From Phycisphaerales bacterium (GTDB taxonomy: Bacteria > Planctomycetota > Phycisphaerae > Phycisphaerales > SM1A02), in NCBI GenBank assembly GCA_009692045.1, contig SIAA01000020.1:1-37160 (forward strand): 37,160 nt of DNA. The letters run 5' to 3'. A model generated the notes under the pieces. That model was not told where the DNA came from and ran no database searches. It worked only from the letters and a program-made list of their open reading frames with translations. Positions 1-37,160 of this stretch are shown one piece after another; position 1 is the stretch's first letter, and each line of letters begins with the position of its first letter. The position numbers and the translations under genes are program-made.

Positions 1-78
1 GGCGATGAAGGTGCCGGCTGGGTGGATGGCAGTGGTCAGCAGTGGAACATCCGCGCTCAGCTTCAGGTCGCTTTCTGA
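1..78 (+). CDS. C-terminal end of an outer-membrane porin (partial)
   Basis: The frame open from base 1 runs 25 codons to TGA at 76-78 and ends in QWNIRAQLQVAF. A terminal aromatic residue after alternating hydrophobic positions is the usual last strand of an outer-membrane beta-barrel. The end matches that of the intact porin at 749-2356 (VLRAQLQLLF), so this is probably a paralogue of the same OprP-like family. Only the last strand is visible; everything upstream lies outside the window. A near-identical copy of its last 44 bases recurs at 650-693 in a pseudogene. A strong terminator follows at 146-174. Confidence 0.7.
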   Translation, partial: GDEGAGWVDGSGQQWNIRAQLQVAF

Positions 79-80
79 TC
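37..80 (+). repeat. Direct repeat copy 1 (porin 3' end)
   Basis: This segment is nearly identical to 650-693, differing at a few bases; one difference makes CAG here and TAG there. It spans the last porin strand and stop codon. The pair marks a gene duplication, and could allow recombination between the copies. Confidence 0.8.
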
Positions 81-106
81 TGGTCTGAATCGGAGTCTGA
101 TCGGTT

Positions 107-129
107 CTGAATCCGCCTGAGGGATTCAG
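107..129 (+). other. Hairpin downstream of porin gene
   Basis: CTGAATCC pairs perfectly with GGATTCAG around a 7-nt loop (115-121). It has no following T-run. It sits 28 bases after the porin stop and just before the strong terminator hairpin at 146-169, so it may protect the mRNA 3' end or assist termination; that role is inference. Confidence 0.5.
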
Positions 130-145
130 TCAATGAGACGCAATG

Positions 146-174
146 GGGCCAGTCCGCAAGGACTGGCCCTTCTT
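146..174 (+). terminator. Rho-independent terminator after first porin
   Basis: GGGCCAGTCC (146-155) pairs over 10 bp with GGACTGGCCC (160-169) around a GCAA tetraloop, followed by TTCTT. This is the clearest intrinsic terminator in the window and closes the porin gene that ends at 78. Confidence 0.85.
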
Positions 175-223
175 CATTGCCGTTAGGTTGCGCTCTGCGG
201 GTAGTCGGCAGTAGCCATGGACC

Positions 224-691
224 TACGCGGTGCGCCTCAACTATGGCGCGGACATGGATCCTTAATGACACCGACCCAGGTGTCTTTGTCCTCCAGGACG
301 CATCTATAAGCAAGTCTCTCAGCAATGGCTGGCGGGGGAAGTTTCCAGAATCAGAGTTGGAACTCCCCGTGGTGCGAACAGCAACCCCTCCGGAATCGAA
401 CCATACAACACCATCAAGTGGACCGTTGACGCAACCGCGATGTTTGGTGGCGCCAACCTCTCCGCGGCATTCGTTGGGCAGTACTGCCAACATGCTGCTT
501 TCACCGACGATACCAACCGTGGCAGTTTTCCCAGTGACAATGATTACGGCATGGTCGTTCAGGGCGGCTACCTGCTGAGCGAAAAGCTTGAAGTCTTCGG
601 TCGCTGGGAGTACATCAACGCGCAGCATGTGGCTTATCTCGGCACTGATCAGCAGTGGAACATCCGCGCTCAGCTCTAGGTCGCATTCTGA
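224..691 (+). pseudogene. Degraded porin paralogue
   Basis: One reading frame carries porin-like sequence (from about 350: VGTPRGANSN, then MFGGANLSAAF, KLEVFGRWEY, QQWNIRAQL) that lines up with the C-terminal third of the intact porin at 749-2356 (GQTGTPSDAP, WFFGGASIFVA, KWELFGRLEW, VVLRAQLQLLF). Lesions: TAA at 263-265 and TGA at 266-268 in the same frame; loss of the two or three strands that in the intact porin lie between KWELFGRLEW and the last strand; and TAG at 677-679 where the first porin has CAG, followed in frame by GTC GCA TTC TGA (VAF stop). The N-terminal two thirds is missing. A short frame-2 stretch at 224-262 (YAVRLNYGADMDP) may be an older piece, so the left edge is uncertain. 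A 240-base open stretch from ATG 440 remains but could not form a full barrel. Confidence 0.75.
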
Positions 692-693
692 TC
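650..693 (+). repeat. Direct repeat copy 2 (pseudogene 3' end)
   Basis: Partner of 37-80. It contains the in-frame TAG (677-679) that replaces a glutamine codon and the ancestral TGA at 689-691. Confidence 0.8.
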
Positions 694-705
694 TGAGTTG
701 GTCTG

Positions 706-729
706 CTCTGGTCCGGATCCGAACCAGAG
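706..729. promoter_or_regulatory. 24-bp dyad upstream of intact porin; possible operator
   Basis: CTCTGGT (706-712) and ACCAGAG (723-729) are inverted repeats; inside them CGGATCCG (714-721) is itself palindromic, with one C/A mismatch between. The dyad ends 7 bases before the TAGAGT hexamer at 737-742 and covers where a -35 element would lie. No T-run follows, so a terminator is less likely than a protein-binding site. The regulator is unknown. Confidence 0.45.
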
Positions 730-736
730 TCGGTGG

Positions 737-742
737 TAGAGT
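737..742 (+). promoter_or_regulatory. -10-like TAGAGT, 6 nt before the porin start
   Basis: TAGAGT is followed by GCGCGC and then GTG at 749. The distance puts a transcription start at or next to the start codon, suggesting a leaderless mRNA. No Shine-Dalgarno sequence is visible. Confidence 0.45.
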
Positions 743-748
743 GCGCGC

Positions 749-2356
749 GTGCTGTTTGCGACTTGCATGGACGCCACCTCTTTCGCTGGTTCGCTATTGC
801 TAGCGACTTGCTTTGCCGCGCTTCAGTCTGTATCGGATACCGCAGGTTCGGGGCAACCAGCAGGAGTAACGGTTGCTGGCTCTGCCGCGCTATCTCCGGA
901 AGAGCTGCAACTCAGACTCGAGCGTCTAGAGCGAAGAAACTCCGAACTGGAAGCGCAACTGGGCGAGATCAAGCTTGAGCAGGAAGGGCAGTGGCTCACC
1001 AAAGAGCGCGCCAAAGAGATTCGCGCCATCGTGCAGGATGTGGTGGCGGATGCCAACTCCCGCATTGCCATGCAGACCGACAGCGTGACGGCCGGATGGA
1101 ACGATGGCTTCTATCTGCAGAGCGCCGATGGCCGCTTTCGCCTTGAAGTGGGCGGTATGGTGCAGGCGAGATTCGTCTGGAGCTCCATCCGCAGCGGCTT
1201 GACTTACGAATCGGGGCCGGATCAGTACTCGACTGATCAGGTCAACAATCGCCAGGGATTCGATCACAACAACTCAGAGATCTGGCTGGGCGGGCATGTC
1301 TTGTCGCCGGACATTCAATACCAGTTGAAGGGGCGCTTCGCCAACAACGACAGCGCCTACTTTGTTAACAGCGGCACGAACTACATCGGCGAAAACTCCT
1401 CGGGGTTGATGACCATGCTGGACGCGTGGATAAAAGTGCAGCTCGATGAGCAGTGGAGTTTCCGCGCGGGACAGTTTCGCAACCCCTTTGCCCGCGAGTT
1501 CCTAGTGCTCGAGCAGTACCAGATGGCGGTGAACCGCTCCATCTTGGCCTACCACATGGGACTGGGTTACACCGAAGGGTTCGAGTTTGAGTTCGTCGAT
1601 GATGAAATCCGCTGGCGCGGCTCAATCAATGATGGCGCCAATGATGTGCTGAGCAACCAACTCGAGACCTTCGGAACTGTGGCGCAGAACTCCAGTTGGG
1701 GCCGAAGCGGCACCGAGTTTGCCGCAACCACGAGGTTCGAGTGGAAGCCCTTTGGTGGATGGAAGCAGTTTCAGTCGTTCACCAGCCCTATCGGCGATTC
1801 CCAGGGCCTGCTGGTTGGAGCCGCGTTGATGGGGCAGACGGGTACGCCCTCCGATGCGCCCGATGACAACACCACTGCTCGCAACTCCGTGATGGGGGCC
1901 ACGGCCGATGTGACATGGTTCTTCGGCGGAGCCAGCATCTTCGTGGCGGGCTACTACATGAGTGTCGAATCGAACGCGGCGCAGTTCGTGGACAACTTCA
2001 CCACTGACCCATATGTTGCCATGGGCCGCGTTCAGGAAGTCGGCATCGAGGCTCAGGCGGCTGTCTATCTGATGCCGAAGTGGGAGCTGTTCGGCAGGCT
2101 TGAGTGGGGCAGATTCAGTTCCACCGATCACCCCAGTCTTACCGCTGAGCAGGTGGCCTTCAACGATCAGCAGGCGCTCTTGAATCTGACGATGGGCGTG
2201 AACTGGTACATCGACGGCCAAGACCTGAAGTTCACTACCGACTTCGGTTATGGTTTCTACTCCATCGTGCCCGCCCTTGCTGACGATAACGCCGGATGGC
2301 GCCCCGCCAGCGCAGATCAAGTGGTGCTGCGCGCGCAACTGCAGTTGTTGTTCTGA
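749..2356 (+). CDS. OprP-like outer-membrane porin
   Basis: The 535-residue protein resembles the phosphate-selective porin O/P family: a short N-terminal hydrophobic stretch (about residues 10-25), a coiled-coil-like segment (about 50-85, LQLRLERLERRNSELEAQL), then a barrel beginning GFYLQSADGRFRLEVGG and ending in RAQLQLLF with C-terminal Phe. Many alternating aromatic/hydrophobic strands are visible. By family it would form a trimeric channel for small, often anionic, solutes; the substrate cannot be read from sequence. GTG 749 is chosen because a -10-like TAGAGT lies 6 nt upstream; ATG 767 is the alternative and leaves a signal peptide lacking positive N-terminal charge. A dyad at 706-729 may regulate it. 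It sits next to one intact paralogue end and one pseudogene, so the locus has expanded by duplication. Confidence 0.8.
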   Translation: MLFATCMDATSFAGSLLLATCFAALQSVSDTAGSGQPAGVTVAGSAALSPEELQLRLERLERRNSELEAQLGEIKLEQEGQWLTKERAKEIRAIVQDVVADANSRIAMQTDSVTAGWNDGFYLQSADGRFRLEVGGMVQARFVWSSIRSGLTYESGPDQYSTDQVNNRQGFDHNNSEIWLGGHVLSPDIQYQLKGRFANNDSAYFVNSGTNYIGENSSGLMTMLDAWIKVQLDEQWSFRAGQFRNPFAREFLVLEQYQMAVNRSILAYHMGLGYTEGFEFEFVDDEIRWRGSINDGANDVLSNQLETFGTVAQNSSWGRSGTEFAATTRFEWKPFGGWKQFQSFTSPIGDSQGLLVGAALMGQTGTPSDAPDDNTTARNSVMGATADVTWFFGGASIFVAGYYMSVESNAAQFVDNFTTDPYVAMGRVQEVGIEAQAAVYLMPKWELFGRLEWGRFSSTDHPSLTAEQVAFNDQQALLNLTMGVNWYIDGQDLKFTTDFGYGFYSIVPALADDNAGWRPASADQVVLRAQLQLLF

Positions 2357-2389
2357 CGGCAGACCTGTCTTCTCTGCGGCCACGGCGAT

Positions 2390-2395
2390 TACACT
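2390..2395 (+). promoter_or_regulatory. -10-like TACACT, 6 nt before purL ATG
   Basis: TACACT is followed by GGGTCG and ATG at 2402. No Shine-Dalgarno sequence is present in the 45-base gap after the porin. This fits leaderless transcription of purL. Confidence 0.45.
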
Positions 2396-2401
2396 GGGTC
2401 G

Positions 2402-5400
2402 ATGGCAGAGCGACAAGTCGCACGGATTGAGGTCAGACAGCTGGCGGGGGTCGATGATCCCGCGGGCAGTGGGGTAATCCGCGCCGCGGATCTGTCTGGC
2501 ATCAAGCTTGGCGGTCGCGTACAGAGTGCGGCGGTTTACCTCATCGAGAGCCAGGCGGACGCAGCGATGCTCGGGCGCATTGCGGGAGAGCTGCTCGCCG
2601 ATCCAGTGACGCAGTCGGCGACCGTGGCAGAAGGGCCGCCAACTCATCACAGCACGGCAGTCGAAGTACACCCGCTGCCCGGCGTGACCGATCCAGCTGC
2701 CCAGAGCGTGGAAACTGCTCTACGCGACCTGTTCGGAGTTGAGGCGACGGTAGTCACGGGAAGGCGATTCGAGTTCAGTGAAGCTAGTGCAGCCCTAGCC
2801 AAGACAGTGGCTGAGCGACTGCTTGCCAACACGGTGATTCAAGGGGTGCATGGCGGCGTCTTTCACCCCACCACGCTCCCCAAGGGGCACAAGCATGACG
2901 CGCCGGTACGCTCGATAGAGCTGACAACTCTCGACGGAGCCCAACTGGCAAAGCTCTCGCGTTCGGCGCACCTATTCCTCTCGTTGTCGGAAATGCAGGC
3001 AATTCAGACCGAGTATCGCCGCCAAGGGCGCGAGCCTCGCGAGATCGAACTGGAGACGATCGCACAAACCTGGAGCGAGCACTGCGTCCACAAGACTCTC
3101 AAGTCACCCATCAACTATCGCGAACTCGCGTCTGGCAAAGTCTCTCCTGCGAGCATCCGAGCCGAGGCGGCGGGCAGTTTCGCGCTGGCAAAAACCTGCG
3201 CCGAGGCGGCGGGCACTGCACTCGGCGCGCGACCCGGTCACACCGTGGATTCGTCCGGCAGCGTGAACATTGACAATCTATTGAAGTCAACCATCGCTGC
3301 GGCAACGCGCGCGCTCACTGATCCGGCGCAACCCAATCACATCGACTGGTGCCTCTCGGTGTTTGTTGACAACTCAGGAGTGGTGGCATTCGACGAAGAG
3401 CATGCTGTCTGCTTCAAGGTCGAGACTCATAATCGCCCCAGTGCCATCGAACCCTACGGCGGCGCTGCGACTGGCATCGGCGGATGTATCCGCGATGTCA
3501 TGGGTACTGGCCTCGGCGCCAAGCCCATCGCTTGTACAGATGTCTTCTGCGTCGCTCCCCCGGACATGCCTGACATTCCTAAGGGCTGCCTGCCCCCGCG
3601 CCGCGTCCTGACGCAGGTGGTGGCGGGTGTACGCGACTACGGCAACCGCATGGGCATTCCCACCGTGAACGGGGGAGTGTGGTTTGATGAGCGGCATGTA
3701 GGCAATCCGTTGGTGTTCTGCGGTACGGTCGGAGTAATGCCACGAGACAAGGTGCGCGGCCTAGTGCGTGCGGGCGATGTCATCGTTGCCCTCGGCGGGC
3801 GTACTGGTCGCGACGGTATCCACGGCGCCACATTCTCCAGCGCGGAAGTTGCCCATGCCCACGCCGACGAGTTCAGCCATGCCGTGCAGATCGGAAACGC
3901 CATCACCGAGAAGAAGGCGCTCGACCTGCTCCTGGCTGCTCGCGATTACCCCACGGGATGTCTGTATTCCGCGCTCACCGACTGCGGTGCGGGCGGCTTC
4001 AGCAGCGCGGTTGGCGAGATGGCCCGTGAACTGGGCGCGCAGGTGCACCTAGACCGAGCCCCAGTCAAATACGCCGGTCTCTCCCCCACAGAGGTGTGGA
4101 TCAGCGAGGCGCAGGAGCGCATGACTCTTGCCGTGCCACCGGCGAATGTCGGTGTGTTGCGGGCACTGTGTCTTGAGCATCAAGTGGAGATGTGTGACCT
4201 CGGGGTGTTCGGCAGCGTCGACAAGTCCATTCGCCTGTACTGGAACGCTGAGGAGATCGGCCGATTGGACACCCACTTCCTGCATGAGGGCGTACCGATG
4301 CCACGGCGTGAAGCGGTGTGGGACCCCGACCATGCCGCAGCGCAGGAGCCAGCAGTTGGCGATGGCTCAGGAGTTGGCCCAGCACTTCTCGACACTCTGC
4401 GCACACTCTTGGCGCATCCCAACATTGCCAGCAAGCAGTGGATCGTGCGCCAGTATGACCACGAAGTGCAGGGCACCAGCGTAGTGAAGCCCTTCGTTGG
4501 CGTGGGTTCGGGTGGGCCCTCCGACGCGGCTGTCATATCACCAGTACGCGGGTCATCTCGCGCTCTCGCCATTGCCAATGGACTCGCCACTGGACTCGCG
4601 GCCGATCCTTATTGGATGGCTCTGGCAGCCATCGATGAGTGTGTTCGCAATCTCGTATGTGTGGGAGCGCGAGCCGATCGCATTGCCATTCTCGACAACT
4701 TCAGCTGGCCCGACTGCGATGATCCGCGCAATCTCGGATCACTGGTGCGGGCAGCAGAGGCATGCTTCGATGGAGCGATGGCATACCGTGCGCCCTTCAT
4801 CTCCGGCAAGGACTCACTCCGGAATCAGTTTCGCACCGAGGATGGCAGGCTAATTCAGATTCCTCCCACGCTGCTCATCTCGGGGTTTGCTCCCGTTGAC
4901 GAGGACACGCGCTGTGTGACCATGGATGCCAAGTGCGCCGGCAATGCGCTGGTGATTGTTGGTGAGACTGGTGCAGCAATGGGTGGATCACACCGACTGC
5001 GGATGGGTCGGGGCGAACACCTGCCATCCGCTCTACCTCAGGTCAGCCTCACTCACGGCCCGCTCAATGCGCGCGAGGTCGCGCGCGAGATTGCCAGTGG
5101 AACTGTGCGCAGCGCCCACGACTGTTCCGAGGGCGGACTGTTACTGGCAGCAGCAGAGATGGCATTCTCCGGCGGCCTCGGCCTGACAGTCGACATCGGA
5201 GCGGTGCCCACGATTCGGAGTACGCCAAAGCTTGCGGCCAACCCTCTCACTGAAGCCGGGAGCGATGGCGATGCTTCATCCCCGTCAGCCTCCTGGTGTG
5301 AAACCACTTCGTTCGCAGAGACTCCCTCTCGCTACCTGCTGGAGATTGAGGAGGCGGAGGTCGCGGCGCTTCTTGAGAGGCTCGCCCGCAGAGGTGTTTC

Positions 5401-5530
5401 AGCCGCGAGGATCGGTTCATTCATTAGCACTGAGACAATGTCGCTGACCTGCCGCGGAGTTGCGATGGGCGAGATGAGTACAGAAAATCTGCGCCTTGCT
5501 TGGGAGAGCGGATCGAAGGGATGGCAGTGA
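2402..5530 (+). CDS. purL: Phosphoribosylformylglycinamidine synthase, PurL with fused tandem PurS-like domains
   Basis: This cytosolic enzyme makes FGAM from FGAR, ATP and ammonia (fourth step of purine synthesis). Residues about 8-75 and 86-152 are two PurS-like repeats (IEVRQLAGVDDPAG and VEVHPLPGVTDPAA starts), followed by the linker domain with TWSEHC at 223-228 and the ATP-site segment VETHNRPSAIEPYGGAATG from about 340; DCSEGGL lies near the C-terminus. At 1042 residues it is longer than stand-alone small PurL (about 740) and shorter than large PurL (about 1300) because the glutaminase is a separate gene, purQ, overlapping by 10 bases. In the large enzyme the N-terminal domain is known to mimic a PurS dimer, so two PurS-like repeats in cis fit an intermediate architecture. 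No separate purS is seen nearby. Start chosen at the first ATG after the porin, 6 nt behind TACACT. Confidence 0.95.
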   Translation: MAERQVARIEVRQLAGVDDPAGSGVIRAADLSGIKLGGRVQSAAVYLIESQADAAMLGRIAGELLADPVTQSATVAEGPPTHHSTAVEVHPLPGVTDPAAQSVETALRDLFGVEATVVTGRRFEFSEASAALAKTVAERLLANTVIQGVHGGVFHPTTLPKGHKHDAPVRSIELTTLDGAQLAKLSRSAHLFLSLSEMQAIQTEYRRQGREPREIELETIAQTWSEHCVHKTLKSPINYRELASGKVSPASIRAEAAGSFALAKTCAEAAGTALGARPGHTVDSSGSVNIDNLLKSTIAAATRALTDPAQPNHIDWCLSVFVDNSGVVAFDEEHAVCFKVETHNRPSAIEPYGGAATGIGGCIRDVMGTGLGAKPIACTDVFCVAPPDMPDIPKGCLPPRRVLTQVVAGVRDYGNRMGIPTVNGGVWFDERHVGNPLVFCGTVGVMPRDKVRGLVRAGDVIVALGGRTGRDGIHGATFSSAEVAHAHADEFSHAVQIGNAITEKKALDLLLAARDYPTGCLYSALTDCGAGGFSSAVGEMARELGAQVHLDRAPVKYAGLSPTEVWISEAQERMTLAVPPANVGVLRALCLEHQVEMCDLGVFGSVDKSIRLYWNAEEIGRLDTHFLHEGVPMPRREAVWDPDHAAAQEPAVGDGSGVGPALLDTLRTLLAHPNIASKQWIVRQYDHEVQGTSVVKPFVGVGSGGPSDAAVISPVRGSSRALAIANGLATGLAADPYWMALAAIDECVRNLVCVGARADRIAILDNFSWPDCDDPRNLGSLVRAAEACFDGAMAYRAPFISGKDSLRNQFRTEDGRLIQIPPTLLISGFAPVDEDTRCVTMDAKCAGNALVIVGETGAAMGGSHRLRMGRGEHLPSALPQVSLTHGPLNAREVAREIASGTVRSAHDCSEGGLLLAAAEMAFSGGLGLTVDIGAVPTIRSTPKLAANPLTEAGSDGDASSPSASWCETTSFAETPSRYLLEIEEAEVAALLERLARRGVSAARIGSFISTETMSLTCRGVAMGEMSTENLRLAWESGSKGWQ

Positions 5531-6363
5531 GTACCACATCCCTATATGCCCCTCGAGCGCTGGTGATCACTGCACCAGGCATCAACTGCGACTCTGAACT
5601 TGCCGCTGCCTTCGAAGCTGCCGGCGCGAGGGCGCAGAGTGTTCTTCTGGAGACGCTGAGGCGAAGGCCGGATCTCATAGATGAGTTCGACCTCATCGGA
5701 TTGCCGGGTGGATTCAGTTACGGAGATGACATCGCCGCCGGACGAATCATGGCGGCGCTCATGCGCAAGAATGTGTATCCGGCCCTGCGAGGAGCGATAG
5801 AGCGGGGAGTACCCATCATCTGCCCTTGCAATGGATTCCAGATTGCGGTTCAGTGCGGCCTTCTGCCGGGCCCGAGCGATGATCATTGGCCCGCAGAGTC
5901 CGCCGCAGCGAGCATCGCGCTCTGTCCCAATCGAGATGGGCGATTCGAAGATCGGTGGACCGCAGTCGAGATTCCCGCCCACACCTGCTGCGTATGGACG
6001 CGCGGGCTTGATTCCAGCAGTGCCATGGTGCTACCGAGCGCCCACGGTGAAGGCCGCCTGGTTGCCAGCAGCACCCTGATCGCTCACTTGTCAGAGCGCG
6101 GCCAGATTGCCCTGCGCTATGGAACTGCTGACAACTTCAATGGCTCGGCTGACGCCATCGCGGGCATCTGCGATTCATCGGGATTGGTGCTGGGATTGAT
6201 GCCGCATCCGGAACGATTCACCCGGTGGGTACAGCATCCTCGGTGGACTCGCATGTCCAAATCCGAGCGAATGGTTGATCCTCTGGGACTGCGCATCTTC
6301 AAGGCGGCAGTGCAGCACACTCGATCTTCGAATGGGCGCGAAGTGAGCGCCTGTGCCCACTGA
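5521..6363 (+). CDS. purQ: FGAM synthase glutaminase subunit PurQ
   Basis: This is a class I glutamine amidotransferase that supplies ammonia to PurL. It starts ALVITAPGINCDSE, has the LPGGFSYGDD segment, the nucleophile motif CPCNGFQ (Cys at about residue 103), and MPHPER with the catalytic His and Glu near the C-terminus. ATG 5521 overlaps the purL stop by 10 bases and has GAAGGG just upstream; a TTG start at 5500 would add 7 residues. At 280 residues it is longer than Bacillus PurQ (about 227) and closer to the amidotransferase domain of large PurL. The purL-purQ overlap implies translational coupling. Confidence 0.93.
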   Translation: MAVSTTSLYAPRALVITAPGINCDSELAAAFEAAGARAQSVLLETLRRRPDLIDEFDLIGLPGGFSYGDDIAAGRIMAALMRKNVYPALRGAIERGVPIICPCNGFQIAVQCGLLPGPSDDHWPAESAAASIALCPNRDGRFEDRWTAVEIPAHTCCVWTRGLDSSSAMVLPSAHGEGRLVASSTLIAHLSERGQIALRYGTADNFNGSADAIAGICDSSGLVLGLMPHPERFTRWVQHPRWTRMSKSERMVDPLGLRIFKAAVQHTRSSNGREVSACAH

Positions 6364-7301
6364 TGAGCGAGCGCACCCCAGTTGCGCGCGGCACTTCCGG
6401 CGTAGTTTGTAACTCCTGCGGCTACACCCTCGCGGGCGCTCTCCCCGGTGCGATCTGCCCGGAGTGCGGCACGAAGTTTGTGCTGGGCCGCAGGTTCAGC
6501 CATGACAGTCCGATCGAGGACTCACCCATCAAGGAGGTCGGACGGCTGTGCTGGCCCCTCATCTTCGGAGCGGTGTTGCTGCTGGGAGCTCTGGTACTCG
6601 CCGTCGCCATAGGAATCGCGGGCATGCAGGGGTGGATCAACTCGGCCACTTCCGAGCATTTGGCACCGCTGATTCTGCTTCTGGCCACGGGTGTGTGGAC
6701 GATTCTGATATCAGTGCCATCAACTCTTCCTCAGGCTCCGAGCATGGGATGCTCAGTCAAGTCCAAGCTCCGTCTAGCCGTCATGTGGGGGTCAATCTGC
6801 TGGTTGTTTCTGGCGCTGCAGGTAGCCGCCGACCTTCCTGTGGCGTTGAGACCCCCGCTCGCAGGTGGCGCCCTCTCAAGTGGTGCGGGCATTGCGGGCA
6901 GTGGCTTATGGGGTTCGTCATTGTTCTCGAGTCGATGGTTGATCGCGCTGACGGCGCTGGCAACGGTGCATGCCATACTCGCGGTAGCACACTGCGGTCG
7001 CATTGCCTACGGAATGAAAGACGAGTTCATTGCCAAGCTGGCATGGATTCCAGAGCTGCTCATCATGTTTAGTGGAATCGCCGCTTGCGTCAAAGTGTTC
7101 ATGGCGAGCCGCGTCGGCGCGACCGCCACAGCCGGTACCCCCATCGGCGCCCCGCCCACCAACCAGGTGACTTCCATTGATCTGCGTTTCATCTGCATCA
7201 CCGTAGTGGCGTTTCTGCTGGCCCGCACTGCGGGGCACTTGCTTCGGCATTGCTATGAGGTGCACGGCAGAGATGAGCGCCGCGTCAACCGCGGTTGGTA
7301 G
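6363..7301 (+). CDS. Zinc-ribbon multi-pass membrane protein, function unknown
   Basis: The 312-residue protein opens with a CxxC...CxxC zinc ribbon (Cys16, Cys19, Cys32, Cys35: CNSCGY and CPECGT), then a polar linker and about six membrane segments (near residues 60-85, 98-117, 135-158, 190-212, 222-243 and 275-297). The architecture is common among uncharacterised planctomycete proteins; the ribbon would face the cytoplasm if the first helix exits from there. Its ATG shares one base with the purQ TGA, so it is co-translated with the purine genes, but no functional link to purine synthesis can be read from the sequence. Confidence 0.75.
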   Translation: MSERTPVARGTSGVVCNSCGYTLAGALPGAICPECGTKFVLGRRFSHDSPIEDSPIKEVGRLCWPLIFGAVLLLGALVLAVAIGIAGMQGWINSATSEHLAPLILLLATGVWTILISVPSTLPQAPSMGCSVKSKLRLAVMWGSICWLFLALQVAADLPVALRPPLAGGALSSGAGIAGSGLWGSSLFSSRWLIALTALATVHAILAVAHCGRIAYGMKDEFIAKLAWIPELLIMFSGIAACVKVFMASRVGATATAGTPIGAPPTNQVTSIDLRFICITVVAFLLARTAGHLLRHCYEVHGRDERRVNRGW

Positions 7302-7304
7302 GCT
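7299..7304 (+). promoter_or_regulatory. -10-like TAGGCT, 6 nt before permease ATG
   Basis: TAGGCT overlaps the stop of the upstream gene and is followed by TGAGAC and ATG at 7311. The spacing matches the porin, purL and purE examples. It could give the permease its own leaderless transcript inside the operon. Confidence 0.35.
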
Positions 7305-7310
7305 TGAGAC

Positions 7311-8597
7311 ATGGACGCACGGACCGCGCCAGTGCCTCGCAAGTTGCAAAAGATCGATGCCTCACCGGCGCGCACGCTTAGCGCCATCGCCGCCATGGGA
7401 ATGGCTTCGGGGCTCGGCTACCTGATGATCAATGACGCGCTCTCGGCGTGGTTAGCCGATTCGAAGTGCGATGTGACCTCGATCGGGCTGTTCTCACTGT
7501 GCGCGCTGCCTTACGGGCTCAAGTTCCTTTGGGCTCCTGTGCTCGACTTTCACAGCTTCCCGGGATTGGGATGGCTGGGTCGGCGGCGGTCGTGGCTGGT
7601 TGCTTCCATGCTGGCATGCGCCGCATTCATCCTGATTCTGGCGGCAGTCGGCGCCGCAGGGGAACTCGCACAGCAGCTGCAGTTCGTTGGGTTGGTAGCG
7701 CTCACTCTCGCTCTCTGTTCAGCCACTCTGGACATCGTGGTTGATGCCTTCCGCGCCGATGCAGTTACGGAGCGGTCTCTCGGCGCCGGGGCATCTCTAT
7801 ATGTGTCGGGCTGGCGCTCATCCGTGGTAATCGCTGGTGCGGTGGTGTTGATGCTTCCCGACCGCATCGGATGGCCGGCAGCGATCGCCTCGATGGCGGT
7901 GTTGATGCTTCTTCCGCTGGCGGCAACTCTCCTCACCCAAGAACCCACGCGAGGGAGTGCCCCCGCCACATTCGCCGATGCGGTCAAGCTCCCGCTTAGA
8001 GACCTTTCGAGCAGATTCGGCAACTCATTCATCACTCTCGTCGTCTTTGTGCTGCTGTACCGACTTCCCGATCTGTTTGCCGGACGCATGGTGATGCCCT
8101 TCTTGATGAACGAACTTCACTTCACCAAGGACGAAATAGGGTTGTTGCGTCAGTTCGGGGGGGCAATGGTCACCATCGTCGGCGCGCTGCTCGGGGGATT
8201 GCTAGTGCGACAACTGGGTGTCCCTCGCTGCCTCCTGATCTTCGGCGTGCTGCAGGCGGCCAGCAATGGTGGATATCTCCTGCTTGAGCAAGCGGGGCAC
8301 AACCTTTGGGTGTTCGCGGGTGCGATCGCAGTAGAAAACTTCTGCAACGGGTTGGTCGCGAGTGTGTTCGTCGCGTATCTGATGAGTCTCTGCAGCCCGC
8401 GAGCATCAGCGACTCAATACGCGATCTTCTCGGGACTGATGTTCGGCACAGCTGCCCTGCTGGCAGCGCCGACGGGGTACTTCGTGCAGTCGCTCGGATA
8501 TCAGGGATTCTTCCTGCTCTCGATTGCACTCGGGCTGCCAGGGATCGCCCTGCTTCCCTGGGTGGCGCGACTGGGCGAGACCAGCAAACTTCGGTAG
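7311..8597 (+). CDS. AmpG-like MFS permease
   Basis: The 428-residue protein has about 12 hydrophobic segments of the major facilitator superfamily. The N-terminal region, with GYLMINDALSAWLA and then LPYGLKFLWAPVLD before a basic GRRRSW loop, matches the AmpG/PAT subfamily, which imports anhydro-muropeptides during cell-wall recycling or carries acetyl-CoA in eukaryotes. The substrate here is not proven. It starts 9 bases after the zinc-ribbon gene. Its stop lies only 4 bases from the stop of the convergent SWIM gene, leaving no room for a terminator. Confidence 0.8.
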   Translation: MDARTAPVPRKLQKIDASPARTLSAIAAMGMASGLGYLMINDALSAWLADSKCDVTSIGLFSLCALPYGLKFLWAPVLDFHSFPGLGWLGRRRSWLVASMLACAAFILILAAVGAAGELAQQLQFVGLVALTLALCSATLDIVVDAFRADAVTERSLGAGASLYVSGWRSSVVIAGAVVLMLPDRIGWPAAIASMAVLMLLPLAATLLTQEPTRGSAPATFADAVKLPLRDLSSRFGNSFITLVVFVLLYRLPDLFAGRMVMPFLMNELHFTKDEIGLLRQFGGAMVTIVGALLGGLLVRQLGVPRCLLIFGVLQAASNGGYLLLEQAGHNLWVFAGAIAVENFCNGLVASVFVAYLMSLCSPRASATQYAIFSGLMFGTAALLAAPTGYFVQSLGYQGFFLLSIALGLPGIALLPWVARLGETSKLR

Positions 8598-8601
8598 CGA
8601 C

Positions 8602-9522
8602 CTACTTCGGATCCTCGGGTGATGAACGGTCGGCCGACTTCAGACTGGCCTCCTCTTCCACGCGCAGAGCCGCTGCACGAATAGTGTCATAGGCACTGGC
8701 GAGAATCCCCGCTAGCGGAAACTTCCCCCCCATTGAAGTCGGACCCAATCGGCGCAGAAGCGCATGGGGTGCATGGGGCTGAGCCGCCGAAGCCTCGAAG
8801 TCTGTGAGCGAGTTTCCCGGTCGCCAGAAATCATGAAGGCACTCCTCCACCGGAGGGAGATCCGCCGCCGCCGCGGCAGCCGGGGGAATCGGGTGGGCCT
8901 GTGACATGCCGCGAGTAGCCAGCGCCCGCGCTTCCTGAAGTCGATCCAGCAATCTCGTGCCCGGCATTCCCCGCAAAGTGAATAGGAGCAGCGGCTCCTG
9001 TTCAATGCGTTCGGCGGCATGTGCCAGAGCGGCGTAGGCGTGCTTGCAAGGCGCGCGTTCTGTGCAGGTGCACTCAATCTTCACATCATCTGCCCCGGCC
9101 GGAAGAAGCGAGAGGCCGAGTGTCGCGAACAACCGATCGGCGCTCAGCGGCATCTCCCCGGTGGTGAGACGGGCTGCGTACACCGCCTCTTGCGCCATTG
9201 CTTGCAGAGATCGATCCCAATCTTCACGAGACCAAACGACAAATGACACAGTAGTGCGGTAGCGGCGAGCGGCGCGGCCCTGGACTGCGGCTTCGCAGAG
9301 CCCTGAATGCAAGGTCATCGTCGCCACCTGCCCCTGCACCGCATACTGCAGCCCTTCCTCACGCGCACTGGCGCTGAACCCCACGGTTGCCGCGGCAAAC
9401 CAAGCATTGGCTGGCCAGGGCAGATCGTCCATGCCGGCGCGGCGGCGCAATCGAACTCCGTGAGGAACTCGCCGGGGAGTGTCCTGCCGTCGGAAGTTGT
9501 CCTGGAATGGTGACTCGGTCAT
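8602..9522 (-). CDS. SWIM zinc-finger protein
   Basis: The 306-residue protein carries a SWIM zinc finger C-x-C-x5-C-x-H at Cys151, Cys153, Cys159 and His161 (CTCTERAPCKHA), flanked by the surrounding alpha/beta sequence usual for this family. SWIM domains bind nucleic acid or protein and are often encoded beside bacterial SNF2 helicases. Its ATG overlaps the helicase stop by 4 bases (ATGA) and has a strong GGAGGG Shine-Dalgarno, so the pair is translationally coupled and probably acts together. The C-terminal half is less conserved and ends in a polar tail. The exact role is unknown. Confidence 0.85.
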   Translation of the reverse strand: MTESPFQDNFRRQDTPRRVPHGVRLRRRAGMDDLPWPANAWFAAATVGFSASAREEGLQYAVQGQVATMTLHSGLCEAAVQGRAARRYRTTVSFVVWSREDWDRSLQAMAQEAVYAARLTTGEMPLSADRLFATLGLSLLPAGADDVKIECTCTERAPCKHAYAALAHAAERIEQEPLLLFTLRGMPGTRLLDRLQEARALATRGMSQAHPIPPAAAAAADLPPVEECLHDFWRPGNSLTDFEASAAQPHAPHALLRRLGPTSMGGKFPLAGILASAYDTIRAAALRVEEEASLKSADRSSPEDPK

Positions 9523-12500
9523 GTTCCCTCCTCAAGAGCTGATCGCCGCAGAGTGAGAACATCGCGCAGTTGAGTGGTGGAAAGTTCGGTGAGCCAGGCA
9601 TCACCGGAGCCGATGATCTGGGTGGCGAGTTCTGTCTTTGCCTCAATCATTTGATCGATGCGCTCTTCAAGAGTGCCGGAGCAAATGAACTTGTGCACAT
9701 TCACCGTTCGAGTCTGGCCGATACGGAAGGCGCGATCGGTGGCCTGGTTCTCCACGGCGGGGTTCCACCATCGGTCAAAGTGGAAAACATGATTGGCGCT
9801 GGTGAGATTGAGTCCGACTCCACCAGCCTTCAAAGAGAGCACAAAGATGGGCACGGCAGGATCGTCGGACTGGAACCGAGCGACCATGGCATCGCGTTTG
9901 GCTTGAGGGGTGCCTCCATGCAGAAAGAGCGGTTCCAGATCGTGCTCGTGACGGAGCATGGCGCATAGCAAGTGGCCCATCTGTCGGTACTGGGTGAAGA
10001 TGAGGGCGCGATCACCGGCGGCCAGGAGTTCGCCCACCATCTCCAGAAGTCGCTCTGTCTTTCCCGATCGATGGGAGAGTCGGCCCCCAGAGGCGACCGC
10101 TTCGGCAACGGCGCGTGAGGGCTCTGCCGCATCCTCGCGCTCCTGCGCCCCATCGGATCGAGTCGCCTCAGCATCAGGCAGATCAACGGCGCCCTCGCGC
10201 AGGAAGTGAGCAGGGTGGTTGCATATCTGCTTGAGCTTCACCAGTGCCGAGAGCACGAGGCCGCGGCGGCGAATGCCATCCGTGGCGTCGACCTTGGTGA
10301 GCATGTCTGCCACCACCGAGTCATAGAGCCGCGCCTGCTCGCTGGTGAGCGGCACATGCTGGCGGCCCTCTATGAGTGGGGGCAGATCCGTTATTACTTT
10401 GGGATCTGTCTTGAGGCGGCGCAGCACCACGGGTCGCACGATGGACCGCAGCCGATCGGTACTGGAACTATCGCGATGCCGCTCGATGGGAACGACGAAG
10501 GAGCGGCGAAAGTCCGCCTGAGTTCCCAGATAACCCGGGCAGCAGAACTCAAGGATGGACCAGAGTTCACTCAACCTATTCTCGACCGGGGTTCCCGTCA
10601 GAGCGATGCGGTGATCGCTCTCGAGGGCGCGGATCGACGCGGTCTGCTTGGTGGGCGGATTCTTGATGTGCTGCGCTTCGTCGAGCACAACTCGAGCCCA
10701 GCGCATGCGGCCGAAGCTCTCCTTGTCGCGCACGATGAGTGCGTATGTGGTCAGGACAACGTCATGGCTGCGGGCCGCCTTCTCAAACGCTTCTCCGGTG
10801 GGCCGATCAAGTCCGTGTTGGCGGTGGACCGTCAGCGTGGGTGAGAAGCGTTTCAACTCGCATTCCCAGTTGCCCAGCACCGACATGGGAGCGACCAACA
10901 GCGTCGTGCCAATCTCGACACCAGCTTCCGCCGTCTCGCGCTCGTGAAGAAGCAGCGCGATCAGCTGGATGGTCTTTCCCAATCCCATGTCATCGGCAAG
11001 ACAGGCGCCGAGTCGATGTCGGGACAGGAACGCGAGCCACGATAGTCCGACCTGTTGATATGGGCGAAGTGATCCCTGGAATCCCTGCGGTTGCTCGACC
11101 GGCTTCAGAGCCTCCGCGCCGCCAGATTCGCCGAAGGCATCGGCGACCCAGCCGCTTGAGGTCATGCCAATGATGTTCAGCCCACCAACGGGCCCCGTGA
11201 TCCTGTTAGCAAGTCGCAGTGCCTCGAGCAGAGTCATGGTGCCGCCTGGTTGCTCGCGCAGGAAGCGCACGGCGCCCTCCAGGTCCTCGGGGCGAATCTC
11301 GGCCCACTTGCCGCCGACTCGAACTAGTGGCACGGCGGTTTGTGAAAGTGCTTCGAATTCCTTGAGTGTGAAGGGCTGATCCCCCAGAGAAATCTGCCAG
11401 CGACATGTGACCAGCGCCTGTAATCCCAGCGATGAATCAGTGGCACTGCCGCCGCCCGCGCTGGCAACGGGATCAACGATTAGGCGAGCTCCCAGCCGAC
11501 TGCTGGCGCTTCCCCACCAGTCGGGGAGCACGACATCTACTCCACTCTCTAGCAAGATGGGTGCGTACTCGGAGAGCAGTGCGTAAGCCTCTTTAGTGGA
11601 CAGTTCGATGCTGGCGGGAGAACCCTCTTCAAGAGCATCCTCGAGGCGGGGCCACACTCGAGCTGCTCGCCCAAGCTCATGCACCAGCAGCTCGCTGAGT
11701 TCCTCGCCTCGGGCACTGCTTCGGGCTCCACGCCGACCTGATGCCTGGGACCACACTTGGTTGGCATCCACCACGGTCAATGAGTCATGCGATGAAAGCA
11801 GAAACGACACCAGCCAGAGATCATCTGAGCCGCTCTCTATGGGGGCGGGTTCCTGTAACTCCAGCCGCAGCCGCAGGGGTTTGCTATCTCCGATCTCGAT
11901 GAGACCAGAAAGCCAGTCCCGTGCTCCGCGCAGAAGATTCACCTCGACGCGATCAGGCTGCTTCACAGTCCGCGATGGGCCCAGCAAACCCGAGAGCCAA
12001 GCAACATGGGGATCAGCACCAGCATCGCGGTCAGCCAGCGACTCTAGGTAATCCTCCTGCGTCAGGGCATCACGCACCACGGCATCGATGGTCGTTGAAA
12101 GAAATCCATCGACGATAGGCCACGCTGAGCGGCCCTGACAGTCGAGCGCGGCGCGAGCGATGGCCGGGGCACTACCGAGCAAGTCCGAGAGGCGTTGATT
12201 GGCTGCCCCTTCGTGCGCCCAAGCCTGCCACGAGGCTTCATACCCGCCGCCGCGACCCTGAGTGATTGAGGGAACAACGCGCTGATCGACCAACAACTCA
12301 GATGTCATCCGGGCCAGCGCGCACCACCAATGTAGATCATGGCCGCACTCGATCCGCTCATCCAGAGTGTCTGCTGAGAATCGGAGTCGAAGCAAGGCTC
12401 GCAGTGCGCCTTGCGGCGAAAGCGTCAGCAAGGGGATCTCCACCGGTTCAGTCTGCAGAGCCTCGTCAGAAGAGATGCTCACTCCCAGAAGTGCGCTCAT

Positions 12501-12785
12501 GCGGGCACTCGGTAGTGGTGTGCTGCTCCCTACAAGGTGAGGCATCATGATCGAACACGCGCCTTCGCCGACTAGGTCGGTGCTGGTGACCACGCCTGCA
12601 TCTACGAGTGCGTTGCGCAGCGAGGCGGCGCTCATCGCGAAGGGATGAGGGTGAGCGACCCCGTTAGAGGTGGACCCTGTCCTCAGCGCATGCGCCAGAG
12701 CCAGCGACTCACCCCACAAGTGCAGTCTGGAGTTGGTCCAACAAGCGTGAATGACGAGTTTCGAGGAGGCCTTCTCCGGCAGCAT
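9519..12785 (-). CDS. SNF2-family DNA helicase/ATPase with bacterial SNF2-associated N-terminal domain
   Basis: The 1088-residue protein has a long N-terminal region typical of bacterial SNF2 proteins, then the two RecA-like lobes: Walker A DDMGLGKT (598-605, Lys604), DEAQ box (702-705), LTGTPVENRLSELW, RRLKTD, and in lobe two IFTQYRQMGHLL, GGVGLNLTSAN and DRAFRIGQT. SNF2 enzymes translocate on double-stranded DNA and remodel DNA-protein complexes. Coupling with the downstream SWIM protein resembles the conserved HelZ/SWIM neighbourhood of other bacteria. The ATG lies only 10 bases after the tRNA-Lys 3' end with no good Shine-Dalgarno, so it may be released from a tRNA-containing transcript. 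No other defence genes are adjacent, so a DISARM-type system is not supported. Confidence 0.93.
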   Translation of the reverse strand: MLPEKASSKLVIHACWTNSRLHLWGESLALAHALRTGSTSNGVAHPHPFAMSAASLRNALVDAGVVTSTDLVGEGACSIMMPHLVGSSTPLPSARMSALLGVSISSDEALQTEPVEIPLLTLSPQGALRALLRLRFSADTLDERIECGHDLHWWCALARMTSELLVDQRVVPSITQGRGGGYEASWQAWAHEGAANQRLSDLLGSAPAIARAALDCQGRSAWPIVDGFLSTTIDAVVRDALTQEDYLESLADRDAGADPHVAWLSGLLGPSRTVKQPDRVEVNLLRGARDWLSGLIEIGDSKPLRLRLELQEPAPIESGSDDLWLVSFLLSSHDSLTVVDANQVWSQASGRRGARSSARGEELSELLVHELGRAARVWPRLEDALEEGSPASIELSTKEAYALLSEYAPILLESGVDVVLPDWWGSASSRLGARLIVDPVASAGGGSATDSSLGLQALVTCRWQISLGDQPFTLKEFEALSQTAVPLVRVGGKWAEIRPEDLEGAVRFLREQPGGTMTLLEALRLANRITGPVGGLNIIGMTSSGWVADAFGESGGAEALKPVEQPQGFQGSLRPYQQVGLSWLAFLSRHRLGACLADDMGLGKTIQLIALLLHERETAEAGVEIGTTLLVAPMSVLGNWECELKRFSPTLTVHRQHGLDRPTGEAFEKAARSHDVVLTTYALIVRDKESFGRMRWARVVLDEAQHIKNPPTKQTASIRALESDHRIALTGTPVENRLSELWSILEFCCPGYLGTQADFRRSFVVPIERHRDSSSTDRLRSIVRPVVLRRLKTDPKVITDLPPLIEGRQHVPLTSEQARLYDSVVADMLTKVDATDGIRRRGLVLSALVKLKQICNHPAHFLREGAVDLPDAEATRSDGAQEREDAAEPSRAVAEAVASGGRLSHRSGKTERLLEMVGELLAAGDRALIFTQYRQMGHLLCAMLRHEHDLEPLFLHGGTPQAKRDAMVARFQSDDPAVPIFVLSLKAGGVGLNLTSANHVFHFDRWWNPAVENQATDRAFRIGQTRTVNVHKFICSGTLEERIDQMIEAKTELATQIIGSGDAWLTELSTTQLRDVLTLRRSALEEGT

Positions 12786-12795
12786 GGGGTCCTAT

Positions 12796-12868
12796 TGATT
12801 GCGCTGGGACTTGAACCCAGGACCTAGCGGTTAAAAGCCGCTTGCTCTACCGACTGAGCTACGCAATC
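12796..12868 (-). tRNA. tRNA-Lys (anticodon TTT)
   Basis: A full cloverleaf is visible: acceptor GATTGCG/CGCAATC, D stem GCTC/GAGC, anticodon stem AGCGG/CCGCT with loop CTTTTAA (anticodon TTT), variable loop AGGTC, and T stem CTGGG/CCCAG with TTCAAGT loop. The length is 73 nt with discriminator A. The 3' CCA is not encoded and must be added. The SNF2 helicase starts 10 bases downstream on the same strand. Confidence 0.97.
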
Positions 12869-13155
12869 TGAGGGGTTGTGGGTAATAAACAAGGGCGAAA
12901 GAGTCTACCAGACCACGCATTGATTCACCTCAGTTTGTTCAGCACCGCACATGAGAGTCCGATAATAGTTGAATCGATCCAAAGCCATGGGCGGCAAGCC
13001 TATGAAACTGAGGTATTTGTCCGATCAAACTTGATCTGAGAGGTGCTCCATAATAATGATGTGTTCCATAAATAGAATCTCCAGTTTCACCAATCAGACT
13101 GCCGATTCAGTCATGGCAGCCCTGCATTTCTCGGACCTTAAACCAACCAGCTCTA
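12869..13155. other. AT-richer intergenic region between tRNA-Lys and xerC
   Basis: The 287 bases hold the divergent upstream regions of tRNA-Lys (minus) and the recombinase (plus). On the minus strand TAGACT at 12902-12907 and TATTAC near 12885-12890 are possible -10 elements for the tRNA. No convincing -35, riboswitch, small RNA or ORF was recognised, and no TANNNT at the leaderless distance precedes the recombinase ATG. Confidence 0.4.
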
Positions 13156-14130
13156 ATGCCACAGTCACCCTCCAGCCCACTTGTCCATCAGTTTCTGGAT
13201 TATCTCGTTTCCGAGCGCCACTTTAGTCCTTACACCAGCCGTTGTTATGGTCTGGACTTGCGCCAGTTCGTTGATTATCTAGTGTCAGCGTTCTCGCTGA
13301 GCGCAAACGAGAAGGCGGAGGCTGAGGCCCTAAAGGCCGGTAAGCCGGGCACTACCACCATTACCGGCTACATCCTCGGCATCAATGTGGACCTGCTGCG
13401 CGCCTATCTCACCAAGATGAGCGAGCAGGGCTACTCAGCGGCGACGACCGCGCGAAAGATTGCCACCCTACGGTCATTTCACAAGTGGATGGAGAAGCGG
13501 GGGATTGTGACATCGAATCCGATGACCATGATCCGCACGCCAAAGCAACCTCGCCGGCTCCCCAAAGCCATCACGGTGGACCAAGTGGAGAAACTCCTCG
13601 CGGCGCCGGGGACTGGGGACCTGCTCAGCGCCCGCGATCGTGCCATTCTTGAGACTCTCTATTCGACAGGAATTCGCGTCAGCGAAGTTGTCGGAATCAA
13701 CCGGGGAGACCTCGATGAGGCGGGAAGCGTGATCATGATTCGCGGCAAGGGTCGCAGAGAGCGACGAGTACCGGTCGGGTCTCATGCCATGGAGGCGCTG
13801 AAGCGATACATCTCCATGCGGGATGCCGAGCGAGGTCCTGGTGAACCTGCCCGCGCTCTCTTTGAAAACAAACATGGGACTCGACTCTCGAGTCGATCAG
13901 TGCGCCGCAAGGTCGCCAAGTATCTCGTGATAGCTGGCCTCGATCCGGCCATCAGTCCCCACACCATCCGCCACTCATTTGCCACGCACTTGCTTGACAA
14001 CGGTGCTGACCTGCGCAGCGTGCAGGAGTTGCTAGGACATCAGTCGTTGAGCAGCACTCAGATTTACACGCATCTCTCGACGGCTCGAATGCGCCAGGCT
14101 TATGACAAAGCACATCCGCGCGCCCAGTGA
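13156..14130 (+). CDS. xerC: Tyrosine recombinase XerC/XerD
   Basis: The 324-residue protein has an N-terminal SAM-like core-binding domain (about 8-120) and a C-terminal catalytic domain with the complete set Arg174 (TGIRVSE), Lys198 (RGKGRRER), His269-x-x-Arg272 (HTIRHS), His295 (LGHQS) and nucleophile Tyr304 (TQIYTHL). Xer recombinases resolve chromosome dimers at dif. The C-terminus YDKAHPRA resembles XerC rather than XerD, but the assignment between the two is not certain. It lies in a core setting without integron, phage or attachment-site signs, which argues against an integrase. A roughly 20-residue insert (50-72) sits between the first helices. Confidence 0.88.
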   Translation: MPQSPSSPLVHQFLDYLVSERHFSPYTSRCYGLDLRQFVDYLVSAFSLSANEKAEAEALKAGKPGTTTITGYILGINVDLLRAYLTKMSEQGYSAATTARKIATLRSFHKWMEKRGIVTSNPMTMIRTPKQPRRLPKAITVDQVEKLLAAPGTGDLLSARDRAILETLYSTGIRVSEVVGINRGDLDEAGSVIMIRGKGRRERRVPVGSHAMEALKRYISMRDAERGPGEPARALFENKHGTRLSSRSVRRKVAKYLVIAGLDPAISPHTIRHSFATHLLDNGADLRSVQELLGHQSLSSTQIYTHLSTARMRQAYDKAHPRAQ

Positions 14131-14183
14131 GTGCTGCTGCGCCTGACTAACGAGGGTTGCCTAACCGCTCGCGTCGCGCGGCA

Positions 14184-14744
14184 CTACTTTGCAGTTCTAA
14201 GCCGCTTCGCTGGTTTACGCCTCTTGGCGGTGGGGCCGGAATCAGCATGGTCAAGAGGATCGCCAATCGCCAACACCTTGGCGGTCTGCCTAGCTCGATA
14301 CCCGAGCAGTGCTTGCTCCACAAAGCGATCCTCACCCGCGAGCATCGCCGCCGCGAACAGCGCCGCATTGGTAGCGCCGGATTTGCCGATGGCGAAGGTG
14401 GCGACAGGCACCCCGGGCGGCATCTGCACAATTGCCAATAGAGCATCGAGCCCCTTCAACGCTTTGCCCTCGATGGGAACCCCCAACACTGGCAGGTGGG
14501 TGAGAGCGGCAGTAACTCCGGGTAAATGAGCGGCGACTCCCGCTCCGGCAATGATCAACTTCAGTCGGCGCTTCGCCGCAGTGGTCGCATACTTGATCAG
14601 CAACTTGGGGGCGCGGTGCGCGCTCACTACCAATCGCTCATGAGGAATCGCCAGATCCGTAAGCGTTTGAGAAGCGTGCCGCATCGTTTCCCAATCGCTC
14701 TGCGAACCCATGATGATGCCAACTAGTGCGGGTCTTCGTGCCAT
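14184..14744 (-). CDS. purE: N5-carboxyaminoimidazole ribonucleotide mutase PurE
   Basis: PurE moves the carboxyl group of N5-CAIR to give CAIR in purine synthesis. Visible motifs are MGSQSDWETM (12-21), SAHRAP with the conserved His43, AGAGVAAHLPGV and LPVLGVPI, all of class I PurE. At 186 residues it has a basic C-terminal tail of about 20 residues beyond the usual length. No purK is adjacent. The ATG is preceded by TAGTAT at exactly 6 nt and no Shine-Dalgarno, suggesting its own leaderless transcript. It converges with the recombinase, 53 bases away. Confidence 0.95.
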   Translation of the reverse strand: MARRPALVGIIMGSQSDWETMRHASQTLTDLAIPHERLVVSAHRAPKLLIKYATTAAKRRLKLIIAGAGVAAHLPGVTAALTHLPVLGVPIEGKALKGLDALLAIVQMPPGVPVATFAIGKSGATNAALFAAAMLAGEDRFVEQALLGYRARQTAKVLAIGDPLDHADSGPTAKRRKPAKRLRTAK

Positions 14745-14750
14745 TAGGCC

Positions 14751-14756
14751 ATACTA
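14751..14756 (-). promoter_or_regulatory. -10-like TAGTAT, 6 nt before purE ATG
   Basis: On the minus strand TAGTAT is followed by GGCCTA and the purE ATG at 14744. It overlaps no gene and fits the leaderless pattern seen at several other unit-leading genes. Confidence 0.5.
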
Positions 14757-14770
14757 ACTGCCGCCGCTAC

Positions 14771-15037
14771 TCAGTACCCGGGTCCGTTTCCAGGCTGGGC
14801 ATATGCAGGTGTGTCCCCGGTCATCGGGAAGTCTGGATTGTCCACAGTCGGGTCATCATTAGTCCCGTCATTCTCATCGAGGATGGGGACTGCGACATCT
14901 CCTCCCTCGCTCTTCTGAACGGCAGTCGGAGCAAAGTCAGAGGTGAAGAGCGGCTTCTCGCATCCAGTCACCAGAAAGGAGCAGGCAAGGAGTGAGGCAA
15001 GCGTGATGGCACTAGGGAAATGAGTACTGAGTTTCAT
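14771..15037 (-). CDS. Small lipoprotein, function unknown
   Basis: The 88-residue protein has a signal peptide ending in the lipobox LVTGC (Cys26), then an acidic, Pro/Asp/Gly-rich mature part of about 62 residues with no recognisable domain. It should be lipid-anchored. Its ATG overlaps the phosphoesterase stop by 4 bases (ATGA) and AGAGG precedes it, so the two are co-translated. The mature part looks intrinsically disordered. Confidence 0.7.
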   Translation of the reverse strand: MKLSTHFPSAITLASLLACSFLVTGCEKPLFTSDFAPTAVQKSEGGDVAVPILDENDGTNDDPTVDNPDFPMTGDTPAYAQPGNGPGY

Positions 15038-15678
15038 TGGGAGCCTCTGCCGTGATGATAGTCAGGTGCTCTCACTGGCTGCTTGCGATCGAACTCGATT
15101 TGAGAAACTATGGGACGGGCGCAGAGAGTGTGCGCCAAGTCAGTCATCCCAAGTGGGGCGTATTGCCAGCAGTCGACTCCCACATCCGTAGACCGTCCGA
15201 TTTCTTCCACAGTGCCGTGAGTGTGTGAATAGAGATGCACTGAGCCATCGCGCTGCCCTTGCCAGACACGCAGCGGATAGTGAGTCATCACCACGCGGCA
15301 ATCATCCGCGAGCTTGAACGAAAGCAGGTCATGCACCGACTCGAAGAGTCTGTCAAACCTTCGCTCACCTCGTGGATCATGATTACCGCGAATCAGCACG
15401 ATGCGCTGGCAGTGGATCTGCGCGCGAATCTCGCAGGCCAGCGCCAACTGGGCCTTGCGCGGCATAGGACCGGTGAAATCGCCCAAGTGAAACAGCCGAT
15501 CCTTTCGCCCCACTACCTCATTGACCTTGGCGATCAGTGCCTGGTTCATCGACTCAACTTCGGCAGCAGTGCTGCAGTCACCACCACCAGCAGCGACCAA
15601 CGACTGGCGGCCAAACATCGCTACCGCCTCGGAGTGCCCAAAGTGTGTGTCCGCTGTGACCCATGCGGGGCGTGGCAT
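15034..15678 (-). CDS. Calcineurin-like metallophosphoesterase
   Basis: The protein begins MPRPAWVTADTHFGH and carries the metal-binding series ADTHFGH, HLGDFTG, RGNHD, MTHYP and SHTHG, all expected for a dinuclear metallophosphoesterase. It lacks a signal peptide and is probably cytosolic; the substrate is unknown (family members hydrolyse phosphomono- or diesters). ATG 15678 is preferred because TAGGAT lies 8 nt upstream and the family starts just before the first motif. ATG 15720, sharing a CCATGG with the leuS start, and a longer start at 15756 are possible. It leads a two-gene unit with the small lipoprotein and is divergent from leuS with only about 40 bases between. Confidence 0.85.
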   Translation of the reverse strand: MPRPAWVTADTHFGHSEAVAMFGRQSLVAAGGGDCSTAAEVESMNQALIAKVNEVVGRKDRLFHLGDFTGPMPRKAQLALACEIRAQIHCQRIVLIRGNHDPRGERRFDRLFESVHDLLSFKLADDCRVVMTHYPLRVWQGQRDGSVHLYSHTHGTVEEIGRSTDVGVDCWQYAPLGMTDLAHTLCARPIVSQIEFDRKQPVRAPDYHHGRGSQ

Positions 15679-15686
15679 GGGGGGCG

Positions 15687-15692
15687 ATCCTA
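15687..15692 (-). promoter_or_regulatory. -10-like TAGGAT, 8 nt before phosphoesterase ATG
   Basis: On the minus strand TAGGAT precedes ATG 15678 by 8 bases. It lies about 12 bases from the leuS TATCCT element on the other strand, so the two promoters would compete for the same 40-bp region. Confidence 0.35.
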
Positions 15693-15703
15693 GCGCAGGC
15701 TTG

Positions 15704-15709
15704 TATCCT
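15704..15709 (+). promoter_or_regulatory. -10-like TATCCT before leuS
   Basis: TATCCT ends 9 bases before the leuS ATG at 15719 and no Shine-Dalgarno lies between. It predicts a leader of only two or three bases. Confidence 0.35.
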
Positions 15710-15718
15710 CCATCTCCC

Positions 15719-18634
15719 ATGGCCGAGACCTCGATTGGCGAAACGAGTACGACCAACGAACTGCCGTTCCGCTACTCGGCAGCGTTGGCCGATGGCATCG
15801 AGCGTCGGTGGCAGGCGCACTGGGACCAGGAACACACATTCCAATCGCTCAATCCCTCCGACAAGGGCTTCGACGCATCGCGCCCCAAGTATTACTGCCT
15901 CGACATGTTTCCCTACCCATCGGGTGCCGGGCTTCATGTGGGGCATCCCGTCGGGTACATCGCCACCGATGTGATTTGCCGTTACAAGCGGGCCCGTGGC
16001 TTCAATGTGCTGCATCCAATGGGATGGGATGCCTTTGGATTGCCAGCGGAGCAGTACGCGGTGCAGACTGGCGTGCATCCATCGGTAACCACCCGCAACG
16101 CGATCAATACATTTCGCAAGCAACTGAAGCGCTTTGGGTTTTCCTACGACTGGGGTCGGGAGTTGGCCACGATCGATCCCGATTACTACAAGTGGACCCA
16201 GTGGATCTGGTTGCAGTGCTATCACGCCTACTGTGATCCCAAGACGGGCAAGGCGCGGCCCATCGGCGAGCTTGAGTTCGCCCTCGCTAGGGAGAACCGT
16301 GAAGTGGAGTTGCCACCAGCCGTGGTGATAGCCGCCGCGGGTACTGCGGGCACTGCGCCGCGCGCGCACATCCGAAAGCGCTGGCTCGACTGCACCCGCG
16401 CCGAGCGTCAGCAATACTTGGACACGCTACGACTCGCATATCGCGGGGGGCAAACCGTGAACTGGTGCCCGAAGCTGGGAACGGTACTGGCCAACGAAGA
16501 GGTGATCGATGGCCGCAGCGAGCGCGGTGGCCATCCCGTGTTCCGCATGCCGCTCTTGCAGTGGATGTTTCGCATCACGGCCTTTGCTGATCGTTTGCTG
16601 GAGGACCTGCAACTGGTGAACTGGCCGGCAAGCACACGCAGCATGCAGGCGGAGTGGATCGGTCGGAGCGATGGCGCAGAGGTCCGGTTCGCTGTCTCAG
16701 CGCTGCCGTCCCTTGCGGTGGTGGGGGAGGCGATGCCCGATCTGGAGGTATTCACAACGCGGCCAGACACGCTATTCGGCGCCACCTACATGGTTGTTGC
16801 TCCCGAGCACGCGCTGGTCACTCGAGCTCTCGCCGTGCCCGCAGCCGGAACCAATAGTGCTGCTCTCGCCGCCTATGTGGCGCTGGCTCGCAATCGATCC
16901 GATGTGAATCGCCAGTCAGAGTCGAAGAACAAGTCTGGCGTGTTCACCGGTTACTTCGCGCGCAATCCCGCTACAGGCGAGGCGATTCCTGTGTGGACGG
17001 CCGACTATGTGCTCATGGGCTACGGCACCGGGGCGATCATGGCTGTCCCCGGGCATGATCAACGCGACTTCGAGTTTGCTCAACTATTCGGGTTGCCGGT
17101 CAAGCAAGTAGTAACAGTTGCTGGGGTGCCATTCACGGGAGAGTGCGCCGTGTCTGGTGAGGGTGTCGCCTGTGCCAGCAGTAGCGCAGCGTTGACTCTC
17201 GATGGCTTGGCAACCGCCAACGCCAAAGAACGAACGATAGCGTGGCTCGAGTCTGTAGGTAACGGCAAGCGCCGGGTGCAATATCGATTGCACGATTGGT
17301 TGTTCAGCAGGCAGCGTTACTGGGGCGAACCCTTCCCCGTTGTGTTCGATGAAGAGGGCCTGCACCACCCGGTGTCGGAGCGGGCATTGCCTGTGTTGCT
17401 TCCCAGCCTCGCCGACTTTGCCCCGGTGATCAGCGATGCGCCCGTGCCTCCTCTGGGGAAGGTGGTGGAGTGGGTGCAAACCACTGCGGGTGCCGCTGGT
17501 GTAGATGCGAGCGAACTGCCTCCCACCACCAAGGTGCGGCGCGAGACCAACACCATGCCCAACTGGGCCGGGTCCTGCTGGTACTACCTGCGCTTCTGCG
17601 ATCCCCACAATGATGCCAGGTTTGTTGATTCGGTCGCGGAGAGGTACTGGATGGGGAACGGCGGCGTCGACCTCTATGTCGGCGGTTCAGAGCATGCAGT
17701 GCTGCACCTGCTCTATGCAAGATTCTGGCACAAGGTCCTCTATGACTTGGGTCATGTGTCCACGGTGGAGCCGTTCGCCACTCTGTTTCATCAGGGACTG
17801 ATGACCTCGTTTGCTTACGCACGGCCGGATGGGAGTCTTGTTCCTGCGGATGAAGTGGTCGAGCGCGGGGGCAAGTTCTTCGAGACGGCGACGGATGGAA
17901 CTCTCGAGCAGATAGTCGCCAAGATGTCCAAGAGCCTGAAGAATGTCATCAACCCCGATGACATCGTGGCCCAGTTTGGAGCGGACACGCTGCGGTTGTA
18001 CGAGATGTACATGGGGCCACTGGAGGCGAGTAAGCCATGGAACGCCCGAGACATCTCCGGGGTGTTCCGCTTCCTGCAGCGGTTCTGGAGATTGGCCGTT
18101 GATGAGCAGACAGGTAACGCGGCGTTGGCGCGTGAGGCTGATCCCAAGCTGGAGCGCCTGCTGCACCGGACGATTCAACGAGTTGGTCAGGACATTGAGC
18201 GGCTGGCGTTCAACACCGCGATCGCCGCTCTGATTGAGATGGTGAATGCGGCCACCAGGCCCACGGAACTCCGCGATCCTGCTGGTGGCGGTCTGACAGG
18301 GGATCAGCTGCATCGGTTGACTATTGCCCTCGCGCCGCTTGCCCCTCACATTGCTGAAGAGGTGTGGGCGAGACTGGGTAACAAGTCGAGCATCTCTGGC
18401 TCGCAGTGGCCCGCGGTGGACGCAAGACTCTTAGTTGATGACGAGGTTGAGATCCCCGTGCAGGTCTTGGGCAAACTGCGCGGGCGCATCATGGTTCCGG
18501 CCTCGGATGCGGGGGATGTCATGAAGCTCGAAGCCTTCGCCTTGGCGCATCCCGCAGTTGAAAAACTGCTGGGGGGGAAGCCCGTGCGTAAGGTCGTGGC
18601 GGTCCCGGGCCGCATGGTGAACTTGATTATCTAA
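15719..18634 (+). CDS. leuS: Leucyl-tRNA synthetase
   Basis: This class Ia synthetase charges tRNA-Leu. The HIGH-type motif HVGH is at 73-76 (PYPSGAGLHVGHP), the CP1 editing domain includes TTRPDTLFGATYMVVAPEH and GTGAIMAVPGHDQRDFEFA, the WCP motif is NWCPKLGTVLANEEV, and KMSKS is at 735-739. At 971 residues it is about 110 longer than E. coli LeuRS; an extra segment between about residues 170 and 230 (around ARENREVELPPAVVIAAAG) in the region before NWCP accounts for part of this. ATG 15719 gives the MAETS start; an upstream in-frame extension to 15521 would cover the divergent gene and is rejected. Confidence 0.96.
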   Translation: MAETSIGETSTTNELPFRYSAALADGIERRWQAHWDQEHTFQSLNPSDKGFDASRPKYYCLDMFPYPSGAGLHVGHPVGYIATDVICRYKRARGFNVLHPMGWDAFGLPAEQYAVQTGVHPSVTTRNAINTFRKQLKRFGFSYDWGRELATIDPDYYKWTQWIWLQCYHAYCDPKTGKARPIGELEFALARENREVELPPAVVIAAAGTAGTAPRAHIRKRWLDCTRAERQQYLDTLRLAYRGGQTVNWCPKLGTVLANEEVIDGRSERGGHPVFRMPLLQWMFRITAFADRLLEDLQLVNWPASTRSMQAEWIGRSDGAEVRFAVSALPSLAVVGEAMPDLEVFTTRPDTLFGATYMVVAPEHALVTRALAVPAAGTNSAALAAYVALARNRSDVNRQSESKNKSGVFTGYFARNPATGEAIPVWTADYVLMGYGTGAIMAVPGHDQRDFEFAQLFGLPVKQVVTVAGVPFTGECAVSGEGVACASSSAALTLDGLATANAKERTIAWLESVGNGKRRVQYRLHDWLFSRQRYWGEPFPVVFDEEGLHHPVSERALPVLLPSLADFAPVISDAPVPPLGKVVEWVQTTAGAAGVDASELPPTTKVRRETNTMPNWAGSCWYYLRFCDPHNDARFVDSVAERYWMGNGGVDLYVGGSEHAVLHLLYARFWHKVLYDLGHVSTVEPFATLFHQGLMTSFAYARPDGSLVPADEVVERGGKFFETATDGTLEQIVAKMSKSLKNVINPDDIVAQFGADTLRLYEMYMGPLEASKPWNARDISGVFRFLQRFWRLAVDEQTGNAALAREADPKLERLLHRTIQRVGQDIERLAFNTAIAALIEMVNAATRPTELRDPAGGGLTGDQLHRLTIALAPLAPHIAEEVWARLGNKSSISGSQWPAVDARLLVDDEVEIPVQVLGKLRGRIMVPASDAGDVMKLEAFALAHPAVEKLLGGKPVRKVVAVPGRMVNLII

Positions 18635-18637
18635 GAC

Positions 18638-19105
18638 TTAGGCGCGGCGACGGCTGCGAGTCAGGCCAGCGATGGCCAGAAGCGCCAGAGCGCCAGGTGC
18701 AGGCACGCCGAAACTAAAGGCCTGGGAGCCGCCGGAAGCAAAGGTGGCATTCCCCAGCAGGCCGCTCGTGGGGCTGAATGCCATGCAGCCCCCGATTGTG
18801 TCGTTCGAACGCCAACCGTCGCCATAATCGTCGTACATCGTCATGGTGTAGACATTGTCCGCGACATCCAGATTGATGGTCGTGTAATAAACGAACCCGT
18901 CGGTGCCGTTGGAGGTGAGCTGCCCGGATAACTGATTGAAGTTCCAGAGCGCGACTGCTGTGCCGCCGTTAGCAGTGAGTTCTGCCCGCGCGTTGTCATC
19001 GGCGTAAAAAGCATCCACCTGAAACACGAGCTGCACCATCGATGCCTGCGCGGCTGATGTGAGGGCGAGAACGGCGAGGGTAGCGATTGGGGTGTAGCTC
19101 TTCAT
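18638..19105 (-). CDS. Secreted PEP-CTERM-like protein
   Basis: From ATG 19105 the protein has a signal peptide (MKSYTPIATLAVLALTSAAQA), a roughly 110-residue secreted domain with YDDYGDGWRSND, and a C-terminal VPAPGALALLAIAG hydrophobic segment followed by an Arg-rich end. That tripartite tail is the PEP-CTERM-type sorting signal common in Phycisphaerae, which would direct exosortase processing at the cell envelope. The DDYGDGW stretch resembles short Asp/Gly motifs of secreted adhesin-like domains; function is unknown. A GTG at 19177 would add 24 residues ahead of the signal peptide and is rejected. Its stop lies 3 bases from the leuS stop. Confidence 0.8.
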   Translation of the reverse strand: MKSYTPIATLAVLALTSAAQASMVQLVFQVDAFYADDNARAELTANGGTAVALWNFNQLSGQLTSNGTDGFVYYTTINLDVADNVYTMTMYDDYGDGWRSNDTIGGCMAFSPTSGLLGNATFASGGSQAFSFGVPAPGALALLAIAGLTRSRRRA

Positions 19106-19400
19106 GGTGATCTCAGTTGCCGATGAATCTGTCGGAACCAATGACTGCGTAGAGTTCGCCAACGCGAACGCCCACACCCCTTTGCCTTCACTCCTTATCT
19201 GGTAGTCGCTTCCTAAGAACCACGAGAAAGCGAACTAGATGCAATTTATCACAATGGGTCAACAAAGCCAGAAACAATGCTTCCCGCTTGGTTGAAACTC
19301 CGCAATAAATCTGCGGCCACCATTGTGAATCAAAGAAGAGTGTGCAATAACTGCTGATGTGTCTGAAAACCGAGGGGAAGCCAGCCGAGCGTTGAACGCT
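19106..19400. other. AT-richer intergenic region
   Basis: The 295 bases hold the upstream region of the PEP-CTERM-like gene and the region after the metalloprotease stop, both on the minus strand. Apart from the promoter candidate at 19234-19262 and a weak AGCG/CGCT hairpin near 19388-19400 after the metalloprotease, I see nothing in it. Confidence 0.4.
19234..19262 (-). promoter_or_regulatory. Possible sigma-70-type promoter of the PEP-CTERM-like gene
   Basis: On the minus strand TTGACC (19257-19262) is followed after 17 bases by TCTAGT (19234-19239). The -35 matches consensus at five of six bases and the -10 at about three. It predicts a leader of roughly 120 nt. Confidence 0.3.
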
Positions 19401-22322
19401 TCACAATCTGTATAAATACGCAGGGGACAAAGACTTCCTGACGCGTTCTAGAGTTTCGCTCAGGTGCGCTGCAGTATATGTATCAATGTTATTGGACAAA
19501 TCAATTTGCGTCTGAAGTTGCCCAGCCAGGTGCTGAAGTTGGGCTCGCGCCAAAGTCGCCGAGGCGGTCCCCGTGGCTCCAGAGGAGTCTGGAGCAAGCA
19601 TCAGGTCAATCATGCGGTCCGTCCACTGGCGCTGCAAGTTGCGACGAAGGCTGCTGATCATCGGCGATCGATCAGAGAACTGACCGTCTGGCCGGTTCTC
19701 AACCTCGGTCCAGACTGCCGACCTGACAATGGTCAAGAGCTCGGGGATGGTCAGGGCATCCGCAGTGGCTGGCGTCATCAACTCGTTGTCGTAGACGCGA
19801 GCGAGGGTGCCTGGATTGAGAAGGTTGGTGAGGGCCATGGTCTGGATAGCCAGAATGCGATCATGAATAGGCCATGCCGGTGGCGCCATGATGTCACTCA
19901 TGCCACCATTATCCATCCAGCGCCCAACTGAGAGTCGAGCGAGCAGCTCGGGGCTCAGGCCGAATGCCTGATCGCGCAGTGAGTACTCGATCACCATTCC
20001 CAGCGCGCGCCGCTGCTTCGCGGGGTCGACTGGCAGCACTGGTGCAGTTTCGCCTGGGTCTCCCTTGTAGTTGCGAGCGACGCTGGCGCCGCCGATCCAA
20101 TCAGCGGCAACATTTATGGCCTGAACCTGCTTCCCCAGCAGAGTTTCATAGGCCCGGCGCGCTCTCGACCACGACTCACCCTGCTTCACGATTCGGTCGA
20201 GAATCTGAGCGCGAAGGGATCCAACCAACCTCATCTGGCTGTCGGCAAAATCAAGTGGGTCCTTGGCAAGGTCGAAGCGCCGCGCCATCGGATCGGGGCC
20301 CATCGTGTCCTCATCGGTCGCGTAGGCATGTCCTGGATCGTTCACCTTGGCCAGAATCGGCTTGAGGTCCTTTTCCAGCGTGTATCCATACTCAATGGCC
20401 CAGTTATCGTAGGTGCCGACCTCGGTCATGCACCACAGTCCCTGCACCGGCCCATCTCCCATGTTGATGTTCACGGGCAGATAGTCCATGACGCTGTTGG
20501 AGAGTTGCACCGCCGCGTCAGTATTCAAGTCGGACATCGTGTACATGCCGGAGCCCTTGAAGTTGTGGCGCAATCCCAGAGTGTGACCAACTTCATGCAT
20601 GATTACATCCTTGATGAGCGGTCCCACAAAGTTCTCGGGAAGGCCATCGATGAACCCCGGCCGATTGGGGTTAGTGGGGTCTTCCTTCTTGGCTTCATCT
20701 GCCGGTTTGTCACCGGTGACATCGGCTTGCGCGAGGGGGAAGAGCTCTCCCATGCGAGCAATTGCGAGGTCGACCGATTTGGCTCGACCGCAGGTGCAGT
20801 ACCCGTTCACTTGCGAGAGGCGACTGCTGAGGCCGTCTGCGCCCGGCGAGCCCAGCAACTCGGAAGCGTGCTCCACAGGGGCTGCGCTTTGCGTCGACTG
20901 AGCCAGTTCGGCGCGCAACTGGGCTGTTATGCGAGCACGCTGATCGGGAGCGGCCAACTGCACCCGCGGATCCCACTGCGGGCGACTGGCTAGCCAGGCT
21001 CGTGTCTGCGGGTCGAATGCTTGGCCAACAATCTCCGGCACCAGTTCCCAGGTTCGCACATAGTTGTTCACGAATCCTTCATCCATCACGATGTCGGCGT
21101 CGAGAATCTCGCCCGTCTTGGGATGAACGCGGCTCGGTCCGATGGCGAATCCCATGTTGGCGTTAGTCCACAAAACGAAGTTGTAGCGCGCGTCCTCAGG
21201 GTCCTTCTCCATGTGGGCGCCGGTCCGCGCGTCCTGCTGATAGACCTGAACTGCGCCGTCAATGCCAATCTTTTCAAAGGCCTTGTTCCAACCAAGGATT
21301 CCATCGCGAACCCAGCGACGATAGCGAATCGGCGTGGTGTGTTCGATGTAGAACACGATCGGTTCCTTGGGAGGGCTGAGTGACAGATTGGGATCCGCCT
21401 TCTCAATGCGCCACCTATTGATGTAGCGCACGAATGGGTCCTCCTTGGAGGGATGGCCCACATCCATGAAGGCGGTGGTGAAGTAACCGACCCGTTCATC
21501 GGCGGCACGCGGGACATAGCCCGTGTCTTCGGGAATCTCACTGAGTGAATAGTGGATGGTGGCGAGTACGCCGCCGCGAATGGGAACCTTGAAGGCGAGC
21601 TCCACATTCTGGGGGAATCCCTTGGCTTTCGTCACTTCGATCAACGATGCGTCGAGTCCAGCAACGCGGTTGTTGAAGAACGAGGCGGCGCCGCGGCCGA
21701 ACAGGTTTGTCAGGTCGATTATCCATCCGCCGCCCGGTCCCACGCCCTCGATGGGGGCCTTGAATACGACTCGATCGGTGAACACGCGCTCCCGACCCAA
21801 CTTTGACTCGTCATCACCGCTGCTGCGAACTTCTAGGTTGGGTTGAATGAATGCCACCTGCTTATCGAACCTGCGGAAGTGTCCGTAGAGGTCTCCGAAC
21901 TGAACTCCTGCTTCAGGAACTCCACCGGCGATCGTGTAGGCAAGGAAGAGCAGCTTTTGCTCGATTTTCGCCGGCAGTTCCACCTTTATCTGGATGCCCT
22001 TCTCGTCCTTCCACATTCGGAAGAGCCCATTTACCCCATCGAGATTGGCCACGATCTCTGTGTACTTCTCTTTCTCGGGGTCCCACTTGGGGAAGTCCTT
22101 TGTTGGGTCGTAGGCAGCCTTGCCATCCTTGGGAGACTTCTCGGTTTCAGGGGGAGTCGGCGCTGCTGGGCCCTGCGCTGCTGGGCCCTGCGCCGCAGCG
22201 ACTGGTGCCAGAGCAAGTGCGCCTGCACAGATCAGTCCCAGCAAGTTGGTTCGCAGTGAGGTCAGGCCGGAGCGGATAGCGGGAGTGGCGGTTGGTGTGT
22301 TTGTCATAGGTGGTTCGACCAT
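19401..22322 (-). CDS. Secreted zinc metalloprotease (DUF5117/DUF4953-type)
   Basis: The 973-residue protein has a signal peptide ending near APVAAAQG, a short repeated Gln-Gly-Pro-Ala linker, a large N-terminal region beginning about DPTKDFPKWDPEKEKYTE, and the zinc site HEVGHTLGLRH (His576, Glu577, His580, His586). This HExxHxxGxxH pattern and the order of domains match the uncharacterised DUF5118/DUF5117/DUF4953 proteins, which are exported. Substrates are not known. ATG 22322 follows TATCCT by 5 bases; ATG 22307, which also keeps the signal peptide, is an alternative, and neither has a Shine-Dalgarno. Longer starts reach into the divergent gene and are rejected. Confidence 0.88.
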   Translation of the reverse strand: MVEPPMTNTPTATPAIRSGLTSLRTNLLGLICAGALALAPVAAAQGPAAQGPAAPTPPETEKSPKDGKAAYDPTKDFPKWDPEKEKYTEIVANLDGVNGLFRMWKDEKGIQIKVELPAKIEQKLLFLAYTIAGGVPEAGVQFGDLYGHFRRFDKQVAFIQPNLEVRSSGDDESKLGRERVFTDRVVFKAPIEGVGPGGGWIIDLTNLFGRGAASFFNNRVAGLDASLIEVTKAKGFPQNVELAFKVPIRGGVLATIHYSLSEIPEDTGYVPRAADERVGYFTTAFMDVGHPSKEDPFVRYINRWRIEKADPNLSLSPPKEPIVFYIEHTTPIRYRRWVRDGILGWNKAFEKIGIDGAVQVYQQDARTGAHMEKDPEDARYNFVLWTNANMGFAIGPSRVHPKTGEILDADIVMDEGFVNNYVRTWELVPEIVGQAFDPQTRAWLASRPQWDPRVQLAAPDQRARITAQLRAELAQSTQSAAPVEHASELLGSPGADGLSSRLSQVNGYCTCGRAKSVDLAIARMGELFPLAQADVTGDKPADEAKKEDPTNPNRPGFIDGLPENFVGPLIKDVIMHEVGHTLGLRHNFKGSGMYTMSDLNTDAAVQLSNSVMDYLPVNINMGDGPVQGLWCMTEVGTYDNWAIEYGYTLEKDLKPILAKVNDPGHAYATDEDTMGPDPMARRFDLAKDPLDFADSQMRLVGSLRAQILDRIVKQGESWSRARRAYETLLGKQVQAINVAADWIGGASVARNYKGDPGETAPVLPVDPAKQRRALGMVIEYSLRDQAFGLSPELLARLSVGRWMDNGGMSDIMAPPAWPIHDRILAIQTMALTNLLNPGTLARVYDNELMTPATADALTIPELLTIVRSAVWTEVENRPDGQFSDRSPMISSLRRNLQRQWTDRMIDLMLAPDSSGATGTASATLARAQLQHLAGQLQTQIDLSNNIDTYTAAHLSETLERVRKSLSPAYLYRL
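22161..22190 (-). repeat. Perfect tandem repeat, 2 x 15 bp
   Basis: Two identical 15-base units (22161-22175 and 22176-22190) encode a repeated Ala-Gln-Gly-Pro-Ala linker just after the metalloprotease signal peptide. Copy number could vary between strains by slippage without shifting the frame. Confidence 0.85.
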
Positions 22323-22327
22323 ATATA

Positions 22328-22333
22328 AGGATA
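22328..22333 (-). promoter_or_regulatory. -10-like TATCCT, 5 nt before metalloprotease ATG 22322
   Basis: On the minus strand TATCCT is followed by TATAT and ATG 22322. It shares the roughly 50-base divergent region with the gene at 22372. Confidence 0.35.
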
Positions 22334-22360
22334 GCCAGTGGGATCGCTCTGGCAGTACGC

Positions 22361-22366
22361 TTAGAT
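22361..22366 (+). promoter_or_regulatory. -10-like TTAGAT, 5 nt before ATG 22372
   Basis: TTAGAT (or TAGATC one base later) lies 4-5 bases upstream of the ATG and there is no Shine-Dalgarno, again compatible with a leaderless transcript. Confidence 0.35.
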
Positions 22367-22371
22367 CCTCA

Positions 22372-23715
22372 ATGGGGATCACCGATTCACCACAAGATCG
22401 AGATGGCCTCCCCTGGGGACTCACCGAGCTGGATGCCAGCGGGTTTGTGGTGTTTTTACAGGCCCCAGAGCAGCCCGTAGCAGCAGATGTGGGTCGCGCC
22501 ATCGAGGAGTGGATTGGCAGCCCGAGTGAGTCGAGCATCGAACCGCTGCCCACAAGCAATGAGGAGAGATGGGCGATTCGGGTTCATGCAGAGGGGGTGG
22601 CGTGCCCAATTATCATCTGGTGTGAAGAGGCCGCGGTGCTTGAGCCTACCGGTGATGAAGAACTCGATGCCGTCCTGACCACCTGCCCCTGGGTGATTCG
22701 CGCCCAACTGATATTTGCTCCGAGCGAGGCGATTTCCGAGTACTTCATGGTGGTCTCATTGCTGGGCACGATTGCCCCGGAGTCCCCCGCGATTCTGGAT
22801 GTAGTTACCAGCGAGTTCATTGAGCGCGAGACTCTTGACACCGACTTTCTCGCAGAGGATGCGCTGCCAAATGAGTCATTCCTATATGCCAAGATTCTCT
22901 ATGACGATGACGATGCGCCCGGAGGATTGACCATGATCGCCACACAAGGCCTGCTGCGCTGCGGCCTTCCTGAGCTGGAGGTCGTGGGAGTTCCGGTTGA
23001 GCAGCAGCATGCCGCGGCAGTGGTGCTTGATGTGACAGTTGGGCTGGCACTGGAGGCGGGATTACCCGACCCGGGTGGAACATTTGCCCTCGGAACTGGT
23101 CTCGAGGTGATACTCATGCCCGCGGCACAAGCATCGGCAGGCATCAAAGCGGGCGAAGTCGGCTCGACGCAGTGGCGTCACAAACTGGAGACCGAGGGTC
23201 AGTTCGACACCTCGCAACCGCATGCCTGCCTGTGTCAGCCGAGTTCGGCAGCAGGCGAGCAGATGGGTTGGCCATCATTGGTAGCTGCCGCAATGCTGGC
23301 GGGCGATGCCAGCGTCTTCGTCAGTGCCACGGCCCGCCACCGTCTGGGCATGCGGGCGCGCCGATCATTCTCAGCGTTCGCGACAGCGTTTGCTTCGCTG
23401 GCTCGCCCGAGCAAACCAGAGTGGGTCCGCATCGCCCACGAGGGATTCATGGTGCAGATCGCCGAAAGCAGCGCCCCAGCATCCGGGGGTGCCGTGCAGT
23501 CCTGGTGGCGCGTCGATCATCTCGATGGCGACGGCGTCGATGCTCTGCGGGTTGCCCGGGGCTCGGCTGACGCGATCGATCACCGCCGCATCGATAGCAC
23601 TGATGTGATGGACTGGCGCGTGGAACTTCCCGTGGAGGGGTCTCCTTTCGGTCCGTGGGAACCTGACGCGCTCCTCGCTGCCGTAGACAAGGTTCGCACA
23701 CAGGAATCACCATGA
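22372..23715 (+). CDS. Uncharacterised cytosolic protein, possibly DUF4026-related
   Basis: The 447-residue protein has no signal peptide or membrane helix. A central stretch (SFLYAKILYDDDD, then GLLRCGLPELEVVGV) resembles the pattern of DUF4026-type proteins, in which a Tyr-rich strand is followed by a THGL-R-G-ELE segment; this is recognition from memory and weak. The N-terminal third is acidic and Trp/Ile-rich. It begins 49 bases from the divergent metalloprotease and overlaps the next gene by 4 bases (ATGA), so it forms a two-gene unit with it. An upstream extension to 22120 runs antisense inside the metalloprotease and is rejected. Confidence 0.75.
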   Translation: MGITDSPQDRDGLPWGLTELDASGFVVFLQAPEQPVAADVGRAIEEWIGSPSESSIEPLPTSNEERWAIRVHAEGVACPIIIWCEEAAVLEPTGDEELDAVLTTCPWVIRAQLIFAPSEAISEYFMVVSLLGTIAPESPAILDVVTSEFIERETLDTDFLAEDALPNESFLYAKILYDDDDAPGGLTMIATQGLLRCGLPELEVVGVPVEQQHAAAVVLDVTVGLALEAGLPDPGGTFALGTGLEVILMPAAQASAGIKAGEVGSTQWRHKLETEGQFDTSQPHACLCQPSSAAGEQMGWPSLVAAAMLAGDASVFVSATARHRLGMRARRSFSAFATAFASLARPSKPEWVRIAHEGFMVQIAESSAPASGGAVQSWWRVDHLDGDGVDALRVARGSADAIDHRRIDSTDVMDWRVELPVEGSPFGPWEPDALLAAVDKVRTQESP

Positions 23716-24542
23716 GTGACGATCTCATCACCGTGTTCATGGCATCAACCGAGTTCGAGGCCGAGACCGTAGCAGCAACCCTTAGGGAGGCTGGGCTGCC
23801 TGTGGCAGTATTCCCCAGCACATCAAATGCGCTCGGCATCGCCCTCGGGGGTGCGGGGTCGTTGTTCGGTGTGCCGGTTCAAGTTCGTGACTGCGACTGT
23901 GCGCGCGCGCGCGAACTGCTCAAGGCCCAGAAGCTCGTCGCCGAAAGTGTTGACTGGGACTCCGTGGATGTTGGTTCTCGTGATGAAGAGGCGTCTAAGC
24001 TCGGGACTCTGCCGCCGCTGGCGCGCGCAGTGGGAAACACCCTGGTTAGATTGGGACTGATCGCTGCCGCCGCGGCGATCGTGCTGGGGCTACTTGCCAT
24101 GATCCTCAGTCTTGGTGGCTGCGCCTATCGTCTCGAAGGCAGAGCTGTCGAGGGTTCGTTCGATGGGGCAGCGGTGGTGCCTAGCAATAGCGAGGTGATG
24201 GGATCGCACATTCCGCAGGCGCGCATCCAACTCTGGCGCGATCCCGACTCGCTCGGGCGCACACTGGCTGCCGAAGCACAGAGTGGTAGCGATGGTCGAT
24301 TCGTGCTTGAAATCGCGGCGTTCGGTGCGGGGTGGCTCGATGAGCAGTGGTCCATTCGCGTGACACGCGTTGGCTACACGGGCCTGGAGCAGCACTTCAA
24401 GCTTCCCATGAAGCCTGATGATGTGGTGCTGGAAATAACGCTCACTCCCGGGCGCGAAAGCAAGTTCCGCGATCGGGAGGGCTCGGACGCTCTGAAGCGC
24501 GAAGCAGATAGCTTTGGCTCGGGTTCCATCCGCAATCGGTAG
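23712..24542 (+). CDS. DUF2007-type protein with membrane anchor and carboxypeptidase-regulatory-like domain
   Basis: Residues about 5-75 (FMASTEFEAETVAATLREAG ending FGVPVQVRDCDCARARELL) look like the small alpha/beta DUF2007 signal-transducing domain. A hydrophobic helix follows at about 112-136, then an extracytoplasmic beta-rich domain (HIPQARIQLWRDP, GSDGRFVLEI, RVGYTGLEQHF) like the carboxypeptidase regulatory fold, and a charged tail. The LGGC after the helix is not a lipobox because it is not N-terminal. It would link a cytoplasmic domain to an outer one through the membrane; ligand unknown. Its ATG overlaps the preceding TGA (ATGA). Confidence 0.7.
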   Translation: MSDDLITVFMASTEFEAETVAATLREAGLPVAVFPSTSNALGIALGGAGSLFGVPVQVRDCDCARARELLKAQKLVAESVDWDSVDVGSRDEEASKLGTLPPLARAVGNTLVRLGLIAAAAAIVLGLLAMILSLGGCAYRLEGRAVEGSFDGAAVVPSNSEVMGSHIPQARIQLWRDPDSLGRTLAAEAQSGSDGRFVLEIAAFGAGWLDEQWSIRVTRVGYTGLEQHFKLPMKPDDVVLEITLTPGRESKFRDREGSDALKREADSFGSGSIRNR

Positions 24543-24574
24543 TTGAGCACGGATTCGCGCCCTTGAGCAAACGC

Positions 24575-24580
24575 TAGACT
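24575..24580 (+). promoter_or_regulatory. -10-like TAGACT, 7 nt before PilZ gene ATG
   Basis: TAGACT is followed by CAACGGT and ATG 24588, with no Shine-Dalgarno. No convincing -35 lies 16-18 bases upstream. Confidence 0.45.
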
Positions 24581-24587
24581 CAACGGT

Positions 24588-25421
24588 ATGCCAGCAAGCA
24601 GATCCAGAACGGTGGAGTGGCGTCGAAGTATGCAGCAGGTATTCGAGCGGGGCGGCACTCTGGAAATAGCCGTGGCCCGACCTGGGTCACAGGCGCATGA
24701 TCCCGCCGAGCATGTGACGGCATCAGACTTGGTCTTTCGCCTGAAGATTCTCGAGCTTGCGGATGATCACATTTCTATTGAGGGAGCAGTTGCTTTGGGC
24801 AAAGCGATCAAGATTCAGGATGGCACGGAGTTGGTCGGGGCGATCACCATCGGACAGAATCGCTGGAAGTTCCGCTCGCGCGTGCTCTCATCGCAACCCG
24901 CGGGGCGAGGAGAGGCGCTGCGCCTCGAACTGCCCGAGAGTGTTGAACGCTGCCTGCGCCGCTTCACCCGCTTCGAAGTTGCGGGGCTGCAACTGCCCAC
25001 AATTGATGTTTATCCCTTGCTAGATCCCACCAGCACCACCAAGGCTGAGGAGTTCAACGAGTCAGTGTTCGCGGCAACCAATGCTGGTGCGGCGACTCCC
25101 TGCGGTGATCAGCCCATGCCAAAGGTTGGTCCCAAATTCAACGCGACCTTGATGAACATCGGCGGAGGCGGCATTGGTATTCGGGTTGAGGCCGCGGAGG
25201 CGGGCGCACTGAGTCGCCACCGCATATTTTGGTTCTCCATTCCCATGGGAGGGAGAGATGCGGTCCCGGTAGTCGCGTCAGGAAAGGTTGTGCACACGCA
25301 CCTCGATTCATCCCAGTGCACCTACGCCGGCGTTTCCTTCGACTTCTCGTTCAGGCCGACGCACCAGACGACTGTTGCGGATCAGGTTGCGCTGCATATG
25401 ACGCGCGCGCAGCAGCAGTGA
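24588..25421 (+). CDS. PilZ-domain protein (putative c-di-GMP receptor)
   Basis: The 277-residue protein has an N-terminal beta-rich region (about 45-118) like the YcgR N-domain, then a PilZ-like domain. The RRxxR motif is at 124-128 (RRFTR) and the second motif appears as NIGGGG (190-195), where family members usually have D/N-x-S-x-x-G; the Ser is Gly here. A long insert (about 140-182) separates the two motifs. By family it would bind c-di-GMP and act on motility or surface behaviour, but the changed second motif leaves binding uncertain. Its 3' end overlaps the convergent glucoamylase gene by 71 bases. ATG 24588 lies 7 nt after TAGACT. Confidence 0.65.
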   Translation: MPASRSRTVEWRRSMQQVFERGGTLEIAVARPGSQAHDPAEHVTASDLVFRLKILELADDHISIEGAVALGKAIKIQDGTELVGAITIGQNRWKFRSRVLSSQPAGRGEALRLELPESVERCLRRFTRFEVAGLQLPTIDVYPLLDPTSTTKAEEFNESVFAATNAGAATPCGDQPMPKVGPKFNATLMNIGGGGIGIRVEAAEAGALSRHRIFWFSIPMGGRDAVPVVASGKVVHTHLDSSQCTYAGVSFDFSFRPTHQTTVADQVALHMTRAQQQ

Positions 25422-27378
25422 AAGAGGCGTGACGGCGCAGATAGCGCTGCACGGTTGTCATGTAGGTCGCGTGCGACCAGGTGAGAGGGCTCACAGAAAT
25501 CTGGGCGCCAGTACGAGGGTCGTACTGTTCTCCTAGAACTCCCGAGGGCATCGCGCGAGCCTGACACCACTCGAGGTACTCCTTGGCACGCTCGAGCTCC
25601 GTCAAGTTGGTAGCGCGCTCGATGACCCACTGTGCGTACCAAAGGGTGCAGATCACCCATGGGTTTCCGGGTACCTCATCCAAGTTGTGGCGTTCGACCT
25701 GATGGTAGTGATCGTTCTGATAGCGGGCGATGCCGCCCACATGCGTCCGCACCCAGAGTCGTTCTCCCACCGCCTTCATGTACGACTCCACCCGAGGATC
25801 GTCAGCAGGCAGGACCCCGAATGCGAAGAGTGCATACGCGCTCGCGTCCACCGTGAAGTCGAGGCGATAGCCACCGTCGCCGGTGGGTGTTGCCATGCGG
25901 GCAAACAGTCCGCGATTGCTATCCCAGAAGTGGCGCAGCATGGCGCCGCGCATGCGGTTAGCGCCCTCGCTGAACTCGGCGGCGCGATCTAGCGCTCCAA
26001 AGTCGCGGGCAAAGTCAGCCGCCGCTTGCAAGGCGCCAATTACGGCGCACACCGTGAAGAGATGAACGCCGCGGCGCTCCTCCCATAGATCCCAGGAGGG
26101 CAGAGGCAATCCGTTGTGATCGCGGTAGGAGAGCATCCAGGTCGCGGTGTCCACCACCAGCGGGTTGTAGAGATCCTTGATGAACTCAACATCGCGGTAA
26201 GTCTCAAAGTGGCGGCGGAGTGCCCAGACCACCAGCGCCGTCTCGTCCTGCTGGATGGGAAGAACTGGCTTGCCGTCGAGCACCCACGGATGCCAGGTCG
26301 AAGCCAGGGCACCAGTCGGGTGGTACTTGTGCAGGAAGTAGCCGCCCTTTTCGATTACTCGCTGGCAGAAGGTGAAGAAACGACGACTGAGCTCGCTCTG
26401 CCCAGCGAGCACGAGTGCGTGGGCGACCAGCGCGCCATCGCGGGGCCACATATAGGAGTAGGTATCGCCGGCAAAGTGGGTGATGTCGTAGTCATTGGCA
26501 GCGATGATCGCTCCATGATTATCGATCTGCGTGCGCACGATCAATCCGCTGCGAACATAGAGATCGCGCAGGTGCCGGGGCAGGGGAGAAAAATCGACAC
26601 CCTCTTTGGTTGCCCACAGGCGCCAGTAAGCCTCGGTGCGTGACATCATCCTCTGCGGAGTCTTGGCTCGAACCTTGTCATCGAGCGCCACTACCTCCTG
26701 ATGGGTGTGGCCAGCCGCAATCCAGTAGACAATCCGTTCCGTACCCTTGGGGCGCAGAGTGAGATTGAATCCAACGGTGGAGTCGACGGAGCCTTGGGCG
26801 ATGGCATTGCGCGAGAGCAGCCCATCTTCGGCATCGCGCCAAGTGCCCTCGGCATCACCGATGCGCTTGGCTCCGGTCGCCCAGGCGTCGATGCCGTAGT
26901 TCGAGCCATCGAATCCGTTGAAGAGAAAGTAGCAGTCATCCTTGAAGTGGATGACACCACTGGTGCGTGGGTCGTAGACCACCGTGTCACCCACCGGGCT
27001 CTCATCGATGGAGAGATCCTGGTGGAAAAACAGGCGCACATCACGGGGACGATCATGAAGATCAGTCACCTCGACACTGCGAAAGTAGACGGGACTCCAG
27101 TAGTCGACGGCATCATGACAGAGGAGTTGAATGCCGAGTCGCTCGTGGCGCAGCCACACCTCGGTGACCATGGTGTCGGTCTTGTACCGAAGTTCACGGT
27201 GCCAGCCGGAGGCGTCGATCCACGCGAACTGTCCATCAGCCCAAACGCCGAATCGTTGCAGGTGACCACATGTGTGGTTGGGCATCCCCACATTGGGCCA
27301 GTGCAGGTCGCGAATGCGGTAGAGGTCGTCGAAGGCGACGAGCATCTCACCATTTCCAACTGGAATGTTGCGAGGCAT
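25351..27378 (-). CDS. Glycoside hydrolase family 15, glucoamylase-like
   Basis: The 675-residue protein starts MPRNIPVGNGEMLVAFDD, typical of bacterial GH15 enzymes, with an N-terminal beta-sandwich (to about 270) and an (alpha/alpha)6 barrel. Catalytic-region landmarks are YSYMWPRDG, QQDETALVVWAL, SWDLWEERRG (Glu433/434, general acid region) and GVLGEQYDPRTG (Glu617, general base). It would release glucose from alpha-glucans or trehalose-type substrates; no signal peptide is seen, so glycogen or another internal glucan is likely. ATG 27378 is chosen over an upstream TTG. TATGCT lies 11 bases before it. The last 71 bases are antisense to the PilZ gene. Confidence 0.92.
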   Translation of the reverse strand: MPRNIPVGNGEMLVAFDDLYRIRDLHWPNVGMPNHTCGHLQRFGVWADGQFAWIDASGWHRELRYKTDTMVTEVWLRHERLGIQLLCHDAVDYWSPVYFRSVEVTDLHDRPRDVRLFFHQDLSIDESPVGDTVVYDPRTSGVIHFKDDCYFLFNGFDGSNYGIDAWATGAKRIGDAEGTWRDAEDGLLSRNAIAQGSVDSTVGFNLTLRPKGTERIVYWIAAGHTHQEVVALDDKVRAKTPQRMMSRTEAYWRLWATKEGVDFSPLPRHLRDLYVRSGLIVRTQIDNHGAIIAANDYDITHFAGDTYSYMWPRDGALVAHALVLAGQSELSRRFFTFCQRVIEKGGYFLHKYHPTGALASTWHPWVLDGKPVLPIQQDETALVVWALRRHFETYRDVEFIKDLYNPLVVDTATWMLSYRDHNGLPLPSWDLWEERRGVHLFTVCAVIGALQAAADFARDFGALDRAAEFSEGANRMRGAMLRHFWDSNRGLFARMATPTGDGGYRLDFTVDASAYALFAFGVLPADDPRVESYMKAVGERLWVRTHVGGIARYQNDHYHQVERHNLDEVPGNPWVICTLWYAQWVIERATNLTELERAKEYLEWCQARAMPSGVLGEQYDPRTGAQISVSPLTWSHATYMTTVQRYLRRHASFTAAARASYAAQPDPQQSSGASA

Positions 27379-27417
27379 GTGGGTACGCAAGCATAGTCAA
27401 GCGGCAGATTTGCGCCC

Positions 27418-27423
27418 TACAAT
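27418..27423 (+). promoter_or_regulatory. -10-like TACAAT before the men operon
   Basis: TACAAT lies 14 bases before the menF ATG; TAGTCA 18 bases upstream (27394-27399) is a weak -35. The divergent glucoamylase has TATGCT on the other strand at 27390-27395, so the promoters overlap. Confidence 0.35.
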
Positions 27424-27437
27424 GCCCACCCTTGCCC

Positions 27438-28817
27438 ATGTTTGAGACTTGCGAAACTAGGTGCCTCTGTGAGCGACTCCGCGGGGTCTGTGATCTGGCG
27501 ACCGCAGCAGCACGGCTGTCTGAGCGGATTGAACAGAGTGCTGGCCTCGCCGACAGTTCGATTAGGCGCATCGAAGTCGAGATCGAGCCGACGGACCCGC
27601 TGCTGTGGGCTGCTGCTCAACCGGCTGGTGACAGGGCTTACTTTCGCAGTCCGGAGGGCGACACTGATGTGGCCATGTTGGGCCGCATCCTCGTGGCAGA
27701 TGACTGGCTGGACCCCCGCGTAGGGGCGCTGATGGCAGCGGAGCGGCCAACGATGAGCGAGTCCCCCTGCGGCGATCCATTCGATCCATACCTGCTGGTG
27801 ACTCGTGCCTTTGATGCCGCGTCAGTGGATGATGGCTGGCTGCCATTCGGTTGCGAGCGACTTGCTCTAAGTGCCGTGGAGATGAGGCGAGTAGTTGGCC
27901 GATCCTTCTTGGCAGTGCACTTGGGAGGGAATCGCTCCCTCTCGCTGCGGGCACTGGCAGAGGTGGCAAGCACGAACGCTCCGCCCATCGGCACCATGTC
28001 CATGGTGGATGATGGCGATCTTGCCGCTTGGGTCGAGGCAGTGGATGGGGCGCTGGCGGAGATCGCTTCAGAGCGCATGGCCAAGGTGGTGCTGGCGCGA
28101 ACGAGGCAGTACCAGTCAGCAACGGCGATCGATCCAGTGGCTCTGCTTCTGCGGCTGCGGATTGAAGAGCCCAACGCCTTTCATGTTTGCATCGAAGAGT
28201 CACAGGGATGCGCCATGGTGTCAGTCTCTCCCGAGCGTTTGTTTCGTCGAGAGGGATTGGAGATTGTGAGCCCTGCTATCGCTGGAACATGCGGTCGCGG
28301 GTCATCTCCCCAGGCGGATGCTCGGCTCGCCCAGCGATTGCTGGGATCAGACAAGGATCGACGCGAACACGAGATCGTGGTACAGCACATTCGTCAGGCG
28401 CTGGAGCCTCTATGTCAGGGTGTGCAGGTGTCCCGCGAGCCGGAGATCATGCAGTTGCCTCATGTTCAACACTTGCAGAGTCGTGTCGTGGGAACGCTGA
28501 TCCGAGGTTGCGATGATCGAACCATACTCCGCCGTCTACATCCCACGCCCGCTGTCTGCGGAACTCCAACCCAGGCGGCTGCCGAGTTCATTCTGGCGAC
28601 TGAGAGCCTCTCCCGCGGGCACTACGCGGGCGCGATAGGAGTCGTCTCCAGTGCGCGCAGTGACTTTGCGGTGGGAATTCGCAGCGCATTGGTGCAGGGC
28701 GATTCGGTGCGCGCCTACGCTGGCGCGGGAATCGTGCGGGGATCCAACGCCGATGCCGAGTGGCTTGAGACCTCACGCAAACTGCAATCGTTCGATGCCT
28801 TGACCCGAGCACTCTGA
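27438..28817 (+). CDS. menF: Isochorismate synthase MenF
   Basis: This chorismate-utilising enzyme makes isochorismate, the first step of menaquinone synthesis. The 459-residue protein shows the C-terminal family motifs MAKVVLAR, VSPERLF, SPAIAGTCGRG, LHPTPAVCGTP, GHYAGAIG and AGAGIVRGS. EntC/MenF/PchA share these motifs, so the assignment to menaquinone rests on the next five genes. ATG 27438 is the first ATG compatible with family length; the open frame extends further upstream into the divergent gene. The stop overlaps the menD ATG by one base. Confidence 0.93.
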   Translation: MFETCETRCLCERLRGVCDLATAAARLSERIEQSAGLADSSIRRIEVEIEPTDPLLWAAAQPAGDRAYFRSPEGDTDVAMLGRILVADDWLDPRVGALMAAERPTMSESPCGDPFDPYLLVTRAFDAASVDDGWLPFGCERLALSAVEMRRVVGRSFLAVHLGGNRSLSLRALAEVASTNAPPIGTMSMVDDGDLAAWVEAVDGALAEIASERMAKVVLARTRQYQSATAIDPVALLLRLRIEEPNAFHVCIEESQGCAMVSVSPERLFRREGLEIVSPAIAGTCGRGSSPQADARLAQRLLGSDKDRREHEIVVQHIRQALEPLCQGVQVSREPEIMQLPHVQHLQSRVVGTLIRGCDDRTILRRLHPTPAVCGTPTQAAAEFILATESLSRGHYAGAIGVVSSARSDFAVGIRSALVQGDSVRAYAGAGIVRGSNADAEWLETSRKLQSFDALTRAL

Positions 28818-30616
28818 TGGATGCGCCCAATATCAATCATCACCGGGCGCAGTTGTTGTTGGAGGAGCTTGCGCGCCACGGCGTGCGCCATGCCATCCTT
28901 GCCCCAGGCTCGCGGTCGGCGCCTCTTGCGGTCAGTGCCCTCGGCAACAAGAAACTGCGAGTAACCGTGGCGCTTGATGAACGCGCCGCTGGCTTCTGCG
29001 CGCTGGGAGTGGCGCGTGCTACGGGTGCACCCGCCGTTCTCATTGTCACCTCCGGTACAGCCGCTGCGAACCTGCTTCCCGCCGTGGTGGAGGCCTCGAC
29101 GCGCGGCACTCCCATGATCTTGCTCACTGCAGATCGCCCCGCGGAACTGCGCCACTGCGGCGCCAATCAGACCATTGCGCAACTGGGGATTTTCGGGAAG
29201 TTTGCTCGAGCAGCTATTGATGTTCCCTGTCCCAGCCCCGAAGTTGGGGCGCGCTATGTGCTGGCCGCTGCGGCAAATGCCGTTGAGGCAGCGACTGGCG
29301 TTACTCCCGGGCCAGTCCAACTCAACTGCATGTTTCGAGAACCACTAGCTCCCACCATTTCGCAGTGGACTGAGCCGAGTGATGTTGAGCTGACACAGTG
29401 GGCACGCCTGAATCGTCCTTGGCGCTCCTCCGGTTCGCGTGCGGTTCCCTCCCCAGGGGCGATTCAAGCGGCAGTGGAGGAGTTTCGGCGCACGCGGCGC
29501 GGAGTGATCGTGGTCGGTGCTGTTGAAACTGCCCAAGAGCGGTTGTGGGTGCGCCGCGTCACTGAGGTGCTCGACTGGCCAGTGCTCGCTGATGTCGGCA
29601 GTGGACTGCGCGCGCCTAGGGCAAGTCCACGCGTGGTGAGCTACGGCGGATTGGCGCTGGAGGCCTCGGGCATTGCGGGTTCGGCCATGAGAAATGCCGA
29701 TTGCGTGCTGCGACTCGGAGGCCCGATCGCCAGCAAGCGGCTGGATGAATATGTCAGATCCGCCGAGCGGGTGGTGCATGCAACACTCGGCCCCGAGGTG
29801 TTTGACATCGAGCACGGCCCGGGAACAGTTCTTGCAGGCGGCGCCTACGGCGCACTGTTGGCGCTCGCTGCCATGGAGCGAGAGCCGCGCTCGAGTGCAC
29901 TCGGTCAAGACTGGAGCCTCAGAGATAAGGTGGTCACACGCGCGGTGAACAACTGGTGTGATGCTAGGGGTCCGGTGCGATCGCCGCGTCGAGAGAGCAC
30001 GAGCCCAGCGTTTAGCGAACTGGGGATTTCTCGCGCATGTGCTAGGGCGATGGGCGCGCGCGGCACTCTGATGGTCGGTTCGAGCATGCCCATCCGTGAC
30101 CTTGACATGGTGATGGACTCTCGAGGCTCCCGCTCCGTTGCCTGCAATCGTGGCGCTAGCGGCATAGACGGATTGATCGCGACTGCCGTCGGTCATGCCA
30201 TCGGCTCGAGGAAACGCGTGTGCGTACTTCTGGGTGATGTCTCCGCGCTCCACGATCTTGGCAGCCTGGCTCTTTGTGGGGAGAGCCCCGCGCCGATCAC
30301 AGTAGTGGTGGTGAATAATGACGGAGGAGGAATCTTTACTCACCTTCCCATCGCGTCTCACAAGGGAGTGTTCGAGCGAGCATTTGCCACGCCGCACGGA
30401 CGGAACTTCAAGGGCGCGTCCTCCATGTTCGATCTCTCCTACTCCGCCTGTAATGATCGCGCCGGTCTCCTGCGATCCCTCGCTCGAAGCATGAAATCAA
30501 AACGGCACACTCTGATTGAAGTTCAGACCGATCGGTCGGACAGCAGGCGGCACAGGCACAGTTTGCTGGCTACAGTCGCTGCGGCGATCACCAAGTCTGA
30601 GTCCAGAAGGAAGTAG
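28817..30616 (+). CDS. menD: SEPHCHC synthase MenD
   Basis: This thiamin-diphosphate enzyme joins 2-oxoglutarate and isochorismate. The 599-residue protein has APGSRSAPL and the catalytic Glu55 (ALDERAAGF; same position as in E. coli MenD), TSGTAAANLLPAVVEA, ADRPAELR, SSMPIRDLD and the ThDP motif GDVSALHDLGS (from Gly473) ending NNDGGGIF. It is of full length and no key segment is missing. It shares a base with the menF stop and is 5 bases from menH. Confidence 0.96.
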   Translation: MDAPNINHHRAQLLLEELARHGVRHAILAPGSRSAPLAVSALGNKKLRVTVALDERAAGFCALGVARATGAPAVLIVTSGTAAANLLPAVVEASTRGTPMILLTADRPAELRHCGANQTIAQLGIFGKFARAAIDVPCPSPEVGARYVLAAAANAVEAATGVTPGPVQLNCMFREPLAPTISQWTEPSDVELTQWARLNRPWRSSGSRAVPSPGAIQAAVEEFRRTRRGVIVVGAVETAQERLWVRRVTEVLDWPVLADVGSGLRAPRASPRVVSYGGLALEASGIAGSAMRNADCVLRLGGPIASKRLDEYVRSAERVVHATLGPEVFDIEHGPGTVLAGGAYGALLALAAMEREPRSSALGQDWSLRDKVVTRAVNNWCDARGPVRSPRRESTSPAFSELGISRACARAMGARGTLMVGSSMPIRDLDMVMDSRGSRSVACNRGASGIDGLIATAVGHAIGSRKRVCVLLGDVSALHDLGSLALCGESPAPITVVVVNNDGGGIFTHLPIASHKGVFERAFATPHGRNFKGASSMFDLSYSACNDRAGLLRSLARSMKSKRHTLIEVQTDRSDSRRHRHSLLATVAAAITKSESRRK

Positions 30617-30621
30617 GCGCT

Positions 30622-31434
30622 GTGGCGAGCGATACTTACCCGGCCGTACGCCGCTCCCTTGAGAATCAGCGAGGTCGCAAGCAGAACATCGTGTTCCTGC
30701 ACGGCTTCATGGGAGGTTGCGCAGACTGGGATCAAGTAACGGCGGCGATCGACCCGGCAATCCGTGTACATACCCTGCCGATTCCCCAAGGCTGCCGAGA
30801 CATCAGTGAGTGCGCCCGCCTCGTCGGTGAACACGTGGCGGCGCTGGTGGTGGCCCCTCTCAAGCAAGAGCACCCCCAATCAGTCAACGCGCTCACACTC
30901 GTCGGCTACTCGATGGGAGGCCGCATTCTTCTCGAGGCATTGGCGCTCGGAGTGATCGCCCCCGCACAACTAGTGTTAGTTTCGGCCAGCCCCGGGCTGG
31001 ATGAAGCGGATGAGCGCGAGGCTCGCGCCCACCGTGACGCCCAACTTGCGGCGGCACTTCTGAGGAACGGTATCGAGACATTCCTTCGCGATTGGTACGG
31101 GCAGAGCATCTTTGCATCTCTTGTGGAAAAGATGGGGATGGAGGAGATTCTTAAGCGCAGATCGGGTGGAGAGGCCGAAACATGGGCAGATATGCTCATA
31201 TTCCTCTCTCCCGGCCGGACGCCATCGCGTTGGACGACACTTGGCTCCAACGCGTCACGAATCTGGTTTATCGTGGGGGACTTGGATAGACCCTACGAGA
31301 CTGCCGCCCGCAGGGCGCGATCGATGGGAGTCAGAGTTGAGACCATCGCCGATGCCGGTCATGCCATCGCACTGGAGCAGCCGCAGAGGCTGGCGCAAAC
31401 ACTGAATCGCATAATGAGAGAAGCACCCGTATGA
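30622..31434 (+). CDS. menH: SHCHC synthase MenH (alpha/beta hydrolase)
   Basis: The 270-residue alpha/beta hydrolase eliminates pyruvate from SEPHCHC. It has the oxyanion segment [12 protein letters not shown], nucleophile Ser97 in GYSMGG, the Asp region GDLDRPY and [11 protein letters not shown] with the catalytic His. The GTG start follows AAGGAAG by about 7 bases. The stop overlaps the menB ATG (ATGA). Position between menD and menB supports MenH over a generic hydrolase. Confidence 0.9.
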
Positions 31435-32309
31435 CAGCCGAAGCGTCGAAACCCAGTGGTTGCCCCCAAGCTCCCCAGGACAATCCCATGACAGCAATAG
31501 ATTGGAAGTCAGCAGGTTCATTCGTGGACATCCGCTATCACAAGGCCGAGGGTATCGCCCGCATCACCATCAATCGGCCCGAGGTACGGAATGCGTTTCG
31601 TCCACTGACGGTGGAGGAGATGCGTAAGGCACTCAGCGATGCCCGCGAGGACCCTCAGATTGGCGTCGTGATTCTTACGGGGGATGGTGAGCTCGCCTTT
31701 TGTTCTGGCGGAGATCAGCGCGTGCGCCGCGAGGCAGGCTACGAAGATGAGGAGGGCGTCAATCGGCTCAATGTGCTCGACTTTCAGAGGGAGATTCGCA
31801 ACTGTCCCAAGCCGGTCATTGCCATGGTTGCTGGCTACGCCATTGGTGGCGGCCATGTGCTTCACATGATGTGCGATCTCACGATCGCGGCGGACAATGC
31901 CCGCTTTGGGCAGGTGGGACCGCGAGTTGGTTCGTTCGACGGCGGATTCGGTGCCAGCTATATGGCGCGCATTGTTGGGCAGAAACGCGCGCGTGAGATG
32001 TGGTTCCTTTGTCGTCAGTACAGCGCCAGTCAGGCGTTGGAAATGGGACTCGTGAACGCGGTAGTGCCGCTTGCCAGCCTGGAGGCAGAGACGGTGCAGT
32101 GGTGCCGAGAGATTCTTGCCAACTCTCCCATGGCTCTTCGATGTCTCAAGGCGGCTCTCAACGCCGATTGTGACGGGCAAGCTGGGCTGCAGGAACTCTC
32201 TGGGTGCGCCACCATGCTCTATTACATGAGTGAGGAGGGGCAGGAGGGCCGCAATGCTTATCTGGAAAAGCGAAAGCCCGACTTCTCCAAGTTTGTCCGG
32301 CAGCCTTGA
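31431..32309 (+). CDS. menB: 1,4-dihydroxy-2-naphthoyl-CoA synthase MenB
   Basis: This crotonase-fold enzyme cyclises o-succinylbenzoyl-CoA. Hallmarks are [41 protein letters not shown] and [15 protein letters not shown], specific to MenB among crotonases, and the C-terminal [16 protein letters not shown] 31431 overlaps the menH stop and gives 292 residues; ATG 31488 ([10 protein letters not shown]) would give 273, nearer the family norm, and the short string ATGACAGC is repeated at both starts. Confidence 0.96.
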
Positions 32310-32316
32310 TAACCCC

Positions 32317-33225
32317 ATGAACACCGCCGTCAATCCTGCCAGCAGGGGGTTATGGGTTTGGGTCGAGTCTGCCAGACCAAAGACTCTTGCGGCTTCTATC
32401 GCGCCAGTTGTGATCGGGAGTGCCTTGGCCTGGCAGTCAGGTCCGCCTGAGGGATGGATCGTTGCCGCCGTGGTCACCCTCGTCGGCGCGATGTCAGTAC
32501 AGATCACCTGCAACTACGCCAACGATGCATTCGACGCGATGCGCGGAGCGGACACGGCGGTGCGACTCGGGCCACGGCGCGCTGTTGCCAGCGGTGATGT
32601 GACGGTGCGCGCCATGTGCAGTGCCAGTGCCGTCACCGCGCTGATCTCGGTTGCGTCAGTATCGTTTCTTGCGGCGCGCGCCGGTTGGCCCATGGTCGTG
32701 CTGGGGGCATTGAGTGTGTGCCTTGCCTTTGCTTACACCGCCGGGCCGCTCCCCTTGGCCTATCTCGGGCTGGGCGAGCTGTTCGTGATGCTTTTCTTCG
32801 GGCCCATTGCCGTGGCAGGAACCGTATTCGCATTGACGCAGCACTGGGATGCCTCGGCCATCTGGATCGGCCTGATGCCTGGTCTGCTCGCTACTGCGAT
32901 CCTCTCCATCAACAACTTGCGTGACATCGACGAGGACACCAAGTCTCACAAACGCACACTTGCCGTGAGGTTGGGCAGGGGATTTGCGCGGTGGGAGTAT
33001 GTGGGATCGGTGGTGGCTGCTGCTGCCGTAGTGGTGGGGGCCTCGGTATCGCACTCGCGGCCTGTTTCTCTTGCGGCACTTCTCCCCATCGCATGCCTCT
33101 GGCCGACTTGCCTTCGTGTGCTCGGAGGATCGCAGGGAGCAGAACTAAACCACGCGCTGGAGGCAACAGGTAAAGCGCTGCTCGCGGGCGGAATGCTCTT
33201 CGCGATTGGATGGTGTCTCACTTGA
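32317..33225 (+). CDS. menA: 1,4-dihydroxy-2-naphthoate polyprenyltransferase MenA
   Basis: This UbiA-family membrane prenyltransferase attaches the polyprenyl tail to DHNA. The 302-residue protein has about eight to nine membrane helices and both Asp-rich motifs: NYANDAFDAMRGAD and NNLRDIDEDTKSHKRTLAV. The start MNTAVNPASRG lies 7 bases after menB; longer in-frame starts lie inside menB. It overlaps menC by 16 bases. Confidence 0.95.
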   Translation: MNTAVNPASRGLWVWVESARPKTLAASIAPVVIGSALAWQSGPPEGWIVAAVVTLVGAMSVQITCNYANDAFDAMRGADTAVRLGPRRAVASGDVTVRAMCSASAVTALISVASVSFLAARAGWPMVVLGALSVCLAFAYTAGPLPLAYLGLGELFVMLFFGPIAVAGTVFALTQHWDASAIWIGLMPGLLATAILSINNLRDIDEDTKSHKRTLAVRLGRGFARWEYVGSVVAAAAVVVGASVSHSRPVSLAALLPIACLWPTCLRVLGGSQGAELNHALEATGKALLAGGMLFAIGWCLT

Positions 33226-34226
33226 ACGCGGAGCGCATCGATGTCAGCCGGTATCGCCTGCCGTTTCGCCGCGCGGTGATGGTCGCGGGTGTACCCATGG
33301 CAGAGCGAGTTGGGGCGATGATTCGCCTAACCGATCCGCAAGGTCGGGTCGGGTTTGGAGAGATTGCTCCCCTGCAGGGTCGTCATCTGGAGACATTGGA
33401 TGAGTCACTAGTCTCTCTCAAAGAGGGATTGAGCAGAGGACGGCCGCCCACCTGCCCATCTGCAGTGTTTGGGCTCAGTTGCGCGCGCGCGATGGCTGCG
33501 AGGGAAGAGTCGCTCGGATTGGGTACTCCGCCAAAGGGCGCGAGCATCGGCATCAATGCCCTGTTCACGGGGGGAGCGGCCGAGGCCCAGAAGATGACTC
33601 GCGAGGGTCTGTTCGCCGGATTCAAAACAGTGAAGGTAAAGATCGGGCGAGCGCGAATCATTGATGATCATGCCGTAATCCACGCGCTCTTGGAGGGACT
33701 CGACTCGGAGGTGCGGCTGCGCCTGGATGGAAACAGGAGCTTCACCCTGCGCATCGCCCAAAACCTATTCAAGCGCCTAGATCTTTCGAGGATCGAGTAT
33801 GTGGAGGAGCCGCTCATCAATCCATTGGAGTTGCCGGATCTGCATCGACTAACAGGCGTGACCATTGCTGCCGACGAGTCCTGCGCCAATCCGAAGGAGC
33901 GGGAGTTTGTGCTCGGGTCTCCCGGCATCGAAGTACAGGTATTGAAGCCATCGCTCCTCGGGACGCTCGATGATGTACTGGATCTGATCACCATTGGGCG
34001 CATTCACGGTATGGACACCGTGCTTTCCACGGCGTTTGAGTCCTCCTTCACCATCGCCATGATCGCTCGGCTTGCCTCCGTAGCCTCCACTGGAGGCAGA
34101 GATCATGGCCTGGGGACGCAGGGGATATTCACTCAGGAGTTCGTCGATCCGTGGCCCATAGTTGAGGGGCGACTGCAGATCGATCTGCCATTACCAGTTC
34201 CGCGATTGGAGTTTCAGCCGCTGTGA
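33210..34226 (+). CDS. menC: o-Succinylbenzoate synthase MenC
   Basis: This enolase-superfamily enzyme dehydrates SHCHC. The 338-residue protein has the capping-domain opening RYRLPFRRAV, the Lys pair TVKVKIG, metal ligands in RLDGNRS, EYVEEPL and AADES, and the second catalytic Lys in VLKPSLLG. It starts 16 bases inside menA and ends the operon. The following 27-base gap before the convergent thioesterase holds no convincing T-tailed terminator, only a bulged hairpin at 34242-34260. Confidence 0.93.
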   Translation: MVSHLNAERIDVSRYRLPFRRAVMVAGVPMAERVGAMIRLTDPQGRVGFGEIAPLQGRHLETLDESLVSLKEGLSRGRPPTCPSAVFGLSCARAMAAREESLGLGTPPKGASIGINALFTGGAAEAQKMTREGLFAGFKTVKVKIGRARIIDDHAVIHALLEGLDSEVRLRLDGNRSFTLRIAQNLFKRLDLSRIEYVEEPLINPLELPDLHRLTGVTIAADESCANPKEREFVLGSPGIEVQVLKPSLLGTLDDVLDLITIGRIHGMDTVLSTAFESSFTIAMIARLASVASTGGRDHGLGTQGIFTQEFVDPWPIVEGRLQIDLPLPVPRLEFQPL

Positions 34227-34253
34227 TGCTGGTTTCGAAGTCGCGGTGAACTA

Positions 34254-34676
34254 TCACGCGAGAGCGCCGAGCGCTTGCAATAACGATTCGGGCAGATCGG
34301 CGCTGCCACTGCCGCTGGCGGCAGCACCAGCATGGACGATTCTTGTGGAAGCCACCGGCGTACCGTCTAACAGTTGAAAGTCGCATACCACGGAAAAACT
34401 GCGCTTGGTGCAAGAGGTGATGGCGAGTGAGACGCGCAGCGAGTCGCCGCAGCGAACCGGAGCTCGGAAGTCCGCCTCGGCATGCACGATGGGCAATCGC
34501 ACGCTGCCGGGAGCCAAGAACAAGTGCAGCGGTGCGCCACTCGATGAGAGAAACTCCTCGAACACTTCGTGCGCGAGGTCAAGCGCCTCGGTGAAGTACC
34601 AGACTCCGGCAGAGTCAGTCCTGCCGAGCCTAACCACGACTAGAGAGGAAAACGGGGTGCTCACTGGGCGCAGCAT
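34254..34676 (-). CDS. Hotdog-fold thioesterase, possible DHNA-CoA hydrolase
   Basis: The 140-residue 4HBT-type hotdog protein has RLGRTDSAGVWYFTEALDLA followed by HEVFEEFL, close to the T-D-x-A-G-V-x-Y-F pattern of DHNA-CoA hydrolases, with VHAEADFRAPVRCGD and the strand SFSVVCDFQLLDG. DHNA-CoA hydrolysis is the step between MenB and MenA for which the men operon has no other candidate, and it lies tail to tail with menC; the function is inference from this. ATG 34676 matches the family start; ATG 34706 adds 10 residues. It is the last gene of a minus-strand unit (DUF72, broken phosphoesterase) and overlaps the latter's remnant. Confidence 0.8.
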   Translation of the reverse strand: MLRPVSTPFSSLVVVRLGRTDSAGVWYFTEALDLAHEVFEEFLSSSGAPLHLFLAPGSVRLPIVHAEADFRAPVRCGDSLRVSLAITSCTKRSFSVVCDFQLLDGTPVASTRIVHAGAAASGSGSADLPESLLQALGALA

Positions 34677-35488
34677 AACTAGCGGCGGCTGTGGCCTTCC
34701 ACCCATATGTCATATAGGAGTGTTCAACCGACCCATCGTCAAACAGGTCCAGCAGGTCGTAGCCCTCGGGGACACCCTGACTCGGGCCCTTCCACCAGGC
34801 TCCACAGACTGCGCCGTCACACACATAAGTGATGTCATCGAGCAGGCATCGATCCAGTAGGTGGATGTGCCCTGAGGCGCAGAGCAGGACGGCACCGTTC
34901 TGGGTGAACAGGCGGTGAAGTTCTGGACCGTCCGTGTGCATCTCACTCTTGTCGATGATCGTGTCTGTTCCCAGGTGCTCGCGGCCCCGCGGTTTGGCGA
35001 AAGTGATGGCAGTGAGAGAGAGAATGGGAATGTGGCTCACCACCAGAACCGGCTTGGCGCGGGAGCGGTCCGCCAGTTGCGTCTTGAGCCAGGCAAACTG
35101 CTTGCCCCAGTCAGACTCGTCGCCGGACGATCCGCTGCGCTTTGTGTCCCAGCCGAGAAAGGCTCTTTAGCATTGTTGCCCGATCCCGCTTCGCTGCAAA
35201 CACATCCATTACGGCATCGCCACCGGTGATGAACAGGTCAGGATTGTTGCCTTGAGCGTGGGCGAGGCATTGAGCGAACCCGCGCTCAGCATCCAGTTCC
35301 GGCTGCACGTGAATGTCCGTCAGATGGGCGATCCGCAGAACGCGAGTGGGGCTCGGGCGGCGGGTGAGCTAGGTTTCGAGTGCGGGCGCACCTGTTGACA
35401 ATCCTCCGATTGCTGCAGTCGTAGCTGCGGCAGCGATGAATGAGCGCCGAGTGAGGGTGTGGTCGACCGACTGGTTATGTCGGTTCAT
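34630..35488 (-). pseudogene. Broken Tat-exported metallophosphoesterase
   Basis: From ATG 35488 a Tat signal peptide is visible (TRRSFIAAAATTAAIGG), then an in-frame TAG at codon 40 (35369-35371). The same frame resumes with RIAHLTDIHVQPELDAERG and LFITGGDAVMDVF, the first two metal motifs of a calcineurin-like phosphoesterase. Near 35160-35172 homology jumps to another frame (AFLGWDTKRSGSSGDESDWG, then VSHIP and SGHIHLLDR). The central part with the GNHD metal motif, probably around 100 residues, is missing. A nonsense codon plus an out-of-frame internal deletion mean no full enzyme can be made. The start overlaps the DUF72 stop by 14 bases, so it was once a co-translated partner of that gene. 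Confidence 0.88.
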
Positions 35489-36566
35489 GAATTTCCTTCT
35501 GGGCAGCAAGCTGCCTGGCGATGGCAATGAGTGACAGCGGTGCTGATCCCTCAGCCTTGTTGTTCACAATTACCCAAGAATCTTGATGGCATCCGAGTGC
35601 CGCTCTCAGCAGTTCAACCACCTGAGATCTGCTTGGTTCGTCGGCATCCACCAACTTGTCAAAGGGAGAGTATCGATCAACGGCATTGTCATAGGTGAGA
35701 CCGCTGTGCAGCATCCAGCGCACAATCAGAGCCGGCCCAACCGTGGGATCAACAAGTCGGGCTTGGTCGGCAATGCTGGGCATCGCTGGATGAACATTGA
35801 AGCAGTGAGCCACGCAGTGGCTGCGAAGCGCGTGCACAAAGGCGCCCCTTAGCACCCGCCGATCCCGCACCTCGACCGCGTAGAGAGGTCCAGAGGGAAG
35901 CTTTGCCAAGAACGAATCGAGGTCGTCGATGAACGCATCGGCGTCCTTGTCACGGCGAAGCCCCATGGGAGAAAACTGAAAGACGATCGGCCCAGCCTTG
36001 TCTCTCAATCCTTGCATACATGGTTCGATCACTTCGTCAGTGGCATACTTGGCGTCGAGCCACCGCGAAGGTCCCTTGTCAAAGTCACGACGGGTGATTG
36101 CCTCGTGAGCCTTGGTGAGGAAGCGAAACCCGCGGGGGACCTGTGCCGCCATGCGGGCGAACTCGGTTGCAGGCGCTGGTCGGTAAAATGTCTTGTCGAT
36201 GCCGACGGTGCGAAAGATGGGGAACTCACCGTACGCTGTCAGACCATCTCGCGAAAGTCTCGATGGAGTTTGCGAGTCGCGCCACACAGTTCCCTGCCAG
36301 CCCGGGAAGCCCCAGGAGCTGGTACCCAAGTGGACGCTCTTGGGAAGAGTTCTGCCCAGTTCTATCATCTCAGTGGAGTAGGCCGCGGGCGCGATGCTCA
36401 AGCCCGGGCGGTCTGAATACGCCCGACCACTGCTGCCGGGCGAGGGCTTGCCATCCGAGGGCTCGGCCATCGATGGCTGCCCATCCGAGACCCTGACCAA
36501 AGGTGGTGTTTCGGTCTGCGCGGTATTGAAGAGCCCGGGTTCGCTATCTCGTCGGCGACGAGCCAT
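35475..36566 (-). CDS. DUF72 (YecE-like) family protein
   Basis: The 363-residue protein has a Pro/Ser-rich N-terminal extension of about 75 residues, then the DUF72 TIM-barrel opening VHLGTSSWGFPGW, with FYRPAPATEFARMAAQVP, FRFLTKAHEAIT, GPIVFQFSP, YAVEVRDRRVL and WVIVNNKAEGSAPLSL near the C-terminus. DUF72 proteins are widespread, of unclear biochemical role. GGTGAG a few bases before the ATG is a possible weak ribosome-binding site. It overlaps the downstream phosphoesterase remnant by 14 bases. Confidence 0.88.
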   Translation of the reverse strand: MARRRRDSEPGLFNTAQTETPPLVRVSDGQPSMAEPSDGKPSPGSSGRAYSDRPGLSIAPAAYSTEMIELGRTLPKSVHLGTSSWGFPGWQGTVWRDSQTPSRLSRDGLTAYGEFPIFRTVGIDKTFYRPAPATEFARMAAQVPRGFRFLTKAHEAITRRDFDKGPSRWLDAKYATDEVIEPCMQGLRDKAGPIVFQFSPMGLRRDKDADAFIDDLDSFLAKLPSGPLYAVEVRDRRVLRGAFVHALRSHCVAHCFNVHPAMPSIADQARLVDPTVGPALIVRWMLHSGLTYDNAVDRYSPFDKLVDADEPSRSQVVELLRAALGCHQDSWVIVNNKAEGSAPLSLIAIARQLAAQKEIHEPT

Positions 36567-36891
36567 AACTCACCGTGCTACATTCTCCTTCCAGCCGGAT
36601 CAATGACTCGATTCCAATCCTGCGGGCTTGGGGTGCTTGCGAGCACCGTGAGTTTGAGCACGTACCCTCATTCTTGGGACCGCAAAGGGCGTCTCTTGGT
36701 CTGATAGCCCTTGCCTTCTTCAATTTCTCCATATTGGGAGCCAATCCTTGGCCACCATAGACACCTGCTATCATGCCCGCTGATCGGCAATAGTGCTGAT
36801 CGTCATCTCATCAGCGGACACAGCGATCGGCCTCTCTCTGGATCGGTTTCAGAAACGCAGCGCTGCCAAGCTTCAGAAGAAAGGCTCGATC
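36567..36891. other. 325-base divergent intergenic region before the RRM gene
   Basis: It holds the upstream regions of the DUF72 gene (minus) and the RRM gene (plus). A weak plus-strand promoter TTGGCC (36748-36753), 15 bases, TATCAT (36769-36774) would give a leader of about 110 nt. Within that leader GCTGAT (36795-36800) pairs with ATCAGC (36810-36815). Small open frames here have no recognisable content. Confidence 0.35.
36878..36884 (+). promoter_or_regulatory. Shine-Dalgarno deciding the RRM start
   Basis: AGAAAGG lies 7 bases before GTG 36892 and supports that codon as the start, in contrast with the leaderless-looking genes elsewhere in the window. Confidence 0.6.
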
Positions 36892-37160
36892 GTGAAGATT
36901 TATGTAGGCAATTTGAGTTACAACAGCAACGAAGATTCGTTACGCGCCCATTTTGGGCAGTATGGTGCTGTTAGCGATGTGTTTATCGCCAAGGATCGTG
37001 AGACTGGTCGCTCGCGTGGATTCGGTTTTGTGACCATGCCAGATGATGCACAGGCTCGTACCGCTATCGAGAAGACCAATGGTCAACAGGTAGACGCTCG
37101 TACCCTTACCGTGAACGAAGCTCGTCCACCAGCCCAGAGTGGTGGCGGCGGCGGCGGCGG
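36892..37160 (+). CDS. Glycine-rich RRM RNA-binding protein (3' truncated by window)
   Basis: The visible 89 residues form one RNA-recognition motif: RNP2 KIYVGNLSY at the start and RNP1 RGFGFVTM around residue 45, with conserved aromatic residues in both, followed by the beginning of a Gly tract. Small RRM-Gly proteins are found in cyanobacteria and planctomycetes, where some are cold-responsive; binding to single-stranded RNA is expected. GTG 36892 is preceded by AGAAAGG. The C-terminal Gly-rich tail runs off the window. Confidence 0.92.
   Translation, partial: MKIYVGNLSYNSNEDSLRAHFGQYGAVSDVFIAKDRETGRSRGFGFVTMPDDAQARTAIEKTNGQQVDARTLTVNEARPPAQSGGGGGG

Follow-up and report, generated by a model that had tools for sequence, protein, structure and literature searches.

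A probable porin remnant in the tandem porin array of a Phycisphaerales bacterium

The question

What is the stretch of DNA that lies between two porin genes at the very start of a contig of a Phycisphaerales bacterium: a gene copy in decay, an assembly error, a store of sequence for its neighbours or a short functional gene? The window, i.e., the whole stretch analysed here, is contig C58 with its 37,160 bases; the draft genome comprises 2.17 Mb in 74 contigs. The original prediction saw a porin pseudogene between two porins, and the lesions, the order of the pieces and the homology described below bear this out. With a probability of about 0.88, positions 218-691 are what is left of a porin gene that has lost its function and once belonged to a tandem array with the order holA - porA - porB - porC - purL - purQ, where holA, purL and purQ are putative names read off the sequences. 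In tandem arrays that evolve by birth and death, some of the duplicated members decay by deletions, frame shifts and stops, and the copy number varies among related genomes.

The features to be discussed, all on the plus strand, are the following.

1-78, plus: 3' end of the upstream porin, porA; 25 codons and the stop codon, GDEGAGWVDGSGQQWNIRAQLQVAF; the rest lies beyond the contig start
145-170, plus: terminator-like hairpin between porA and the remnant; stem of 11 pairs with tail
218-262, plus: remnant piece a, read in frame 2 as WTYAVRLNYGADMDP; corresponds to C57 porin residues 148-162 (see below)
263-268, plus: TAA TGA, frame 2; point of a +1 shift of the reading frame
264-308, plus: remnant piece b, frame 3, NDTDPGVFVLQDASI; residues 163-177; may extend to about 332
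309-366, plus: short pieces, scattered and set apart by deletions and frame shifts; their placement is doubtful
368-625, plus: remnant piece d, frame 2; residues 320-405, 86 codons, best preserved
641-691, plus: remnant piece e, read in frame 2; comprises the last strand, with TAG at 677-679 and the ancestral TGA at 689-691
749-2356, plus: porC, the intact downstream porin of the Porin_O_P family; the ATG at 767 is an alternative in-frame start
2402-5530, plus: purL-like gene, which follows the array

Anatomy of the remnant

The anatomy was derived from a frame-aware alignment to the nearest intact kin, a porin elsewhere in the same genome. It is split between two contigs, the end of C57 overlapping the start of C67 by 149 bases; the joined gene (L017:1-1404, L018:1-197) encodes 483 residues and is here called the C57 porin. 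About 148 of its 483 codons are left in the remnant. Absent are residues 1-147 (30%), most of 178-319 and, bar a few doubtful residues, 406-467; in this last gap 406-432 and 438-467 are lacking, as had been predicted for the strands before the last one, and positions 626-640 perhaps represent residues 433-437. The prediction that the 5' two thirds are gone was too sweeping: the gene is indeed broken and its first 30% lost, but other frames still contain pieces of its middle, and the stretch 368-625 is well preserved. Nor does the remnant start at 224; it starts at or before 218, as the assignment of 218-262 shows.

Frame 2 (codons at 2, 5, 8 ...) is interrupted by TAA at 263-265 and TGA at 266-268, both of them foreseen, and by TAG at 677-679. 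Behind this TAG, V-A-F and the ancestral TGA can still be read in the same frame, again as predicted. The TAG itself had been described as a CAG-to-TAG change. It stands at its place, but two substitutions, CTTCAG to CTCTAG, are involved.

The absent first 30%, the deletions, the frame shifts, TAA TGA and TAG block a full product and thus make the stretch a pseudogene; its significant similarity to the C57 porin makes it a porin pseudogene. At the DNA level, 368-613 is 70% identical (E 1.6e-21); at the protein level, the identity is 63% over 91 residues (E 3.3e-33). Pieces a and b match only weakly if taken singly (E 0.014 and above), and their assignment is based on their standing in order; in this order they are also matched by the porins of four relatives, again weakly (E 0.014 to 0.08). 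The scattered pieces are exemplified by FQNQSW at 343-360 in frame 1.

A long antisense open reading frame (2-628) was considered as a gene and rejected: the open stretch antisense to porC is equally long (244 vs 233 codons). Directly 3' of the remnant and 5' of porC, a hairpin CTCTGGT...ACCAGAG is seen at 705-730; the surrounding 690-760 is no more stable than its shuffles (z -0.40).

Signals of expression

The terminator-like hairpin behind porA is a strong one. The fold of 130-185 amounts to -30.3 kcal/mol with a z of -5.04. Within positions 1-1000, three terminator-like sites were found (145-170, 267-284 and 783-806), while shuffles give 0.6; the site at 267-284 is a weaker hairpin inside the remnant. 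The same 1000 positions contain no match to a sigma-70-type promoter, where it is to be kept in mind that planctomycete promoters may differ, and no known RNA family with an E up to 1. The remnant probably makes no porin, because it has neither start nor signal peptide, retains less than one third of the codons, lies behind a strong terminator-like hairpin and lacks a promoter match. A product that has neither start nor signal peptide and lacks most strands as well as the final residues would not be expected to form a porin.

Ancestry and age of the decay

As to the parent of the remnant, the last 45 bases favour porA: positions 647-691 agree with 34-78 in 41 of 45 bases, the longest exact match being 27 bases, whereas the C57 porin reaches 33 of 45. 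The near-identity of the 3' end with the porin ending at 78 had been predicted and is confirmed. The remainder is comparable only with the C57 porin (63% of the amino acids), since the contig starts at window base 1 inside porA and the upstream gene is not alignable as a whole. In a tree of 52 rows, built by a quick method and with the remnant filling 26% of the columns, the remnant is sister to the C57 porin with an SH-aLRT of 99.

Similarity beyond the stop codon was considered as a sign of a recent tandem copy. The first alignments were suggestive, but the idea was rejected by a stop-anchored test, in which the similarity between remnant and porA was not significant (179 of 2000 shuffles reach it). 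A free local test yielded 9 of 1000, but in a different register.

The decay appears to be recent relative to the divergence of the copies. Over 86 codons, remnant and C57 porin differ at codon positions 1, 2 and 3 in 22, 19 and 45 cases, respectively, as in a functional gene. Moreover, the remnant shares more residues with intact porins of relatives than the C57 porin does in 8 of 9 comparisons (e.g., 63 vs 57; the exception is 46 vs 47). Both the codon-position pattern and the greater likeness to the porins of relatives argue for recent decay, as originally proposed; because the middle of porA lies outside the assembly, "recent" here covers the decay, not the duplication itself.

The C57 porin is itself dispersed. 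It lies between genes that we take to be glutamate dehydrogenase-like and DUF4139-like. Among 10 relatives, 6 have these genes side by side without a porin, and all of these belong to genus g54; in the flank of the other 4 no DUF4139-like match was found. Within flanks of about 1.5 kb, none of the 10 relatives has a porin match. Judged by this distribution, it is probable that either the lineage of the window acquired the C57 porin by insertion at this site or g54 lost it.

The array in related genomes

Porin matches to porC are found in 178 of 181 genomes of the family, the own one included. Three named records contain a relative of porC; two are metagenome-assembled genomes of planctomycetes, and the third is the bin of an uncultured bacterium. 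For the survey of the array, 60 loci were fetched from the 177 other family genomes that match the porC protein. The usual order in relatives is holA - porA - [porB] - porC - purL - purQ, and the remnant occupies the optional porB place. The succession of porin(s), porC, purL and purQ is seen in 20 family loci, with holA ahead of the porins where the fetched stretch includes it; the gene downstream of porC in 20 relatives' loci is 56-61% identical to the purL-like gene of the window. G005 and G134 have an extra porin between porC and purL, and L062 ends at porC.

At least two complete porin frames upstream of porC were counted in 20 of the 60 loci, or in 24 if four loci with a frame cut by the contig end are included. 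A total of 25 was corrected to 24, as a 68-codon frame in L080 overlaps a complete porin. Twelve of the 60 loci show no complete frame upstream of porC; the stretch present there is short. Two or more porins precede porC in, e.g., G017, G077, G075 and G082, one in, e.g., G079, G080 and G070. Some relatives have an intact gene at the very place of the remnant. The original prediction had named this as a finding that would speak against it; it does not, since a decayed copy predicts exactly that. In the tree, the second porin of G082, like that of G017, falls among the first porins of its own genus, and the two porins of G025 group with each other, which means that copies come and go by lineage.

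Broken porins are seen in three of the 60 loci, and they differ in kind. In G066 (L079), a porin remnant of about 60 residues lies between the end of porA with its terminator and porC, the exact place of the window's remnant; this contig, too, ends inside porA. G025 has a C-terminal remnant, the last ~121 residues of a porin without its 5' part (L055:4757-5119), upstream of an intact array. G140 displays a lone in-frame TAG (L057:8256-8258) in an otherwise open porin directly upstream of porC, which may be a fresh nonsense mutation or a sequencing error. The scan would miss remnants too short or too diverged for an E of 1e-4. The scans counted frames of at least 330 codons as intact and hence did not flag G140, which emerged from a check of the first 20 loci and three named ones. 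When all 60 loci were rechecked for matches that run through stops, L057 was again far ahead with 70 matches versus 0 to 19 elsewhere; among the two matches listed per locus, most of those outside L057 seem to extend past the start of a frame.

Several apparent cases did not survive inspection. In G153 and G151, matches of 17-18 residues were first taken for scars left by the deletion of a second porin; they turned out to be the porA terminator read as protein, the automatic start having been set inside the terminator. Short leftover matches in L052, L056, L063 and L087 overlap the leader upstream of the likely start, as judged from the sequences of L052, L063 and L087 and, for L056, by analogy. 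An internal stop in porC of G064 was discarded because the TAG stands just before the likely start.

The proposal of duplication and decay in a porin array is thus upheld by the paralogs in the genome, the syntenic arrays, the two intact porins upstream of porC in some relatives and the separate remnant of G066. The course of events may be pictured as follows. A porA-type copy probably arose in the window's lineage and was then disabled: it lost its first third, with the start, the signal peptide and the N-terminal part, suffered deletions in its interior and shifts of the frame, and acquired stop codons, among them the TAG in the last strand. The pieces, the lesions and the array with its variation among relatives are documented; the cause, we infer, was relaxed selection after duplication. 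The remnant is a case of ordinary birth-and-death evolution of duplicated genes. Some points do not fit smoothly: the assembly lacks the middle of porA, so that porA as the parent is favoured by the last 45 bases only; the similarity behind the stop that a very recent tandem copy should show is not significant; and the remnant lies within 700 bases of a draft contig end, where an assembly error is conceivable.

Contig ends and the possibility of an artefact

Such an error would mean that the stretch was stitched from variant reads near the contig end and that the genome contains an intact porin, or nothing, at this place. The contig does start inside porA, and C57 and C67 break inside another porin with their overlap of 149 bases. 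In the second genome of the genus, which is 55% complete, the assembly likewise stops inside a porA-like gene after holA. Taken together, these breaks suggest that such genes assemble badly. The downstream flank, however, agrees with the conserved gene order, the pieces stand in the right order with several independent lesions, and G066 has a comparable remnant at the same place, although its contig also ends inside porA. We therefore regard an artefact as quite improbable.

Contig C60 of the own genome ends with holA and about 110 codons of a porA-like porin, probably the 5' part of the porA gene; the gene order of relatives suggests that C60 and C58 flank one gap inside porA. As the ends of C58, C60, C57, C67 and G001:C189 document, porin genes are sites of assembly breaks in the two genomes of the genus. 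Draft genomes can break within these genes, and the porin numbers counted in them may accordingly be too low and are best read as lower bounds.

Possible recombination in the array

Two other genomes, both of genus g17, point to recombination between porin copies. In G156 (L116), the porin upstream of porC is mostly 94-100% identical to the second porin of G157, with 76-92% in a middle stretch, as compared to 37-82% with first porins; the 3' flank after the last strand, however, is of the first porin's type (81-83% vs 55-59%). In G151 (L115), the corresponding porin shows 77-97% identity to the same second porin up to the last strand, and the 3' flank is likewise that of the first porin (93-97% vs 63-67%). 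The windows compared comprised 120 alignment columns, about 105 of them compared at the switch. In both genomes coding sequence of the second-copy type runs into the first copy's 3' flank and terminator, with the switch located in the last-strand DNA. A crossover within an older array or an exchange with foreign DNA may account for it. One may consider the porin array between holA and purL as a recombination hot spot, with the near-identical last-strand DNA as crossover point and the decayed copies as by-products and possibly donors. We hold this to be rather unlikely.

Another reading has the remnant kept as a silent donor that is copied into the neighbouring porins by gene conversion and thereby diversifies them, as the silent cassettes of antigenic variation do. 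That the remnant may serve as a source of sequence for recombination had also been contemplated originally. The 27-base exact match to the porA tail and the pattern of G156 and G151, in which recombination between tandem porins appears to take place at the last strand, may be quoted in its favour. The cases of G156 and G151, however, involve copies that are not remnants, so that the recombination indicated there gives the idea no direct support. A variable cassette flanked by conserved borders is not seen in what can be compared: 27 exact bases are shared with porA at one end and no border shows at the other, most of porA being outside the assembly and the species being represented by one genome. 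Further, the remnant is a single copy with stops and frame shifts, its best part is just 63% identical to the sole comparable intact paralog, and broken porins in 3 of 60 loci are rare for a system. The silent donor is slightly less probable still than the artefact, and decay of a duplicated copy remains the preferred reading.

The weakest alternative, TAG being read as an amino acid in a short functional protein, could refer to the replacement of CAG by TAG with V-A-F and TGA behind it and to the single TAG in the otherwise open porin of G140; as the start and first third are missing and TAA/TGA at 263-268, frame shifts and deletions remain, a full porin is excluded by these lesions and the short protein is hardly worth considering.

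Apparently conserved leaders of porA-type genes

A side observation concerns the ~135-145 bases upstream of the porA-type genes, which look conserved and structured. Such a leader is found in the own genome on contig C60 (L026:336-503, minus strand) and 27 further times in front of porA-like genes, e.g., at L050:5141-5308 and L063:6341-6508 (minus strand). These were obtained from 31 motif matches, of which three were dropped: one proved false, and two belong to the second porins of G077 and G075, in front of which no leader is recognisable by eye. The layout comprises, in this order, a -10-like TATAGT/TATGATC, a stretch that reads TTCA or nearly so, three hairpins and AGGAGC; the first hairpin contains TCG...CGATA, and the second is a long one. 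The stem of the long hairpin shows compensating differences among the sequences of genus g54, and six g54 leaders fold alike by eye. Eleven leaders of the nearer genera yield 25 consensus pairs, 8 of them with two-sided changes, although between 0 and 9 of the 11 leaders retain the outer pairs of the long stem in this alignment; with 22 of the 28 leaders aligned together, the consensus fold is reduced to 3 pairs. In 8 loci searched, the leaders have no Rfam match at the gathering level. The apparent conservation of the leaders is more unusual than the remnant itself.

Comparison with known systems

By itself, the remnant means little: one porin copy is decaying, which is a known kind of thing. 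The comparison of genomes is more rewarding. The second copies upstream of one fixed porin, porC, are intact, absent, decayed or swapped, a small but clear example of porin copy-number turnover in an uncultured planctomycete family. Among the matches listed in the literature search, no paper on planctomycete porin arrays or porin pseudogenes was found, as judged by titles and the beginnings of abstracts.

PorC, which is related to the intact kin of the remnant, matches the Pfam model PF07396 (Porin_O_P, phosphate-selective porins O and P) with an E of 2.4e-7 and 30.8 bits versus a curated cut-off of 20.9; the remnant stretch 299-676 has no match to this model. With the silent donor cassettes of antigenic variation (pilS, vlsE, msp2), the remnant shares that it is a partial copy beside intact members. 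It differs in being single, in that no cassette borders are seen and in giving no sign that its sequence was copied. Its real counterparts are the pseudogenes of birth-and-death tandem arrays: the porins are duplicated, some are decayed, and the copy number varies between relatives. From these, no difference was found; the sole particular is that a porin array of a planctomycete, placed between holA and purL, is the site of the process.
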